Assembly: GCA_020073645.1 (NCBI GenBank) | Contig: JAIQET010000011.1 | Span: 1 to 64,000 of the forward strand | Direction: 5' to 3' | DNA: 64,000 nucleotides | From: Terriglobia bacterium | GTDB taxonomy: Bacteria > Acidobacteriota > Terriglobia > Terriglobales > Acidobacteriaceae | In this document: positions 1-64,000 of the stretch, piece after piece | Layout: each line of letters starts with the position of its first letter | Position numbering within the stretch: position 1 is the first letter of the stretch | Program-made: the position numbers and the translations under genes | Notes under the pieces: model-generated | What the model was told of the DNA's origin: nothing | What the model saw: the letters and a program-made list of their open reading frames with translations, nothing else | Database searches by the model: none

Positions 1-1
1 G

Positions 2-121
2 ACCGCGCCGGACCAGAAGGGGCAGACCAATTTCTACACGCATCTGGACGGCCTCTCATACTCCTGGGAGCTTACCGGGAAAAGGTATTATCTGGACGAG
101 GCGCTCCGTAATTTCAGCCAG
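2..121 (+). CDS. 3' or internal fragment of an unidentified protein, cut at both ends
   Basis: The first 120 bases are open on the plus strand and translate to a protein-like segment (TAPDQKGQTNFYTHLDG... KRYYLDEALRNFSQ), with aromatic and helical periodicity reminiscent of helical-barrel carbohydrate-active enzymes. That resemblance is only an impression and no family is claimed. After about position 120 the same frame becomes the antisense shadow of the synthetase gene, so the real coding part stops there. The fragment has no start and no stop of its own. It is best read as the edge of a different gene joined to the synthetase by a rearrangement or by an assembly error. Confidence 0.35.
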
Positions 122-1495
122 GTGCCCGCCGGTATTGATGACGTCGTCGTCCCGCCCCATGAACCAGAAGTAGCCATCGGCGTCGATCGAGGCTCGGTCG
201 CCGCACAGGTACCAGCCATTCTTGAATTTCGCTTTGTAGCCCGCCTCGTTGTTCCAGTAGCCGCGAATCTGCGACGGCCACCCCGGACGCAGCGCGATCA
301 GCCCGGCGATCCCCGGCTGATTCACCGGCTCATGCGTTTTCGGGTTCAGCACCGTCGCGGTAATCCCGGGGAACGCTTTTCCCATGGAGCCGGGTTTGAC
401 CGGCATGCCGGGAAAATTGGTGATCACGATGCAGCCGGTTTCCGTCTGCCAGAACGTGTCGTGGAACGGCTTGCCGAACACTTTCTGCGACCACAGAACC
501 GCCTCGGCGTTGAGCGGCTCGCCCACGCTGGCCAAGTACCGCAGGCTGGACAAGTCGTGCCGCTGCACGATCTCGGTTCCCTCCTTCATGAGCAGACGGA
601 TGGCTGTGGGCGCCGAATACCAGACGGTCACGCGGTGTTTTTCCATGAACTGATACCAGTGCTCCGCGTTGAAGCCGGAATCGAGCACTACCTGCGTAAT
701 GCCGTTCGACCAGGGGCCGATGATGCCGTACGACGTGCCTGTCACCCAGCCGGGGTCAGCGTTGCACCAGTAAATGTCATAGGGCCGCAGATCCAGCACC
801 CATTTGGCGGTGAGGTACTGCGCGATGATCGAATAGTGAACGTGCTGCGCCCCCTTGGGCTGGCCGGTGGTACCGGACGTGTAATGCAAAACCGACGGCG
901 ACTCGGCAGTGGTCGGATAGACGGCAAAATCCTCAATGCGGCGAGCCTGGTCCATCTGGAAAGACACTTCGCGTGGTTGCAGCGCAGATTCGCCCGCATC
1001 CACCACAATGATGTGTCGCAGGTTCGGCAGTTGTTCGCGAATCTTGCGAACTTTGGGGAGATGTTTCTTCTGCGTGATGATCGCCGAGGTGTTGGCGTTC
1101 TGCAGGCGCACGAACAGCGACTCGTCCCCAAAAGCCGAAAACAGCGGCTGGGCCACCGCGCCTGTCTTCAGGACGCCCAGGAACCCGATATACAACTCGG
1201 GCACTCGGTCCATGAACAGACACACCCGTTCGCCGGGCAGGATACCGAGCCCGCCGAGGAAGTGGGCTATAGTGTTAGACAGAATGCGTAGGTCATCGAA
1301 GGTGAACTGCTTCTGGTTGCCCTGGTAGTCTTCCCAATGCAGCGCCAGCTTGTTGGCCAGGCCCAGGTGGCAGAGGCGGTCGCTGCACATCCAACCAATG
1401 TTGATCGGGCCGCCATGGCGATAGCCCAACTCGCGCTCAGCGACGGACCAGTCGAAGTTCGCGAAAAGTTCCTCGTAGGAAGGCGGGTTGCCCAT
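56..1495 (-). CDS. AMP-forming acetyl-/acyl-CoA synthetase, C-terminally truncated
   Basis: A member of the adenylate-forming family that activates a carboxylic acid with ATP and loads it onto CoA. The P-loop-like motif YTSGTTGQPKG lies near residue 207, and the motifs FWQTETG, YLCGDRASIDADGYFWFMGRDDDVINTGG follow in family order. The resemblance to acetyl-CoA synthetase is closest (NADPGWVTGTSYGI segment). The protein should continue for about 100 residues through the mobile C-terminal domain with its catalytic lysine. Instead, after the hinge motif GRDDDVINTGG the sequence turns into unrelated residues and stops. Neither of the other two minus-strand frames stays open there, so this is not a simple frameshift; the 3' end is missing. 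As it stands it would lack the thioester-forming domain. It is separated from the respiratory operon by 553 bases. Confidence 0.8.
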   Translation of the reverse strand: MGNPPSYEELFANFDWSVAERELGYRHGGPINIGWMCSDRLCHLGLANKLALHWEDYQGNQKQFTFDDLRILSNTIAHFLGGLGILPGERVCLFMDRVPELYIGFLGVLKTGAVAQPLFSAFGDESLFVRLQNANTSAIITQKKHLPKVRKIREQLPNLRHIIVVDAGESALQPREVSFQMDQARRIEDFAVYPTTAESPSVLHYTSGTTGQPKGAQHVHYSIIAQYLTAKWVLDLRPYDIYWCNADPGWVTGTSYGIIGPWSNGITQVVLDSGFNAEHWYQFMEKHRVTVWYSAPTAIRLLMKEGTEIVQRHDLSSLRYLASVGEPLNAEAVLWSQKVFGKPFHDTFWQTETGCIVITNFPGMPVKPGSMGKAFPGITATVLNPKTHEPVNQPGIAGLIALRPGWPSQIRGYWNNEAGYKAKFKNGWYLCGDRASIDADGYFWFMGRDDDVINTGGHLAEITERLVQIIPFPGKLPGV

Positions 1496-2048
1496 CGGTA
1501 TGTCCGATCTTGGCGCCCCTTAGTTCTGCTTTCAGCCAATGTGACTGCTCAAGATTCCAGGCTGACCATGGCGCCAGTTTGCTTCGCAATTGGCATGGTT
1601 GCGAGGCTGATGTGCCGAACACCCAACCTTGATGAAACGCTTTTTCTTGCCTGTCTTACCCAGGCCTAACCCTCTACACGGACCTAAACGAGATCCGGCT
1701 CAGGGGCCTAACCCGGGGTCACCGAGCCGTTCCTCTTAGACAATCCTGTGCCCGGGGCGGTGGAGTGTCAGTGATAAGGGTCACGCCACGGTGTACGCGG
1801 AAGGGGAACGAGGAAGTGGTCACTTGGGCATGTAGCGTAGCGGACCAATGCTGAGGCTTGGCACGCAAGTGGGCTCATCGAACGGAATTTACACCTGGGG
1901 CGGACTGCCCCTATAGAATCCAAGCAATGGTCTCGGAGCGTGATCTTGAGTGGGACAGGTCAGGAGATTCACAACATCTGTGACCCTTATTTGATCCATC
2001 GGCTGGAGAATCGGTGAGGATTTTCCCACCGTGCGGACTCCAACCTCC
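1496..2048. other. 553-base intergenic region between the synthetase and the respiratory operon
   Basis: No convincing gene is seen. The region lies downstream of the minus-strand operon and upstream of the minus-strand synthetase, so it should hold the operon's end and the synthetase promoter. It carries a GTGA-N6-TCAC palindrome at 1771-1784. The 11-base arm ATAAGGGTCAC of that site recurs inverted at about 1980-1990 (GTGACCCTTAT). Confidence 0.5.
1771..1784. promoter_or_regulatory. candidate CRP/FNR-family operator upstream of the synthetase
   Basis: The sequence GTGATAAGGGTCAC is a GTGA-N6-TCAC palindrome, the shape recognised by CRP/FNR-family regulators. It is 276 bases upstream of the synthetase start. 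A second site of the same shape stands in front of the respiratory operon (12674-12689), which suggests one regulator for both. The distance is long for direct promoter control, so the functional claim is weak. Confidence 0.35.
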
Positions 2049-2669
2049 TCAACCGTCGTGCCTATGGCTGAGAAACTCCGCCAACAACGTCATCAGCACC
2101 GGAAACCCCGGCGCACCGGTATTGCACAGTTTCGACTTCGCAACCGGAATCCAGTTCAACAAGTGACGATCGAGAAAATCGGACTCCGCTCGAAGCATTG
2201 AGACCGCAGTCGCTTCTTCTCTGGTGTGCTCACCCGTGTAGCGGAGGGCGGCGAGGAACTCCAACTGAGTGACAAGGTAGTCAGGGACGGCCTGACCAGG
2301 GTCCGACTTGAGCCCGAGAACCTCGTAAAAGTAAGTATTCTCCAACGCGATCTCTTGCGCGGGATGAGACTTGTCGTGGGCTGATTCGAAGAGAGGTACC
2401 GGCGGCTCGGGCACACCGACGTCGAACAGAGCGATATATGCGGACTCGTAGAGTTCGTAACTGGCGAACCATTCAAAACCTGGGAACTCACCTTCACATT
2501 CCAAGCGCTTCCACAGATCACAGAGCGCCATCGTAACCGCCGGCTGCGCCAGAAAATTAAAGCACTCGTGCGTGGGGGGCGCGAAAACGAGGGCAAAGAA
2601 ACGGTAGAGGTCGGTCTGTTGCCAATCGATCGAGCCTGTCGTCTCGTGCTCCGCGGTGACGGTAGCCAT
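2049..2669 (-). CDS. TorD-family molybdoenzyme maturation chaperone
   Basis: A 206-residue, probably cytoplasmic, all-helical protein with TorD/DmsD-family signatures: the segment PVPLFESAHDK followed by a YFYEVLGL stretch and PDYLVTQLEFL. Such chaperones bind the Tat leader and apoprotein of a Mo-bisPGD enzyme until cofactor and Fe-S clusters are in place. As last gene of the operon it sits in the usual 'delta' position and very likely serves the alpha subunit encoded at 4457-7222, which carries a twin-arginine leader. A strong AGGAGC ribosome site lies just upstream of the ATG. Only 27 bases separate it from the gamma-subunit gene. Confidence 0.82.
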   Translation of the reverse strand: MATVTAEHETTGSIDWQQTDLYRFFALVFAPPTHECFNFLAQPAVTMALCDLWKRLECEGEFPGFEWFASYELYESAYIALFDVGVPEPPVPLFESAHDKSHPAQEIALENTYFYEVLGLKSDPGQAVPDYLVTQLEFLAALRYTGEHTREEATAVSMLRAESDFLDRHLLNWIPVAKSKLCNTGAPGFPVLMTLLAEFLSHRHDG

Positions 2670-2696
2670 GAAGCTCCTGTTCCTAGGGTCAGCTTT

Positions 2697-3431
2697 CTAC
2701 TCCAGCACTTGCCATACTGAAAAATACTTCCGGCCGTCGCGGTCTTTTTGGCCACCGTTCCAGACGGCAAAGGCTACGGTCGTTCCGGCAGGCAGGTCGG
2801 GCAATTGGAAAATGACGCTCCACTGGCCATTCTGATAACTGCCACTTGCCGGAAAAGTCTTGCCGGTGCGCCGCGTGGTGCTGCGTCCCTGGGCCTGCAT
2901 CAACATCGGACCGCGGGTGGCATTCCAGTAGTAGATTGCAACCGGATGCTCGGCATCGCCCATTTGCAGCGAGGGCGCAATCGCACCTGTACCCGCCTTT
3001 TCAGGAAACATGATGGCAGCAGCGTCGAAGAAGCGATCGTCGGCTTCTGTCTGGACTTTGCGGAACCGGGTTTCCGGAGGCGTGTTCGGAACTTCCGCAA
3101 GTGTGACCGCGTCGTGCGTCGCGTCGCGCCAGGTAAGCTGTACCAGCAACTTTCCCCCGGTGCGTGCGACACGAACGTCAACGCTCGGAATCTCCAGCGT
3201 GGCGGGTTCGTCCGTGTCATAGAGCGGAGGCGTGCGGTTGAGGGCAACATGCTTTGCCGCAATCTGGTTCCAGGCGGCGGGGCCGCCGCTGAGCAGGGTG
3301 TCGATGCCGGCTGAGGAGGCAGCGACGGACAAACTCTGGCCGGCGGCTAGTTTTACTCCCGTCTGGGCCCAGCTTCCGGCGGAGAGCTGCAAAGAGACTA
3401 AAACGATGATGACCAGGAGACGAATTCGCAT
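2697..3431 (-). CDS. haem b-binding gamma subunit of a type II DMSO-reductase-family enzyme
   Basis: A 244-residue protein with an N-terminal signal peptide (MRIRLLVIIVLVSLQLSAGSWAQ). The rest resembles the ethylbenzene dehydrogenase-related haem-binding family (EbdC, DdhC, SerC, ClrC), including a LLVQLTWRDATHD segment, an FFDAAAIMFPEK segment and APSLQMGD. In characterised members this periplasmic subunit carries a single haem b with Met and Lys ligands and passes electrons between the beta subunit and a cytochrome c. A gamma of this type, rather than a NarI membrane subunit, shows that the enzyme works on the periplasmic side. Strong AGGAGAAG ribosome site; 9 bases from the beta gene. Confidence 0.82.
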   Translation of the reverse strand: MRIRLLVIIVLVSLQLSAGSWAQTGVKLAAGQSLSVAASSAGIDTLLSGGPAAWNQIAAKHVALNRTPPLYDTDEPATLEIPSVDVRVARTGGKLLVQLTWRDATHDAVTLAEVPNTPPETRFRKVQTEADDRFFDAAAIMFPEKAGTGAIAPSLQMGDAEHPVAIYYWNATRGPMLMQAQGRSTTRRTGKTFPASGSYQNGQWSVIFQLPDLPAGTTVAFAVWNGGQKDRDGRKYFSVWQVLE

Positions 3432-3440
3432 GAGCTTCTC

Positions 3441-4442
3441 CTAAACTTGGATCTGCACCAGCGGGGGCCGGACGTGGAAGCGTGTCTCGGCGTCGCGGCC
3501 GATGAGCAGTTGCAGGGCCTCACTGCGCCCGCCTTCCTGCGTCTTCTTGAGCTCTGTCTCCAGACGCATAATCACGTCTTTTACTTCCGGCCCGAAGAGG
3601 TAAATGAGGTAATCGAGCGGCACCCGCGGATCTTCCTGGATGCTCTTGCCGTAGTTTTCTCTTTTCGGCGGATTGAACGGCGGTACGTAGAAGACGTTGG
3701 GTTGCGTCCCCTTCTCCGGGAAGAGCGGCAGCGCAATTTTGTGGACAAGAACAAGCTTATGGACGGGCGATTCCGGATCGTCGAGCAGGCCAACAAAGCG
3801 CAAGCGGCCGGGACACTGCGCGGCGCAGGCGTTGACTTCGCCCTTTTCCAGCCGTGGATAACAGAAGATGCACTTCTCGGACTTCCCGGTAACCTCGTTG
3901 AAGTAGATTTTCTTGTACGGGCACGCCTTGATGCAGTAGCGGTAGCCCTGGCAGCGGTCCTGGTCAATCACCACGATGCCGTCTTCGTCGCGCTTGTAGA
4001 TCGCCTTGCGCGGACAAGCCTCCAGGCACGCGGGATAGGTGCAGTGATTGCAGATGCGCGGCAAATAGAAAAAGTAATTCTCGTCCTCATTCATGCCGCC
4101 CACATCTTCGTCCCAGTTCACCCCGGACTTCGGATCGGGCGAGGGCATGACCGGCTGCTTCTTGCCTTCATAGAGGCGCTGCTCGTAGTTGTACTCCCAG
4201 GCATGGCCATAATCGTCCATCGTGGGCAGCGGACTGGGCTGCAACGCTCCGTCTCTCCAGCCGCCGCCGATGCGGTCCCATTGGCGCGGGTAGCCAAGGC
4301 CGGGACGGGTCTCGACGTTGTTCCAGTACATGTAGCCGGTGCCGTCGCGGTCGGTCCAGAGTTTCTTGCACGCGATGGTGCAGGTCTGGCAGCCCAGACA
4401 TTTGTTCAGGTCCATCACCATCGCGTATTGGTGCTTTGACAT
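3441..4442 (-). CDS. iron-sulfur beta subunit of a type II DMSO-reductase-family enzyme
   Basis: A 333-residue ferredoxin-type electron-transfer subunit of the NarH/SerB/DdhB/EbdB family. Four cysteine groups are visible: CLGCQTCTIAC near residue 15, CNHCTYPACLEACP, CQGYRYCIKACPY, and KCIFCYPR...NACAAQCPGR. In the third group tyrosine replaces the second cysteine of the C-x2-C-x2-C-x3-C pattern. NarH and relatives have an aromatic residue there too, and that cluster is a [3Fe-4S] centre. No signal peptide is visible, so it is presumably co-exported with the Tat-bearing alpha subunit, as known for this family. It lies 14 bases downstream of the alpha gene, with an AAGGAG site upstream of its ATG. 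Confidence 0.9.
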   Translation of the reverse strand: MSKHQYAMVMDLNKCLGCQTCTIACKKLWTDRDGTGYMYWNNVETRPGLGYPRQWDRIGGGWRDGALQPSPLPTMDDYGHAWEYNYEQRLYEGKKQPVMPSPDPKSGVNWDEDVGGMNEDENYFFYLPRICNHCTYPACLEACPRKAIYKRDEDGIVVIDQDRCQGYRYCIKACPYKKIYFNEVTGKSEKCIFCYPRLEKGEVNACAAQCPGRLRFVGLLDDPESPVHKLVLVHKIALPLFPEKGTQPNVFYVPPFNPPKRENYGKSIQEDPRVPLDYLIYLFGPEVKDVIMRLETELKKTQEGGRSEALQLLIGRDAETRFHVRPPLVQIQV

Positions 4443-4456
4443 GGCTGCCTCTCTCC

Positions 4457-7222
4457 TTAGACCTTCGCCTTCTCGACTTCCACCTTGATGTCGCGGTTGT
4501 TACCCGTGGGCCCCCAGTAGTTCAGGCGGAAGTTAACGTGGCCATACTTACCGATGAGCTGGGTCGGCTTGATCTTGATGTAGGTGAGCGACTGCCAGCC
4601 GCCCTCTTTGAACCCGAGATATTTCTCCCAGCCGTGATACATGGTGACGCGGCCGGGTTTTTCGCCGGGCAGGATCTGCAAGCGGCAGACGCAGTGGCCG
4701 ACCTCGTTGTGGATGCGAACCCAGTCGTTGTCTTGCAAGCCGCGCTTGCGGGCGTCGTCGGGATGCATGTAGACGATCGGCCCGCCGCGCTGCAAGCGCA
4801 GCATGGCGCGGTGGTCACGCCACGTGGAGTGAATGGACCAGCGCCCGTGCGGCGTGTTCCAGTAGAGCGGGTACTTTTCTTCGACCGGCTCCTTGAATGT
4901 AGGGAGGGCTTCGCCCAGTTCGATGTACCAGGGATGATCGATGTAGAACTGCTGGCGGCCCGTCAGCGTGCGCCACGGGCGCTTCTTTTCGAGCTGATGC
5001 TTGAAGGGGGTGTAGGCAACGCCTTCTTCAATATCACTGTTCCACGATTCGGGATCGGTAGCGATAAAGCGCCTCGGCTTCTCCTGCAGTTGCTGATACG
5101 TCATGCCCTTGGTTTCTTCTGCGTTCCCGAGGATGAAGTTCACAGCCTGTTCATCGCTTTGGATCGCGCCCTTGCCCGTCCAGTCGTGTCCCAGCTGGGT
5201 GAAGTCGCGAGTCCAGTCGAAAGCGTCATCGTGGAAAGGCTTCAGCCCTTTCTTGGTCGCGACCTCCGCCATCTTTTCGGCAAGCGCACGGAAGATGTCC
5301 CAATCGGTCTTGCTCTCAAACAGTGGCTCGCAGGCCTTGCCAAAGGGATGAATGTAGCTGTGACAGTCGGTGGAGTTGATGTCCACTTTCTCGTAGTAGC
5401 TGGCCGCGGGCAGCACCACGTCGGAGTAGAGCGCGGTAGTGTCCATACGGTAGTTGATATCGACGATGAGGTCGAGGTCTTTCCACAGTGACGACTCCAG
5501 AATCTCGTTGCCCTTGGCCTGATTAAGATAGTTGGCCCGCCATACGATGAAAGCGCGCGGCTTCTTGCCGTTCTTGGGCCACAGTGGCATCCATCCGTTC
5601 TTCACCGATTCCTGGATATACCACTCGATGGGCTTGCCGTTATAGAGATGCGGGTCCTTATTCGTGGAGTGAACGTAGCTCCACAGCGTGGTGTTCTGGA
5701 AACGCTGCTTCTTGCGGGTTTCCGGGAAGGCGAGCTTGAAGAAGCCCTGCTCCGGCCAGATGCGCTCCTGGCCCACGTAGTGATTGAATCCGCCGCCGTT
5801 CTTGCCGATGTTCCCGGTCAACGCCACCAGCAGAATGAAAGAGCGGTTGATCAGATCGTTATGGAACCAGTGATTGGTGCCGGCTCCATGGATGATCATC
5901 GCCGGCTTGCGCGTGCCGAGTTCCTTGGCAAAGAGTTCGATCTCGTTGGCGGGCAGGCCGGTGCGCGCAGCGACTTTATCCAGCGTGTATCCAGCGATTT
6001 CCTTCTTCAGGAGCTCGAATACCGTGGTGACTTCGGCGGTCTTACCATCGGCGAGTTGCACATGAAAAACTCCAGTCAGAGCAGGATCCGCGCCGTTGAG
6101 TTGGATAGTCTTCTGATCCGATCCCATCGAACCGGGCGTCGGGACGGCGCGCTGCTGCTTCGTATCCAAGAAATAGAAGATGTCTTCCTTGCCACCTAGC
6201 TTGAGATCGGATTCCCGCAGGAAGCGTTTTGTGCCCGAGAGCACCAGCAAGGGCAGATCGGTCTGTTCCTTAACATACGGGGCATCGATCAGATCCTGGT
6301 CGATGAGCAGCTTGGCCACACCCAGCGCGAGGATGCCATCGGTGCCGGGATTGATGCGGAAATACAGGTCAGCATGCGTGGCGCTGGCGTTGTAGTCGGG
6401 CGAGATGCAGACGATCTTGGCACCGTTGTAGCGAGCTTCGTAGGCGAAGTGGGCGTCGGGAATGCGGGTCTGCGAAATGTTGGATCCCCAGAGCACAATG
6501 TACTTGGAGTTGAACCAGTCGGCGCACTCGCAGGCTTCTGTTTGCACGCCCCAGGTGAGCGGTTCGCCTGGTGGCAGGTCGCAGTACCAGTCGTAGAAAG
6601 AAAGGAAGACGCCGCCAATGTAGTGGGCCAGCCGCGAACCGGCGCAAAAACTCACCGGGCTCATCGCTGGAATGACACTGAAGAACGAATTCGTATCAGG
6701 GCCGTAGTTGTAGATGTTATCGAGCAGCTTTTCGGCAACGAGGGTGAGCGCCTCGTCCCAGGAGGCCCGGCGCCATTTGCCTTCGCCGCGTTCGCCGGTG
6801 CGGATCAGCGGGTAGCGCAGGCGCTGCGGGCTGTACACGTACTCGGTGAAGCATCCGCCTTTTTGGCAGCCACGCGGGTTGTAATCGGGGAGGTCAGTAT
6901 TGATGCGCGGATAGTCAGCAGCCTGCTCTTCCCGTACCATCACCCCGTTGCGTACGTACACCTTCCACGAGCAGGAGCCGGTGCAGTTGGCCGAATGCGT
7001 GGAGCGGACCACTTTGTCCCAGGTCCAGATCTTGCGGTAGAAATCCTCCCATCCGCGGTAGGGATAAGTACGTAGCGGATCGAAGTCTCCAATCAGCGTG
7101 CTCAATACCGGCTTTTCCTTGCGGGAGCAGCCGGGCAGAGCCAACGTAGCCGCCGTCATAGCTGCGGTCTGGATAAAGCCGCGCCGTGAGAATGGCTTCT
7201 GGGGCTTGTTCTTGTCACTCAT
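4457..7222 (-). CDS. Tat-exported molybdopterin oxidoreductase alpha subunit, NarG/SerA/ClrA-like (type II DMSO reductase family)
   Basis: A 921-residue catalytic subunit. The leader SRRGFIQTAAMTAATLALPGC (RR at 13-14) is a Tat signal. The FS0 cluster ligands follow the type II pattern: His76, Cys80, Cys84 and Cys119 (NPRGC). The SFYDWYCDLPP segment near 208-218 matches the part of NarG that holds the Mo-ligating aspartate. The length fits the periplasmic members (selenate, chlorate, perchlorate reductases, dimethylsulfide and ethylbenzene dehydrogenases) and not cytoplasmic NarG of about 1,240 residues. Many local stretches (THSANCTGSCSW, WGSNISQTR.PDAHF, NHWFHNDL) are nevertheless very NarG-like. 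The substrate cannot be read from sequence; nitrate, chlorine oxyanions, selenate or nitrite oxidation are all possible. Its ATG overlaps the cytochrome c stop codon (ATGA). Confidence 0.88.
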   Translation of the reverse strand: MSDKNKPQKPFSRRGFIQTAAMTAATLALPGCSRKEKPVLSTLIGDFDPLRTYPYRGWEDFYRKIWTWDKVVRSTHSANCTGSCSWKVYVRNGVMVREEQAADYPRINTDLPDYNPRGCQKGGCFTEYVYSPQRLRYPLIRTGERGEGKWRRASWDEALTLVAEKLLDNIYNYGPDTNSFFSVIPAMSPVSFCAGSRLAHYIGGVFLSFYDWYCDLPPGEPLTWGVQTEACECADWFNSKYIVLWGSNISQTRIPDAHFAYEARYNGAKIVCISPDYNASATHADLYFRINPGTDGILALGVAKLLIDQDLIDAPYVKEQTDLPLLVLSGTKRFLRESDLKLGGKEDIFYFLDTKQQRAVPTPGSMGSDQKTIQLNGADPALTGVFHVQLADGKTAEVTTVFELLKKEIAGYTLDKVAARTGLPANEIELFAKELGTRKPAMIIHGAGTNHWFHNDLINRSFILLVALTGNIGKNGGGFNHYVGQERIWPEQGFFKLAFPETRKKQRFQNTTLWSYVHSTNKDPHLYNGKPIEWYIQESVKNGWMPLWPKNGKKPRAFIVWRANYLNQAKGNEILESSLWKDLDLIVDINYRMDTTALYSDVVLPAASYYEKVDINSTDCHSYIHPFGKACEPLFESKTDWDIFRALAEKMAEVATKKGLKPFHDDAFDWTRDFTQLGHDWTGKGAIQSDEQAVNFILGNAEETKGMTYQQLQEKPRRFIATDPESWNSDIEEGVAYTPFKHQLEKKRPWRTLTGRQQFYIDHPWYIELGEALPTFKEPVEEKYPLYWNTPHGRWSIHSTWRDHRAMLRLQRGGPIVYMHPDDARKRGLQDNDWVRIHNEVGHCVCRLQILPGEKPGRVTMYHGWEKYLGFKEGGWQSLTYIKIKPTQLIGKYGHVNFRLNYWGPTGNNRDIKVEVEKAKV

Positions 7223-8703
7223 GGTCTCCCTCCAGAAGGAGCGGATGAAGTCGCGTTCTGCGCCATCGCTTTCTGACCCTTCTGTTCTCCCAACGTCCGC
7301 AAGTAGGCGAGCACGTCAGCAATGTCCTGGTCGCCGAGCGCCGGCGCCTCGGGACGCTGGAAGGCTGGCATCGCGGTTCCGATGCGGCCATTGCGGATGG
7401 TGCGGATGATGAATTCGTCGGTGGCGGCCCGTTGGAACACCGGATTGCCGATCTCGGGGGCCAATCCACCGCGGCCATTCATGCCGTGGCAGCCGGCGCA
7501 GTTTCTCAGGAAAAGAGAGAGACCCTTGCTGGCATCTCCCGGCAGAGTCAGCGCCGTGGTTGCGGGAGCAGTCGGAGCGCCAGCGCGAAGATATTCGATC
7601 ACTCCCGTGATTTCTTCGGGAAGCAGTCCGCCCGCATGTGGGCCCCACGCCGGCATCTGTGTGCCCGGCCGCCCCTGCTCGATGTTGGCCTGCAGATACT
7701 CGCGGCTCGCCGTCGAAGTCAGGGAGACTCCACGAATGGCGGGAACGAAACGGTTGAACTTCTTGTCCCATCGGCTGTAGGTGCCGTTGCCGTGGCAGGC
7801 AGCACAATACTGCTGGTATACCTGCTCGCCGGTCAGCGGCGTGGAATGCAACGCACGATATTTCTGCTCAATCTTGTCGGGTGCAAGGTAGCTTTCCGGA
7901 ACATCTCGTTTCCATTGCGAGAGCATATAGACGGTCAGGGCTAGCGCCTCTCGCGGCGTGACCGTCGGGTTCCGCATCTGGCTGTCGGGAACCACGCCCC
8001 CGGGATCGCGAAAGTGCGCATTCTGCCAATTCCACGTGGTGTGCGGGGGCTTCAGGTTCGTCATGATGAGCTGGTGCTTGGTTTTCGCGCCTTCGTTGTC
8101 GAGTGCTGGACCGAGCGTACCGCCACGTCCCCCGAGTTTGTGGCACGAGCCGCAACTCTTTTCCTGATACAGCTTCATGCCGGTGACCAGCAGGGGGATC
8201 TGATCGGGCGGCAGTTTTTCTGCGTCGTGACAGGTGACGCAAGTGGCCTCAGTCATCTCCGGCGGCAGCAGCGGATAGTCCCAGAACACGTCTTCGGCCT
8301 TGGCTTCGTTGAACGTCAGGGCCGCGCCCTGCCCGTGGTGACATACCGTGCAGCCGAAGCGATCCACGGGATGCTTATCGAGGATATGCCCGGGATGAGT
8401 ACGATGCGGCTGCGGTACATCGGTCATGCGGGGATCGTCAATGCCGTTGTGACAGGTGACGCAGCGATCCACCGTGCCAAGCGACGGTATGCTGGCCTGC
8501 TTCATCTCGACTCGGAACTTGGCGAGTAGTTCGCGGCCGCGATCATCGGTAGCTTTCTCGCGAAGAATGTTGCGGTACTCGTGTTGCACCGTCTTCCACT
8601 GTGCCAGGTAGTTCTCGCGCACCGCTGCGCCGACCAGATAGACGATGGTGACGACGCTAGCCACCAGCAGGAGCCAGCGATAAATCCGGGATGGGTCTTT
8701 CAT
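7219..8703 (-). CDS. membrane-anchored hexaheme cytochrome c
   Basis: Starting at the ATG preceded by GAGGAG, the product has 494 residues. A single N-terminal membrane anchor (about 10-28) puts the rest in the periplasm. Six CxxCH haem sites are present at about 81, 118, 155, 184, 300 and 402. The first three lie in a multihaem-type segment. The last two sit in class I cytochrome c domains with plausible Met ligands in TQMPAW (about 350) and TAMPAF (about 445). Placed between the cytochrome b gene (11-base gap) and the alpha subunit (ATGA overlap), it is the likely wire from the Rieske centre to the haem b gamma subunit. A longer reading from 8742 is open but adds 13 residues with no ribosome site and overlaps the preceding gene. 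Confidence 0.88.
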   Translation of the reverse strand: MKDPSRIYRWLLLVASVVTIVYLVGAAVRENYLAQWKTVQHEYRNILREKATDDRGRELLAKFRVEMKQASIPSLGTVDRCVTCHNGIDDPRMTDVPQPHRTHPGHILDKHPVDRFGCTVCHHGQGAALTFNEAKAEDVFWDYPLLPPEMTEATCVTCHDAEKLPPDQIPLLVTGMKLYQEKSCGSCHKLGGRGGTLGPALDNEGAKTKHQLIMTNLKPPHTTWNWQNAHFRDPGGVVPDSQMRNPTVTPREALALTVYMLSQWKRDVPESYLAPDKIEQKYRALHSTPLTGEQVYQQYCAACHGNGTYSRWDKKFNRFVPAIRGVSLTSTASREYLQANIEQGRPGTQMPAWGPHAGGLLPEEITGVIEYLRAGAPTAPATTALTLPGDASKGLSLFLRNCAGCHGMNGRGGLAPEIGNPVFQRAATDEFIIRTIRNGRIGTAMPAFQRPEAPALGDQDIADVLAYLRTLGEQKGQKAMAQNATSSAPSGGRP

Positions 8704-8714
8704 CGCATTCTCCT

Positions 8715-10256
8715 CTAGTGCACCGGCCACTGCGAGGGCCACCAGTAAAAATGCCAGTTCGGCCCGCGATGGACAGTCGCGAAGTAGGTCAGCAGAGTGA
8801 AACCGACCAGGAAACAGGTGAACAGCGAGACCGCGGAGAGGCGTACTGCGTCTTTACGTTTCAGGATGAACAGCGACCAGGCGGCAAAGATCGCCACGAG
8901 CAGCGAACCGGGATTGATCGCGATGATCCAGAGCTGGTGAATGTTGGGGAACCAGTTACGCAGCCAACCGTAGTTGACAGTGAAGGCAAGCATGCCGACG
9001 GTCACGGCGCAGGCAAAGAACAAGGATTGCCAGAACACAGAACGCTCGTTGTTGGTGCCAAACCAGGTGCCCTCGCCTCCCGGACGACGGTCGAGGAACG
9101 GGATGAGGGCCAGTCCGACGACTACGATTACCGGGATCAGCAGGCCGCCGGTAAAGGCCGAGTACGAAACCAATTCCTGAATTCCGAGGAAGTACCAGGG
9201 CGCTTTGGCCGGATTCTCTGGAATCGCGGCGTTGGCGAGTTCCTTCAGCGGAGCGTCGTAGTAGAAAGACAAGATCAACGTAACCGCCACCGTCACCATG
9301 AAGACCGAGAGTTCGGCCCAGAACAGATGGGGCCAGCTCATCACTGTGTTCTCAGGCCCGCGGTTCACCGGCGGACGCTTGCCTTTTACCAGCGCCATCA
9401 GGCCATAGGTCTTGGTGGCAAGCGGTTGGAATACTGGGCGGCGTTCTCCGCCCCATTCCGCAAGGCCGCCGGGCGGGTCTTCCGGCTTGGCGAGGCCGCC
9501 ATCCTTTCGAATGCGCCAGAAGTGCACCCCGAGCAGTGTGACCAGTGCCAGCGGAAGAACGAAGACATGCAGGACGTAAAAGCGAATCAGAGCGTCCTGT
9601 CCGACGTAGTTCGCGCCCAGCAGCAGGCGCTTCTGGAAGCCACCAGGATCGAAGAATTTCGTGATGCCGATGGCGTCGGTAAACTCGCGGGGCGAGTTGG
9701 CAATGTTCGAGCCGATGGTGATCGCCCAATAAGCCAGTTGGTCCCAGGGCAGCAGATAGCCGGTGAAGCTCAGAGCCAGAGTGATCACCAACAGTCCGAG
9801 CCCCACGAGCCAGTTAAATTCGCGAGGCTTCTTGTAGCTGGCGGTGAAGAACACTCGCGCCATGTGCAACAAAACCACCAGCACCATCAGCTGCGCGGAC
9901 CAGCGATGAATATTGCGAATAAAGCGCCCCGTGGAAACTGTGAAGTGAATATCTTTGATGGACTGATAAGCCAGATCGGTCGAGGGTTTGTAGTAAACCA
10001 TCAGGAGCACGCCAGTAATGATGGTGATCACGAAGCTGGCCGTGGCCATCAAGCCGAGCCCGAAGGTGAGCGTGGGTTTGAGGGTGCGCACGTGGACCCG
10101 CACGCTGTGGATGTGCAGGAACAAATTGTGGAACGTGGCCTGCGACTCCTCGCGCTCCGATTCAGGCGTCTTGCCCAGACGGAAGCAGGCGTCCTTCACG
10201 GTGTGGGGGAGCTCGTACAGGTTGTGCAGAAATTCTCGAGTTGCGGCCTCTGCCAC
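8715..10256 (-). CDS. fused cytochrome b (b6 plus subunit IV) of a Rieske/cytochrome b complex
   Basis: A 513-residue multispanning protein starting at a GTG just after AGGAGG; the longer ATG reading would overlap the Rieske gene. Haem ligands are His117/His131 and His230/His245. The second pair has 14 intervening residues, as in b6-type proteins, whereas mitochondrial-type cytochrome b has 13. The C-terminal half contains the Qo-site region with KAPWYFLGIQE, so the usual PEWY/PDWY motif reads APWY and lacks the acidic residue. The family oxidises (mena)quinol at the outer face and sends one electron to the Rieske centre. Together with the Rieske gene upstream and the hexaheme cytochrome downstream it forms a complete quinol:cytochrome c oxidoreductase dedicated to this operon. 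Confidence 0.9.
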   Translation of the reverse strand: MAEAATREFLHNLYELPHTVKDACFRLGKTPESEREESQATFHNLFLHIHSVRVHVRTLKPTLTFGLGLMATASFVITIITGVLLMVYYKPSTDLAYQSIKDIHFTVSTGRFIRNIHRWSAQLMVLVVLLHMARVFFTASYKKPREFNWLVGLGLLVITLALSFTGYLLPWDQLAYWAITIGSNIANSPREFTDAIGITKFFDPGGFQKRLLLGANYVGQDALIRFYVLHVFVLPLALVTLLGVHFWRIRKDGGLAKPEDPPGGLAEWGGERRPVFQPLATKTYGLMALVKGKRPPVNRGPENTVMSWPHLFWAELSVFMVTVAVTLILSFYYDAPLKELANAAIPENPAKAPWYFLGIQELVSYSAFTGGLLIPVIVVVGLALIPFLDRRPGGEGTWFGTNNERSVFWQSLFFACAVTVGMLAFTVNYGWLRNWFPNIHQLWIIAINPGSLLVAIFAAWSLFILKRKDAVRLSAVSLFTCFLVGFTLLTYFATVHRGPNWHFYWWPSQWPVH

Positions 10257-10266
10257 GGTGTGCCTC

Positions 10267-10731
10267 CTACACGCGGTAACGCGTGTCCTCCGGGACCTCG
10301 TTGTCGGCACTTACGATCAGGTCGCCATTGGCGGCGCGGCTGACCTCCAGCCAGGGCAGCGGACGTGGCGCGGGTCCACCGATTACGCTGCCTTTGCTAT
10401 CGAAACGCGAGCCGTGGCAGGGACAGGCGAACCCATCCTTTGACCGCGCCACAGTGCAGCCTAGGTGGGTGCATGTGCTCGAAATCGCGTAAAAGCCTTC
10501 GTCATCGCGGAAGAGCACCAGGTTCTGCTCGGCGAAGGCGGTTTCACTTCCAGCGGAAAACTGTTCCGGAGGGCCAAGTTTGAAGCGCCGCACCGGACCG
10601 GGCAGGACCGCCGGGTTAGGGAGTCGGAAGATTCCAGCAGCGGCGGTGCCGAGAGCGGCAAAGAAACTGCCCAGCGACGCGAGGCTGAGAAAACTTCGCC
10701 GGCTTAGGCGGGGTGGATCTAGACGGGACAT
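10267..10731 (-). CDS. Rieske [2Fe-2S] iron-sulfur protein with Tat leader
   Basis: A 154-residue protein. [14 protein letters not shown] at the N terminus is a twin-arginine signal/anchor (RR at 11-12). Cluster ligands are complete: CTHLGC (Cys87, His89, with Cys92 as disulfide partner) and CPCHGS (Cys103 and His106, with Cys105 as partner). The protein takes an electron from quinol at the Qo site and gives it to cytochrome c. The chosen ATG overlaps the 3' end of the flavoprotein gene by 13 bases. A longer frame reaching 10809 lies wholly inside that gene and has no export signal at its start, so it was not used. Confidence 0.93.
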
Positions 10732-12617
10732 GGCTTCCACTCCTTGGCAAAACTGAACCTTTCCATCGTGATGGCAGTCGTGGGACAGCGCTGGGCGCAC
10801 AGTCCACAACGGATGCAGCGTTCTTCATCTTTAATGATGGCCGAGAGATCGGCAGGATCGAGATGTAGCTCACGGGCTGCGGTCTCAAGCTCAGGCGTAA
10901 GCGCCAGGCGGTCGAAGGTGACCAGTTTCAGACACACGGTGGGACAAACATCCACGCAGCCGCCGCACAGAATGCAACGCTCGCCGTCGAAAATGGTGTT
11001 GATGCCACAGTCGAGGCAGCGGCCGGATTCCGCCCGTGCCTGCTCTTCGTTGTAGCCGATCTCAACCAGTGCGCTTGGGCTCTTCAGGCGCTCTTCCGCG
11101 GAGAGCGTGGGGATGTGCAAACGCGAGCGGCGCTCGTAGTGTTTTTCGCGCTGATAATGCTCGATGGGGTAGTGGAACTGGACTTCTTCGGGCGCGATCT
11201 CCTTACCACGCAAGAAACGATAGACCGAACGAGCCGCCTGCTTGCCGCTGGCAATGGCATGGATCATGAGCCGCGGCCCGTAGGCGATATCACCGGCGAT
11301 GAATACTCCGGGCGCCGACGTCGTGCAGGCCGCGGGGTCATTGATGATCTGCTGGGGCGAGCGCATCTCGATCCCATCGCGCTGGGCATCAATGAAACTC
11401 AGATCGGCGGACTGCCCGACGGAAAGCAGGACGGTGTCACCCTCGATTTCGGTCGTGACGAACTCGTCGAATTTCGGGGCAAAACGCTTATTCTCGTCAT
11501 ACACCTGGGTACAACGCACGAATCTGACTCCGCGCACGAATTTCTGGCCGTTCCTCTCGTCCACGAGAACTTCTTTGGGACCCCAACTGTTGTGGCGAGT
11601 AATGCCCTCTTCCTGGCCTTCAAGGATTTCCACCGTATCCGCGGGCATCTCTTCGAGTGACTCCAGGCAAACCAGGTTCACCTGCCGCACCCCTGCCATG
11701 CGGGCTGCGGTGCGCGACACGTCGTATTCTTCCTGGCGCAGTACCGTCCGGGCCACGTCATAAGCAACATTGCCGCCGCCGATCACGATCACCCGCTGTC
11801 CCAAAGAAACTTCTTTGCCCAGCGAAACGTCCCGCAGAAAATCCACGCCGCCCATCACACCGATCGCGTCGGCATGGGGAATCGGCAGCGCTCGCGACCG
11901 CTTGGCGCCACAGGCGATGACGACTGCGGCAAACTCGCGGCGTAGGTCGGCAAAGCTGACGTCCTTCCCGACTTGGGTATTGCAACGGATCTCTACGCCC
12001 AGAGACTGAATCACTGCGACCTCGGCGCGGATCAATTCCCGGGGTAACCGATAGCCGGGCACTCCGGTGTAGAGCATGCCGGCAGGCTGCGGCTCCATCT
12101 CAAAAACCGTAGGCCGGAAACCCATCAGGGCCAGATCGTGTCCGGCGGCCAGCCCCGCTGGCCCAGAGCCAATGATCGCGATGCGCTCTCCTGTGGGCTT
12201 GGGAAACTCGGCATTCGCGAGAAACTCGAGCAAGTGGCTGAGTTCGTCGAGATCGTCACACCGGCGCGTTTCGTTCCTGCTCCTTAGATAGGGAAACAGT
12301 TCGCGGGCTGCATCACTGCGGGCATCACTCCCGAATTTCTGGCAGACGAAGCGCTTGAGGGCGCGAATGGAAATCGGCTGATCGATAGTTCCCCTACGGC
12401 AGGCCGCTTCGCATGGCGCGCCACAAATACGGCCGCAGAGAGACGCCAAAGGATTGGGCCCACGGGCGATCAGGTAGGCGCGCTCATAGTCACCATCGGC
12501 GATGGCCCGCACATAGCCGCGCGCGTCGGTATGAACCGGGCAGGCATCTTGGCACTTAATCTGCTCCCGCCAGTACTCGTGGTCCGCTACCCGGACTTTG
12601 TAGCGTGATTCGCCCAC
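10719..12617 (-). CDS. GltD/NfnB-like NAD(P)-linked flavoprotein with C-terminal double [4Fe-4S] ferredoxin domain
   Basis: From a GTG start preceded by GAGG the product has 632 residues. An N-terminal Fe-S domain (CQDACP at 22, [13 protein letters not shown] at 61-73) precedes an FAD fold ([14 protein letters not shown]) and an NAD(P) fold ([14 protein letters not shown]), as in the small subunit of glutamate synthase. The C terminus adds two ferredoxin clusters, [12 protein letters not shown] and [12 protein letters not shown]. There is no glutamate synthase large subunit nearby. As first gene of the respiratory operon, with its 3' end overlapping the Rieske gene, it probably moves electrons between NAD(P)H or ferredoxin and the quinone/respiratory module, but this is inference. 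The open frame extends to 12857, but that extension overlaps the promoter region and the integrase remnant and is rejected. Confidence 0.8.
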
Positions 12618-12673
12618 TGCTCTTGCCTCAGATACGCCAACAGCTAACCTTATGCAAAGAAGCCATAACCCGC

Positions 12674-12689
12674 TGTGACCAAAGTCACG
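12674..12689. promoter_or_regulatory. CRP/FNR-family operator candidate in the respiratory operon promoter
   Basis: TGTGACCAAAGTCACG is a TGTGA-N6-TCACG palindrome, a close match to the CRP/FNR-superfamily consensus shape. It is centred about 65 bases upstream of the GTG start of the first operon gene, a normal distance for an activator. Regulators of this superfamily commonly switch anaerobic or nitrogen-oxide respiration, which fits the operon's content. Confidence 0.5.
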
Positions 12690-12774
12690 GTCCGCCGTAT
12701 CTGCACAGCAACAGCAAGCACCCCGGGTTGGGAGATTGGGTGTTGCCAATGACGCCGGCCGTCCACAGTGGCAG

Positions 12775-13070
12775 GAGACCATTCTTGCGCGCCAGCCCAA
12801 CCCGGCAGCAGGAGGCGTGGGAATCGGGAAAGTGGGCTGGCCTACGGTGCTCCACACCTACTCGACGATGCTGCGCAGTGCGGGGACCGATATGAAGGTG
12901 CAGCAGGAGCTGTTGCGCCACGCCAACATCCAGACCACGATGAATGTCTACACTTGGCGGTCTCGGATCAGAAGCGTGCGGCTAACAGCAAGATGGTCGA
13001 GATGGTGCTCTCGCGCTCGGCAAACCCGGATCCGGTACCGGGAAAGGGCACAGCCAGCGATTGTCGGAGC
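12775..13070 (+). pseudogene. decayed C-terminal end of a tyrosine (phage-type) integrase
   Basis: The plus strand encodes GIGKVGWPTVLHTYSTML and then VQQELLRHANIQTTMNVYT, the typical C-terminal catalytic end of tyrosine recombinases. A one-base loss near 12954 shifts the continuation (LAVSDQKRAANSKMVEMVL) into another frame. In the catalytic box the usual HTFRH reads PTVLH, so the His and Arg of HxxR are gone. The N-terminal two thirds are absent. It is therefore a dead remnant. It lies on the 3' side of tRNA-fMet, the usual place for an integrase of an element inserted in a tRNA gene, and directly in front of the respiratory operon. Confidence 0.8.
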
Positions 13071-13121
13071 AAGGGGGAGCGAATGGGAGCAGATTCAGAG
13101 TAAGGCCCCCTGAAACAACAC

Positions 13122-13154
13122 GTCCCAAGTGGCTGAATGAGAACCACTTGGGAC
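13122..13154 (-). terminator. hairpin downstream of tRNA-fMet
   Basis: GTCCCAAGTGG pairs perfectly with CCACTTGGGAC across an 11-base loop, beginning four bases beyond the tRNA 3' end. On the minus strand it is followed by GTGTTGTTTC, a weak U-rich tail. A terminator for the tRNA transcript is the simplest reading; a leftover attachment-site structure is possible. Confidence 0.55.
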
Positions 13155-13157
13155 CTG

Positions 13158-13231
<74 letters not shown>

Positions 13232-13294
13232 CAAGCATCATAACAACCGCGCTACGTAGCGTCAAACCTGCAGATCACACTGCACTGTGCTGCT

Positions 13295-13876
13295 TCAGTT
13301 CTTCAGCTTGTGCCGCTCGCAGGCAGCAACGATCTTGGTGGGATCAATCGCCTCGCTGTCGATTTGCTCTTCCAGGATTTTCCCGTCCTTTCCGATCAGG
13401 AAATTTACCCGGCGCGCCGCCTTGTACTTCTCCAGGTAAATGCCGTACTGGCGGGTGGTTTCACCACCCCAGTCACTCAACAGCGGGAAGGTTACGCCAA
13501 TCTGGTCGGCAAAGGCTTTGTTGGCAAAGGGGCTGTCCATGCTCACACCCAGGACCTGGGTGTCGGCTGCTTCCAGCTTTTGCAGATTCTGCTGGAAGTT
13601 TTTCATCTGCTGGGTTCAACCCCCGGTGAAGGCAAAAATATAGAAGGCCAGAACGACATTCTTCTGGCCGCGATACTGGCTGAGCGACACTTCTTTCAGG
13701 TCACTTCCGTCGAAGTACTGCAGCTTGAAGTCAGGCGCGACATCGCCCACTTTCGGCATGGACGGTGTTGCTGCCGCCTTGCTTCCCTCTGCCAACAACT
13801 GGCGCGGGAGGCGCGGCGACAGCGTGGCTGCTACCAGCAACCCCACCGCCAGCGCATTCCAAATGGCTTTTCTCAT
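13295..13876 (-). CDS. probable selenocysteine-containing peroxiredoxin (AhpC/TSA family), exported
   Basis: Read through one in-frame TGA at 13616-13618, this is a single 193-residue peroxiredoxin. Its N terminus is a signal peptide ([19 protein letters not shown]). Next follow [10 protein letters not shown] and [21 protein letters not shown], and then [17 protein letters not shown] and FPLLSDWGG. The TGA falls exactly at the peroxidatic cysteine position of the T-x-x-C motif, here Thr84-Gly-Gly-Sec87. Downstream conserved segments, including an Arg before VNFLIGKDG, are intact in the same frame, so this does not look like decay. A hairpin with bacterial SECIS geometry lies 17 bases after the TGA. 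The protein would reduce peroxides outside the cytoplasm; a Cys near the C terminus (ACERH) could resolve. ATG at 13876 has GGGGTGG upstream; a GTG three codons earlier is the alternative. Confidence 0.8.
13570..13598 (-). promoter_or_regulatory. candidate bacterial SECIS element
   Basis: On the minus strand CTTCCAGC (13598-13591) pairs perfectly with GCTGGAAG (13577-13570) around a 13-base loop, AGAATCTGCAAAA. The loop starts 25 bases after the UGA and has a G in its first two positions. These values fall within the published bacterial SECIS model (loop of 3-14 bases, upper stem of 4-16 pairs, UGA-to-loop distance about 16-37 bases). In bacteria SelB binds such a hairpin inside the coding region to recode UGA as selenocysteine. 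Confidence 0.65.
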
Positions 13877-14181
13877 GAGATCCACCCCAGTGACGAAGCG
13901 TTCCTCACAGCCTACTCTCTGGGTGAAATCGGGGTCAAAGGAAAACCGTAGGGCGTTGCTTCTGGCCGAAGAAACCAGTACATTTCTCTTTCGGAGAGAA
14001 TACAGAGTTGTTCTATCTATCAGGCCTGCTCGGAATCCAAACCTATACTTGGCTCCCGTGGCTCTCCGCCTTGATGATCTCCCTCAAATCCTTCACCCGA
14101 ACTTCACCCGGACCGCAGGCCGCCTGCGCGCCGGCCAGCGCTCGTACGATCGCGTTCGGGGGACGCGCTCTCGGATAAGCC
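13877..14181. other. 305-base divergent intergenic region
   Basis: Separates the minus-strand peroxiredoxin from the plus-strand acyl-CoA ligase, so both promoters should be here. No RNA gene, clear operator or conserved box is seen. Confidence 0.4.
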
Positions 14182-15954
<1,773 letters not shown>

Positions 15955-16023
15955 CGCCGGGCGTCTCAGTTCTCGGTTCTCTGACCAGCACAACTACCCC
16001 ACTTTCATTACAATAGAAACGTC

Positions 16024-16794
16024 ATGGACCCATTAATTATTGCCGGTCGCCAGTTCCGCTCGCGCCTGATTGTTGGCACGGGGAAATACAAATCATTTCA
16101 GGAGACTGCTCGCGCCCTCGAGGCCAGCGGCGCGGAGATGGTCACGGTCGCGGTGCGCCGCGTCAACCTTGACCGCAGCAAGGAATCGCTGCTCGACTAC
16201 ATTGATCCCAGCAAGTACTTCCTGCTGCCCAACACCGCCGGTTGCTACACTGCGGACGAGGCCATCCGCGCTGCGCGCCTGGGGCGCGAGGTCGGCCTCT
16301 CCGACTGGGTCAAGCTGGAAGTCATTGGCGACCCGGCGACGCTTTATCCCGATATCCAGGCCACGCTCGAAGCCACCCGCGTCCTGGTGAAGGAGGGCTT
16401 CACCGTACTTCCCTACACCTCCGACGATGTGGTCTTCGCCAAGCGCCTGCTCGAGGCCGGGGCCAGCGCCATCATGCCTCTGGGCGCGCCCATCGGCAGC
16501 GGCCTGGGGGTGCAGAACGCTGCCAATTTCCGCATCCTCCGCGAGATGATTACCGGGGTGCCCTTGATTTTGGACGCCGGTGTGGGCACCGCTTCCGATG
16601 CCACCATTGCCATGGAACTAGGCGCTGACGCTGTATTGATGAACACAGGCATCGCCGGCGCCCAGGACCCGGTCTTGATGGCACAGGCAATGCAGCATGC
16701 GGTTGTCGCGGGACGCCAGGCATACCTGGCTGGTCGCATGTCAAGGAAACTCTACGCTACGGCCAGTTCTCCGGTAGAGGGAGTCGTGCGCTAA
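16024..16794 (+). CDS. thiG: thiazole synthase
   Basis: A 256-residue (beta/alpha)8-barrel enzyme that makes the thiazole phosphate half of thiamin from deoxyxylulose 5-phosphate, dehydroglycine and ThiS thiocarboxylate. Family segments are complete: LIVGTGKYK, the Schiff-base lysine in DWVKLEVI (Lys97), [12 protein letters not shown], and [25 protein letters not shown]. No thiS, thiH/thiO, thiF or thiE lies next to it, so the partners must be elsewhere. No TPP riboswitch is evident in the 69 bases upstream. Confidence 0.95.
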
Positions 16795-16810
16795 CGGAAA
16801 GCTAGTGTGG

Positions 16811-16830
16811 CGCGGGCACTCCTGCCCGCG
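16811..16830. repeat. GC-rich palindromic hairpin of a dispersed intergenic type
   Basis: CGCGGGCA pairs with TGCCCGCG around CTCC, just after thiG. There is no T-run, so it is a poor terminator. Similar palindromes (GTGGGGGCG with its complement, GCCGGCG with its complement) occur at 51089-51131. Confidence 0.5.
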
Positions 16831-16843
16831 TCTCTGCGACCGC

Positions 16844-16872
16844 AAAAAAGAAAGGGCGGCCTTAGGCCGCCC
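16844..16872 (-). terminator. Rho-independent terminator of the small secreted protein gene
   Basis: GGGCGGCC pairs with GGCCGCCC around a three-base loop, followed on the minus strand by TTTCTTTTTT. It sits 22 bases after the stop codon of the gene at 16894-17229 and may also stop thiG readthrough from the other side. Confidence 0.8.
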
Positions 16873-16893
16873 CGAACTTGCCGGTTGCCTACT

Positions 16894-17229
16894 TCACAAC
16901 ATCTTCGCGCTTTCCACGTGGATGGAATCGCCTTCCACATGTCCGGTCACGGCGACATGATGTCCCTCATGTCCTTTGAGTGCGTCCGGGTTCTCCACGG
17001 TCAGCACCTTCTTGTCGCTGTCGGTAACAACCACCATCTTCGCACCCTTCTCAATACACTTCTTGGTGCACTCTTCCTGGCCTGCCATAGCTCCCTTTAC
17101 GCCACACTGCGAGTCGGCGACCCAACCGTTCACGGTTTCGGTCTTGGCTTTGTCACCGCTGGCCGAGGCCATCGCAACCAGGAAAAACATCATGCACAGG
17201 GCAAGAGCAATTACGAGCAGTTTCTTCAT
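16894..17229 (-). CDS. small secreted protein of unknown function
   Basis: A 111-residue product beginning MKKLLVIALALCMMFFLVAMASA, a clear signal peptide, preceded by AAGGAGAAG. The mature part is rich in lysine and has three cysteines (DSQCG, EECTKKC). Its C-terminal half, NPDALKGHEGHHVAVTGHVEGDSIHVESAKML, has the look of the small OB-fold-like secreted domains common in acidobacteria (hxxLxGHxGxxVxVTG pattern). No enzymatic motif is visible. The open frame extends 28 codons further upstream but without a signal sequence or ribosome site at its start. Confidence 0.75.
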   Translation of the reverse strand: MKKLLVIALALCMMFFLVAMASASGDKAKTETVNGWVADSQCGVKGAMAGQEECTKKCIEKGAKMVVVTDSDKKVLTVENPDALKGHEGHHVAVTGHVEGDSIHVESAKML

Positions 17230-17423
17230 TGCCGAATCTTCTCCTTGAGTTTTTGCGGCCTGAGCCGCAGATTTGGGAACAAACCCGCGTTGCCCCCGGC
17301 GCCTCCGCTGCAAGGCATGAAGGTCGAAAGCGGGCGGAGATTACACCCCTTAGCCAGATGAGAGTGCGGTAACTGTATCACAATACGATGTGATATGGGC
17401 CTGAATTCCGAGGAATACCCAGC

Positions 17424-17894
17424 CTACTTCCTGGCCGCGTTCGTCGCCGCCGGCTGCGGCGGAGGCGGAGCAGGCGCCACATACACCACCTCTCCCGGCC
17501 GTGTGTAGTGCAACTGCTCGCGCGCTTCCTTTTCAATTGTCTTGGGATCGCCTCGCAGGGCTTTCACGTGTTCGGTGTATTGGTCGTTCTCTTTTTGCAG
17601 GCTGTCAATTTCCCTGTGCAGGCTCTGGTACTCGGCGCGTTTCTGACGGTAAACCACCATGCCGTTGGCACCCAGTACCACGTGGAAGAACAGCCACAAT
17701 GCCAGTACACCGACTCCAGTCGTTGCCAGACGTCGCCGGTTGCCATAGAGCACCGTGAACGTCGGGCGCAGCTTCTCCGTGGTGCGCTCGGCCCAGGCCT
17801 CGGCCTGCGGTGCCCGCTGCACCAGGGCTTGCAGCCCCTCCTCGGGTCGTCGCAGCACGCGAATTCCGGAGAGCCGCTCTACTCGAAGATCCAT
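17424..17894 (-). CDS. FtsB/DivIC-like septum formation protein
   Basis: A 156-residue bitopic protein. After a basic N-terminal region comes one membrane segment (LATTGVGVLALWLFFHVVLG, about 75-94), then a coiled coil (VYRQKRAEYQSLHREIDSLQKENDQYTEHV), then KTIEKEAREQLHYTRPGEVVYV. This layout is the FtsB/DivIC signature: the extracytoplasmic coiled coil pairs with FtsL in the divisome. The ATG overlaps the 3' end of the phosphoglucomutase gene by 16 bases, so the two are probably translated together. A proline- and alanine-rich tail follows. Confidence 0.8.
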   Translation of the reverse strand: MDLRVERLSGIRVLRRPEEGLQALVQRAPQAEAWAERTTEKLRPTFTVLYGNRRRLATTGVGVLALWLFFHVVLGANGMVVYRQKRAEYQSLHREIDSLQKENDQYTEHVKALRGDPKTIEKEAREQLHYTRPGEVVYVAPAPPPPQPAATNAARK

Positions 17895-19288
17895 TGTTTG
17901 GCCGCTGCGCCCAGTTGCTCCAGGCTTGCCTTGCTGCCTGCCTCGCAATAAACCCGAACCACCGGCTCTGTGCCCGACAGCCGGTAGCACACCCAGGACC
18001 CATCGTTGAACAGCAGCTTGAGCCCGTCGGTGCGCACCACTTCGCTGACCCTGCGGCCAAAGAAGTCGCGCGGCTCGAGGCGTAACTTCTCAGTGAACTT
18101 CTCCTGCACTTGCGGCGTCAAGCGAAAGTTCTCGCGCTGGGGATAGAAGGAACCAACTTTGACAAATAGCTCCTGCAATTGCCGGCCCAGCGGCTTGCCC
18201 CGCCGCGCTACCATCTCGCAGCAAAGCAGGCCCGCCAGGATGCCGTCCTTCTCCGGAACGTGGTGCCGGATGGACAATCCGGCACTCTCTTCCCCGCCAA
18301 TCGCGATCTTGTCCTGCTTGATCAGCTCGCCGATGTACTTGAAGCCCACCGGGGTCTCATGCAGCTCGATTCCGTGGTGTTTGGCCAGCGCATTAATGAG
18401 GTTGGTGGTAGCCACTGACTTGGCCACTCCGTTCTTCCAGCCACGGCTCTCCACCAGGTAATCGAAGAGCAGCGCAATGATGTAGTTGGGCTGGAAGAAG
18501 GTTCCGTCCTCGTCCACGATGCCAAAGCGGTCGGCATCACCGTCAGTGGCAATGCCGATGTGCGCTGTCATCGCCCGCATTTTCTTGCGCATGTCCTCCA
18601 GCAGGTGATCGTCCGGCTCGGGAGCATGTCCGCCGAACAGCACATCGCGATAGTCGTGGACTGCCGCCACGTCTACGCCAGCGTCGCGCAAGAGCGAGTC
18701 GGGATAGCCTCGCGCGGCTCCCCACAAGGGATCGAAGACCACGCGCAAACCGGCTTTCTGAATCGCCTGGAAATCAACAATCTCGCGCAGCCGCGCCAGG
18801 TACATCTCGCGGGGATCGAGCGCTTGCACAGCAGCTCGCCCGGTCGCAGCTTTCGAGCGATCTTCGTTGCCATCCAGGGCCGCGATCTCCGCCTCGATCC
18901 GTTTGGTCACCTCGGGTAGCGCTGGAGCGCCGTCCGGCGTAGAAAACTTGATTCCGTTGTATTCCGGTGGATTGTGGGACGCCGTGAAATTGATGGCGCC
19001 ATCAGCGTGCTCGCGGATCACCGCGTAAGCGATGGCAGGAGTGGGAGCAGCTTCGGCAATCACCAGCGGCGTGATCCCGTGGGTGGCAAGAATGTCCGCT
19101 GCCATGGCGCAGAACGTCTCCCCCAGGAAGCGCGGATCGCGGCCGACAATCACTCGCGCCCCGGAAGACTTCTGGGACGCCACATAGCGCGCAATCCCGC
19201 TCACCGCCCGCCGCACATTGGCGAAGGTAAACTCCTCCGCCATAACGGCTCGCCATCCCGAGGTGCCAAACTTGATCTGGGTTGCCAT
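17879..19288 (-). CDS. phosphoglucomutase/phosphomannomutase family protein
   Basis: A 469-residue alpha-D-phosphohexomutase that interconverts hexose 1- and 6-phosphates. It starts MATQIKFGTSGWRAV. Key sites are the phosphoserine loop FTASHNPPEYNG (Ser104), the metal loop DGDADRFG near 243, the sugar-specificity loop GGEESAGL, and a C-terminal phosphate loop around LSGTEPVVRVY. Glucose versus mannose specificity cannot be fixed from this. The open frame extends upstream to 19372, but the family start and a cleaner N terminus are at the chosen ATG. Confidence 0.9.
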   Translation of the reverse strand: MATQIKFGTSGWRAVMAEEFTFANVRRAVSGIARYVASQKSSGARVIVGRDPRFLGETFCAMAADILATHGITPLVIAEAAPTPAIAYAVIREHADGAINFTASHNPPEYNGIKFSTPDGAPALPEVTKRIEAEIAALDGNEDRSKAATGRAAVQALDPREMYLARLREIVDFQAIQKAGLRVVFDPLWGAARGYPDSLLRDAGVDVAAVHDYRDVLFGGHAPEPDDHLLEDMRKKMRAMTAHIGIATDGDADRFGIVDEDGTFFQPNYIIALLFDYLVESRGWKNGVAKSVATTNLINALAKHHGIELHETPVGFKYIGELIKQDKIAIGGEESAGLSIRHHVPEKDGILAGLLCCEMVARRGKPLGRQLQELFVKVGSFYPQRENFRLTPQVQEKFTEKLRLEPRDFFGRRVSEVVRTDGLKLLFNDGSWVCYRLSGTEPVVRVYCEAGSKASLEQLGAAAKQWIFE

Positions 19289-19385
19289 AGGTTTTCTTGC
19301 CGCCCGCAGGGCACTCGCGCAGCCTAATTCCCTGATAAAGTTTGCTGTCGTCGTAGTGTTGCCGACGACCAACGACCGATTCTAT

Positions 19386-19709
19386 ATGACCAAACACAGA
19401 CTCGTCCTGACCACTGCCCCTTCTAAAGAAGAAGCCCACAAGATCGCCCGCGGCCTCGTCGATCGCCGCTTGGCCGCCTGCGTAAACATAGTCCCGCAGA
19501 TTGAGTCCGTGTATCGCTGGCAGGGCAAGATCGAAGAGGCCCAGGAATACGTGCTCGTAATCAAGACCACCAGCGGCGCCTTCGAAAAGGTTCGCGACGC
19601 AATTCGGGAGTTGCACTCCTACGAACTGCCGGAGTGCATCTGTCTCGCCATTGACGGCGGTTCCTCGGCCTATCTGAAGTGGCTGGAAGATTCTGTGGAG
19701 TCCGGCTGA
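19386..19709 (+). CDS. cutA: divalent-cation tolerance protein CutA
   Basis: A 107-residue CutA1-family protein, a small trimeric cytoplasmic protein of the ferredoxin-like fold, linked to copper tolerance in E. coli but of uncertain role elsewhere. Family segments are complete: LTTAPSKEEAHKIARGLVDRRLAACVNI, SVYRWQGKIEEAQEYVLVIKT, and the C-terminal HSYELPECICLAIDGGSSAYLKWL. The ATG at 19386 gives the family length. It runs divergently from the phosphoglucomutase gene with about 100 bases between. Confidence 0.93.
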   Translation: MTKHRLVLTTAPSKEEAHKIARGLVDRRLAACVNIVPQIESVYRWQGKIEEAQEYVLVIKTTSGAFEKVRDAIRELHSYELPECICLAIDGGSSAYLKWLEDSVESG

Positions 19710-19724
19710 ACTCGTCCTGTCCCC

Positions 19725-20516
19725 CTAAGGCACATCCCCGCTCAGATTCAGCCGCCAGTAGTCCAAGGAATAAGGAGGATCATCGGCGGCCGCCTGCCGG
19801 GTCAGTTCCGCGAGAAACTCGCCACGCAGCCTGGCATCAGGGATGCGCTCCAGGTGCCGGTGCAGAATCACCGTTCGCACGAACTCGGAGTATTTTCCCG
19901 CATCCTCAAGCACGGTCAGTGCCGGCTCGAGCCCGGTGTCCACTGCCACGAATCCGGCGCGGCGTAGCCTTTCCGCCGCGGTCCCCGCATCTGAATAAGT
20001 CCACGGCTCGGCATATCCACCGAGGAATGGCGCGTATTTCGGGCTAGCTGCGAGCACCGCTGTGCGTTTGCGCAATCGTTCCAGGTTAGGCCCCCCGCCG
20101 CACTGCGCCCGCAACCATCCTCTAGGGCGCAACGCTCCATACAAACTGCGGAACAGCTTGTCATGGTCCAGGACCCAGTGAAATGCTGCGGTGCTGAAGA
20201 TGCCGTCAAACGCGCGAACGAAAGGAAGGTCCTGCAGGTCGGCTGCGACCCACAACGCCCGATCGCCAAATCGCGTTGCCAGATGCTCCCGCGCCGTACG
20301 CAGCATGTTCTGGGAAAGATCTACTCCAACGACCCGGCCATGGGGTAGAGCTTCGAGCAGTTCGCCGGTCAGCCGTCCCGAGCCACAGCCGGCATCGAGC
20401 AGCGTCTCATCGCCGCGCAAATGCACGCGGGCCAACACCTTCTTGCCCCAACTAAGCTGCGGTCCGGAAAGACGATGGTAGGCGGAAGAGTCCCACTCGC
20501 GCGAAGCGGAGGTCAT
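19725..20516 (-). CDS. SAM-dependent class I methyltransferase
   Basis: A 263-residue methyltransferase. Motif I is LLDAGCGSGRLTGELLEALP, with an acidic post-I residue in VVGVDLSQNML and FDGIFSTAAFHWVLDHDKL as the later core. The arrangement resembles trans-aconitate methyltransferases and related small-molecule enzymes, but the substrate cannot be told. The C-terminal part carries DPPYSLDYWRLNLSGDVP. It converges on cutA with a 15-base gap between stops. The longer open frame to 20552 was trimmed to the ATG before TSASREWDS. Confidence 0.82.
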   Translation of the reverse strand: MTSASREWDSSAYHRLSGPQLSWGKKVLARVHLRGDETLLDAGCGSGRLTGELLEALPHGRVVGVDLSQNMLRTAREHLATRFGDRALWVAADLQDLPFVRAFDGIFSTAAFHWVLDHDKLFRSLYGALRPRGWLRAQCGGGPNLERLRKRTAVLAASPKYAPFLGGYAEPWTYSDAGTAAERLRRAGFVAVDTGLEPALTVLEDAGKYSEFVRTVILHRHLERIPDARLRGEFLAELTRQAAADDPPYSLDYWRLNLSGDVP

Positions 20517-20717
20517 GGGGGGAAGGATAGCAAGGAAACTGGAACGGATCACTCATCGGATGAATATTGCTGGCGTAACGGGGATATTTTTTCAATTTGG
20601 CTGTCGCAATCGGTATGCTTGACGATAACCGTTTTACAGGAGCCGGCTATCACGATGCTTGGATCACGGATGCGTGTTTTATGACGACAGGAATATGACG
20701 AAGTCAAGAGAGGCATT

Positions 20718-21686
20718 GTGAAGAATTCTACTGCTCCAATTAGAGAATCTGCAGACCTCCGCCGACGGGGACAGAAGCAGTCAGTTGGGGGACCTAACTC
20801 CAAGGCGTTCCTATCGTTTCTGGATGCCGCCAAGTTGGGTGACGAAGAGGCTCAAGTGACAGTTGGTTATGACTACGCTTACGGCATTACCGGTAAGGTA
20901 AACGTGGATGAGGCACTTCGCTGGTGGAATCGCGCCTACAGACAGGGCTCCTGGGCTGCTGCATTCAATCTTGGGATGTTCTTTCGCGATGCGAAAAAGT
21001 GGGCACTGGCTTTGAAGTGGTTCGAGCGCGCCATACAAGCTGGCGATGAAGATGGGCTCATCGAGATCGCTAAGATCCACCTCCGCTATGCGGGTGAGCG
21101 GGCTAAGGGCCTCCGCTATTTGAAGCTGGCACTTGCTGCGAAGGATAAGCTCACAGAACCGGCACGTCTGGAGGCGGAGCGTCTGCTCAAAGAGCAGAAG
21201 GCTTTGTCCTCTGGCGATCTCCTGTACATGGAGGCAGACTTACTCGATGATCGCGGGCAATATGCCAAAGCCCTACCCTTGCTGCTGAAAGGGGCAAAGG
21301 CTGACGATACGAGCTGCCAGATTCTTCTCGGGAACTATCTTTCCGATGGCCGAAAGGGCATTCCGATTGATCGGAAGCGTGCTGTCTACTGGTACAAACG
21401 GGCTTACAAGCTGGGGAGCAGTACCGGTGCTTCGAATTTGGCGATGCACTATCGAAAGCAAGGTGATGTGGTCGAGGCGTACCGGTGGTTCGAGCTTGCT
21501 GTAGAGTCTGGAGACAATGAAGCCCACCTCGCACTTGCGAAGATTTGGCTTTATGACCGCGAGAACAAGGCAAAGGCGATCAAGCATCTCAAAGCGGTGT
21601 TCCTGGGGAATCCTCGCGATGTGAGCGAGCTTGGCCGTGATGAGGCAAGGACAATGCTCCGACGTCTGCGGACGGCGCACAAGTAG
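20718..21686 (+). CDS. Sel1-repeat (TPR-like) protein
   Basis: A 322-residue soluble protein made of Sel1-like helical repeats, visible as AxxWWxRAYRQGSWAAAFNLGMFF, ALKWFERAIQAGDEDGLIEIAKIHL, AVYWYKRAYKLGSSTGASNLAMHY and AYRWFELAVESGDNEAHLALAKIWL. Sel1 repeats serve as protein-interaction scaffolds. The start is a GTG with GAGAGG upstream. It has no signal peptide, no partner nearby, and a lower GC content than its neighbours, so it may have been acquired horizontally. Confidence 0.78.
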   Translation: MKNSTAPIRESADLRRRGQKQSVGGPNSKAFLSFLDAAKLGDEEAQVTVGYDYAYGITGKVNVDEALRWWNRAYRQGSWAAAFNLGMFFRDAKKWALALKWFERAIQAGDEDGLIEIAKIHLRYAGERAKGLRYLKLALAAKDKLTEPARLEAERLLKEQKALSSGDLLYMEADLLDDRGQYAKALPLLLKGAKADDTSCQILLGNYLSDGRKGIPIDRKRAVYWYKRAYKLGSSTGASNLAMHYRKQGDVVEAYRWFELAVESGDNEAHLALAKIWLYDRENKAKAIKHLKAVFLGNPRDVSELGRDEARTMLRRLRTAHK

Positions 21687-21834
21687 CGTTCGAGCGACGA
21701 TTAGCCGCAGTATCCTGGAAGGTCACCTTATCAGGAAGTTCAAGTCTTATTGACGAAGCCGGGCGATTGCACTATCTATCTTGGCCCCCGCGCCAAGCCG
21801 CGGACCCGAGTTTAATCCCCAGCGCCTGAATACC

Positions 21835-22998
21835 CTATATCGCCCCCAGCGCCTCATCCAGATCGGCAATGATGTCTTCCACATTCTCAATGCCGACCGA
21901 AATGCGCACCATGCCATCCGTAATCCCGATCGCCGCCCGTCCCTTCTCTCCCAGCGCCGCATGGGTCATTGTGGCCGGGTGCGAGATCAGTGTCTCCACT
22001 CCGCCGAGCGATTCTCCCAGCGAGCACACCCGCACCTTTTTCAGCATCTTGTTGGCGTTCGAGCGTGAGCCGGTCTCAAACGTGATCATGGAGCCGAAAC
22101 CGCTCATCTGCCGCTTGGCGAGTTCGTGCTGCGGGTGCTCGGGCAGCCCGGGATAGAACACTTTCTTCACTTTCTTGTGCTTGGCCAGGAAGTCCGCAAC
22201 AAGTCTGCCGCTGCGATCGTGCTGCTCCATGCGCACGGCGAGTGTCTTCACTCCGCGCAGCACCAGCCAGCATTCAAAGGGCGACAGAATCGCACCCGCG
22301 GCCTTTTGCAGGAATGCCAGCTTTTCCACCTGCTCCGGCTTGGTGCAGACCACCACTCCCCCCAGCCCGTCGCTGTGCCCGTTGAGGAACTTCGTGGTCG
22401 AGTGCACCACCATGTCCGCCCCCAGCGCGATGGGCTGCTGAAAGTACGGCGACATGAAGGTGTTGTCCACCACCAGCTCGACTTTCTTGCGATGGCAGAC
22501 TTCGCTGATTGCCCGGATATCGCTCAGCGTCATGAGCGGATTGGTGGGCGTCTCGATGTAAGCCATGCGCGTGTTCTTGCGAATGGCGCGCTCTACGTTT
22601 CTCACGTCGGACGAATCCACGTAGGTGAATTCCAGTCCGAGATCAGCCCAGATTTGATTGAACAACCGGGGCACGCCGCCATACAGATCGTTGCCACACA
22701 CCACGTGGTCGCCCGACTTGCACATGGTGGTAATGGCATTGATCGCGGCCATACCGCTGGCGAAGACACACGACCCAATCCCGCCTTCGAGCGCCGCCAG
22801 GTTCTGCTCCAGGCGCGTCCGCGTGGGATTCGACACTCGGGAGTACTCGTAGCCCTTGTGCTTGCCCAGCTCTTCCTGCACATAGGTCGAAGTGGGGTAG
22901 ATGGGCACGGTGACTGCGCCGGTTTGAGGATCGGGCTCCTGCCCGATATGAATGGCGCGTGTGGCAAAACCGGGCTGCTCGTCTTTCTTCTTGGACAT
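21835..22998 (-). CDS. cystathionine gamma-synthase/gamma-lyase family PLP enzyme
   Basis: A 387-residue Cys/Met-metabolism PLP enzyme, the family that makes or splits cystathionine. It shows YSRVSNPTRTRLEQNLAALEGG, a PLP-phosphate region at SGMAAINAI, YIETPTNPL, VVDNTFMSP, and the Schiff-base lysine in HSTTKFLNGHSDG (Lys203). Synthase and lyase cannot be separated by eye. The next gene on the same strand, upstream in transcription, is a cysteine-synthase-type enzyme. Together they suggest a transsulfuration pair that interconverts homocysteine and cysteine. Confidence 0.88.
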   Translation of the reverse strand: MSKKKDEQPGFATRAIHIGQEPDPQTGAVTVPIYPTSTYVQEELGKHKGYEYSRVSNPTRTRLEQNLAALEGGIGSCVFASGMAAINAITTMCKSGDHVVCGNDLYGGVPRLFNQIWADLGLEFTYVDSSDVRNVERAIRKNTRMAYIETPTNPLMTLSDIRAISEVCHRKKVELVVDNTFMSPYFQQPIALGADMVVHSTTKFLNGHSDGLGGVVVCTKPEQVEKLAFLQKAAGAILSPFECWLVLRGVKTLAVRMEQHDRSGRLVADFLAKHKKVKKVFYPGLPEHPQHELAKRQMSGFGSMITFETGSRSNANKMLKKVRVCSLGESLGGVETLISHPATMTHAALGEKGRAAIGITDGMVRISVGIENVEDIIADLDEALGAI

Positions 22999-23037
22999 AA
23001 TGTTTTTCTCTGGAGAGCCTTTTTAGCAGCCAGCAGC

Positions 23038-23118
23038 CAGCACTCAGCATTCAGCCCTTCGAGTGCATCTATGTCCTGTGAGAACGTTGGTTGGCTGAGT
23101 GCTGAATGCTGAGTGCTG
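23038..23118. repeat. long inverted repeat, 18-base arms, between the two PLP-enzyme genes
   Basis: CAGCACTCAGCATTCAGC at 23038-23055 is exactly complementary to GCTGAATGCTGAGTGCTG at 23101-23118, with 45 bases between. The same two arms appear at 36289-36305 and 36385-36402. The arms are themselves built from short near-tandem units (AGCACTC AGCATTC). Confidence 0.85.
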
Positions 23119-23126
23119 ACTGCTTC

Positions 23127-24074
23127 TTAGATCCCACCCTCAAAGATCTTCTTCGACAAATACCGTTCCGCCGAGTCCGGAATCATGGTCACCACCCGCT
23201 TCCCCGGACCCAGCCTCTTGGCTACTTGCAGGGAGGCAAAAACGTTGGCCCCGCTGCTGGAACCCGCCAGCACTCCCTCCTGCGCTGCCAGCACCTTCAC
23301 CATGCCAAAGGCCTGCGGATCGGTCACCATGATTACCTCGTCACACACCGAGCGATCAAAGTTCTTGGGCACGAAGCTCGAGCCGATGCCTTCCACCTTG
23401 TGCTTGCCCGGCTTGCCGCCGCCCAGCACCGAGCCCTGGGTCTCGACCGCAATCGCCAGCACCTTCGGCAGACGCTCCTTTACATAACGTGCAATCCCAG
23501 TGAATGTCCCCGCTGTGCCGGCGCCGATCACCACCGCGTCAAGCCGACCTTCCATCTGGTCAAACATTTCGCGGGCGGTGGTCTGGTAGTGGTAATCGGG
23601 ATTGGCTGGATTTTCGAATTGCGCCGCCATGAATGCGTTGGGATCGCGCGCGGCAAGGGCGTTGGCCCGTTCAATTGCTCCCTGCATGCCCTCGTCGTCC
23701 GGTGTGCGGGTCACCTCGGCGCCGAGGGCCCACATGATCATGACTTTTTCTTCCGAAAATTTCTCGGGGACGAACAGCACGACCTTGTACCCGCGATTCA
23801 CTCCAATCAGCGCCAGCCCAATCCCGGTATTCCCTGCCGTCGCCTCCACGATCGTGCCGCCGGGCCGCAGGCGGCCTTCCTCCTCCGCCCTCCGGATCAT
23901 CCCGATGGCCGCCCGGTCCTTCACGCTTCCCCCGGGATTCAGGTATTCCAGCTTGGCGTACACTTCCGCCGATCCCGGAGGAACGATCCGTTTCAACTGC
24001 AAGATAGGAGTTTCGCCGACCAGTTGGGTGATGTCGTCGGCGACGCGCAGGCGAGTGCCTTCGATGGTTTTCAT
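23127..24074 (-). CDS. cysteine synthase / cystathionine beta-synthase-type PLP enzyme
   Basis: A 315-residue fold-type II PLP enzyme. LVGETPILQL and NPGGSVKDRAA (PLP lysine Lys52), TAGNTGIGLALIG, the phosphate-binding GAGTAGTFTGIARY, and ESGSSGANVFASL-type residues (AGSSSGANVFASL) are all present. Members use O-acetylserine plus sulfide or serine plus homocysteine. Adjacency to a cystathionine-family enzyme favours a role in transsulfuration. The ATG at 24074 starts MKTIEGTRLRVADDITQLVG; the in-frame extension to 24101 looks less natural. Confidence 0.88.
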   Translation of the reverse strand: MKTIEGTRLRVADDITQLVGETPILQLKRIVPPGSAEVYAKLEYLNPGGSVKDRAAIGMIRRAEEEGRLRPGGTIVEATAGNTGIGLALIGVNRGYKVVLFVPEKFSEEKVMIMWALGAEVTRTPDDEGMQGAIERANALAARDPNAFMAAQFENPANPDYHYQTTAREMFDQMEGRLDAVVIGAGTAGTFTGIARYVKERLPKVLAIAVETQGSVLGGGKPGKHKVEGIGSSFVPKNFDRSVCDEVIMVTDPQAFGMVKVLAAQEGVLAGSSSGANVFASLQVAKRLGPGKRVVTMIPDSAERYLSKKIFEGGI

Positions 24075-24149
24075 TCGCACCGTACAGAGTACGGAAGCCA
24101 AGGCGGAAGCGTCAATTGTCGGAGGTCACATCAGCCCACGATCAAACCG

Positions 24150-25202
24150 CTATTCCGCCGCGTGCTCCTGGCCGGGGTAGTAGCCGCTACGCGTCCTGAC
24201 TGTCAGCTTGTTGTAGCCATGCGCGTGCGCCTCGACGCGGATGGTGCGATATCCCCCCGCAGTTTTTGGAGTGGAGGGCTTGTATCCGATGGTGTACTGG
24301 TTGCGGATGTCGTGCGCTACCGTCCGGCTGATCTGGTCAACTTCGTCCAGTGTCTTGGGGAAAAATGAGATCCCCCCGCTCCGCTCTGCCATGGTCTGCA
24401 ACGCTCGCCGCGCGCGCCTGGCTTTCTCTTCGCCCAGCAACCCGATGGCGTACACCGTAGGCCCGTTCTCCTCCGACAAGCGCCGCACCGCCTGCTCCAG
24501 CGATTCCCGGCTAGCGTTGTCTTCTCCGTCGGTCACCACGAACAACACCTTCTTCTGCAGTCGGGCATGTTTTCTTAGTTCATCCGCCGTAGCCACCACC
24601 GCATCGTAGAGCGCAGTGCCACCTCGCGTTTCATACTTCTCCAGCGCCTCTTTCAGCAGGTTGATGTTGCTGGTAAAGGACTGGTCCAGGTAGTACTCGT
24701 CGTTGAAATTGACTACGCAGACTTCGTCCTGCGGGTTGCTGGACTTAACCAGGTTCAACGCTGCCTTGTTGACCTTGTCGCGCTTCTCCCGCATGGAGCC
24801 GGAGTTGTCGATCACGATGCCCATCGAAACCGGAATATCCTCGTGCCGGAAGGAAGTAATCGTCTGCGGCTTGCCATCCTCAAACACCGTAAAGGCGTTC
24901 CGGTCCAGGCCGGTGATCATGCGTTGCTTGTCGTCCACCACGGTGGCATGCAGAACCACTTCCTCCACTTGTGTCTTGAAGACGAAAACGCCACTGTCGT
25001 TGCTTTGCGGCGTTTGTCCTTGGCCGCCGGACGGCTGCCCAGCCGCGGCCGGTGCACTCGGTTGTGCAGGGCTGCCTGCCGGCGGTTGCGAAGGATTGCT
25101 GCTGGGAGGATTCTGCGGAGTTGCGTTCTGGGACTCGGCTCCGATGCAGAATAAAAGTAAGATGATCAGTAGGATCAGGACACGGTCATTCCGAAGGCGC
25201 AT
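24150..25202 (-). CDS. secreted VWFA-domain protein, acidobacterial type (paralogue 1)
   Basis: A 350-residue protein with a signal peptide (LILLIILLLFCIGAES) and a Pro/Gln/Ser-rich linker, then a von Willebrand A domain. The MIDAS site is complete: DNSGSM, a Thr in RGGTALYDAV, and VTDGEDN. The linker-to-domain region FVFKTQVEEVVLHATVVDDKQRMITGLDRNAFTVFEDGKPQ is typical of the acidobacterial VWFA-related family, whose function is unknown. The C terminus IRNQYTIGYKPS...RTRSGYYPGQ is also shared. Its start overlaps the end of the preceding paralogue by 17 bases, so translation is probably coupled. Confidence 0.88.
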   Translation of the reverse strand: MRLRNDRVLILLIILLLFCIGAESQNATPQNPPSSNPSQPPAGSPAQPSAPAAAGQPSGGQGQTPQSNDSGVFVFKTQVEEVVLHATVVDDKQRMITGLDRNAFTVFEDGKPQTITSFRHEDIPVSMGIVIDNSGSMREKRDKVNKAALNLVKSSNPQDEVCVVNFNDEYYLDQSFTSNINLLKEALEKYETRGGTALYDAVVATADELRKHARLQKKVLFVVTDGEDNASRESLEQAVRRLSEENGPTVYAIGLLGEEKARRARRALQTMAERSGGISFFPKTLDEVDQISRTVAHDIRNQYTIGYKPSTPKTAGGYRTIRVEAHAHGYNKLTVRTRSGYYPGQEHAAE

Positions 25203-26292
25203 AGTAACCCGTCTTGGCATAGACGCGGAGCGGCGGCAGTCCTTTGGGCGGAATCAGCTTCACTTTTATCTTACGCCATTTGCCGTCGTGTGCCGGATTC
25301 TTTGGACGGTATCCCAGCACATATTGGTTGCGTAGCTCGATACCAATTTTTGTAGCCACGTCCGCCAAGTCGTTTGGGTTGTCGATGGTAAACGTGCGTC
25401 CCCCCGTGAGTTCCGAAATGTCGCCCAGCAACGCGGGACCCAGGCGCTCCTCCTCCGTGGGGAAATAGTGGTCATAGATCCCGATGGCGTAGATCAGGGT
25501 ATCGGCTTCCTTCACCAGCGACTTGATCTCGCCCTCGGTGTAGCGGCTGTGGTTGTCGCCTCCATCCGAGATGATGAGCAGCGCCTTCTTCTGATACTTT
25601 GCCTGCCGCATCTTGCTGATGCCCAGATAAATCGCATCCAACAACGCCGTGCGGCCCTTGGGAATGGTGTACACCAACTTGCCCTGGATGTCCTCTACGG
25701 ATTGGGTGAAGTCGGAAATCTCTTCCGGCTTGTCGGCAAAGGTGATCATGAAGAACTCGTCCTGCGGGTTGGCGGTTTTGAAGAACTCTACGACCGCCTC
25801 GCGGGCGCGTTCAATCTTGCTGCTCATGCTCCCGCTCATGTCGAAGATCACCCCCAGTGACACCGGGGCATCCTCGCTGGAAAAGTGTTTAATCTCCTGC
25901 TGGTCCTTCCCTTCGAACAGGGCGAAGTTGTCCTTGTCCAGCCCCGTCACCAGGCGGTTCATGGGATCAGTAATGGTTACTGGCACCAGAACCAAGTCCA
26001 CATCGACCTTGAGCGGCTTGGTGTGGGTCCGGAGGGACGGATCAATGCTGTCGGTGACATTTGGCTCTGGAGGGGTAATCCGCGGCTTGACGTGCACATC
26101 TTCCACTGCGACCTGCGCCCAGGCCGCCGAAGACAGACACCACCCCCCCCCGACCGCCAGAGCCAGAAAGGCGCAAAACACCAAGCCACGGTTTGGGCCA
26201 GACCGCACAGGGACATTCTGGGTCCGGGATTGGGCCAAGTTGAGGAGCCGGGCTAGGATCTCAGGGCGAGATGACCCACGGTGGCGGGCCAT
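25186..26292 (-). CDS. secreted VWFA-domain protein, acidobacterial type (paralogue 2)
   Basis: A 368-residue protein with a long N-terminal leader, whose hydrophobic core GLVFCAFLALAVGGGWCLSSAAWA probably serves as the signal peptide. The VWFA domain has a full MIDAS (DMSGSMSSK, Thr in GRTALLDAIY, ISDGGDNHSRY). It shares long stretches with the protein at 32583-33596, such as YPTEEERLGP-type and GGRTFTIDNPNDL segments, more than with its neighbour at 24150. A GAGGTAAC site precedes the ATG. It is the first gene of a two-gene unit with 24150-25202. Confidence 0.88.
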   Translation of the reverse strand: MARHRGSSRPEILARLLNLAQSRTQNVPVRSGPNRGLVFCAFLALAVGGGWCLSSAAWAQVAVEDVHVKPRITPPEPNVTDSIDPSLRTHTKPLKVDVDLVLVPVTITDPMNRLVTGLDKDNFALFEGKDQQEIKHFSSEDAPVSLGVIFDMSGSMSSKIERAREAVVEFFKTANPQDEFFMITFADKPEEISDFTQSVEDIQGKLVYTIPKGRTALLDAIYLGISKMRQAKYQKKALLIISDGGDNHSRYTEGEIKSLVKEADTLIYAIGIYDHYFPTEEERLGPALLGDISELTGGRTFTIDNPNDLADVATKIGIELRNQYVLGYRPKNPAHDGKWRKIKVKLIPPKGLPPLRVYAKTGYYAPSE

Positions 26293-26387
26293 AGTTACCT
26301 CATTAGCGCGATACTACCATAGGTGTTCCGTAGTATGGTCAGCCTTTTTGCCTGGAACGCAACTGTTAGAATCTCCAGTTCGGCTAA

Positions 26388-27743
26388 ATGGCTCATATTT
26401 CGCCATTCCGCGCTCTTCGTTACGACCCGGCCCGGGTCGCCCTGTCGCAGGTGGTTACCCAGCCCTACGACAAGATCACCCCTGAGATGCAAGCGCAGTA
26501 CCACGCTGCCAGCCCCTACAACCTGGTCCGGATCATTCTCGGCAAACAGGAGCCCACCGACACAACCGGTGACAATCGCTATACTCGTGCCGCCGCCTGC
26601 TTCTGCGACTGGCGCCGCCAGGGTATCTTCCTGCAGGACCCCGAGCCAGCTCTTTACTTTTACGTACAGAGGTTCACGGCGCCCGGGGGGAAAACCGAAC
26701 TGGAGCGACGGGGCTTCATCGGTCTTAGCCGGATTGAGGACTACTCAGCCGGGGTAGTCTTCCGCCACGAGCAGACCCTGGCCAAGCCCAAAGCCGACCG
26801 CCTGGAGCTGCTGCGCGCCACCCGCGCCCACTTCGGACAGCTTTTTATGCTCTACAGCGATCCTGCCGGAGAAATCGACAGTCTGCTGGCCCCTGCCGCT
26901 GCACCCGACATGGAAACCCGCGACCAATACGGCGTTCTTCACAAGGTGTGGAGAATCGCCGACTCCAGCCTGATCAACCTCGTCCGCGGCAAGATGCGCG
27001 ACAAGAAGCTCATCATCGCCGACGGCCATCATCGCTACGAGACCGCCCTCAACTACCGCAACGAACGCCGGGCCGCGGCCGGGGCCGCGGCCGGAATTCC
27101 ACGTGAGCGCTCCTCAGAAAACGTGCTGGCTCGCCCCACCGAACCGGAAGAGGCTCCCTACGAACTGGTCATGATGACCTTCATCAATATGGACAGCCCC
27201 GGCCTGGTGATCTTGCCGGGCCACCGTGTCGTGCATGGGCTGGAATCGTTTTCGCCCGATGCCCTGCGCGACGGCGCCCGCGCCTACTTCAGCGTCGAAG
27301 AGGTTGACCCGGCAATTGACGCCCACCGTGCCAACGCCATCTTGCGCGAAGCCGGACACATGGGGACGGCTCTGCTGGCGGTCACTGCCAATCGCGCTTT
27401 TCTCTTCGACACCCCCAAAGCCGTCGGCTCAAGCCTGCTTGCCAATCTGTCTTTGCGCCAGCAATCACTCGACGTAGTCCAGTTGCACAGGTGCCTGCTG
27501 CAAGGCGTGTTGGGAATTTCGGAAGAAGCCATCCGCGACCAGCAGAACATCAGTTATATCCGCGACACGGCGGAAGCGCTAGACCGGGTCCGCAGCGGCG
27601 GGGCGAACGTGGCATTCCTCATGAACCCCGTCCGCATGCAGCAAGTCCGCGACATCGCTTTCGCCGGAGAAGTGCTACCCCAAAAATCCACCGACTTCTA
27701 TCCCAAACTCCTAAGCGGCCTGACGATCTATGCCCTTGAGTAG
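26388..27743 (+). CDS. DUF1015 family protein
   Basis: A 451-residue cytoplasmic protein of the conserved DUF1015 family. It shows the N-terminal ISPFRALRYDP, VVTQPYDKITPEM, the SPYNLVRIILG region, and IADGHHRYETALNYRNE with its histidine pair. The biochemical role of the family is not settled. Some members in other bacteria lie near serine or phosphoserine metabolism genes, but no such gene is adjacent here. It is a single gene, divergent from the VWFA pair. Confidence 0.9.
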   Translation: MAHISPFRALRYDPARVALSQVVTQPYDKITPEMQAQYHAASPYNLVRIILGKQEPTDTTGDNRYTRAAACFCDWRRQGIFLQDPEPALYFYVQRFTAPGGKTELERRGFIGLSRIEDYSAGVVFRHEQTLAKPKADRLELLRATRAHFGQLFMLYSDPAGEIDSLLAPAAAPDMETRDQYGVLHKVWRIADSSLINLVRGKMRDKKLIIADGHHRYETALNYRNERRAAAGAAAGIPRERSSENVLARPTEPEEAPYELVMMTFINMDSPGLVILPGHRVVHGLESFSPDALRDGARAYFSVEEVDPAIDAHRANAILREAGHMGTALLAVTANRAFLFDTPKAVGSSLLANLSLRQQSLDVVQLHRCLLQGVLGISEEAIRDQQNISYIRDTAEALDRVRSGGANVAFLMNPVRMQQVRDIAFAGEVLPQKSTDFYPKLLSGLTIYALE

Positions 27744-27875
27744 CGCTGGCATGCGCTGAGAACTGGGAACCGGCAACTGAGAACCGGGGATCAACCCAAC
27801 CGTGAGGGCGACATTGACGCCGGATTGACCCAGCAATCTGCGCTGGCCCTTCACCGCTGAGGTAAGATTGCCTGC

Positions 27876-29333
27876 TTGACCAGCACTCCGCAAAGTAAAG
27901 CTGGAACTTCCGTGTCGCCTCGAGCGTTTCGTCTGGGCCCGCGGCTGTTCTTCTTCGCAATGCTGATTCTCCTCTCCGCCTTCCTGCTGTTGGCCAACCC
28001 CGACGAGAAGCGCATCACCATTTACTCCAGCGTCGCCAACTACTCGCTTCCGGTCATCGAGCACAACGGACAGGACTACGCCGGTCTCTTTGAAATGCTC
28101 GAACCGCTCGGAACGGTCGTCTCGAGAACCGAGGGCGCCCGCTGGAAGCTCCGTTACAACGGTGTAGACAGCGAGTTCACCGTCGGCAAGACCCGCGCCC
28201 GCGTTCGTGGCCAGGATTTGAATCTCCCCGCCAATTTCCTGATGGAGAACGGGCGCGGCCTGGTGCCTCTGGCGGCGCTCAGCACCCTGCTGCCACGCAT
28301 CCTGGGCGGCCCGGTAACGTTCCACGAGACCTCGCGCCGCCTGTTCGTGGGCAATGTCGCCGTCCACTTCACCGCGCAGATCGCCAAAACAACTCCGCCC
28401 GCCCTGGTGATGGACTTCACTTCCCCGGTCAATCCCATGATCGCCACCGAGCCTGGGAAATTGCGCATGGTGTTCACCCACGAACCGCTGGTTCCGCCCG
28501 GCTCGCTGACGTTGACCTTCGACAACAAGACCATTCCGTCCGCCAGTTACCAGGAAAACAACGGTGCGGCCGAGATCACCGTGACCGGAACCGCACCGCT
28601 GTTTGCCAGCTTCAGTAACGATGGCCGGACGATCACCGTGGCTCCGGCTCCTCAGCTTTCCGCCCAGATGACGCCTGCTCCAGTGACGTCGCCCGCGCCC
28701 ATCACGCCCGCAACTCCCGTAAGTCCCGCAACTCCGCCGGCCCGTCGTTATTTCGCCGTGGTGGATGCCAGCCACGGCGGCGACGAGCGCGGGGCAGCTC
28801 TCACCAGTCAATTGGCGGAGAAAGATGTCACCCTGGCTTTCGCGCGCCGCCTGCGTCAGGAACTGGAGACTCGCGGGCTGACCACCATGCTCATTCGTGA
28901 TGGTGATGCCACCCTTACTCTCGACCAACGCGCCAATCTGGCGAACGTTGCCCACGCCGCCATCTACATTTGTGTGCACGCCGCCGTGGAGGGCAAAGGA
29001 GTCCGCCTGTACACCGCCCTGGTCCCCTTGATTGGCGAGGGCCGGGGACCGTTCCTGGACTGGAACACGGCCCAATCCGCCTTTCATGGCCTCAGTCAAA
29101 CCGCGGAAGCCAGCCTGTCCGCTGAGTTCCAGCGGCGGCAGGTCCCGGTCCGCGCCTTGACGGCCCCCTTGCGTCCGTTGAACAACCTGATCAGCGCCGC
29201 CGTGGCAATCGAGGTCGCGCCCCCTGCGGACGACGTTTCCGCCCTGAATTCCACCACCTACCAGGAACTCATCGCCAGTTCGGTGGCGGCCGGCGTCGTT
29301 GCGATCCGCGACAAACTGGAGGCTGGACGATGA
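27876..29333 (+). CDS. N-acetylmuramoyl-L-alanine amidase (Amidase_3 fold) with N-terminal stalk region
   Basis: A 485-residue exported protein. A membrane segment or signal (LFFFAMLILLSAFLLLANP) is followed by a region resembling copper-amine-oxidase-like/AMIN stalk domains (about 45-260), a Pro/Thr-rich linker, and the zinc amidase domain. Likely metal ligands are His in VVDASHGGDERGA, Glu in AEKDVTLAF and His in YICVHAAVEG; a late Glu (AVAIEVAPP) fits the catalytic position. The DAGHGG motif is altered to DASHGG. It would cleave peptide stems from glycan strands. The start is uncertain: TTG at 27876 or GTG near 27912. It overlaps the next gene by four bases (ATGA). Confidence 0.82.
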   Translation: MTSTPQSKAGTSVSPRAFRLGPRLFFFAMLILLSAFLLLANPDEKRITIYSSVANYSLPVIEHNGQDYAGLFEMLEPLGTVVSRTEGARWKLRYNGVDSEFTVGKTRARVRGQDLNLPANFLMENGRGLVPLAALSTLLPRILGGPVTFHETSRRLFVGNVAVHFTAQIAKTTPPALVMDFTSPVNPMIATEPGKLRMVFTHEPLVPPGSLTLTFDNKTIPSASYQENNGAAEITVTGTAPLFASFSNDGRTITVAPAPQLSAQMTPAPVTSPAPITPATPVSPATPPARRYFAVVDASHGGDERGAALTSQLAEKDVTLAFARRLRQELETRGLTTMLIRDGDATLTLDQRANLANVAHAAIYICVHAAVEGKGVRLYTALVPLIGEGRGPFLDWNTAQSAFHGLSQTAEASLSAEFQRRQVPVRALTAPLRPLNNLISAAVAIEVAPPADDVSALNSTTYQELIASSVAAGVVAIRDKLEAGR

Positions 29334-29923
29334 TTCCCCGCCACCTGGTGATTGGCGTCGCCATCATGCTGACCGTGGCGTTGGGAATGAGCGTGTATGT
29401 CTGGCACATGCGCGGCCGCGTCAGACAGGCCGAATCCAGCGCCAGTACGGCCCCGGTGGCGCCTCCAGTCTCGGGACCCACCGAGCAGGTCACCTTGTAC
29501 GTCGCCTACGACGATCCGGGCGTGATTCGTGCCCAATCCGCCCGCATTCCGCTGCCCGCCGGACGCCAGCAGCGGGCTCAGGAACTGCTCCGCGCCTTGC
29601 TCGACCTCTATCTGGGCCCGTCCTCGCCCCATCCGCTGGCTACCGGGGCCGAGATCCGCGACGTCTACCTGGTCGAACCGGGTCTGGCTGTGATTGACAC
29701 CAATGCCAGCTTCGCTGACGGTCACCGCTCCGGAGTCCTCGTGGAGGAGCTCACCGTCGCATCCCTGGTTCAGACCCTTGCCGCCAATGTCCCCGGCATC
29801 ACGCGCGTCAAGATCCTGGTGGACGGCAAGTCCCGCGACACCCTCGCCGGACACGCCGACCTTTCCAATTTCTACGACGTCTCTCAAGTCAACCAGATGG
29901 CCGCCCAACTTCTGAACCAGTAA
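29330..29923 (+). CDS. GerMN-domain protein, membrane-anchored
   Basis: A 197-residue protein with an N-terminal membrane segment (LVIGVAIMLTVALGMSVYVW). A GerMN domain follows: VTLYVAYDDPGVIRAQSARIPLP, then LLRALLDLYLG, then AVIDTNASFADGHRSGVLVEELTVASLVQTLAANVPGITRVKILVDGK. GerMN is known from spore germination protein GerM and also occurs in non-sporulating bacteria next to cell-wall amidases, as here. It starts inside the stop codon of the amidase gene, so the two are coupled and probably act together at the cell wall. Confidence 0.88.
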   Translation: MIPRHLVIGVAIMLTVALGMSVYVWHMRGRVRQAESSASTAPVAPPVSGPTEQVTLYVAYDDPGVIRAQSARIPLPAGRQQRAQELLRALLDLYLGPSSPHPLATGAEIRDVYLVEPGLAVIDTNASFADGHRSGVLVEELTVASLVQTLAANVPGITRVKILVDGKSRDTLAGHADLSNFYDVSQVNQMAAQLLNQ

Positions 29924-29931
29924 GCCAGCCC

Positions 29932-30030
29932 CATTGCCAATTGCCGATTGCCAATTGCCAGTTGCCAATTGAAAACCTCGCATCCTGATTGGTGATGGCC
30001 AAATTGGCAATTGGAAATTGAAAATTGACA
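29932..30030. repeat. intergenic TTGCCAATTG repeat cluster
   Basis: About 100 bases after the GerMN gene contain several near-tandem copies of TTGCCAATTGCC-like units (including GCCGATTGCC and GCCAGTTGCC). After a gap come inverted versions (TTGGCAATTGG, AAATTGAAAATTGAC). The region can fold back on itself. It lies between an operon end and rph. Confidence 0.7.
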
Positions 30031-30083
30031 ATCCCCGTCGTCCTCTGCGGTTTTCCTTCACCTTTTTCATTTAGAATCTCGCC

Positions 30084-30821
30084 ATGATCTACCGCTCCGA
30101 CAACCGCGCCCCCGACCAGATGCGGCCGGTCAACATCCTCCCGGACTACATCACGACCGCTGAGGGCTCGGTGCTCATCGAGGTGGGCAACACCCGCGTC
30201 ATTTGCACGGCGTCGGTCGAGGAGACCGTCCCCCCGTTTCTGCGTAACACCGGCAAGGGCTGGGTTTCGAGCGAGTATGCCATGCTGCCCCGAGCCACTT
30301 TGACCCGCACCCCGCGCGAGGTCAACAAAGGCCGCCCCAGTGGACGCACCCATGAAATCCAGCGCCTTATCGGCCGTTCCCTGCGCGCGGTCACCGACCT
30401 CGAGCGCCTGGGTGAGCGCACCATCTGGATCGATTGCGACGTCATCCAGGCCGACGGCGGCACCCGCACCGCTTCCATCACCGGCGCCTTTGTGGCCCTC
30501 GGCCTGGCCATGGAGAAACTGGTTGAGGCGGGCACCCTGACCTCGGTTCCCTTCCGCGACTTTGTAGCCGCGGTGAGCGTGGGCATCGTGGATGGGGAGA
30601 TCATGCTTGATCTCAGCTACGAGGAGGACTCCCGCGCCGACGTGGACATGAACTTCGTCATGACTGCCGGACGCAAGTTCGTGGAGGTCCAGGCCACGGC
30701 CGAACACCAGGTCTTCGACGAGCCGCAACTCGCCAAAATGATCGCGCTGGCCGGCCAGGGTATCCAATCGCTGATTGCCAAGCAGCAGGCTATATTGGGG
30801 ATGCTGACATTGCGGCAATAG
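30084..30821 (+). CDS. rph: ribonuclease PH
   Basis: A 245-residue phosphorolytic 3'-5' exoribonuclease that trims tRNA 3' ends. It is recognised from [74 protein letters not shown], and the phosphate-site and C-terminal region [13 protein letters not shown]. All of these are complete and the length is normal. The ATG is 160 bases downstream of the GerMN gene, beyond the repeat cluster. Confidence 0.97.
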
Positions 30822-30852
30822 CAATACACTTGTTCTTGCGGAAGGTACTGCG

Positions 30853-31362
30853 GTGGAGAGTAGAGGTTGGATTCTCTTGTTCCTTGCTGTGGCGTCCTGC
30901 CCGCTTTGGGCGGAGGGAAGGCCACAAGGCTGTCAACCTGCCCTGAAGAGTTGGCGCACCTACATTGATCGGCCGCATGGATTTTGTTTCCAACATCCGG
31001 CTACGTACAAACGAGTTCATACGGAATTCGACAAGAAGCAGGTTGTAACCCTGCAGCGAGAGCAGCCGGATGGCAAAATTTACGTGGTATTCGAGGACAA
31101 GCCTTTTGACCTTCAGGGCTTTGTGGCGGCAGCACCGACGGGCTATGATTCTCCGCCGGAGCCTTTCCAAGCAGGGCCAAACACCTTCTACTATTACGGG
31201 CCCGGAGGAGGCGGTGTGGCTTACGCCGACCAGTTCTTCTACGAACTGAAAGGCAAGACCCTCTACATCACCTTCGACGGACCCTACGAAGGCGACAACA
31301 CCCCGACGCCGCAGACCAAGCAATTGGAGCGCAAGATTTTAGGATCTTTTCATACCTTCTAG
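30853..31362 (+). CDS. secreted protein of unknown function
   Basis: A 169-residue product from a GTG start, with a signal peptide (GWILLFLAVASCPLWAEG). The mature part contains a short domain: WRTYIDRPHGFCFQHPATYKRV, then QPDGKIYVVFEDKPFDLQGFVAAAP, then QFFYELKGKTLYITFDGPYEGDN. The pattern of a bacterial surface protein with a 'PHGFxFxxPxxY' start suggests a compact beta-rich fold, but no named family is claimed. It follows rph by 31 bases in the same direction. Confidence 0.7.
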   Translation: MESRGWILLFLAVASCPLWAEGRPQGCQPALKSWRTYIDRPHGFCFQHPATYKRVHTEFDKKQVVTLQREQPDGKIYVVFEDKPFDLQGFVAAAPTGYDSPPEPFQAGPNTFYYYGPGGGGVAYADQFFYELKGKTLYITFDGPYEGDNTPTPQTKQLERKILGSFHTF

Positions 31363-31501
31363 CCTTGGCGACTGCTGCCCCTCTCTATTCGTTTTTGTTC
31401 CCGGAACGTATACAATGATCTGCCGTTCCGCTCTCGACTAAAGTCAGGGCAGGTACCTTCTTTATTCTCAATTCTGTAATCCGCTCTTATTGGAGGAATC
31501 C

Positions 31502-32509
31502 ATGAAACTCACCCCTGGAAAACTCGCTGGCCTGAAAGCCGTTTCCAACGATCGCGGTGTGATCGCCGCTGCCGCCATGGATCAGCGCGGCTCGCTGCAG
31601 AAGTCCCTGGCCAAGGAGAGGGGCTCCGAAATCACCGACGCCATGATGGAAGAATTCAAGTCGCTGGTGGCGGAAGTTCTGACCCCGCATGCCAGCGCCA
31701 TTTTGCTCGACCCTGAATGGGGTCTCCCCGCTTCCCGGAAGCGCGCCAAGAACGCCGGCTTGCTCCTGGCCTATGAGAAGACCGGATACGACAAGACCGG
31801 TCCCGGCCGCTTGCCCGACCTGCTCGACAACTGGTCGGTGCGCCGTCTGAAGGAAGCAGGGGCGGACTGTTGCAAGATCCTGCTCTACTACACGCCTTTC
31901 GATCCGAAGAACGTAAACGACATCAAGCATGCCTGGGTGGAGCGCATCGGTGATGAATGCCGCGCCGTCGACATCCCTTTCTTCCTCGAGTTCGTAGGCT
32001 ACGAAGAAGGCGCCGACGAGAAGGGCTTCGAATACGCGAAGAAGAAGCCGGATATTGTCATCGGCAGCATGAAGGAATTCTCCAAGGACCGCTACGGCGT
32101 TGATGTGTTGAAGGTCGAAATCCCGGTGAACATGAAGTTCGTCGAAGGCGTCAAGGTCTTCGCCGGCCAGAAGGCTTACAGCAAGAAGGAAGCCATTGAC
32201 CTGTTCCACAAGGCCGCCGGCGTAGTCAGCAAGCCGTTCATCTACCTCTCTGCCGGAGTCAGTAATGCAGAGTTCACCGAGACCCTGGAGCTCGCCGCCG
32301 AAACTGGCGTGAAGTTCAACGGCGTGCTCTGCGGCCGCGCCACCTGGAAAGATGGCATCCCGGTCTACGCAAAACAGGGCGCTGCCGCCTTCCGCAAGTG
32401 GCTTGAGACCGAGGGCGTGAACAACATCAAGAACGTCAACTCTCGCCTGAAGGCCGCCACCTCGTGGCACTCGATCTACGAGGTTGAGCCCGCTCTGGCC
32501 GGAGCGTAG
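31502..32509 (+). CDS. lacD: tagatose 1,6-bisphosphate aldolase-type class I aldolase
   Basis: A 335-residue LacD-family (beta/alpha)8-barrel aldolase. Typical segments are AAAMDQRGSLQKSL, LTPHASAILLDPEWGLPA, the lysine-rich KILLYYTPFD, IPFFLEFVGYEE, VDVLKVEIPVNM (Schiff-base Lys candidate), KPFIYLSAGVS and VLCGRATWKDG. Members cleave tagatose 1,6-bisphosphate and related ketose bisphosphates to triose phosphates. No lactose or galactose genes are nearby, so the true sugar may differ. The ATG at 31502 has TTGGAGGA just upstream and is preferred over an in-frame start four codons earlier. Confidence 0.88.
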   Translation: MKLTPGKLAGLKAVSNDRGVIAAAAMDQRGSLQKSLAKERGSEITDAMMEEFKSLVAEVLTPHASAILLDPEWGLPASRKRAKNAGLLLAYEKTGYDKTGPGRLPDLLDNWSVRRLKEAGADCCKILLYYTPFDPKNVNDIKHAWVERIGDECRAVDIPFFLEFVGYEEGADEKGFEYAKKKPDIVIGSMKEFSKDRYGVDVLKVEIPVNMKFVEGVKVFAGQKAYSKKEAIDLFHKAAGVVSKPFIYLSAGVSNAEFTETLELAAETGVKFNGVLCGRATWKDGIPVYAKQGAAAFRKWLETEGVNNIKNVNSRLKAATSWHSIYEVEPALAGA

Positions 32510-32528
32510 AGTTAGCGTATTGGATTAG

Positions 32529-32566
32529 AGCGTGCCAGGCCATCTGGCTTGGCACGCTTTTTCTTT
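32529..32566 (+). terminator. Rho-independent terminator of the aldolase gene
   Basis: AGCGTGCCA pairs with TGGCACGCT around a 12-base loop that can add an inner GCC/GGC stem. It is followed by TTTTCTTTT. It starts 20 bases after the aldolase stop codon. Confidence 0.88.
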
Positions 32567-32582
32567 TGGATACGACTCGTTC

Positions 32583-33596
32583 CTACTCACTCGCCGCGTA
32601 GTAGCCCGCCTTGGCATGCACATGGAGGAACGCCAGCCTGGTGGGGAGTTTCAACTTGATCTTGATCTTGTGCCACTTTCCATCGTGCTGCGAATTCTCC
32701 GGGTGGTAAGCCAACACGTACTGGTTACGAAGCGCGACCCCAACTCTGCTGACGACCGCAGGCAAGTCGTTGGGGTTGTCGAGGGTAAACGCCTGGCCGC
32801 CGGTGAGTTCGGCGATGTCGCTCAATAGCTCCGGCCCCAGCCGTTCCTCCTCGGTGGGAAAGTACCGATCATAGATTCCCACCGCGTAAATCACGACATC
32901 GGCTTCTTTGATCGAGGACTTCACTTCTGCTTCCGTGTAGCGGCTGTGGTTGTCCCCGCCATCCGAGATGATCAGCAACGCCTTCCTCGAATATCTTGCA
33001 TCCCGCATCCAGGTGATGCCCATGTAGATGGCATCGAGCAAGGAGGTTTGACCGTCGACCTGTGCCCCCATCAGTTTGCTTTCGAGTTCCTCGGTACGTG
33101 GCGTGAAATCCTCCACCAGGCGAGGCTCATCGGAGAACGTAATCATGAAGAATTCGTCCTGCGGATTAGCGTCGTTGCAGAACTTTGTCACCGCCTCTCT
33201 CGCCCGGTCCATCTTGTTCGCCATGCTCCCGCTGGTGTCCAGGAGGATACCCACCGAGACGGGGGCATCTTCGCTGGAGAAGTGCTCGATGGCCTGCGGC
33301 TTCTTGCCCTCCAGAACCTGGAAGTTGTCCTTCTGCAGGCCGAGCACCAGCCGGTTCAGCGCGTCTGTGATCGTCACTGGAACCAGCACCAGATCCACGT
33401 TCTTCCGGATTGGCTTGGTGTAGGTGTTGAGGGCGGAGTCGACTCCAGGGTTCACCTTAGCCACGACTGCGGAGCCTTCGCGCCGCGTGAGGTGGACTTC
33501 GTCAATGTCGCTCTGAGCCCACGCCCCGCCTGCGAAGGTTAAGACACAGAGGAGAGCCAGGCCGCGGAAGGAAAACGCTCTGCAACAAGCCGGCAT
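32583..33596 (-). CDS. secreted VWFA-domain protein, acidobacterial type (paralogue 3)
   Basis: A 337-residue protein with signal peptide (SFRGLALLCVLTFAGGAWAQ) and one VWFA domain. The MIDAS is DTSGSMANK, Thr in GQTSLLDAIY and ISDGGDNHSRY. Near-identical blocks shared with the protein at 25186-26292 (NPQDEFFMITF, HSRYTE.E.KS.IKEAD, FPTEEERLGP, NPNDL) show a duplication. Here the copy is a single gene. The ATG at 33596 follows GGGGCGG; an in-frame TTG at 33611 is less likely. Convergent with the aldolase gene. Confidence 0.88.
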   Translation of the reverse strand: MPACCRAFSFRGLALLCVLTFAGGAWAQSDIDEVHLTRREGSAVVAKVNPGVDSALNTYTKPIRKNVDLVLVPVTITDALNRLVLGLQKDNFQVLEGKKPQAIEHFSSEDAPVSVGILLDTSGSMANKMDRAREAVTKFCNDANPQDEFFMITFSDEPRLVEDFTPRTEELESKLMGAQVDGQTSLLDAIYMGITWMRDARYSRKALLIISDGGDNHSRYTEAEVKSSIKEADVVIYAVGIYDRYFPTEEERLGPELLSDIAELTGGQAFTLDNPNDLPAVVSRVGVALRNQYVLAYHPENSQHDGKWHKIKIKLKLPTRLAFLHVHAKAGYYAASE

Positions 33597-33802
33597 GATG
33601 CACCGCCCCAACCCCGATCGGCAGTGAGCCGGCCTTCTGCAAAAGTCTGCTGCATTGCCTGCTTGGTTTTAGGACGGGTTCGCACGCGGAGCAAGCTAAC
33701 TTTGGGGAGGGACGAAACCAAAGTAATGTCAGATCGCTAGGCTATACTGCTCGCTGTTGAATTTCTTGTCAGGGGTCTGAACGGTCTGCACTGCGTGTTG
33801 GA

Positions 33803-34585
33803 ATGACAACCACAGCTCTCATCACCGGAGCGTCCGGCGGCATCGGATACGAACTGGCCAAACTGTTCGCCCACGACCACCACAACCTGGTGCTGGTCGC
33901 CCGCAGCGCCTCCAAACTTACGCAATTCGCTGGCGAACTCCAAAACCAGTTTGGCGTCTCCGTCAAAACCGTGCCGCTTGACCTCTCCACCGTGCCCGCG
34001 CCCAAGTTTCTGTTCGACCAACTGCAGCGCGAGGGCGTTGCCGTGGATATCCTGGTAAACAACGCCGCTTACGGCAAGCATGGCGAGTTCGCCGAGATGC
34101 CAATGGAAGAAACCCTCGGCCAGATTCAGCTCAACATCACCGCGCTCACCTACCTCACCCGGCTCTTTCTTCCGCCCATGGTCGAGCGCCGCAATGGCAA
34201 GATTCTGAACGTAGCCTCGACCGCCGGATTCCAGGCGGGCCCGTTGATGGCCGTTTACTACGCCACCAAGGCCTACGTGATCTCGTTCTCGGAAGCCCTG
34301 GCCAACGAAGTCAAAGGCACCGGCGTGACCGTGACCTGCCTGTGTCCCGGAGCCACCGACACCGGCTTTCAGAAGCGCGCGGAAACCGAGAATTCTGTCC
34401 TCTTCAAAAAGCTCCGGCCGATGGATGCCAAGACTGTCGCCCTCGACGGGTATCGCGCCCTGATGTCGGGCAAGACCCTAGCCATCTCCGGCCTTCGCAA
34501 CTGGCTGCTTGCCGAGTCCCTTCGCTTCGCCCCGCGCAAGCTGGTCATCGCCATCTCGCGAAAAATGCTCGATCAGGTGCCGTAG
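33803..34585 (+). CDS. short-chain dehydrogenase/reductase (SDR)
   Basis: A 260-residue classical SDR. Cofactor motif TALITGASGGIGYELA and NNAAYG are present. The catalytic Ser is in LNVASTAGFQAG, and Tyr and Lys are in VYYATKAYV. ARS after the second beta strand suggests NADP preference. It resembles the DltE/YbbO-like group of SDRs with broad or unknown carbonyl substrates. It ends with a C-terminal basic helix (LRFAPRKLVIAISRKML). A single gene with no linked pathway. Confidence 0.88.
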   Translation: MTTTALITGASGGIGYELAKLFAHDHHNLVLVARSASKLTQFAGELQNQFGVSVKTVPLDLSTVPAPKFLFDQLQREGVAVDILVNNAAYGKHGEFAEMPMEETLGQIQLNITALTYLTRLFLPPMVERRNGKILNVASTAGFQAGPLMAVYYATKAYVISFSEALANEVKGTGVTVTCLCPGATDTGFQKRAETENSVLFKKLRPMDAKTVALDGYRALMSGKTLAISGLRNWLLAESLRFAPRKLVIAISRKMLDQVP

Positions 34586-34687
34586 CGCCGGCGTCCCGCC
34601 AGCTACGTCGCAGCCGAGTGCGGACGGCCAGAGAAGGCCCCTACATGGTATTTGGCCGATGGCCGAAGTCTAAGGTCTGAGGTACGC

Positions 34688-36250
34688 TCACTCCCACTCG
34701 ATCGTGCCCGGCGGTTTTGAGGTGACGTCGTACACCACGCGGTTCACGCCCTTCACTTCGTTCACGATCCGGTTGGAGATGGTTTTCAGGACTTCCGTGG
34801 GGAGCGGAACCCAGTCGGCGGTCATGCCATCTTCGGAGTGCACCGCACGGATGGCACAGGTGTAGGCGTACGTCCGCATGTCTCCCATGACACCTACCGA
34901 CATCACGGGCAGCAGCACCGCGAAGGCTTGCCAGATTTTCGTGTACAGGCCGGCTCGCTTGATCTCAGTAACAACTACGTCGTCACACTCGCGGAGGATG
35001 GCAAGGCGCTCGGGCGTGACTTCCCCGAGCACGCGCACCGCCAGCCCGGGACCCGGGAAGGGCTGGCGCTGCAGGATATCTTCGGGCATGCCGAGATCGC
35101 GACCGATCTTGCGGACTTCATCTTTGAATAGGTCCTTGAGCGGTTCGATCAGCTTGAGCTTCATCTTTGCCGGCAGGCCGCCGACGTTGTGATGGGTCTT
35201 GATGGTCTGCGACGGGCCGCGGACGGAGCGCGACTCGATCACGTCGGGATAGAGCGTACCCTGCACCAGCCATCTGACCTTGCCCTCTTCCCTCTCGATG
35301 CGGCGGGCCTCTTTTTCAAAGACACGAATAAATTCGTTGCCGATGATCTTGCGTTTTTTCTCGGGATCGGTCACGCCCTTGAGTTTGGCGAGGAAGCGCT
35401 GGCTGGCGTCGACTGCGACGACGTGCAGTCCGAGCTTGTCGCGCAGGTTCTGCTGCACTTTTTCGAACTCGCTCTTGCGCAGCAAGCCGTTGTTGACGAA
35501 GACGCAGGTGAGGCGCGAAGGGCCCTTGCTGTCGCGGAGGGCGCGATCGACCAACGTGGCTGCCACCGAGGAATCCACGCCTCCGGAGAGCGCGCAGAGC
35601 GCGCGGCCGTTGCCCACGGTCTGGCGAACGCTGGCGATGGTCGCGTCGATGAAGTGCTGCGCTGTCCAACTGGGTTTGGCGCCGCAGACGTTGACCGCGA
35701 AGTTGCGCAGGATCGCTGTACCCGACTGGGTATGGTGCACCTCGGGATGGAACTGCACCGCCCACATCTTCTTCTCGGGATTCTGAATGGCAGCGACCGC
35801 ACTCGGTGAGCTGGCCATCAGCCGGAAACCCGAAGGCAACTCCACTGCCTCATCCCCGTGCGACATCCACACTGATAGCTTCTTCGGTATAGCGTCAAAC
35901 AAACGCGAGTCCTCGATGATTTCCACGTTGGCGTGCCCGTACTCACGCTTGTCGGCCGCACGAACCTTGCCCCCCAGCGCATGCACCATCAACTGCAGCC
36001 CGTAGCAAATGCCCAGCACGGGCAAACCCATGGCAAACACGCGCCGGTCGCAAGTGGGAGCATCCTTGTCATAGACCGAGCACGGCCCGCCCGACAGAAT
36101 GATCCCCACCGGCGAGTAGCTGCGGATCTCATCCAGGCTGGCGGTGCACGGCAGAACTACCGAGAAGACATTTTGTTCGCGGATGCGGCGCGCGATGAGC
36201 TGCGAATATTGCGCGCCAAAGTCGAGGACGACGATGGATTGGGTTTCCAC
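34688..36250 (-). CDS. guaA: GMP synthase (glutamine-hydrolysing)
   Basis: A 520-residue enzyme that aminates XMP to GMP. The N-terminal class I glutamine amidotransferase has the nucleophile in GICYGLQLM and the His/Glu pair in QFHPEVHHT. The ATP-pyrophosphatase domain has [13 protein letters not shown], and the C-terminal dimerisation domain ends with the canonical KPPGTIEWE. The GTG at 36250 gives the family N terminus ([19 protein letters not shown]). An ATG further upstream adds a short tail that does not belong to the family. Confidence 0.96.
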
Positions 36251-36288
36251 GAATGAGTGTCTCAGAACGGGAGGATAGTGTAAAGAGG

Positions 36289-36402
36289 CAGCACTCAGCA
36301 TTCAGTCCTGCGAGGTCTTGGGTGGAAGAACGTCGCTCTGGATATCGCTGAGGATTGGTTCGTCTCTGTCGATGCTATCCGCGGGCTGAATGCTGAGTGC
36401 TG
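36289..36402. repeat. second copy of the AGCACTCAGCATTCAG inverted repeat, partly coding
   Basis: CAGCACTCAGCATTCAG at 36289-36305 and GCTGAATGCTGAGTGCTG at 36385-36402 form the same inverted pair found at 23038-23118. Here the right arm and the segment between lie inside the 3' end of the membrane protein gene at 36302-37462. The stop codon of that gene falls in the left arm. Confidence 0.85.
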
Positions 36403-37462
36403 ATTGCTGAGTGCTCGGTCCAACGTCGCTCAAGATGAGTTCGTCTCTGTCAATGCCGGTTGCCGTCGGAATGCTTAGCGCGGTTGGCAGAATGCTGGCT
36501 GATGGAAGTACGATCGGCACGGGCGGGGCTTCGGGAAGTTCCATGATCGCCACATAGGCCGCCAGTCGTCCCACGTAGAGGAAATCCACCACCGCGAAAT
36601 ACGCCAGCGTGATCAACAGCACACCGGCCAATACCACGCCCGGTGGCAGCACTCCGGCCAGAGCCAGGGGAAACATGACCACCGAACTGGCGAAGAAGAA
36701 CGCCGCCAGGTGGGTCAGGCCAAACCAGGTTCCCGCCGCAAACACCGGTCCGGCGCGGGCCTGGCACAGGTCCACCGCGCCCGCAACCGCACCGAAAGTG
36801 TCCTGGCCACGGCCCACCACGAACACGGCAGCCAATGAAAGAAACCAGTTCACCGCCGACCAGGCCAGCCAGACCAGCATGGCCAACACCAGGAAGAGGA
36901 GCAGAGCGCTTCCCGGCGAAGGATCTTTATCGGGAGAAGCGGCTGCAGCCATCACTAACGCGCCCACGCAACCCACCGCGGCAGCCAGTGTCACCCCGAC
37001 GCGGAAAAAGTTCAAACCGAATAGCGAACGTAAGCGCACCGGGGCCACGTGAGGTGTTTCCTCACCTTTCGGGCCCTTGCCGAGGACGGCGGCGTACTCT
37101 CGAAAATATCGCAGAAGCACCCGAAGCGTGGCCGCGCGCCCAAACGACGCCAGGATGATCCACGCAACCGCCATGGCTGCCACCAGGACGATGCCAGCCT
37201 CGACCACGCGCGGCGCACTGCCCCGGAAGATGTGTGCAATCGCCTGAGAAATCAAGGCCGGTTGCCGGCTACGCAGAAGCAGCAAGTCACCCCGGCTGAC
37301 GGGCAACGTGTCGAGGTATTCCAGGAAGAAAAAACCCAGCAGCGAGACCAGAGCTAGGGCAAAGCTCCAGCGCCAGGCAATTTCTGCCAGCCCCAGCGAC
37401 GGCTGGCGGAACATCGCCCGAAATCCCTCCAAAGTCGGTGAACGCGGCTGCATCTGAGGCAA
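36302..37462 (-). CDS. multispanning membrane protein with a repeat-derived C-terminal tail
   Basis: A 386-residue protein with about six hydrophobic segments (WSFALALVSLLGFFFLEYL, VVEAGIVLVAAMAVAWIIL, VGVTLAAAVGCVGALVMA, ALLLFLVLAMLVWLAW, LTHLAAFFFASSVVMFPLAL, VVLAGVLLITLAYFAVVDFL). No family is recognised. After about residue 320 the tail contains two versions of a GIDRDELILSDVG-like unit. Part of it (PSTQQSALSIQPADS) is encoded by the dispersed AGCACTCAGCATTCAG repeat. The tail therefore appears to be recruited intergenic DNA. It lies between guaA and the pseudokinase gene on the same strand. Confidence 0.7.
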   Translation of the reverse strand: MPQMQPRSPTLEGFRAMFRQPSLGLAEIAWRWSFALALVSLLGFFFLEYLDTLPVSRGDLLLLRSRQPALISQAIAHIFRGSAPRVVEAGIVLVAAMAVAWIILASFGRAATLRVLLRYFREYAAVLGKGPKGEETPHVAPVRLRSLFGLNFFRVGVTLAAAVGCVGALVMAAAASPDKDPSPGSALLLFLVLAMLVWLAWSAVNWFLSLAAVFVVGRGQDTFGAVAGAVDLCQARAGPVFAAGTWFGLTHLAAFFFASSVVMFPLALAGVLPPGVVLAGVLLITLAYFAVVDFLYVGRLAAYVAIMELPEAPPVPIVLPSASILPTALSIPTATGIDRDELILSDVGPSTQQSALSIQPADSIDRDEPILSDIQSDVLPPKTSQD

Positions 37463-37536
37463 GGATAACTCAACTCGCCGCTCGTGACTCGGCGGCCAGA
37501 AAAGAGTCCCGCTTCACGGCCGTAGCCCGGCTGAGG

Positions 37537-38934
37537 CTACCGAGCCACTCTCGCGGGAAAAACCTTGGTCCCGCTCCTGCCAAACTCGAATCGCAGGACC
37601 CACTCCCTCGAAGCAGCCTGACCGGAAGCATCCGCCGGAGTAAATTTCCAGCGCTTCGCGGCCTGCAGGGCGACCCGTGCAAAATACTTGCTCGGTCCGG
37701 GCGAATCAAAATCCGCCGCGGTCACGTTGCCTGCCGCATCGACCTGCACTCTGACCTTCACCTTCACCTTGCCGGTGATGGTGGCCCGCGCGCTTGCTGA
37801 CACATCGGGCATGACTTCCTGAACCACTTCGCCCTGCGGATGCCTGGTGTTGGTCTTTCTCTGCACCTCGGATTCGGGAAAGCCAGGCGGCTGAGGAGAG
37901 CCACTGGAAGCTTGCGGTTGATCACCAGCTTTCTGCGTGGCCGGTTCGGTGGCTCGCGTCTCTGGCTTCCGCTCCGGTGCCGGCTGAGGCTTCGCTTGTT
38001 CCATCGCAGATGGAGACCTCACCTCGGACTCGGACCGACGGTGGAGCAAGCGCGAGCCGCCAAGGATTGCAGCCAGCACCAAGGCGGCCACGACCGTTGG
38101 AACGATCCAGCGCGGTCTCGCCGGCTTCCCAAGAGACGTGACAGCCGCCGGCGCTTGTGGCTGGGGTGAGATCTGATGAAGCCGCGCCGCGATCTCCGCA
38201 ACCGTCCAACGGAGCTGTGGATCTCGTCGCAGACAATTGCGAGTTATTTCAAAGAGCGGGGCGGGCAAGGTCTGCGGCAGTGCTGGTTCTGCCTGATCTG
38301 TCCTCTTCCAAAGTGGCAGATGCTTGGTCAAAGCCTCGACCAGAATCATGCCCAGCGACCAAACGTCCCCCACCGGTGAGGTCGCTCCAGTGGCTCTTTC
38401 AGGCGGGTCGTATGGGCCGGATTTGTGCGCGTCGGCCGTGGACTCCCCTGCCCGCCAGAGACGGTCGGTTGAGAGTTTCAGTTGATCATTCACGGCCATA
38501 ATGTTCGCGGGTTTCAGGTGGCCGTGGACCAAACCCTGGCCGTGAAGGTAGGCGAGTGCATCGAGGGCAGGATCCAGCAGGTCACGGGCCTCGGCTGGGC
38601 TCAGTTGCCGCTGCGGAAGGACCTGCGCCAGGTTCTCTTCGGCGTATTCCGTGACAACAAAAAGGAGTTCTACGTTGCCCAGTTGACATCGTCCGCTGTG
38701 AAAGAGCCGGATCAAGTGAGGATGGGAGAGTTGTGCCGCCAAGGCCCACCGGGAAAGTTGCAGTGTCGCGCTCGCGGGATCGGCAGCAATGAGCTTGATC
38801 GCGGCCTTTTGAGGTTGCGGCTTACCGCGTTCGGTGAGGAACACAGCGCTGTCTTCGGAGCCGCCCAGATACTGGCGCAGGCGGAACTCTCCGTTGACGA
38901 TGTGGCCTTCCCAATGTTTCCAGGCCTCGTTCAT
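37537..38934 (-). CDS. kinase-fold protein lacking the catalytic Asp, fused through one membrane segment to a TonB-like C-terminal domain
   Basis: A 465-residue protein. Residues 10-255 form a Ser/Thr kinase fold: AAIKLI (Lys47), LPQ... and YLHGQGLVHGHLKPANIM. The catalytic loop HRD reads HGH (137-139), so the catalytic aspartate is replaced by His139. The DFG triad reads DRL (157-159). GDVWSLGMILVEAL, YDPPERA and the C-lobe are conserved. One membrane helix lies at 276-294, then a charged Pro/Glu-rich linker, then a TonB/energy-transducer-like domain (ITGKVKVKVRVQVDAAGNVTAADF, ALQAAKRWKFTPA, about 385-460). It could sense or bind nucleotides rather than phosphorylate. The ATG at 38934 is used; the frame is open for 22 codons more without a ribosome site. 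Confidence 0.8.
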   Translation of the reverse strand: MNEAWKHWEGHIVNGEFRLRQYLGGSEDSAVFLTERGKPQPQKAAIKLIAADPASATLQLSRWALAAQLSHPHLIRLFHSGRCQLGNVELLFVVTEYAEENLAQVLPQRQLSPAEARDLLDPALDALAYLHGQGLVHGHLKPANIMAVNDQLKLSTDRLWRAGESTADAHKSGPYDPPERATGATSPVGDVWSLGMILVEALTKHLPLWKRTDQAEPALPQTLPAPLFEITRNCLRRDPQLRWTVAEIAARLHQISPQPQAPAAVTSLGKPARPRWIVPTVVAALVLAAILGGSRLLHRRSESEVRSPSAMEQAKPQPAPERKPETRATEPATQKAGDQPQASSGSPQPPGFPESEVQRKTNTRHPQGEVVQEVMPDVSASARATITGKVKVKVRVQVDAAGNVTAADFDSPGPSKYFARVALQAAKRWKFTPADASGQAASREWVLRFEFGRSGTKVFPARVAR

Positions 38935-39076
38935 CTGGCTTGCCTGCCTCTCCCTGCATAAGTTAGCACGATTGTAGTCGCGCCCCGGCCTGCCGACCAC
39001 CGAAGCTTTGGCGCCGGTGAAGTAACGTCCAGCTTCGTCCAGGTTGTTGGCTTGCTGGGGAAGGGCACCCTATTGT

Positions 39077-40429
39077 TCAAGCGGCAGGGTCGATGTCGCA
39101 TGCCGGGCTTTCTCTTTCCGGCTGCGAAAAACGGTCAGGATAGCGACGCTGGTAATGCTTTTTCTCGCGGTAGGAGCGAGCCAGTTCCAGGTAGATGCCG
39201 ACGTCGCGATCCAGGTCGGACTCCGCGCCGTCGAAATAGAAGTTTCGGATGGGAATTTCGTCGTAATCGTGGCTCAGCTTGGGGTAGATGGCTTCGCTGA
39301 CGATCCCGTTCATGCAGGTAAAGGGGCTGATGTCTACCACACCGTCGGCGCCGTGCTTGGCCAGGTAGGCTGACTTTCCCGCGCTCACCACCATCTCTCC
39401 CTCGGCTCCCGGGAATGGTAGATAGGGCCGGGCCAGTTCAATGACTTCTCCAATGGAGGGCTCTTCGTAGCCAATGAAGTCTTCACGGAAGGGGGCCAGG
39501 AGGCTCTCGTGGTCACTCCTCTGAATATGACTGCGCAGTTTTGACTTGATCATCTTCCATGAGTAAGTGTGGCCGCTCAGGCGCAAGTCCCGAACTTCTT
39601 CCGCGTTGGTGTATTCGATCCACTCTCCGATGTCGGTCATCCAGCACTCGGCGCCCTGCTTCTCCAACCGACGGACCAGGTCCTCGTTGCTGAAATTGTT
39701 CAGGCGGCAGAAGATCTCACCCACGACGCCGATAAGCGGTTTCTCCCGGTCGTAGCAGGCGGGGACATTGTGGAATCGCAGCCGTGCTCGCAACAGGGAC
39801 GAGGTCAGCGCCCGGAGCTGGCAGTTGTAGTCGGAGCAGCTTGTCTCCAGCGTTTGGCAGAAGTCCCGGAGGGAAGCTTCAAAAGCCTTGTCCGCAGCAC
39901 CGCAAACTGTTTCATGGGGCCGGGTCTGAAGCAGGAGCTTGCGAAGGATGTCCGCGGCAGCCAGTGCACGCCAGGTTCCTCTCACAAACGGAGTGCCGAA
40001 ATCGCCGATGTCGCTGTAGCCGCGTTGGCCACTTGGGGAAAAGACCAACACGTCGGCAAAACCCATGTCACGCAAGATACGGCGCAGGTAAGGGGCGTAC
40101 TGACCGAACCGGCAAGGACCGTCCTCGGTCGCCATCATGAACGCGGTACGGCGCGGGTCGAATCCGGGCTGCTCCACGATTTTCAGGAAATCGCCAACCG
40201 TCACCTTGGCGGGATAGCACTCGTCCCCGCTCGTGTACTTGGCGCCCAATTCGCGAGTGCGCTCGTCGGAAGGCGGAGTGGGGCGAGCATCAATCCCCAG
40301 CCAGCGAAAAACCGAAGCAAAGGCCTCCACGCTGCCTTGCGCCATGGCCGGGATGTAGACCACCTTGCCCGCCAGTGGGTGATCGGCGCCGACTTTGCGG
40401 GTTACGCACTTATGGGGAGAGATGCGCAT
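39077..40429 (-). CDS. 2-hydroxyacyl-CoA dehydratase-like (HgdB/DUF2229-type) protein, partner of the activase
   Basis: A 450-residue protein, probably an iron-sulfur protein of the hydroxyacyl-CoA dehydratase-activase group. Notable segments are VVYIPAMAQGSVEAFASVFRWLG, SGDECYPAKVTVGDFLKI, ATEDGPCRFGQYAPYLRRIL, and PFTCMNGIVSEAI near the C terminus. These cysteines are the expected cluster ligands. In many bacteria this sequence is the C-terminal part of one large protein that also holds the activase domains. Here it is a separate gene whose ATG overlaps the activase 3' end by 28 bases in another frame. Confidence 0.78.
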   Translation of the reverse strand: MRISPHKCVTRKVGADHPLAGKVVYIPAMAQGSVEAFASVFRWLGIDARPTPPSDERTRELGAKYTSGDECYPAKVTVGDFLKIVEQPGFDPRRTAFMMATEDGPCRFGQYAPYLRRILRDMGFADVLVFSPSGQRGYSDIGDFGTPFVRGTWRALAAADILRKLLLQTRPHETVCGAADKAFEASLRDFCQTLETSCSDYNCQLRALTSSLLRARLRFHNVPACYDREKPLIGVVGEIFCRLNNFSNEDLVRRLEKQGAECWMTDIGEWIEYTNAEEVRDLRLSGHTYSWKMIKSKLRSHIQRSDHESLLAPFREDFIGYEEPSIGEVIELARPYLPFPGAEGEMVVSAGKSAYLAKHGADGVVDISPFTCMNGIVSEAIYPKLSHDYDEIPIRNFYFDGAESDLDRDVGIYLELARSYREKKHYQRRYPDRFSQPERESPACDIDPAA

Positions 40430-43400
40430 CGCAGAAATCCTTTGCTGTCGAGGTAAGCCTCGCAACGGGTGAGATAGCCGGCGTCATTGGAGTGCCCGTC
40501 GAACTGGAGCATCAGCCCGGGTTTCCCCGAAGCTTCCGACAGGAATGCCTTGATATAAGAATCCGGGCCGCACTTGAAATTCGAAATGTGGATCCAATGC
40601 AGATTCGGATGACGGCGGGTGAAGCTGGCGGCTGCCAGCATCTGCCGCCCCGAGTTCCAGTACATATTGGAGTTCACCCCGGAGATGTCTTCCTGGTCGA
40701 GCGGCAGGAAGTTCAAGGGCAACACATTTACGCCGTAGAGGGCCCGTAGCTTCCGCGGGATGTCGCAGTTAACGTTGCGATCGTAGATGTTGTAGGGACG
40801 GCCTACCAATACAACCGCCGGATCGCCGGTCGCGCGCAGCCGGTTGAGAGTGCGTTCGCCTGCTTGCAGCAGTGCTTCGCGGAAGTTTGCCTGCGCGCGA
40901 TACGCGGCGTGGACCGCCCGGTTGCTGGCGTGGCGACTGCGGCCGAGAGTGCCGGCGAATTGTCCGAGTTCCTCTTGCACCTTCTTCCGGCCATAGCGGA
41001 AGTGAACGGTGGGAGCCAGAAACTTCGAAAGGGCGCTCTGCAGTTGGGGTACTGCTCGCACCACATAGGGCAGACTCTGGTTCCAGGGACACATCTTGGA
41101 CTGGACCCGTTCATCGGGCGTTTCCGAGTCCACAATGTTTGGCAACAGGACGTGGTCCACGCCCATTTCCAGTAGCACCTGCACGTGGCCATGCGCCACC
41201 TGTACGGGAAAACAAGGCTGAGCGACCGCCAACTCGTCTCCCATCCCGGCAATGCGACCGTCGGTGGGCGGGGAAACCACAACCTCGAACCCGAGTTCCT
41301 GAAAGTAGGTGCACCAGAAGGGGAAGCGATCATAAAAGAACATTGTCCGTGGGATTCCCACGGTGGCAATTCCAACATTGCTGGGCTTTAACGATGTGGT
41401 CAGAAGTTGGTCGTGAAGTTCGATCAGGTCCTCGATGACGGGCTGGCGCTCGGTTCGTGACCGCTTGCGAAACCTGTCAGAACACTTGTCACCCCAGTAG
41501 CTCTTTTGACCAGCGATGACAAACTCTTTCATGTCGCAATAGTTGGAACAGGCACGGCAGACGAAATCGCGGCTGGTGAAACTGGTACCAGACAGGTCGA
41601 AGCCGCGAAACTGGCTGGGCTTCTGGGTGCTTTGCATGCGCTCGCGGGCGATCAGCGCCATGCCGATGGCGCCAATCACGCCGTTATGCGGCGGCACGAT
41701 CACCTGCTTGCCGAGAATCTGCGAGAAGGCAGCAGCCACGGCATGGTTGTAAGCAGTGCCGCCCTGGAAATAAATGACATTGCCGATCTTGCGCCCGCGC
41801 ACCACACGGTTCAGGTAGTTGATCGCCACCGAGTAAGCCAGGCCGGCACACAAGTCGCCTACCTCAGCGCCCTTGAGCAGCAAGCTGGTGACATCGCGCT
41901 CCATGAACACGGTGCAACGCTCACCCAGGCGGGCGGGATGCGGGGAAGCCAGCGCCAGCTTGGCGAACTCTTCCTTGATGGAGATGCCCAACTTCTCGGC
42001 CTGCTCCTCCAGGAATGATCCGGTGCCGGCGGCACAGGCTTCGTTCATGGTGAAGTCCACGACCACGCCGTGGTCGACGCGAATGAACTTCGAATCCTGG
42101 CCGCCGATCTCGAAAATCGTGTCCACTGCCTCCATACCCAGCTGCCGGCACACCTCCATGGCGCCGGTCTTGTGGGCGGTGATCTCATCATTTACGGTGT
42201 CGGCCCCGACCAGTTCTCCGATCAGTTCCCTTCCCGACCCGGTTGTGCCCACGCCGCGAATGTCGAGCACGTCGCCGAGTTCGGAACAGATTTCCTGCAA
42301 GCCGGAATTCACGACTTCGATGGGCCGCCCGGAAGTAGGCACATAGATTTCCTTGAGGAGGCTGCCGGCTGCGTCGAGCACCACTAGATTGGTGCTTACG
42401 GACCCGATGTCAATGCCGAGGTAAGCCTCAACCCTGCTGCCCGCTGCGGGACGCTGCGGGCGAAGAGCACGGTCGCATAGCAGAACAACGCTTTGCATAG
42501 TGAGCGGGTCGTTGCAGACAAATGTCTGTTTGGCACAAACGTGCTGCTGCAGTGCCTCGATGCTGTGAAAGGGGCGCTTCTGAAACTGTTCGGCTTCTAA
42601 CATGGCTGCGCCCAGTGCACCTAGCCAGCAGTGCAGGGTGGGCACGATGAACTCGGACTCCTGCAGTTTGAATGCTTCCCGTAGGGCGTTGCGAACCCCC
42701 TCGTTCAATGCCACCGCGCCAATAAACAGAACCGGCGGGATGACCGGTCGTCCTCTCACGATGCTGGACTTGAAGTTGCGTGCCACGGCATCGCACAACC
42801 CTCTTAAGATCTGATCGGTGGAGTAGCCCTTTTGCTGGGCGTGGATCATGTCGGTCTTGGCGAAAACCGAGCACCGGCCCGCCACCCTGGCCGCGCAACT
42901 GGCGGAGCAGGCTGCGGTGCCGACCTCTTCCACCGAGTACAACAGCCGCGAGGCTTGCTGGTCGATGAACGAGCCGGTACCGGCCGCGCAGTCGCCGCTC
43001 GACTGGTAATCGATGATTCCTAGAAACCGGGAATCGTTCGAGGGTTCCAGGCGCAGATACTTGGAGGACTCGCCCCCCATCTCGAAAATGGTGCGCACCT
43101 CGGGATAGAGCGCGCGCACACCCTTGGCCACCGCCCGAAACTCGTTCTCCGAGCAGGTATCCAGAATCCGGGCGATGAGTTGGCTGCCCGAGCCGGTGAC
43201 TCGCAGACCTTCAATTCTGTCTTGCCGAATGTGCTCGAAGAAGAGCCTGAGCAATTCGAAGGTTGCCTGTACGGGGCTGCCCTGGATTCTTCGATACGCG
43301 GACAGAACTACCGGCTGGCTGGCGCGCGGGCTGTCCGAGGGAAGGTGGCCGAGAAAAAAACTGCCGTTGCGTTCAGGCAGCGAAGCTAACAGGCCAGTGT

Positions 43401-43470
43401 CGGCATCGCCGCCGATAGCAGCCAGCTTGAGGCTGACGGCCCCCACGTCGAGCCCCAGGTTAATGCCCAT
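40402..43470 (-). CDS. BadF/BcrA-type acyl-CoA dehydratase activase, two ASKHA domains plus DUF2229
   Basis: A 1,022-residue protein. Two ATPase units of the acetate-kinase/Hsp70 fold are fused: the first begins GINLGLDVGAVSLKLA, the second YLGIDIGSVSTNLVVLD near 345. Each has the Fe-S and ATP motifs of the family (CAAGTGSFIDQQA and CAAGTGSFLEEQA; RCSVFAKTDM and RCTVFMERD). The C-terminal part is DUF2229-like (VGIPRTMFFYDRFPFWCTYFQELGFEVV) with clustered cysteines (CRACSNYCDMKEF). Such proteins use ATP to inject a low-potential electron into a partner, as for 2-hydroxyglutaryl-CoA dehydratase or benzoyl-CoA reductase. The partner substrate is unknown here. Oxygen sensitivity of the family points to an anaerobic or microaerobic phase. 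Confidence 0.85.
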   Translation of the reverse strand: MGINLGLDVGAVSLKLAAIGGDADTGLLASLPERNGSFFLGHLPSDSPRASQPVVLSAYRRIQGSPVQATFELLRLFFEHIRQDRIEGLRVTGSGSQLIARILDTCSENEFRAVAKGVRALYPEVRTIFEMGGESSKYLRLEPSNDSRFLGIIDYQSSGDCAAGTGSFIDQQASRLLYSVEEVGTAACSASCAARVAGRCSVFAKTDMIHAQQKGYSTDQILRGLCDAVARNFKSSIVRGRPVIPPVLFIGAVALNEGVRNALREAFKLQESEFIVPTLHCWLGALGAAMLEAEQFQKRPFHSIEALQQHVCAKQTFVCNDPLTMQSVVLLCDRALRPQRPAAGSRVEAYLGIDIGSVSTNLVVLDAAGSLLKEIYVPTSGRPIEVVNSGLQEICSELGDVLDIRGVGTTGSGRELIGELVGADTVNDEITAHKTGAMEVCRQLGMEAVDTIFEIGGQDSKFIRVDHGVVVDFTMNEACAAGTGSFLEEQAEKLGISIKEEFAKLALASPHPARLGERCTVFMERDVTSLLLKGAEVGDLCAGLAYSVAINYLNRVVRGRKIGNVIYFQGGTAYNHAVAAAFSQILGKQVIVPPHNGVIGAIGMALIARERMQSTQKPSQFRGFDLSGTSFTSRDFVCRACSNYCDMKEFVIAGQKSYWGDKCSDRFRKRSRTERQPVIEDLIELHDQLLTTSLKPSNVGIATVGIPRTMFFYDRFPFWCTYFQELGFEVVVSPPTDGRIAGMGDELAVAQPCFPVQVAHGHVQVLLEMGVDHVLLPNIVDSETPDERVQSKMCPWNQSLPYVVRAVPQLQSALSKFLAPTVHFRYGRKKVQEELGQFAGTLGRSRHASNRAVHAAYRAQANFREALLQAGERTLNRLRATGDPAVVLVGRPYNIYDRNVNCDIPRKLRALYGVNVLPLNFLPLDQEDISGVNSNMYWNSGRQMLAAASFTRRHPNLHWIHISNFKCGPDSYIKAFLSEASGKPGLMLQFDGHSNDAGYLTRCEAYLDSKGFLRCASLPISA

Positions 43471-43884
43471 TGCTGTACTCCCACAAGACGGTGCTTCGGC
43501 GCACGCTCACAGAGGGAAAACTCTGCTTGTGGACTGGCAGCGACTATCCCTCAGGAGCATCGGAACCCGCTTGCATTCGGCAGCGCAAACCAGCCACAGC
43601 ATAGGCGTCCGATGAACGGACGTTCTGTGCGCTAGATCACACCCCTCTGTAATGGCATGTCCGGCGGAGGTTCCGTGTCACCTTTCATGCCACCCCCCAT
43701 CGCGCTCCCTCTTTCCGTCTACTGTGGTGAGAGGCGGTGCAGACGACGCGTCCTGGGCCGCGAAGCGGTAGGGGCATTTAGAGTGGCGGGTGCATTGTTC
43801 TGCTGTAGTCTTCCAAGTACAGGCTCGCCCGCACGATCGGGGGTGAGTGCTGTGCAGCGGTTCGGAACGAGAAGGCGGCTCCTC
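43471..43884. other. 414-base divergent intergenic region
   Basis: Lies between the activase gene and the plus-strand TPR gene. The TPR frame is open through most of it (from 43657), but that part reads as low-complexity Arg/Pro/Ser sequence without a leader, so it is treated as non-coding. No operator or RNA is recognised. Confidence 0.4.
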
Positions 43885-45087
43885 GTGATTGTGCGCTTCA
43901 TCCTCACTTCCCTCCTGGTGGCGGTGATTTTCCTCACGGCGAATTCACCGGCACAGGAACTGGAGATGCAGGGCAACGATTTCGGCCCGCGCGCCGTGGC
44001 GATTGATCACCTGCGAAACCTCGAGTACACCGAGGCCAAGCAGCAACTGCGGCAGTGGGTCGAAGGGCACCCGACCGACTTGCTCGCGTGGAACTATCTT
44101 GCGACCGCTACTCTCTACCAGGAGATGTTCCAGCGTGGCGTGCTGGAGTCGCGGGTCTACGGTCAAGGTGGAGAGGCCTTCAAACCCAGCAAAGTCGCCG
44201 TCACGCCGGAGTTCCAGAAGGAGCTCCTGGCGGTATTGGACAAGGCACAAGGATTAGCCGAGGAAAAGCTGAAGGCTGACCGCTCGGACAAGGACGCCCT
44301 TTACTGGGCTGGAGTGTCGCACGGTACACGCGCCACCTACCATTTCGTGCTCCGCAAGGAATACATGCCGGCACTGCATGAAGCCACGGAAGCCTACAGG
44401 TGTCACAGCCAACTGCTGAATCTGGATCCCAAGTATGTCGATGCCTACCTGATCGTGGGTATGAACAACTACATCGTGGGTAGTCTGCCCTGGTACATCA
44501 AGGTGCTGGCGGCGCTTACCGGCCGGCATGGCGATCGTGCGGAGGGCTTGCAGCAGGTCAAACGAGTTACGGAAGGCGGCCACTACGCCCGGGAAGACGC
44601 CAAGCTCATGCTGGCGGTGCTCTACGAGCGTGAAAAGATGTACGCGCAAGCACTGACGCTTTACCGGGAGATGGGGCGGTCCTATCCGCGCAATTACCTT
44701 CTCCAGTACGAAGCCGCAGCACTGTGCGGCCTGTTAAACGACTGGCGCACGTCCGCATCCGGGTATGAGTCCATTGTGGCCAAGCATCGTGGCGGGGAAT
44801 CTGGATACAAGGACATCCCTCTCGCCAAGGTGCTCTATCGTGCAGGCCAGGCCCACGAGCATCTCCAGGAATGGGATGACGCGCTGGCCCGCTACACCGA
44901 AGCCGGCTCACTGCCAGGGAGCGATCGTCACATCTATCTTTGTAATCTGGCAGCGGCGGACTTGCAAACACGACTGAATCATCCAGACCAGGCGCGGCTG
45001 CTTTACCAACGGGTGGCTGACGCCGTGCCCGATAGTGATGAAGGCGGGTTGGCGCGACGCGCCCTCAAGAAGCTGAACGCGAACTAA
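43885..45087 (+). CDS. exported TPR-repeat protein
   Basis: About 400 residues if read from the GTG at 43885 (a GTG two codons later is equally possible; GAGAAGG lies upstream). The N terminus VRFILTSLLVAVIFLTANSPAQ is a signal peptide. The rest is helical TPR: LRNLEYTEAKQQLRQWVEGHPTDLLAWNYLATA, YRCHSQLLNLDPKYVDAYLIVG, ALTLYREMGRSYPRNYLLQYEAA, and DALARYTEAGSLPGSDRHIYLCNLAAADL. Such proteins are usually periplasmic or outer-membrane-associated scaffolds. A second TPR-like secreted gene follows 160 bases later. Confidence 0.72.
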   Translation: MIVRFILTSLLVAVIFLTANSPAQELEMQGNDFGPRAVAIDHLRNLEYTEAKQQLRQWVEGHPTDLLAWNYLATATLYQEMFQRGVLESRVYGQGGEAFKPSKVAVTPEFQKELLAVLDKAQGLAEEKLKADRSDKDALYWAGVSHGTRATYHFVLRKEYMPALHEATEAYRCHSQLLNLDPKYVDAYLIVGMNNYIVGSLPWYIKVLAALTGRHGDRAEGLQQVKRVTEGGHYAREDAKLMLAVLYEREKMYAQALTLYREMGRSYPRNYLLQYEAAALCGLLNDWRTSASGYESIVAKHRGGESGYKDIPLAKVLYRAGQAHEHLQEWDDALARYTEAGSLPGSDRHIYLCNLAAADLQTRLNHPDQARLLYQRVADAVPDSDEGGLARRALKKLNAN

Positions 45088-45247
45088 CCTGCGGTGTGCC
45101 GGCCTGTGCTTGAACTTCAGCGATCGCATGCATCTCTTGGTCTTTCGGCTTGCAGGCAACGGGATATTCCTTCGTCCGGGGCCGTGCCCGGATCACGGCC
45201 AAGTTGCTATAGAATTACGCGAACATGGGTTCCGATGAGGGGGGCTT

Positions 45248-46990
45248 ATGCGCGTGCTGGCGGGTCTGCTGTCTGCCTCAGTTCTGTTCGTATCCCTAGC
45301 TTGGTGCGATGAAGGACATCACCACGAGCTCACGGAAGCCGAGGTTGGCGCCGTGAATTTCTCGACCTCGTGCGCAAAAACTCTCGAGCGCAGTTTCAAT
45401 CGTGCAGTCGCGCTGCTGCACTCTTTCCAGTACGAGCAGGCCCGGCAGGCCTTCACGGAAATCTCCAGTCAGGATTCCACTTGCGCCATGGCGCAGTGGG
45501 GCATTGCAATGTCGTACTTCCACGGCTTGTGGGGTAACAGCAACATGGCGGCAGGCCGCGCGGCTCTTCATAAGGCAGAAGAAATCGCCGCGGCCAACCC
45601 AGGGACCAGCGCCCGCGAGAAAGCCTATGTCGATGCCCTGGGTGAAATCTACCGCGAGGATGGCAAGGACAATGCTGCGCACGCCCAGGCCTTCGAGCAG
45701 AAGATGGGCAGCCTGCAAGCGGCCTATCCCGAGGACAGCGAAGCTGCCATTTTCTACGCGCTGGCGCTGCGCATTACCGCTCCACAGACAGATAAGACAT
45801 TTGCCAACCAACGCAAGTGCGGCGAGATTCTTGAACCCATCTTCAAGCAGCAGCCCCACCATCCCGGTGTCGCCCACTACATCATTCATTGTTACGACAA
45901 CCCGGTACTCGCGGAGCAGGGCGTAGGCGCGGCTCGCATGTATGCCACGATCGCCCCTGCCTCCGCCCACGCTAACCACATGCCCTCCCACATTTTCACC
46001 CGCGTGGGCTCGTGGGACGAGTCCATCAGTTCCAACCTCAAGTCGGCGGAGCTGGCCGCCAAGGCGGAAGCCACCTCGACCAACGGCGAAGCCCGCGACC
46101 AACGGCTCCACGCCATGGACTACCTGGAATATGCCTACCTGCAGAGCGGACGGGTCGGCCAGGCGAAGACGATACTGGACGAGATGAGCTCCCTGGCCCC
46201 CGTCGCCGGACTCACCCTGACAGGTGATTACGCGTTAGCTGCAGTTCCTGCGCGCTACGCCGTCGAGTTGGGCCGTTGGGAACAGGCCGGCAGCCTGCAG
46301 GTCAGAGCAGAGGGCGTGCCATGGGCGCAGGCCATCACCTGGGCGGCCATCGGCGTGGGCAGCGCGCGCTCCGGGAACCTCGACCGAGCTGCTCATGCCG
46401 AGCAAACGCTTGCCTTCCTGCGGGACGCGATCGCCAAGCAGAACAACAGTTACTGGTCGAACCAGGTCGAGGTACAACGTCGCGAAGTGGCTGCGTGGAT
46501 CGCAGAGAAGAAGGGGCAGGGCCCTGATGCCATCGCCAAGATGCGGTCGGCGGTGGAACTGGAAGAGAGCATGGACAAGGACTCCGTTACTCCGGGTGCG
46601 GTCACTCCCGCCCGGGAGATGCTGGCCCAGTTACTGCTCCTGGAGAATCACGCACAGGAATCCCTAACCGCATACGAAGCCGTGCTCCAGGTCGCCCCCA
46701 ATCGCTTCAACGCACTTTATGGTGCCGCCCGCGCGGCAGAGGCCTCCGGGAACGCAATTGCCGCTGACCGATATTTCCGGAAGTTGACTGAGATTGCAGT
46801 TGGGAAGGAGCGGCCGGAACTGGTCATAGCACGCAAGAAGATCGCGGCCAGTGCCCAGAATGCGGCCCCGCGCGGCAGCGATAGGCCAGCCATAAGTCCA
46901 AGTTCCCCTTTCGCTAGCCAGTATTCGCCTGTAAGATATGCCACTCCCGAGGCTGGGCCTCGGGATGGTCACACCCAATCCCCGGCGTAG
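45248..46990 (+). CDS. exported TPR-like protein of unknown function
   Basis: A 580-residue protein with signal peptide (MRVLAGLLSASVLFVSLAWC) and a histidine-rich start to the mature part (DEGHHHELTEAE). Repeated helical pairs are seen: SFNRAVALLHSFQYEQARQAFTEISSQDSTCAMAQWGIAMSYFH, LEPIFKQQPHHPGVAHYIIHCYDNP, and ESLTAYEAVLQVAPNRFNALYGAARAAEASG. HPGVAHYIIHCYD and ANHMPSHIFTRVG are strikingly His-rich and conserved-looking, and might bind a metal. The exact function is unknown. The C-terminal 40 residues are low complexity. It follows another secreted TPR gene. Confidence 0.75.
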   Translation: MRVLAGLLSASVLFVSLAWCDEGHHHELTEAEVGAVNFSTSCAKTLERSFNRAVALLHSFQYEQARQAFTEISSQDSTCAMAQWGIAMSYFHGLWGNSNMAAGRAALHKAEEIAAANPGTSAREKAYVDALGEIYREDGKDNAAHAQAFEQKMGSLQAAYPEDSEAAIFYALALRITAPQTDKTFANQRKCGEILEPIFKQQPHHPGVAHYIIHCYDNPVLAEQGVGAARMYATIAPASAHANHMPSHIFTRVGSWDESISSNLKSAELAAKAEATSTNGEARDQRLHAMDYLEYAYLQSGRVGQAKTILDEMSSLAPVAGLTLTGDYALAAVPARYAVELGRWEQAGSLQVRAEGVPWAQAITWAAIGVGSARSGNLDRAAHAEQTLAFLRDAIAKQNNSYWSNQVEVQRREVAAWIAEKKGQGPDAIAKMRSAVELEESMDKDSVTPGAVTPAREMLAQLLLLENHAQESLTAYEAVLQVAPNRFNALYGAARAAEASGNAIAADRYFRKLTEIAVGKERPELVIARKKIAASAQNAAPRGSDRPAISPSSPFASQYSPVRYATPEAGPRDGHTQSPA

Positions 46991-47017
46991 CGGGGTGCGG
47001 GGCACAGGAGGCGAACC

Positions 47018-47740
47018 TTGGATGCACCAGCAGTCTCGGTTGATGCACGCGCCAAGCGCGCAACCGGCCCAATTGTTCTTCTGGGCGCTCCGGGAGCGGG
47101 CAAAGGCACGCAGGCCAAGCTGATCGCGGCCCACTTCGGCATTCCGCAAATTTCTACCGGCGACCTTCTCCGGGACCACGTCCGCAGGAACACGCCCCTC
47201 GGCCAACAGGCGCAGGCGATCATGGGTCGTGGGGAACTGGTACCCGACCAACTGGTTTGCGGCATGGTGGAGCAGCGCCTGGCGGAGAAGGACTGTGAGC
47301 AGGGCTTCATCCTCGACGGCTTTCCGCGGACGGTCGCGCAGGCGCAATGGCTGGATGGCCGCCTGCAAGCCGGGTTATTGCGCGGAAAGCCGGCGGAAAA
47401 GGTGCCCCTGTTAGTCATCGACATTGCCATTGATTACGCGCTTCTGGTGCAGCGCCTGACTGCGCGTCGTACCTGTCCTCAGTGTGGTGCGATCTATAAC
47501 CTGCAATCCAACCCGCCCCATAAAGCGGGCGTGTGCGACTTGGACGGCGCGAACCTGATCACCCGCAAGGACGACCAGGAGGCGGTCATCGTAGAGCGGC
47601 TGAAAACCTACGAGCGTGAGACCTTGCCTTTGACAAACTACTACCAGCAGCGTGGCGCCCTGCGTCGTATCGATGGGGCGGGCACCGTAGAGCAAATCGC
47701 GCAGGCGGTCCGCGACCTGCTCGAGCGTCGCGGCAGTTAG
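47018..47740 (+). CDS. adk: adenylate kinase
   Basis: A 240-residue enzyme catalysing ATP + AMP to 2 ADP. It shows the P-loop GAPGAGKGTQ, FGIPQISTGDLLRDH, GFILDGFPRTVAQA and a full-length LID. The LID carries a zinc site, CPQCGAIYN...CDLDG (three Cys plus Asp). About 15 extra residues precede the P-loop. The start is TTG, supported by AGGAGG eight bases before it. In many genomes adk sits near secY and map; here it stands alone among unrelated genes, which could mean a second copy elsewhere. Confidence 0.95.
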   Translation: MDAPAVSVDARAKRATGPIVLLGAPGAGKGTQAKLIAAHFGIPQISTGDLLRDHVRRNTPLGQQAQAIMGRGELVPDQLVCGMVEQRLAEKDCEQGFILDGFPRTVAQAQWLDGRLQAGLLRGKPAEKVPLLVIDIAIDYALLVQRLTARRTCPQCGAIYNLQSNPPHKAGVCDLDGANLITRKDDQEAVIVERLKTYERETLPLTNYYQQRGALRRIDGAGTVEQIAQAVRDLLERRGS

Positions 47741-47754
47741 CACAAACGTGTACT

Positions 47755-49392
47755 GTGTCCCGGTATCCGGGATTGTTCTGGAGCCTCGTGACCATAGTTC
47801 AGGAACCGAACTTTTGGCTGCACTTCGCGCAGTCGGCGAAGCAGGACCAGGTACTGCTGATCACGGCCGCCTTTGCTGTGCTGGCGGTGATCGTGACCCT
47901 GGCCCGGCCGAGGGAGCGCGGTGAGGTGCGCACCGCAGGTGGTTTGTTCGCTCTTTCGCTGGTCCTGCTGCTGGTTTCCAGCCTGTTTCAGTGGTTTACG
48001 ATGTCTTCTACCGCCAGCGCCTTGCACGTGGCGGCCTTGCTGGTCGGCGGCATAGGCATCATCAATCTCCTCGCCGCTCTATTGTTCGGGGTCGGCTTGG
48101 ACTCCTTTCGGCCGCACACCCCCCGCATCCTGCGTGATCTTTGCGTCGCCCTCGGCTACGTGGGGGTGGTGTTCTGGCTGCTCTCGCGCGCCGGGGTGAC
48201 GCTTTCCAGTATTGTCACCACTTCGGCGGTGATCACCGCGGTGGTTGCGTTTGCCCTTCAGGACACCCTGGGAAACATCATGGGCGGCCTGGCACTGCAA
48301 CTGGAGGGCACGATCCGCGTGGGGGACTGGATCCGCGTGGACCAGGCCGAGGGCAAGGTCAAGGAATTGCGCTGGCGCCACACCGCGATTGAGACGCGCA
48401 ACTGGGACACCGTGGTGATTCCCAATAGCGTGCTGATGAAAGGCCCGGTGACCGTACTGGGAAGGCGATCGGACCAGGCAGTGCAGCACCGGCAGTGGGT
48501 GTTCTTCAACGTCGATTTCCGGGTGCTGCCTACGGAAGTGATCTCCACCGTCAACGACGCCCTGCAGTCGGTAGAAATCGAATGCGTCGCCACTGAGCCC
48601 AAAGCGCACTGTATCACCTGGGACTTCAAGGAGAGCTACATCCAGTATGCGGTGCGCTACTGGTTGGCAGACTTGGCGCAGGACGACCCCACAAACGCGC
48701 GGGTGCGCAACCGCATTTTCTTTGCCCTGAAGCGGGCCGGTATTACGCCCTCTATTCCGGCTCACGCGGTATTCGTTACCGAGGAGACTGTAGAGCGGAA
48801 AGACCTTCACCAGGAGAAGGAGATCAATCGCCGGGTCAAGGCTCTGCAGGGAGTGGAACTGTTCCACACTCTGAACCAGGAGGAACTGCGCATGCTGGCG
48901 GAGCGCTTGCGCTTCGCCCCCTTTGCCGAAGGGGAAGCAATGACCCGGCAGGGTGCAGTCGCGCACTCGCTTTATGTCATCACCCGGGGCTCAGGGGAAG
49001 TGTTCATCACGGGTACCGATGGCCTGCGGCGCAGCGTGGCCGTACTGGACAGCGGCGACTTCTTTGGGGAGATTGCGCTCATGACCGGGTCGCCGCGCAC
49101 GGCTACGGTCATGGCGCTGGAGCAGACCGATTGTTACCGGATGGATAAAGAGGGCTTGAACGAAACCCTTCAACAGCGCCCGGAGATAGCTGAACACATC
49201 TCGCACGTGCTGGCCCGGCGCAAGGTGGAACTGGATGCCGTGCGTGAGAACCTGGACGCCGAAGGGCGTGCGCGGATGATGACTCACATGCAGAAGGATT
49301 TCTTTGCCCGCATCTCTAAGTTTTTCGGCTTGGGCAGCGGCGCCACCAGTGCCGCAGAGGTGGATCGCCTGAGCCGGCCGCTGGGGCTCTGA
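47755..49392 (+). CDS. MscS-type mechanosensitive channel fused to a cyclic nucleotide-binding domain
   Basis: A 545-residue protein. The N-terminal half has about four to five membrane helices ending in a pore-type helix (TTSAVITAVVAFALQDTLGNIMGGLAL). The MscS beta domain follows (LEGTIRVGDWIRVDQAEGKVKELRWRHTAIETRNWDTVVIPNSVL). The C-terminal part (about 385-500) is a Crp-like cNMP-binding fold: LFHTLNQEELRMLAERLRFAPFAEGEAMTRQG, then GDFFGEIALMTGSPRTATVMALE. It may be a ligand-gated osmotic channel. The GTG start has no good ribosome site; it lies 14 bases after adk. Confidence 0.88.
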   Translation: MSRYPGLFWSLVTIVQEPNFWLHFAQSAKQDQVLLITAAFAVLAVIVTLARPRERGEVRTAGGLFALSLVLLLVSSLFQWFTMSSTASALHVAALLVGGIGIINLLAALLFGVGLDSFRPHTPRILRDLCVALGYVGVVFWLLSRAGVTLSSIVTTSAVITAVVAFALQDTLGNIMGGLALQLEGTIRVGDWIRVDQAEGKVKELRWRHTAIETRNWDTVVIPNSVLMKGPVTVLGRRSDQAVQHRQWVFFNVDFRVLPTEVISTVNDALQSVEIECVATEPKAHCITWDFKESYIQYAVRYWLADLAQDDPTNARVRNRIFFALKRAGITPSIPAHAVFVTEETVERKDLHQEKEINRRVKALQGVELFHTLNQEELRMLAERLRFAPFAEGEAMTRQGAVAHSLYVITRGSGEVFITGTDGLRRSVAVLDSGDFFGEIALMTGSPRTATVMALEQTDCYRMDKEGLNETLQQRPEIAEHISHVLARRKVELDAVRENLDAEGRARMMTHMQKDFFARISKFFGLGSGATSAAEVDRLSRPLGL

Positions 49393-49410
49393 AATACTGC
49401 GGAGGCCGCG

Positions 49411-50238
49411 ATGCTCGAAACCGTTGATCTGAGAAAGAAGCTGTCCAAGACCGCCTACGCCAAGCAGATGCCTGTCCTGCAGGAGAAGCTGCGCAAACTG
49501 CAATACGAGGCGAAAGACAAGGGCGTGGCCGTGATCATCTGCCTGGAAGGCTGGGACCTGGGGGGCAAAGGTCACCTGATCAAGAAGCTGACGGAAAAGC
49601 TGGATCCGCGGTTATTCCGCATTCGTCCGGGCTCACCTCCGTCGCCCTTGGAGCAACGCTATCACTTCCTGTGGCGCTATCAGATGGCTCTGCCCAACTA
49701 CGGGGAGATGACCCTGTTCGATCATTCCTGGTACGGGCGCGTGCTGGTGGAGCGCTGCGACAAACTGACCAGGAAGAAGCACTGGCGGGACGCCTACCAG
49801 CAGATCAATGAATTCGAGCGCTGGCTGACGGACGACCGCCAAGTGATGCTGAAGTTCTGGGTGCACATCTCCAAGTCCGAACAGAAGAAACGCTTTCGTG
49901 AGACATTGGACGATCCCTTGTTGCGCTGGAAAATCACCAAGGAGTACCGGACGCATCATCGCCAGTACAACCGCTGGGTGGACGCGGTGGAGGAAATGCT
50001 GGCCAAGACCGACTCACCCTATGCGCCCTGGATCGTGGTTGAAGCCAATGACCTGCGCTGGGCCCGGGTACGCTTCCTGCGTACCATCGTCAATGCGGTT
50101 GAGACTGAACTGGCGCGCCGCTCCCCGCGCGCCGCGGACAAAGCCGGCATTAGCCGGCCGAAGGTACAGGTGGAGAAGACGCCACGGGCAAAACGTGGGG
50201 CCGTGCGGGTCCGGTTGGCGGAGGTGGCCCATGCTTGA
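49411..50238 (+). CDS. PPK2-family polyphosphate kinase-like protein, degenerate P-loop (first half of a split pair)
   Basis: A 275-residue PPK2-domain protein. The Walker A region at 46-55 reads EGWDLGGKGH instead of the standard GxDAAGKGG. The second signature reads FDHSWYGRVLVER, with His for the usual Arg. The lid region and NEFERWL are retained. The C terminus is rich in basic residues. It aligns residue for residue with the next gene, with the same motif at the same position, and overlaps it by eight bases. Class II PPK2 (polyphosphate:AMP phosphotransferase) proteins have two such domains in one chain, and this gene matches the less conserved first one. Confidence 0.82.
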   Translation: MLETVDLRKKLSKTAYAKQMPVLQEKLRKLQYEAKDKGVAVIICLEGWDLGGKGHLIKKLTEKLDPRLFRIRPGSPPSPLEQRYHFLWRYQMALPNYGEMTLFDHSWYGRVLVERCDKLTRKKHWRDAYQQINEFERWLTDDRQVMLKFWVHISKSEQKKRFRETLDDPLLRWKITKEYRTHHRQYNRWVDAVEEMLAKTDSPYAPWIVVEANDLRWARVRFLRTIVNAVETELARRSPRAADKAGISRPKVQVEKTPRAKRGAVRVRLAEVAHA

Positions 50239-50938
50239 GAAATTGAAGATGAACCAGAAGCTCTCCCCTCAGAAGTACAACGACGATCTGCCCAAGCTGC
50301 AGGTGCGTCTGCGCGAAATGGAATTTGAAATCTTCAAGCAAAAAGTTCCCGTGCTTTGCATGTTCGAAGGCTGGGATGCGGCGGGCAAGGGCGGCGCCAT
50401 CAAGCGGGTGACCGAGTTGCTCGATCCGCGCGGGTTCACGGTTTCCTCTTACGCCGCGCCCAAAGGCGACGAGAAGACCCATCATTACCTCTGGCGCTTT
50501 TGGCGTAACTTGCCACGCTCGGGTCACCTGGCGATTTTCGATCGCAGTTACTACGGGCGAGTGCTGGTGGAACGGGTGGAAGGATTCTGCGCGGAGAATG
50601 AATGGCAGCGCGCCTACCGCGAGATCAATGAATTCGAGTCCCACCTGGATTCGTTCGGCATGGTGATCTGCAAATTCTGGTTGCATATCACCCGGGAAGA
50701 GCAGTTGCGCCGGTTCAAAGGCCGCGAGTTCGATCCCTTCCGCAGCTACAAACTGACCGACGAAGACTGGCGCAATCGCGCCAAATGGAATGATTACCGC
50801 GACGCAGTCGAAGACATGCTGGCCCACACCAGCACGCCGTATGCGCCCTGGACCGTGGTGGAAGCCAATGACAAGCATTTTGCGCGCGTGAAAGTCGTGC
50901 GCACCATCGTGGAGAGGATCGAGCAGGGGTTGAACTAG
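50231..50938 (+). CDS. PPK2-family polyphosphate:nucleotide phosphotransferase (second half of a split pair)
   Basis: A 235-residue PPK2 enzyme with intact motifs: Walker A EGWDAAGKGGAIKR at 46-59, FDRSYYGRVLVERVEGF, and the basic lid with ITREEQLRRF. Family members move phosphate between polyphosphate and AMP, ADP or GDP. Overlap with the preceding PPK2 gene (ATG eight bases before its stop) suggests translational coupling and a hetero-complex equivalent to fused two-domain class II enzymes. Which nucleotide is used cannot be told by eye. Confidence 0.88.
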   Translation: MLEKLKMNQKLSPQKYNDDLPKLQVRLREMEFEIFKQKVPVLCMFEGWDAAGKGGAIKRVTELLDPRGFTVSSYAAPKGDEKTHHYLWRFWRNLPRSGHLAIFDRSYYGRVLVERVEGFCAENEWQRAYREINEFESHLDSFGMVICKFWLHITREEQLRRFKGREFDPFRSYKLTDEDWRNRAKWNDYRDAVEDMLAHTSTPYAPWTVVEANDKHFARVKVVRTIVERIEQGLN

Positions 50939-51088
50939 TTACGACCACTCGAGTGATCCCGAGAGTTCAAAATGGCGCTACCCTAGACTTTGAGCCAAAC
51001 CACCCGGGATGCTGTGCCCCAGCCTGCGCAGCCGCGAACCTGTTCCCGTAGCTTGTACTGAACCGTTCGGCTTAAGCGTTGCCCACGT

Positions 51089-51142
51089 GTGGGGGCGGGG
51101 ACGCCCCCACGACAGCCGGCGGGACGCCGGCGCTACTTTTTC
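51089..51142 (+). terminator. double GC-rich hairpin with T-run after the PPK2 pair
   Basis: Two perfect hairpins stand in series: GTGGGGGCG with CGCCCCCAC (51089-51110), and GCCGGCG with CGCCGGC (51115-51131). The second is followed by GCTACTTTTT, which makes it a plausible terminator. The palindromic type also resembles the dispersed intergenic hairpins of this genome (compare 16811-16830). Confidence 0.6.
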
Positions 51143-51173
51143 CGATAAACTGTGTCGGTGAGGGGAAAGCGCA

Positions 51174-52460
51174 TTGGGTGAAGAAAGCCGCAAAGGCGTG
51201 GACTGGCTTGATGTGGCGTGGCTGCTTTTCCTCGCTGGTCTGGCCATCTTGCCGCCGGTGCGGGAAGTTCACAAGCAGCTCACCCTACTGGCCATCGGCG
51301 TAGTGCAGATCTTCGAGGGCAGGCTCATCGCCCGGTTGCCGGGGTCGGGACGCACCTACACTGTGCTGCTGAAGCTCCTGCTGGGCACGCTGCTGCTGGC
51401 GCACACTGGCGGCCCGGCCATAAACAGCAGCTACTATCCTATCTATTACCTGCCGGTGGTCACGGCAGCGGTCTACTTCGGTCCCCGCGTTACTCTGCTT
51501 TGGACGCTGCTGGCCTCCGCGCTGTACTGTTCCTATCTCTATCCTGCGCTGCAGGAATACCAGCTGACCACGGTGGGGGTCACGGAACTCGCCATCCGCA
51601 TTCTCTTCTTTTTTCTGGCGGCCCTGGTCGTGAACCGGTTCGCGGTCGAAAACCGCCGGCAGACCAGCCGCTACCAACATCTGGCGGAGCAACTGGCCGA
51701 CACCAATCGCCAGCTCCGCCAGGCCCAGGCCGAGGCGCGGCGGTCGGAGCGGCTGGCTGCGCTCGGTCAACTTTCTGCGGGACTGGCCCACGAAATTCGT
51801 AACCCGCTGGGCGTGATCAAGGGATCGGCGGAGATGCTGAACCAGAAGCTGGAGAGCTCGAATCCGCTCGCCAGCGAGCTGGCGGGTTACATTTCCAGCG
51901 AAGTGAACCGTCTCAGCGTGCTGGTGAGCCGGTTTTTGGACTTCGCGCGGCCGCTGCGCACCGAGACCCACCCGCAGGCCGTCACCGATTTGCTGGACCG
52001 GGCGCTGAAGTCCGTGGCGGAGCAGTGGCAGGGTGGGACCATCACGGTGGAATACGCGTACCAGGAAAATCTGCCGCTGCTGCCGCTCGACGAAAATCTT
52101 TGCGAGCAGGCTTTCATCAATCTCGTGCAGAATGCTTACGAGGCAATGGGCAGTCAGGGCGGCACCCTCCGCGTCGAGGTAGCTGCGGCCAACATGAACG
52201 GCCGCCGCGGAGTGGAAGTCCGCCTGACAGACACCGGCCCCGGCGTTCCCGCCGATTTGCGCGAGCAGATCTTCAATCCCTTCGTGACCACCAAGAGCAC
52301 CGGCGTCGGGCTGGGGCTGTCTATCGTCTCCAAGATCGTGGACGAGCACAAGGGATCGATCCGCCTGGAGAGCGCTCCCCAGCAAGGCGCGTGCTTCGTC
52401 CTCTTTTTCCCAGCGGAAGAACCGGCTGCAAAGAAGGAAGGAGCGCGGGCTTCCGCATGA
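51174..52460 (+). CDS. membrane sensor histidine kinase (NtrB/AtoS-like)
   Basis: A 428-residue kinase from a TTG start. Several membrane helices (about 12-28, 35-55, 65-77, 92-125, 140-155) lead into a coiled coil, then HisKA (LAALGQLSAGLAHEIRNPLGVIKG, phospho-His206), then the ATPase domain (EQAFINLVQNAYEAM N box, LTDTGPGVP, GVGLGLSIVSKIVDEHKG). The sensor part has no recognised ligand domain, so the membrane bundle itself may sense. The stop codon overlaps the start of the response-regulator gene (ATGA). Confidence 0.92.
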   Translation: MGEESRKGVDWLDVAWLLFLAGLAILPPVREVHKQLTLLAIGVVQIFEGRLIARLPGSGRTYTVLLKLLLGTLLLAHTGGPAINSSYYPIYYLPVVTAAVYFGPRVTLLWTLLASALYCSYLYPALQEYQLTTVGVTELAIRILFFFLAALVVNRFAVENRRQTSRYQHLAEQLADTNRQLRQAQAEARRSERLAALGQLSAGLAHEIRNPLGVIKGSAEMLNQKLESSNPLASELAGYISSEVNRLSVLVSRFLDFARPLRTETHPQAVTDLLDRALKSVAEQWQGGTITVEYAYQENLPLLPLDENLCEQAFINLVQNAYEAMGSQGGTLRVEVAAANMNGRRGVEVRLTDTGPGVPADLREQIFNPFVTTKSTGVGLGLSIVSKIVDEHKGSIRLESAPQQGACFVLFFPAEEPAAKKEGARASA

Positions 52461-53842
52461 CCACCAAAGCGACCATCTTGATCGTTGAGGATGAGGCCAA
52501 GATGCGGCGGCTGCTTGAACTCAACCTGGGCGACGACGGCTTCAACACCCTCTCCGCTGCCGACGCTGAATCCGGGCTGAAGCTGCTGCACACCGCATCC
52601 GTGGACCTGGTGATCACCGATCTCAAGCTTCCCGGTATGGACGGGCTGGAGTTCCTCCAGCAGGTGAAGCGGGTCAATGCGGCGCTTCCCGTCGTGGTGA
52701 TGACCGCGTTTGGGACGGTCGAGACGGCGGTGAACGCGATGAAGGCGGGAGCGAGCGACTATGTGCTGAAGCCGTTCTCGCTGGATGAGATGCGCATGGT
52801 GGTGCGGAAGGAGCTGGATGTTCACCGGCTGCGGGAGGAGAACCGGTCGCTGCGCGAGGCGTTGCAGAAGCGGTACGAGCATCCCAACGTCGTGGCGCGG
52901 AGCCCCAAGATGCAGGAGGTGCTGGCCACCGTCGAGCGGGTGGCGTCTACCAACTCCACGGTGCTGCTGGGCGGGGAGAGTGGGGTGGGTAAGGACCTGA
53001 TTGCGCGCGCTATTCACGAGAAGTCGCGGCGGGCTTCGGGGCCGTTCATCAAGATCAACAGCACGGCGATTCCGGAGAACCTGCTGGAGAGCGAACTGTT
53101 CGGTTATGAGAAGGGCGCGTTTACCGGGGCGGTCGGGAGCAAGCCGGGCAAGTTTGAGCTGGCGGACAAGGGAACGCTGTTTCTGGATGAGATTGGCGAT
53201 GTGCCGGCTGCTACCCAGGTCAAGCTGCTGCGCGTGCTTCAGGAGCGCGAGTTCGAGCGGCTGGGCGGCACGCGGACTTTGAAAGTGGATGTGCGGCTGG
53301 TGGCGGCCACCAATCGCGATCTGCGGGCGGCGCTGGAGGAGGGTACGTTTCGCGAGGATCTTTACTATCGGCTGAATGTCGTGCCCATCGATCTGCCGCC
53401 GCTACGGGAACATAAGGAAGATATTCCGGAGCTGGTGAACCTGTTTCTGGCGCGGGCCTCGGCGGAGTCGGGCAAAGAGATCGTGCGCGTGACACCGGAG
53501 GCCCTGAAGGTTCTGATGGGCTATCACTGGCCCGGCAATGTTCGCGAGCTGCAGAACATCATCGAGCGGGCATCGGCGCTGGCCAAGGGGCCGGTGCTGG
53601 ATGCGGCGGACATCCATCTCGATCCGCAGCGCTCGAAGCCGGGGAACTCCTCCGCCCCACTTCTTCCGGAGGGGATGACGATGGAGCAGTGGGAGGACGA
53701 GATGATCCGCGAAGCGCTGCGGCGGGCGAATGGCAACAAGAGCCAAGCGGCGCGCATGCTGGGGCTGTCGCGGAACGCGTTGCGCTACCGGCTGTCCAAG
53801 ATTGGGATCGAGGACGAAGCGGAAAACGGAAAAGAGAGTTAG
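52457..53842 (+). CDS. sigma-54-dependent response regulator (NtrC family)
   Basis: A 461-residue activator. The receiver domain has the phospho-acceptor Asp55 in [13 protein letters not shown]. The AAA+ domain has Walker [10 protein letters not shown] (172-180), the sigma-54 contact loop GAFTGA (220-225), and Walker B LFLDEIGD. The C-terminal Fis-type helix-turn-helix is [20 protein letters not shown]. It would drive promoters read by RNA polymerase with RpoN when phosphorylated by the cognate kinase encoded in the overlapping gene upstream. Target genes are not evident; the preceding PPK2 pair is a possible neighbour target, which is a guess. Confidence 0.95.
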
Positions 53843-53868
53843 GCGCGGTCGAGGGGTTGGCCGCCGCA

Positions 53869-53897
53869 CCCACCCTTCGAAAACCGCGAAGGGTGGG
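53869..53897 (+). terminator. hairpin after the response regulator gene, dispersed-repeat type
   Basis: CCCACCCTTCG pairs with CGAAGGGTGGG across a seven-base loop. It is followed by GCCACCCGGC without a T-run, so termination is uncertain. Related GGGTGGCCC/GGGCCACCC arms occur at 58087-58129. Confidence 0.5.
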
Positions 53898-54486
53898 CCA
53901 CCCGGCTTTCTTGGGTGGATAGATCAAGAAGAAAAAAAATAAATGTCAAATTCCGGAAAGCAAACGGGTTACGGGGGCTAGATCTCGTAAAATCCGGAGC
54001 CCACAGGGGTTAGCTGCAAAATCCGGAGCCGATTGGACTTAGCAGGGCGGCGCGGGGCGGCAAGGGCCGGCCCGAAGACAGGAATGCCCACGGCGACGTG
54101 GGCAGAATTCTTGACGCACTTCCGAGCTATTCCGTTTTTATCTACCATATACTTTAAGCATAGCAGGTTTGAAGGGGTAAATGGGACATGGCGGAGGATA
54201 TTATTTTCCTTTTGGGCTGAGGAAGTTGGGAGGAAATCGGGTTTGTTGGGGGCTTGACAACAGGTTGACGTGACCCACGACGCGCACATTCTATTTCCCG
54301 GGGCTGACGTGCCACTGCCCGCACCCAAGGGAACCCCACTCATTCCAAAGAACGCGAATGAGTGCGCCACCCGTCGTTAGGCTCTTTCCTAAATCGGGAG
54401 GGGCAAAATCCGAAGAGGATCGACATTCTGGGCCACCTGCCAGACGAGGGCCATACAATATCCTTAAGTCAAAAGGAAAATCTCCC
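53898..54486. other. 589-base intergenic region with short direct repeats
   Basis: No convincing gene. AAAATCCGGAGCC occurs twice near 53991-54031, about 32 bases apart, each preceded by a short TTAG/CTAG-like word. A stretch around 54130-54250 is AT-rich compared with its surroundings. Open frames here have no ribosome site and no protein-like composition. Confidence 0.45.
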
Positions 54487-54897
54487 ATGAAGAACGCAAT
54501 CCTTCGCGTTTTCGCCCTTATCTTCTTTCTAGTCGGTTGTTGGTATGCGTTCAGTTCGGCGCTGGTGTTGGTCTCCGGGCAGGGGGGACTGGGCCAACTG
54601 GCAACCAGCATAGCTGGTCTCTGGGCATTGGTCGGGTCAGTGGGGTTGTTCAAGCGCGAACGCTGGGGCTGGCGAGTGATGGTAGCCTTTTTTTGTACCG
54701 CGACATGCTGGTCCCTTCTGCAATATTTCGTGTTGCCACCGTGGGCTGGCGGTGTTCCGCAGTATTCCTATTCTTTATACGAGGCGGGTCGGGCGGTGGC
54801 AGCACGGTTAATTCCGATTGCGGTGCTTTTCTGGCTGCGCAGTGAAATGGAAACCGAACCGCGAGAAACCAGCAAGGCAACAACGCTGGGGATTTGA
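54487..54897 (+). CDS. small membrane protein, four predicted helices
   Basis: A 136-residue protein, MKNAILRVFALIFFLVGCWYAF onwards, with four hydrophobic segments: residues about 4-24, 32-52 (LATSIAGLWALVGSVGLF), 62-82 (VMVAFFCTATCWSLLQYFVL), and 105-120 (RLIPIAVLFWL). A polar C-terminal tail follows. No family recognised. The ATG is chosen because the first helix begins there; the open frame extends upstream without a ribosome site. Confidence 0.65.
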   Translation: MKNAILRVFALIFFLVGCWYAFSSALVLVSGQGGLGQLATSIAGLWALVGSVGLFKRERWGWRVMVAFFCTATCWSLLQYFVLPPWAGGVPQYSYSLYEAGRAVAARLIPIAVLFWLRSEMETEPRETSKATTLGI

Positions 54898-54967
54898 CCT
54901 CCACCGGCTCTGAAGCTAACTGGGCGCGGCCGAGTTTCAGAGACTGCTGACAACCAAGGAGGTTGTT

Positions 54968-56638
54968 ATGCGCCGCGTCTTGTTTGTTTTTCTCCTGTTG
55001 TCTTCTCTGGCATTTGCCCAAGCCCGCGGGAGCAGTGCATCGCAAGAGAAAGCGCCGCCCCCGGCGGAGCCAGAAGCTACCCCCCGTGTCCTGCCGGGCG
55101 ACTGGGAATTGAAGCCTCTCGTTCGTATCGGCGACCCCGCGCCTGAAACCGGCGGCCGCTTCCAAGAATTCAGCGATATTGCCTGGATCGACTACGGGGA
55201 CGCCACGCCCGACATGGGGCGCCGCTTGCAAGAGTTTAGCGAAGTCTTTTGGCTGGATCCCGGTGTGCTCGTGTTCTGGGGCCGCTTCGGGCCCAAGCAG
55301 TGGGGCCTGTACTCGTGGAAAGACGGCCAACTAACCCTGGTGGTGCCCGAGGGGAACAAGGTGCAAGCTCCGCACGCCGAAGGCGTCACGGAAAAGCTGG
55401 ACGTACACCGCAGGTGGGGCTGGGGGTTTCGAACCATTGTGCAGGCCGGAAAATCTGTTGTGTACATCACTCCTACGTTCGGGTCGTTCCGGCCGACTGC
55501 CAGCGTTTACAGCTGGGACGGGCAGTACTTGCGAAAGGCCCTGGCTCGCGGAGACACCATCTCGCTCGGTGGGATTGCCCACACACTGCGTTCCGTCTGG
55601 ATCATGAATGTAGGCTCCGACGGCGCCCTCCTGGTCCTTTATGAAACGGAGAAGCCACGCAAGACCTTCGGACTTGCTCTATTTGACGGCATCACGCTAA
55701 CCTCCGTGCTCGCTTACGGTGACGACCTGCCAGGAATGCGCGGTGTGAAGCCTTTCGGCGGGATCTGGTTCACGGGTCTGCATCTTCCTGCGATGATGGG
55801 TATGTCGCCGATCAGCGTACCGGGCGCGATGATTGCCGTTACGCGGCTTGCAGCACCCCCCTCCAGCGCGGTCTACCGACTGGCAGGGAACCGCTTCGAA
55901 AAACTTTTCGCCCCCGGCGACCCCCGTCCGATTGATCCGAAGCAGGAAATTCGGAATGTGTCCCTGTTCGGCGCATGGGACCCCGCTGAATTTCTCTTCT
56001 GTGTTAACGGAAGAGATGTGTTCTTGTACCGGAAGGGAGAGTCTAAGAAGATCTTTGATGATTCCTGGATGAGCAAGGTATTCAACGTGGACGCAAACGT
56101 GTGGTCCGTTAAACCGTTCGCCGAGATGAGCTTTGCGAAGTTGGGAGAATTGGATTACGTATTCCTGGTTACCATCTCGCGGCCGGCCACGGGGCGCGAG
56201 GGATCACCATTCTCCGATCGCTACCTGGAACTGGTGGAGATGATGCGGAGTGCTTTCCTGCGCTTCGATGGGCGCCAGGTCATCAATCTAACGCAGGCGA
56301 TCCCGCTAGGTCGCACCAGCGATTTGCACTGGATGGCCGGTGATTTCCCTGGGGTGTTGTTGCATGCAAAGCCGCCCGTGCAAGAGATAAGCAATCCTGA
56401 ATTCATCGAGCGCGTGCGGATACTGGAAGGTTGGCATCCGCGCGAGACCTGGTGGTTCCTGGATGCGAACGCGGCGGAAAAAGGGTTAGAACCGACGCCA
56501 GAGTTTCATACCACTGATGGGCGGCGTGTCCACCTCTGGCAAGTGCGGGCCTGGCGCAGGCCGGGAGAAGCGGTGGTGCAACTCGGAGACGGCTTCTACT
56601 TGTTGGCGAAGCGAAAAGAGGCTACCCCCGAACGCTAG
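54968..56638 (+). CDS. large exported protein of unknown function, with an internal tandem repeat
   Basis: A 556-residue protein with signal peptide (RRVLFVFLLLSSLAFAQ) and a strong AAGGAGG site. The mature part looks beta-rich, with recurring motifs of the type VxxxGDxxPG and LFDGITLTSVLAYGDD / LAGNRFEKLFAPGD that suggest a propeller- or kelch-like fold. Near residues 50-100 a 22-residue unit is duplicated in tandem: IGDPAPETGGRFQEFSDIAW, then GDATPDMGRRLQEFSEVFWLD. No enzyme motif seen and no family named. Confidence 0.7.
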   Translation: MRRVLFVFLLLSSLAFAQARGSSASQEKAPPPAEPEATPRVLPGDWELKPLVRIGDPAPETGGRFQEFSDIAWIDYGDATPDMGRRLQEFSEVFWLDPGVLVFWGRFGPKQWGLYSWKDGQLTLVVPEGNKVQAPHAEGVTEKLDVHRRWGWGFRTIVQAGKSVVYITPTFGSFRPTASVYSWDGQYLRKALARGDTISLGGIAHTLRSVWIMNVGSDGALLVLYETEKPRKTFGLALFDGITLTSVLAYGDDLPGMRGVKPFGGIWFTGLHLPAMMGMSPISVPGAMIAVTRLAAPPSSAVYRLAGNRFEKLFAPGDPRPIDPKQEIRNVSLFGAWDPAEFLFCVNGRDVFLYRKGESKKIFDDSWMSKVFNVDANVWSVKPFAEMSFAKLGELDYVFLVTISRPATGREGSPFSDRYLELVEMMRSAFLRFDGRQVINLTQAIPLGRTSDLHWMAGDFPGVLLHAKPPVQEISNPEFIERVRILEGWHPRETWWFLDANAAEKGLEPTPEFHTTDGRRVHLWQVRAWRRPGEAVVQLGDGFYLLAKRKEATPER

Positions 56639-56705
56639 TGCCAGAATCCAGAGGGCTGATTAGATAACCGTGTCGGCTCCTAAGCGGCCGAGTAGACTTG
56701 GTGCG

Positions 56706-56724
56706 CTCATGCAACCAAGGCTCG
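56706..56724. repeat. left subterminal inverted repeat of the IS element
   Basis: CTCATGCAACCAAGGCTCG. It matches the reverse complement of 57915-57933 at 16 of 19 positions; the three mismatches are consecutive, in the middle of the left half (GCA against TCG). Confidence 0.8.
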
Positions 56725-56743
56725 GAGGAAAGGAGCCGAGCAC

Positions 56744-57781
56744 ATGAAGATTGTAGGGTGTGATTTGCATACGCGCTACCAGCAGATTGCCCTGCTGGAC
56801 GCTGCGACCGGCGAACTGGAGGAGCGGCGTTTGGAGCATGAAAGCGGTGAGGCACAAGCTTTCTATGCCGCCTTGTCGAGTCCGGTTCGAGTGGGGATCG
56901 AGGCCACCGGGCACACGCGCTGGTTCGAGCGCCTGCTGGGGGAACTAGGGCACGAGCTATGGATCGGGGATGCGGCGCAGATCCGGGCAGCCATGGTGCG
57001 CAAGCAGAAGACGGACGCACGCGACGCCGCCCACTTGCTGGAGTTGCTGTTGAGCGGTCGTTTTCCGCGCATCTGGCGGCCCACGCTTGAGGAGCGCGAT
57101 CTGCGGCAGCTGGTATGGCATCGACAGAAGCTGGTGTGGATGCGGAATGCCATCGGAAACCAGTTGCACGCCCTGGCCATGGGCGAGGGCGTGTGCCGGA
57201 AGAAAAAGCTGTTCACGAAGAAGGGCCGGGTGGAGCTCGAAGGCCTGCAGTTGGGTCCGTGGGCCAGTCATCGCCGGCAGGAATTGCTGACCATGATGGA
57301 CCAACTGGATTCATCGATGAAAGAGCTGGACCAGGCCGTGGCCGAGCAAGCGGAACAGAACCAGGCGGCGGTGCTTTTGATGACGCATCCCGGAGTGGGG
57401 CCGGTGACTTCGCTGGCCTTCGTGCTCACGATTGGTCCGGTGGCACGTTTCGAGCGGAGCAAACAGGTGGTGAGTTACCTGGGACTAAATCCGCGCGAGC
57501 ATTCTTCGGGCGGACGGCAGCGATTGGGTGCGATCAGCAAGCAAGGCAACCCCATGATGCGTTCGCTGCTGGTCGAAGCCGGACACACGGCAGCGCGTCT
57601 GGATGCGGAACTACGGCAGGACTATCAGCGGCTGAAGATGCGCCGTGGGAGCGGAGTGGCGAAGGTCGCCATCGCCCGCAAGTTGGCGGTACGAATGTAC
57701 TGGATGCTGCGCAGCCCGGCCAGTTACGCGCAGCTGGTTCGCATGCAAGGCAGCCCGGGGGCCACCCTGGTGAAGCCGTAA
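56744..57781 (+). CDS. IS110/IS1111-family transposase (DEDD recombinase)
   Basis: A 345-residue transposase. The N-terminal RuvC-like DEDD domain shows Asp in IVGCDLH, Glu in VGIEATGHTRWFE, and the pair in KTDARDAAHLL. A coiled-coil region follows, then the C-terminal Tnp_20 domain with LMTHPGVGPVTSLAFVLTIG, YLGLNPREHSSGG and ISKQGNPMMRSLLVEAGH, which contains the conserved serine region. All motifs look intact, so the copy may be active. ATG with GGAGGAAAGGAG upstream. Confidence 0.95.
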   Translation: MKIVGCDLHTRYQQIALLDAATGELEERRLEHESGEAQAFYAALSSPVRVGIEATGHTRWFERLLGELGHELWIGDAAQIRAAMVRKQKTDARDAAHLLELLLSGRFPRIWRPTLEERDLRQLVWHRQKLVWMRNAIGNQLHALAMGEGVCRKKKLFTKKGRVELEGLQLGPWASHRRQELLTMMDQLDSSMKELDQAVAEQAEQNQAAVLLMTHPGVGPVTSLAFVLTIGPVARFERSKQVVSYLGLNPREHSSGGRQRLGAISKQGNPMMRSLLVEAGHTAARLDAELRQDYQRLKMRRGSGVAKVAIARKLAVRMYWMLRSPASYAQLVRMQGSPGATLVKP

Positions 57782-57784
57782 GTC

Positions 57785-57914
57785 ATCGTTGGGCTGATTG
57801 GGCGCCTTGCCTTCCCGAGAAGGTCGGGAAGTCCGAACAACGAATCATGGTCGGAACCAAAGTGACCGAATAGATGGTTGGTGGAACCAAGTTTCCACCG
57901 CGCGATTCTAAGAG
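57785..57914 (+). ncRNA. candidate guide (bridge/seek) RNA region of the IS element
   Basis: The non-coding end downstream of the transposase folds into at least two perfect hairpins. CTTCCCGA pairs with TCGGGAAG (57811-57831), and GGTGGAA pairs with TTCCACC (57880-57899). In IS110-family elements a structured RNA encoded in the non-coding end guides target and donor choice, and in the IS1111 subgroup it lies downstream of the transposase. The location and structure fit; the RNA itself is inferred. Confidence 0.5.
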
Positions 57915-57933
57915 CGAGCCTTGGTCGAATGAG
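57915..57933. repeat. right subterminal inverted repeat of the IS element
   Basis: CGAGCCTTGGTCGAATGAG, inverted partner of 56706-56724. Confidence 0.8.
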
Positions 57934-58086
57934 CAAAAAAACAGAAGCAACACCAAAACCCTCTACGAAGGGAAAGTCAAAACCTTCGACCGCTAGCAGT
58001 GTCTCTTGACAACGCCGACACGGTTATAGAGGGTGGCACAGTCATTCGCGCTCTTTGCGATGAGTGGGGTTACGATGCTGTCTGAC

Positions 58087-58129
58087 GGGTGGCCCTTGAC
58101 AGAGCCTTCGCTCTTATCGAGGGCCACCC
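58087..58129. repeat. inverted repeat GGGTGGCCCT / AGGGCCACCC
   Basis: Two ten-base perfectly complementary arms 23 bases apart, in the non-coding stretch right of the IS element. The arms resemble the GGGTGGGCCACCC motif next to 53897 and another near 58172-58180 (TGGGCCACCC), so it belongs to a dispersed family. Confidence 0.6.
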
Positions 58130-58187
58130 CTGGTGGTTGAAGGATATGCTTTTCAAAACCGGGAATGAGGCTGGGCCACCCGCCCCC

Positions 58188-58322
58188 CAGTACCAACACA
58201 TCGTCTCCCGCTGGATGATGCCGTTGCAGTTTGGGGAGCTGGTGTTCATGTTCTGGCTTCTGATCATGGGCGCAAAGCCAAAGCCATTGGCGGGTGCAGC
58301 CTCCACGGTGGCGGCTGGTTAG
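58188..58322 (+). pseudogene. possible C-terminal remnant of a small membrane protein
   Basis: Forty-four codons end in a stop and read QYQHIVSRWMMPLQFGELVFMFWLLIMGAKPKPL, a hydrophobic segment with the look of the last helix of DUF4386-type membrane proteins. Upstream in the same frame is repeat sequence, with no start codon of its own and no other helices. It may be what remains of a gene disrupted by the repeats. The evidence is composition only. Confidence 0.25.
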
Positions 58323-58354
58323 GCGCACTCCGCGAAGGGTTGGGGCATCCGGCC

Positions 58355-58424
58355 CTTAGTTAAGGAAACGTCCCGTCTGTCCCCGGGTTCCTGTCTGTCC
58401 CCGGGTTCCTGTCCCCGGGTTCCC
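58355..58424 (+). repeat. dispersed repeat R40, copy A, with three tandem CTGTCCCCGGGTTCC units
   Basis: A unit close to CTTAGTTAAGGAAACGTCCC followed by GTCTGTCCCCGGGTTCC. The second half is repeated about three times in tandem up to 58424. Further copies on the other strand lie at 59523-59561 and 60529-60560, plus a partial plus-strand copy at about 59574-59595. Confidence 0.8.
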
Positions 58425-58469
58425 CCCTCTGCTATACTTCCGCTCGCTCGGAAACCCGTAGAGGAACCG

Positions 58470-58892
58470 ATGCCGAGAAGGTCTAGAGGCGCACGGCTAG
58501 CGGTGCGTGAGGCGCGGCTCATCACAAAAGAGCTACGTCATCTCGGAGTGCCGCCCCAAACCATAGCGAAAATGTGGGCGGTCGTCATCATAGTCCCCGT
58601 TGTCTTCATACTCGGATATTTGGTCTTCAACTTCGATTCCGGGACATCGGACCCGGCAATCCTCAACGGCGTCCAAATCACATACAAAGATCAATATCAA
58701 TCGCACGTAAAGAACAACACACGGATTACGTTAAAGTCCTTAACGTTGACGTGCTACCCGGGAGGAGACGCTCAGCCTGTCACGTCAATATCAGGACTGT
58801 ACCCGCCGCTACAGCCCGGTTATGGTGAGGATGCTTACGTGAATACGGGTTGCAGAATAATCCGCGTCAACGAAAGTCACCAACTCTGGTAA
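58470..58892 (+). CDS. small bitopic membrane protein of unknown function
   Basis: A 140-residue protein with a basic N terminus (MPRRSRGARLAVREARLITKELRHLG) and one membrane helix at about 36-54 (MWAVVIIVPVVFILGYLVF). The exported part is about 85 residues, with TLTCYPGG and VNTGCRII, a possible disulfide. The codon mix is more AT-rich than its surroundings. The next gene in the same direction begins 33 bases later. GAGGAACCG precedes the ATG. Confidence 0.55.
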   Translation: MPRRSRGARLAVREARLITKELRHLGVPPQTIAKMWAVVIIVPVVFILGYLVFNFDSGTSDPAILNGVQITYKDQYQSHVKNNTRITLKSLTLTCYPGGDAQPVTSISGLYPPLQPGYGEDAYVNTGCRIIRVNESHQLW

Positions 58893-58925
58893 AAGCTGGC
58901 ATCCCGTGAGCAAGGCTGAAGGGAT

Positions 58926-59501
58926 ATGAACAGACAAGACCTAGCAAGAATCGTTGCCAGCGGGAACGCGACGTCCGAGCAGTGGGACGAGTATTGGAAG
59001 GTCGAGCCGCGCAGCCCCGGTCTCAACAGCCGAGGGGACCTGGCAGATGATCTCGAAATGGAAGACAGTGACTACGATTCCACAGACTTGAGCGATGTTG
59101 TCGCAGCAGTGGACAGTGTTCGAGAAGCTGTCCGTAGCCAGCACACATGGATCTCGTCCGCATTTTGGATTTGGATTGCTTGGTCTGTCTTTAGCTTTCT
59201 CCAAACTTCCGTTTGGGAGAGCAAATCCCGATATGCAATGTACTACGACGTGCCTGGCGAACATGTCACGTTGCTCAAGAAACCACACGATTGCGACTTT
59301 TTGAAAGCCCCTATCGGAAGCAAAGAGTGCCACTTCGACAAGAACGTTGAAGTCACAAAGATCGGCAAAGACACCAAGACTGGCAGACCAGTAGTCTCGC
59401 ACGATAGCGGTAAGACTTGGGATTGGGATGACTCGACCGACACTCGGTCAGTTCCCGGCGTTTGGGTCTCCTACACGAAAGTGGAAGACGAGAACGAATA
59501 A
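58926..59501 (+). CDS. acidic protein with one membrane segment, unknown function
   Basis: A 191-residue protein. The N-terminal region of about 70 residues is acidic and includes DDLEMEDSDYDSTDLSD. A membrane segment lies at about 75-92 (TWISSAFWIWIAWSVFSFL). The remainder contains CDFLKAPIGSKECHFDKNVEV and SGKTWDWDDS. No family recognised. It is probably co-transcribed with 58470-58892 and shares its lower GC content. The pair stands between R40 repeat copies, suggesting an acquired accessory unit. Confidence 0.5.
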   Translation: MNRQDLARIVASGNATSEQWDEYWKVEPRSPGLNSRGDLADDLEMEDSDYDSTDLSDVVAAVDSVREAVRSQHTWISSAFWIWIAWSVFSFLQTSVWESKSRYAMYYDVPGEHVTLLKKPHDCDFLKAPIGSKECHFDKNVEVTKIGKDTKTGRPVVSHDSGKTWDWDDSTDTRSVPGVWVSYTKVEDENE

Positions 59502-59858
59502 CTAGGAAAGTCATGAAACGGGCATGAAACCGGGGACAGACCGGACGTTTTCTTAACTAAGAGCGAAAGAGAACCTTCCGTCTGTCCCCGAGTTCTCCGA
59601 GTTCTTGTCCGCTTGACCACTTCGGAGATCCGCTGGTCCTGTTCTGCCATCGGCCACTGTTTTCTCAGCGCCACGTCTATCTACTTGTGTAGACGAATGA
59701 CGAAGACAAATATTGTAAGCGGAATTGTCCCGGAGACTTGCAGTCGCAGGATGTAGTGGGTCTGCTCGGCGGCGGGGACTTTGACGTTCTCGGCAGCCAC
59801 CCTCAGAGATCTACAGGGAAAAGCTGGGCCAGCCTTCCACGCGGCGGAACGGGGTACG
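59502..59858. other. 357-base intergenic region with repeat copies
   Basis: Separates convergent genes. It contains repeat R40 copy B on the minus strand (59523-59561) and a partial plus-strand copy (about 59574-59595, CCTTCCGTCTGTCCCCGAG). No gene is seen in the rest. Confidence 0.5.
59523..59561 (-). repeat. dispersed repeat R40, copy B
   Basis: The reverse complement reads CTTAGTTAAGAAAACGTCCG then GTCTGTCCCCGGTTTCATG, matching copy A at 58355 with few differences. Confidence 0.8.
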
Positions 59859-60398
59859 TCACACTTTTCCCCGCATTTTGTTCTTTTCTTTAAGAACGGC
59901 CTCAGCTTCTTCCTTTGGGAAGGGGCCAAACAGAGTGCCATAGGGCACCTGCCAAGATGTTTGGCCGTCAGGCTCAGTTACAACGGGCATTTGGCTGTCG
60001 TGAATGATGTGTCCCCCAAACATATCGAAAACAACATAATATTCAAGCCTTCCCCAGCACTCCTGACAATGCCACTCGTCGTCGACCTTCAAAATTTTGC
60101 CACAGGAACATCGTTCTCGGCCGCGGCTACCCCAATCCTCTCCTTCTTGTGTACGCTCGATTTGAGGGTCTGCCTCGGACTTGGACTCCTGAACCAGCCA
60201 AGCGCTATATTCGCGGCGCTTTTCCGGATCAGTTAGCGTTCTGTAGGCGGCATCGGTTACCACGGTTTTCCTAGCGAGCAAGCGGTACGAGTCCTTTACA
60301 TGGTCAATGCCCGCTCCCATTGGAACGCCAAGAATGTCGTAGTAGGTCCGCCTCCGAGTACGTCTAGAACTCCCGATCGGCGCGGCTTCGTCAGTCAT
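59859..60398 (-). CDS. J-domain-like protein without HPD motif, with a zinc-ribbon-like region
   Basis: A 179-residue protein from an ATG preceded by GAGGAG. Residues about 16-66 resemble a J domain: TYYDILGVPMGAGIDHVKDSYRLLARK, then DAAYRTLTDPEKRREYSAWL. The loop that should carry HPD, and about 20 neighbouring residues, are missing: ARK is followed directly by TVVTDAAYRTL. Without HPD a J protein cannot stimulate DnaK. Four cysteines follow (CSCGKIL, CQEC), probably a small zinc ribbon, then PYGTLFGPFPKEEAEAVLKEK. No partner nearby. Moderately low GC. Confidence 0.7.
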   Translation of the reverse strand: MTDEAAPIGSSRRTRRRTYYDILGVPMGAGIDHVKDSYRLLARKTVVTDAAYRTLTDPEKRREYSAWLVQESKSEADPQIERTQEGEDWGSRGRERCSCGKILKVDDEWHCQECWGRLEYYVVFDMFGGHIIHDSQMPVVTEPDGQTSWQVPYGTLFGPFPKEEAEAVLKEKNKMRGKV

Positions 60399-60528
60399 GT
60401 TCTCCTCAATGATGGTTGCGCTGTCGTCATTGCGGTCATAGGACAGCACCTAGGCGTCTTCTCTCTCAAATCCCCACCGTCTTAGGTGGTGGACAATCAG
60501 TTTCTCAGATTCCTCCATAAAACGGGAG

Positions 60529-60560
60529 ATGAAACCCGGGGACAGACGGAACGTTTCCTG
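60529..60560 (-). repeat. dispersed repeat R40, copy C
   Basis: The reverse complement reads CAGGAAACGTTCC followed by GTCTGTCCCCGGGTTTCAT. It lacks the CTTAGTTA start of the other copies. Confidence 0.75.
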
Positions 60561-60772
60561 ATCTTTCCGCCGGGGCGGACAGCAACCCCGCTGCACTCCT
60601 CGAGGCCGCCCTTGCACACCTGAGCACACTCATCTCTCTCCCGCTCACCCCACTCTGTGACCCACGTCCTTGACAGCCATTAGCTAAAAGCGCAATCATG
60701 TCGGCAAGCTATTCTCATGAAGATATAGCCCGGGCAGCTAACTCCTGTGTTTCACGGATTTTGCCCGTAAGT

Positions 60773-60821
60773 CCTTTGACATCAAAGATCGTTTCTCTAA
60801 ACCCTTTGCTGTCAAAGATCG
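60773..60821. repeat. two direct copies of a palindromic box
   Basis: CCTTTGACATCAAAGATCG at 60773-60791 and CCTTTGCTGTCAAAGATCG at 60803-60821 match in 16 of 19 positions, with starts 30 bases apart. Each has palindromic arms (CTTTGA/TCAAAG in the first). It could be a two-site operator or another intergenic repeat; no gene start lies close by on either strand. Confidence 0.5.
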
Positions 60822-60980
60822 CATAGGGGGGAGGGGGTACGGTATGGCCGGTGCGACGCAGATTGCGGTCCGATACACCCGGACGCCGGACGGCCGAGGG
60901 CGGCCGTCCCTACGTGGAGCCGGCCAGACCGGGGGCGTCTGTCCCTACGTGAAGGTGGGGCGGATGTCCCGGCCCACCCG

Positions 60981-62003
60981 CTATTTTTTCTTCGACTCTT
61001 CCAGTCCCCAATCGGACCACAGCGAGCCAGCGACCTCGTACATCACCAGTTCCTTGGAGTGGCGCGTAAGGAAGGTGCGCAGGAGGATGCTTTTGGCGTA
61101 GAGAGTCTGGGTGAAGTAGTAGTCTTTGCCGGCTTCCAGCTTCAGGCGCAAGCCGACGATGTCGTAGTTCTGCCCGTCCAGAAAGTACTCGCCCGGGTCG
61201 AGATAGAAAAAGGTATAGCATCCGGGGCCGTTCACCGCGACGAGCACGTAATTGGCGTGGAGGATGGTGACGCCGTAGTGCTTCTCCGGGCCGATGCGCT
61301 TCATGATGGTGGCCGGGGTTGCCACCACCACCAGGGCCTTATCGGGACGCAATTCGGGCAGCGGGTGCTGCTTGTCGGTGTTGATGTAGCGTAGGTGGGC
61401 CTTGGCGGGGATGATCTGCTGCTTGTCTCCAACCAGGACAGGAATGGAATCAGGGCCGGCGATTGCGGTCCTGCCGGAGACGAGCTGCGCCTTTTCCATC
61501 TTCTCAGATTTTTCGTCGAACACCGGAACCTGGACGCGATCGCCGAAGGCAGTCTGCAGCGCTTTCAACGCCTGCGGCACGGATTGCTTGGCGATGGTCA
61601 TCCCGTAAGGAGCGATGCTGCCATTGGGCTGCTTGTATTCGAGATAGACGAAGTGGTCGTTGTCGAAGGGCTTGTCGATGGAGGTGGCGATGGTGTTGCC
61701 GAAAAGAAAGCCCCCGGCAGCCAATCCCACAAACGACGCGCCGAAGTTAGCCTTGCGGCCCAGCGTGTCCACCTCAACGACGACCTTCTGCACGTCGTCG
61801 AAGCTGATGTCCAAGGGGCGGTCGCCGGACTTGACGCGCAGGCGGCGGGCGGCCTGGTCGAGCATGAGGTCGGCGCCTTTTTCGTCCATCTCGCGTTTGT
61901 CGGATTTGACGAACCGGACTTTGACGTCGGTGAAGGTGGCTTGCTGTGCGGCGGTGCTGATGGCGAGCAGCAGGAGAACTGCGAGGATAACTAAGCGCTT
62001 CAT
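60981..62003 (-). CDS. exported protein of unknown function
   Basis: A 340-residue protein with signal peptide (KRLVILAVLLLLAISTAAQQ). The first part has a PH-like or scaffold feel (VKVRFVKSDKREMDEKGADLMLDQAARRLRVKS...ISFDDVQKVVVEVDTLG), with a short hydrophobic stretch GASFVGLAAGGFLFGNTIATS. The second part contains VNGPGCYTFFYLDPGEYFLDGQ and LRLKLEAGKDYYFTQTLY, typical of small beta-sandwich exported domains (DUF2846-like pattern). No enzyme motif. Single gene, GGAGG ribosome site. Confidence 0.7.
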   Translation of the reverse strand: MKRLVILAVLLLLAISTAAQQATFTDVKVRFVKSDKREMDEKGADLMLDQAARRLRVKSGDRPLDISFDDVQKVVVEVDTLGRKANFGASFVGLAAGGFLFGNTIATSIDKPFDNDHFVYLEYKQPNGSIAPYGMTIAKQSVPQALKALQTAFGDRVQVPVFDEKSEKMEKAQLVSGRTAIAGPDSIPVLVGDKQQIIPAKAHLRYINTDKQHPLPELRPDKALVVVATPATIMKRIGPEKHYGVTILHANYVLVAVNGPGCYTFFYLDPGEYFLDGQNYDIVGLRLKLEAGKDYYFTQTLYAKSILLRTFLTRHSKELVMYEVAGSLWSDWGLEESKKK

Positions 62004-62649
62004 CCCAACCTCCTTAGTGGCAGCGCCGGAAGCGGCGCAGATTGTCGGAATACGCGCGATCGAAGCCGAGCGAATTTTCAGCTTTGTGGAGCTCGTCGAA
62101 GAGGTGGTGCGCTACAGCTTAGCGATGCGTCCGCCTGACTCCACGTGCGAAACGAAAGCCGGACCAATCTTAGGATGACGGATGAGCTGCGTCCATGACT
62201 GGGATCACGGGATCATGTGAGATGTTTGGGATCGGAGAATACGTCTCAGGCGGACGATTGTCCCTGGTTGTCACGCGTCCGAAAGCTGGCAAGTATGATG
62301 CGTGCGGAAGAGGCGACGAAAACGCAGCGCCAAGGAAACTGGCGCCGCGCGAATTCACCTTGCCATCGTAATTACGGAGTGATTTCTATGATTTCAACGT
62401 GGGGAGCGAGCGCCAAACAGGAACGGAAACCCGAACTCTCTGGCCTGGTGGCTGAAATCCACCAGCGGTGGCCGAGAGCGGCCAGAAGCTTAATGGAAGC
62501 TGAGAATAGGGCTTTCGGTAACTCCTGTAGTTATGTGAAAACAAAAGAGTTATGTTTCCGTAATCGGTAAGGGCCATTGGCACGGCACCTGCATTCTCCA
62601 TGGGTGCGTAGGCGGTCCCCGACACACGTTTACGCAGGTGAGGTGGGCC
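62004..62649. other. 646-base divergent intergenic region
   Basis: Between the exported protein gene and the FecR-domain gene. No coding, RNA or clear operator is recognised. Short open frames on both strands lack ribosome sites and protein-like composition. Confidence 0.45.
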
Positions 62650-64000
62650 ATGAAAAGCAAATTGTTGGCGGGGCTTTCGATTCTGGTGCTCGCAGTGTTC
62701 GGGACGGTGCGGGCCGGCGCCCAGGTGAGTTTGTCGGAGGGCGTGGGACGCGTCAGCCTGATTCACGGCGATGTTTCGACCCAGCGTGGCGACTCCGGAG
62801 ACTGGGCAGCGGCGGCGCTGAATCAACCCGTGGTCAGCGGTGACCGGGTTTCGACCGGAGGCGCGTCGCGTACTGAGGTGCAACTGGACTATGCCAACGT
62901 GCTTCGCCTGGGCGACAATTCGCAGGCTACGATTGCCGGCCTCACGCGAAGCCAGATCCAGATTCAACTCGGCCAGGGCCTGGCGGACTTCTCCGTCTTC
63001 AAGGGCAGCGAGGCCGAAGTCGAGATTGACACGCCCAACGTGGCCATCCATCCCCGCTTGAAGGACGGGGTTTACCGCATTGAAGTGAACGACGGGGAGA
63101 CGCGCTTGATCGTGCGCAAGGGAGAGGCGCAGATTTCTACGCCCCAGGGAAGCACGAACGTCGAGAAGGGCCAGGCGGTCACGGTGCGCGGAGCTGGCGA
63201 CGACACGCAGTACAAGGTTGCCGACGCGCCGTCGAAGGACAGTTGGGATTCCTGGGTGAATGACCGCAACGGAACTATCCGCAACGCGCAGTCCTGGAGT
63301 CACACCAACCAGTACTACACCGGCGCAGAAGACCTGGATGCCTATGGACATTGGGTCAACGTGCCGGACTATGGTTCGGTGTGGGCTCCGGTAGTTCCCG
63401 TGGGCTGGGCGCCTTACCGCGACGGCCGCTGGGTTTGGGAACCGTACTGGGGCTGGACGTGGGTTTCCTACGAACCGTGGGGCTGGGCTCCGTATCACTA
63501 CGGGCGGTGGTTCCCGTATGGCGGTTCGTGGGTGTGGTGGCCGGGACCGGTTTATTCGTACTACCGGCCAGTGTGGGCACCGGCTTATGTATCGTTCTTT
63601 GGATTTGGCAGCGGAGGATTCTTCTTCGGCTTCGGCTCAGTGGGCTGGCTGCCGATCGGGCCATGTGACTACTTCTATCCGTGGTACGGGGGATATCGCT
63701 CCCACTACAACGTGGTGAACATCACCAACATTAACAACATCACCATCATCAACAACAACCGCGGGCGCAGATGGGGTGGCTTCTCTCCGCTTCACCCTGG
63801 GAATCGCTTCTCCAACCTGCGGCTGGCGGCGACCGACACGCGGATCCGCGAAGCCATCTCGACGGTTCCGGCGGAGCACTTTGGCAAAGGAAGCACCAAG
63901 CCCGCACCCTATAGCCATGTTGGGTTCCGCGATGGCGGCATGATGACGGGTGGTTTACCCATCGTTCCCACCAAGCAGAGCCTGTCGGCCAGCGACCGCC
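62650..64000 (+). CDS. FecR-domain exported protein with aromatic-rich repeats, incomplete at the right edge
   Basis: At least 450 residues, still open at the window end. It has a signal peptide (KLLAGLSILVLAVFGTVRAGA), then a FecR-like domain (GRVSLIHGDVSTQRGDSGDWAAAALNQPVVSGDRVSTGGASRTEVQLDYANVLRLG; about 30-190). Next is a segment of repeated Trp/Tyr/Pro units (GHWVNVPDYGSVWAPVVPVGWAPYRDGRWVWEPYWGWTWV, about 235-300), then a Gly/Phe-rich stretch and an Asn-rich one (NITNINNITIINNN). This FecR plus WxPY-repeat plan is frequent in secreted acidobacterial proteins of unknown role. The ATG is preceded by GAGGTGG. Confidence 0.82.
   Translation, partial: MKSKLLAGLSILVLAVFGTVRAGAQVSLSEGVGRVSLIHGDVSTQRGDSGDWAAAALNQPVVSGDRVSTGGASRTEVQLDYANVLRLGDNSQATIAGLTRSQIQIQLGQGLADFSVFKGSEAEVEIDTPNVAIHPRLKDGVYRIEVNDGETRLIVRKGEAQISTPQGSTNVEKGQAVTVRGAGDDTQYKVADAPSKDSWDSWVNDRNGTIRNAQSWSHTNQYYTGAEDLDAYGHWVNVPDYGSVWAPVVPVGWAPYRDGRWVWEPYWGWTWVSYEPWGWAPYHYGRWFPYGGSWVWWPGPVYSYYRPVWAPAYVSFFGFGSGGFFFGFGSVGWLPIGPCDYFYPWYGGYRSHYNVVNITNINNITIINNNRGRRWGGFSPLHPGNRFSNLRLAATDTRIREAISTVPAEHFGKGSTKPAPYSHVGFRDGGMMTGGLPIVPTKQSLSASDR

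What the first reader, a model, noticed from the sequence alone, without database searches (positions are those of the whole stretch)
56700..57940. Apparently intact IS1111-like element with a structured 3' non-coding end
The transposase has all DEDD and serine-domain motifs, subterminal inverted repeats are clear, and the 130 bases behind the gene fold into two perfect hairpins. By analogy with the RNA-guided mechanism of IS110-family elements this end probably encodes the guide RNA. The loops would carry the target- and donor-recognition sequences.
Basis: partly seen in the sequence, partly recalled or inferred. Interest (0 to 1): 0.55.

Follow-up and report, generated by a model that had tools for sequence, protein, structure and literature searches.

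The report
RNA-guided jumping gene, IS1111 type
This is an apparently intact bacterial insertion sequence of a known kind that is thought to use a small RNA to choose where it lands; here the guide stretches of that RNA can be read from sequence comparison, and one lies inside the last codons of the transposase gene.

Summary
The anatomy given was wrong. The RNA (57741-57906) starts inside the transposase gene and straddles its stop codon.

86 distinct elements (the window's and relatives, nearly all Acidobacteriota where named) were compared. Paired structure is strongly supported (325 compensatory cells; 112.6 in shuffles; 61 sequences). In 80 elements the right-target guide pairs with the right flank in 7.8 of 10 bases (4.1 for swapped partners), the left guide matches the left flank in 3.9 of 5 (1.6); 0 of 20,000 permutations reached either. 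Donor guides match the element's own ends (77 of 80 on the right). A same-genus genome lacks the element at this site.

The mechanism was published in 2024. New here: the right-target guide lies inside the transposase reading frame in 76 of 86 (not in the control IS5075), and a conserved internal complementarity of unknown role. No expression or transposition evidence.

The parts
56657..58030 (+). whole IS1111-type element, 1374 bp
   Evidence: 14-bp perfect sTIR, 7/3-bp end rule consistent with five copies L052-L056, left junction against same-genus genome
56657..56663 (+). left-end extension TGATTAG; right half of the donor junction
   Evidence: its 5th base covaries with a donor guide
56664..56677 (+). 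left subterminal inverted repeat ATAACCGTGTCGGC
   Evidence: I3
58014..58027 (+). right subterminal inverted repeat GCCGACACGGTTAT
   Evidence: I3
58028..58030 (+). right-end extension AGA; left half of the donor junction
56670..56743 (+). leader that folds into a strong hairpin containing a Shine-Dalgarno-like GGAG in front of the transposase gene
   Evidence: fold of 56657-56746: -40.4 kcal/mol, z -4.75; regulatory role is inference
56744..57781 (+). transposase (recombinase) gene, 345 aa, open, DEDD_Tnp_IS110 + Transposase_20
   Evidence: I1; conserved complementarity
57915..57934 (+). internal inverted repeat, right arm, 6 bases behind the aligned RNA
   Evidence: I1
57741..57906 (+). seekRNA/bridge RNA (covariance-model match, 142.7 bits; the window is one of the model's training sequences); overlaps the last 41 bases of the transposase gene
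57745..57756 (+). 5' arm of the stem closing the target-binding loop, inside the transposase ORF
   Evidence: helix 1: 11 of 11 pairs with two-sided changes
57758..57767 (+). right-target guide (T guide) GGGGCCACCC, inside the transposase ORF; 8 of 10 pairs with right flank 58031-58040
57769..57787 (+). hairpin between the two target guides, contains the TAA stop codon 57779-57781
   Evidence: helix 2
57788..57799 (+). left-target guide (B guide) GTTGGGC followed by TGATT; matches left flank/left end GGGC|TGATT (56653-56661)
57800..57810 (+). 3' arm of the stem closing the target-binding loop
   Evidence: helix 1
57812..57830 (+). hairpin TTCCCGA/TCGGGAA between the two loops
   Evidence: helix 3
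57843..57847 (+). donor guide AATCA, complementary to left end TGATT
57870..57874 (+). donor guide ATAGA, same sequence as right end ATAGA 58026-58030
   Evidence: identical in 77 of 80 elements
57880..57899 (+). terminal hairpin GGTGGAA/TTCCACC
   Evidence: helix 6 (not predicted by RNAalifold; present in the single-sequence fold)
58006..58011 (+). -35 box TTGACA in the right end; joining of the ends would put GATGAT 17 bp behind it
   Evidence: TTGACA in 76 of 86, GATGAT across the joint in 73 of 86
58031..58067 (+). right flank: foot of a REP-like palindrome GGGTGGC...TCATTCGC...GCGATGA

Best explanation
An apparently intact IS1111-group insertion sequence of a bacterium whose nearest named relatives of this gene are Acidobacteriota (Terriglobia), moving by RNA-guided recombination. 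Inferred sequence of events: the element excises as a circle; joining of its ends builds a promoter (TTGACA in the right end, GATGAT across the joint) that transcribes leader, transposase and guide RNA as one unit; the transposase binds the processed RNA. [quoted passage not shown] A second loop carries two donor guides that read the element's own right end (ATAGA) and left end (TGATT). The transposase then joins donor circle and target at one site and in one orientation, here the foot of a REP-like palindrome, 18 bp behind the stop codon of an ORF. Shown by sequence comparison: ends, structure, the four guide-DNA correspondences, the target, and the site without the element in a relative. Inferred from the published IS1111/IS110 work: transcription, processing, protein binding, recombination. 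Departure from the published layout: the right-target guide and one arm of the closing stem are also the last codons of the transposase gene, so a change of target rewrites the protein's C-terminal tail.
For: Family: PF01548 and PF02371, NCBIfam NF033542 'IS110 family RNA-guided transposase'. Ends: 14-bp sTIR with 7/3 extensions. Structure on 61 sequences: 87.4% of cells paired, 325 cells changed on both sides against 112.6 +- 8.5 in shuffles (0 of 500), slid controls at most 92. RNAalifold, not given a structure, found the closing stem, the inter-guide hairpin, helix 3 and three of four pairs of helix 5. Target guides, 80 elements: T 7.81 of 10 against 4.11 for swapped pairs; B 3.92 of 5 against 1.56; 0 of 20,000 permutations each; with 23 mutually dissimilar T guides 7.30 against 3.69, 0 of 20,000. 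Donor guides: right end identical in 77 of 80, over five variants; fifth base of left end complementary in 72 of 80, over three pair types. A model built on 61 of these elements found one RNA in the window's genome and RNAs in 53 of 200 genomes of the class, own genome and some training genomes included. Same-genus genome G001 has the site without the element behind the related gene.
Against: No RNA, protein-RNA or transposition data; none can be had here. The window copy is not the best match of its kind (T 8 of 10, B 4 of 7). Of 51 distinct T guides 9 pair in 6 or fewer of 10 even with the better of two registers; L037 pairs in 3. The places of the guides were first seen by eye in 29 loci that largely belong to the test set. 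RNAalifold did not predict helices 4 and 6, and helix 4 shows no two-sided change. A DNA search of the window's genome finds no second complete copy, only short pieces. The site in G001 is not identical to the flanks: AGAGGG stands on both sides of the element and once in G001, so a short duplication cannot be excluded from this locus alone.
Confidence: 0.93

Rival explanations
1. The 3' structure is a regulatory or stability element of the transposase mRNA, not a guide; agreement with the flanks is chance or common descent.
For: Structure alone does not prove guiding. Related elements share guides and flanks, so the 80 rows are not independent.
Against: Matches persist among 23 guides that differ from each other in more than 3 of 10 places, own target jointly best for 18 of 23, 0 of 20,000 permutations; the donor guides follow changes in the elements' own ends.
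Confidence: 0.04
2. One reading: the internal repeat 56705-56724/57915-57934 is the terminal repeat and the outer parts are flanking DNA.
For: That repeat is long (18 of 20) and its complementarity is conserved in relatives.
Against: The outer repeat and the TGAT in front of it recur in 86 elements in different surroundings (six registers were set by this TGAT); flanks of the five copies L052-L056 begin to differ at the 8th base outside the outer repeat on the left and the 4th on the right; homology to the site without the element stops at 56656.
Confidence: 0.01
3. The element works as described, but the internal repeat is a DNA binding site of the transposase or of a host protein near both ends and has nothing to do with RNA. 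(This concerns only the internal repeat and does not compete with the main explanation.)
For: Its core (ACCAAGGCTCG-like) is conserved in sequence in many relatives; mismatches show no excess of G-U (27) over A-C/C-A (23).
Against: It lies at unlike distances from the two ends, in a leader that folds strongly, and close behind the donor loop, which would also suit an RNA duplex.
Confidence: 0.5

Closest known systems
seekRNA of IS1111-type elements ISEc11, ISPa11, ISKpn4 (Siddiquee et al. 2024, PMC11187229; parts 1-5 of 9 of the text read, and search passages; figures not seen)
   Same: sTIR with 7/3 extensions; guide RNA at the 3' side of tnp; top-strand guide 5' of bottom-strand guide; junction promoter; targets include REP elements (ISPa11).
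   Different: There the RNA is described as determined by the non-coding region behind tnp; here its 5' arm and first guide are inside the ORF. Guides for the element's own ends, not described in the parts read, are read here from covariation.
bridge RNA of IS110/IS1111 elements (Durrant et al. 2024, PMC11208160; section 12 and search passages read; figures not seen)
   Same: Two loops, each with a left and a right guide, for target and donor; predicted within the RE of IS1111 elements (a bridge RNA in 93.0% of them); [quoted passage not shown]
   Different: IS621 carries the RNA in front of the gene and has the left guide first; here it is behind the gene with the right guide first. Overlap with the CDS is not stated in the passages read, though the flanks used in their search for IS621 relatives included 50 bp of CDS.
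IS5075 (plasmid record NZ_CP056739.1, L181, used as control)
   Same: 12-bp sTIR, right-end extension AGA, T guide with 9 contiguous matches to the right flank.
   Different: Its T guide lies about 94-105 nt behind the stop codon; its transposase is 28% identical over 82% of the length; no internal left-end/NCR complementarity above shuffles (26 of 200 as high).

Membership tests
IS1111 group (IS110 family) | DEDD (PF01548) plus Transposase_20 (PF02371) transposase with SG motif, about 330-350 aa | tested here: met
   345 aa; that the invariant residues are the catalytic ones is recalled
IS1111 group (IS110 family) | subterminal inverted repeats, usually 11-13 bp, with 7 bp outside on the left and 3 on the right | tested here: met
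   14 bp, 7/3
IS1111 group (IS110 family) | long non-coding region behind tnp that specifies the guide RNA | tested here: met
   but the RNA begins inside tnp
IS1111 group (IS110 family) | guide complementary to the target top strand lies 5' of the bottom-strand guide | tested here: met
IS1111 group (IS110 family) | no target duplication | tested here: inconclusive
   the G001 site differs in sequence and AGAGGG occurs on both sides of the element
IS1111 group (IS110 family) | circular intermediate with promoter at the joint | not testable with these tools
   promoter parts present: TTGACA in 76 of 86, GATGAT across the joint in 73 of 86
bispecific bridge RNA | two loops with left/right guides for target and for donor | tested here: met
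   by comparison only
bispecific bridge RNA | RNA bound by the recombinase, programmable recombination | not testable with these tools
   no experiment

The most novel reading that the evidence does not exclude
In this clade the guide RNA is welded to the transposase gene and its leader. The right-target guide is coding sequence, and a third, conserved pairing joins the tnp leader (which hides the ribosome site in a hairpin) to the stretch close behind the guide RNA. That duplex would set the 3' end of the guide RNA (for example by RNase III) and switch translation, coupling transposase synthesis to guide maturation.
Probability: 0.15. Interest if true: 0.7.

Novelty: new variant of a known kind. 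Interest (0 to 1): 0.42.

Why it matters
RNA-guided recombinases that insert DNA at a chosen site are sought as editing tools. This clade supplies dozens of naturally retargeted IS1111 elements whose guides and targets can be read side by side. It also warns that a guide search limited to the non-coding region would miss the right-target guide here, and that retargeting such an element also alters the transposase's tail.

Tried and rejected
Rfam search of 56400-58400 found nothing at E 1 or better. Folding the region from behind the gene to the right end gave no signal (z -0.69), because the RNA starts further upstream. The target motif GGGTGGCCCANNC is not enriched in the window's genome (7 places against 6 for the reversed control), and a longer pattern of the palindrome gave 9 places with up to 3 mismatches against 6, so I do not call the target an abundant REP family in this genome. 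The overlap of guide and gene is no sign of selection for an open frame: no stop between stem start and guide end in 77 of 86 in the real frame, against 81 and 73 in the other two. G-U against A-C mismatches in the internal repeat (27 against 23, alignments with score 10 or more) gave no support for pairing as RNA. A crude test of the lower leader stem (exact complement of one 6-mer before the ATG: 24 of 86) was too rigid to decide anything. Of four control elements from plasmids, IS5075 (L181) gave its T guide, Aminobacter (L184) only its B guide, IS5708 (L182) neither, and Rhizobium (L183) no clear sTIR.

Rows dropped and choices made: 126 loci passed the search for sTIR plus TTGAC box, 86 were distinct with 20 bp of flank; the 86 include the window and five copies of one element (L052-L056). 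Six registers were corrected to the TGAT start; at least one (L024) remains off. 6 of 86 with short flanks were left out of the guide test (80 used). 16 near-identical RNAs, then 9 of the remaining 70 (long insertions, one truncated), were left out of alignment A2 (61 used). T guides were scored in register 0 or -1, the better taken, for own and swapped partners alike; the shift was allowed after seeing that a subgroup was off by one. The guide positions were first found by eye in 29 loci that largely belong to the tested set.

Full report
What is there. The transposase ORF 56744-57781 (345 aa) matches DEDD_Tnp_IS110 and Transposase_20 and NCBIfam NF033542, 'IS110 family RNA-guided transposase', at 231.8 bits against a cut-off of 140. 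In the window's protein aligned with 12 relatives (51-90% identical) E53, D91, S254 and S255 are invariant and D7 and D94 at least 90% conserved. That these are the catalytic DEDD and serine residues is recalled knowledge of the family. A DNA search of the window's genome found no other complete copy; the best other matches are a 97% piece of the left end (C91, 198 bp, breaking off inside tnp) and an 81% left-end piece of 83 bp (C119). The protein search counted two further matches in that genome, which the listing did not show.

Ends. The finding's 'subterminal repeats' are the internal pair 56705-56724/57915-57934. Outside it lies a perfect 14-bp pair at 56664-56677/58014-58027. With the published IS1111 rule of 7 bp left and 3 bp right (PMC11187229) the element is 56657-58030. 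The rule agrees with five insertions of one relative in one genome (L052-L056): left flanks begin to differ at the eighth base outside the repeat, right flanks at the fourth, where one of the five differs. In a genome of the same genus (G001) the gene upstream of the element has a 92% identical relative; the DNA behind it runs in parallel with the window up to base 56656 and then continues with a palindrome related to the window's right flank (27 of 33 from 58028 on). So the left end is fixed to the base, the right end to within 3 bp at this locus.

Relatives. Those titles are nearly all of Acidobacteriota; one is Planctomycetota and one just 'bacterium'. 126 loci had both a sTIR and a TTGAC box in the right end; 86 were distinct, the window included.

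Structure. On an alignment of 61 of the 86 (A2, sequence-only MAFFT) a structure of six helices was counted: 87.4% of cells paired (75.0 shuffled), 32 of 40 pairs with a change on both sides, 325 such cells (112.6 +- 8.5 shuffled, 0 of 500), covariation 0.401 against at most 0.143 for slid versions. The structure was drawn from the window's row and the relatives, which favours it over slid versions, and the shuffles do not keep relatedness. RNAalifold on its own gave 22 pairs, 21 with two-sided changes: the closing stem, the inter-guide hairpin, the third helix and three pairs of helix 5; it did not give helices 4 and 6. The window's RNA alone folds into the closing stem, the inter-guide hairpin, helix 3 and helix 6, but not helices 4 and 5. 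Helix 4, which would mask one donor guide, shows no two-sided change and is weakly supported. A model built from A2 finds one RNA in the window's genome at E 1 or better, 57741-57906, 142.7 bits, and matches in 53 of 200 genomes of the class at E 1e-4; own genome and some training genomes are among them.

Guides. The 10 bases before the inter-guide hairpin (57758-57767) were compared with the right flank, and the 5 bases before TGATT in the B guide with the left flank, in the 80 elements with long enough flanks. T: mean 7.81 of 10, off-diagonal 4.11. B: 3.92 of 5, off-diagonal 1.56. No permutation of 20,000 reached either. Unique T guides only (51): 7.59 against 3.89; unique B guides (55): 3.85 against 1.45; 23 T guides differing by more than 3 bases: 7.30 against 3.69, own target jointly best for 18 of 23. 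Failures: 9 of 51 unique T guides score 6 or less; L037 scores 3 of 10 and one of the five copies of the multi-copy element (L054) 6 of 10 in register 0. Donor: the five bases ending the right end equal the five-base guide in 77 of 80 (ATAGA 25, ATCGA 23, AGAGA 19, ATACA 8, ATTGA 2); the three misses are one G/A change, one C/T change and one element with misread register (L024). The fifth base of the left end is complementary to its guide base in 72 of 80 (T-A 57, G-C 14, C-G 1), not in 8. For the window: T 8 of 10, B GGGC followed by TGATT, donor guides AATCA and ATAGA both exact.

Overlap with the gene. In 76 of 86 the T guide lies wholly inside the tnp reading frame, in 6 the stop codon is inside the guide, in 4 it comes before. 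In IS5075, fetched as a control, the T guide is about 94-105 nt behind the stop; in an Aminobacter element the T guide was not clear but the B guide is about 127 nt behind the stop (about 7 nt in the window); a third control (IS5708) could not be resolved and a fourth (Rhizobium) showed no clear sTIR. The overlap thus sets this clade apart from the one control with a readable T guide, and the second points the same way; how other IS1111 members stand was not surveyed. It is not evidence that the tail is selected as protein. In the passages I read of the two founding papers the overlap is not described (searches; passages). Most subscription papers and bioRxiv preprints are not in the library, and figures were not seen.

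Promoter. TTGACA stands in the right end in 76 of 86; joining the ends would put the -10 box 17 bp (73) or 18 bp (13) behind it, GATGAT in 73 and CATGAT in 10 of 86, in line with the junction promoters published for other members.

Internal repeat. The left-end leader and the stretch behind the donor loop are complementary in the 70 elements tested taken together: local score 12.6 on average, 8.3 with swapped partners (0 of 5000 permutations), 6.9 with shuffled partners; own partner at least as good as every swap in 18 of 70 and above the 95th percentile of swaps in 37 of 70. The left arm mostly ends 14-25 bases before ATG; the right arm mostly starts 2-20 bases behind the aligned RNA. A few elements (for example L024, L147, L050) score no better than the shuffled mean. 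G-U (27) does not exceed A-C (23) among mismatches, so pairing as RNA is not favoured over a DNA site; IS5075 shows nothing above shuffles. Function open.

Verdict. The mechanism is known; the element is a new member with a variant layout. Steps shown by comparison: ends, structure, guides, site. Steps inferred: transcription, processing, binding, recombination.

Noticed in passing
window 58087-58129: A solo right end like that of another IS1111 subgroup (TTGACAGAGCCTTCGCTCTTATCGA, compare L012 and L014) between GGGTGGCCC and GGGCCACCC, about 65 bp behind the element: probably a remnant of a second element that used the same kind of target.
   Followed up: partly
L003 1480-1583 (genome contig C119): A stretch of about 104 bp that looks like a left end of this element family closed on itself (starts GGCTGATTAGAT, ends ATCTAGTCAGGCC), possibly a small non-autonomous relative.
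   Followed up: no
L054 200-760, minus strand: The right end of this copy is joined, at its exact end, to the interior of a second copy in direct orientation, starting just behind that copy's right-target guide; two guide-RNA matches lie in tandem.
   Followed up: partly
genome G207, contig C1: Thirteen guide-RNA matches in one single-contig genome of the family: a burst of one element, good material for a target logo.
   Followed up: partly
subgroup with right end ...AGAGA (e.g. L023, L028, L060): The target guide is off by one base relative to the flank compared with L022 and L064, as if the crossover base can fall on either side.
   Followed up: no
window 56670-56743: The leader of the transposase gene folds strongly (z -4.75) with the likely ribosome-binding site inside the stem, suggesting low translation by default.
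   Followed up: partly
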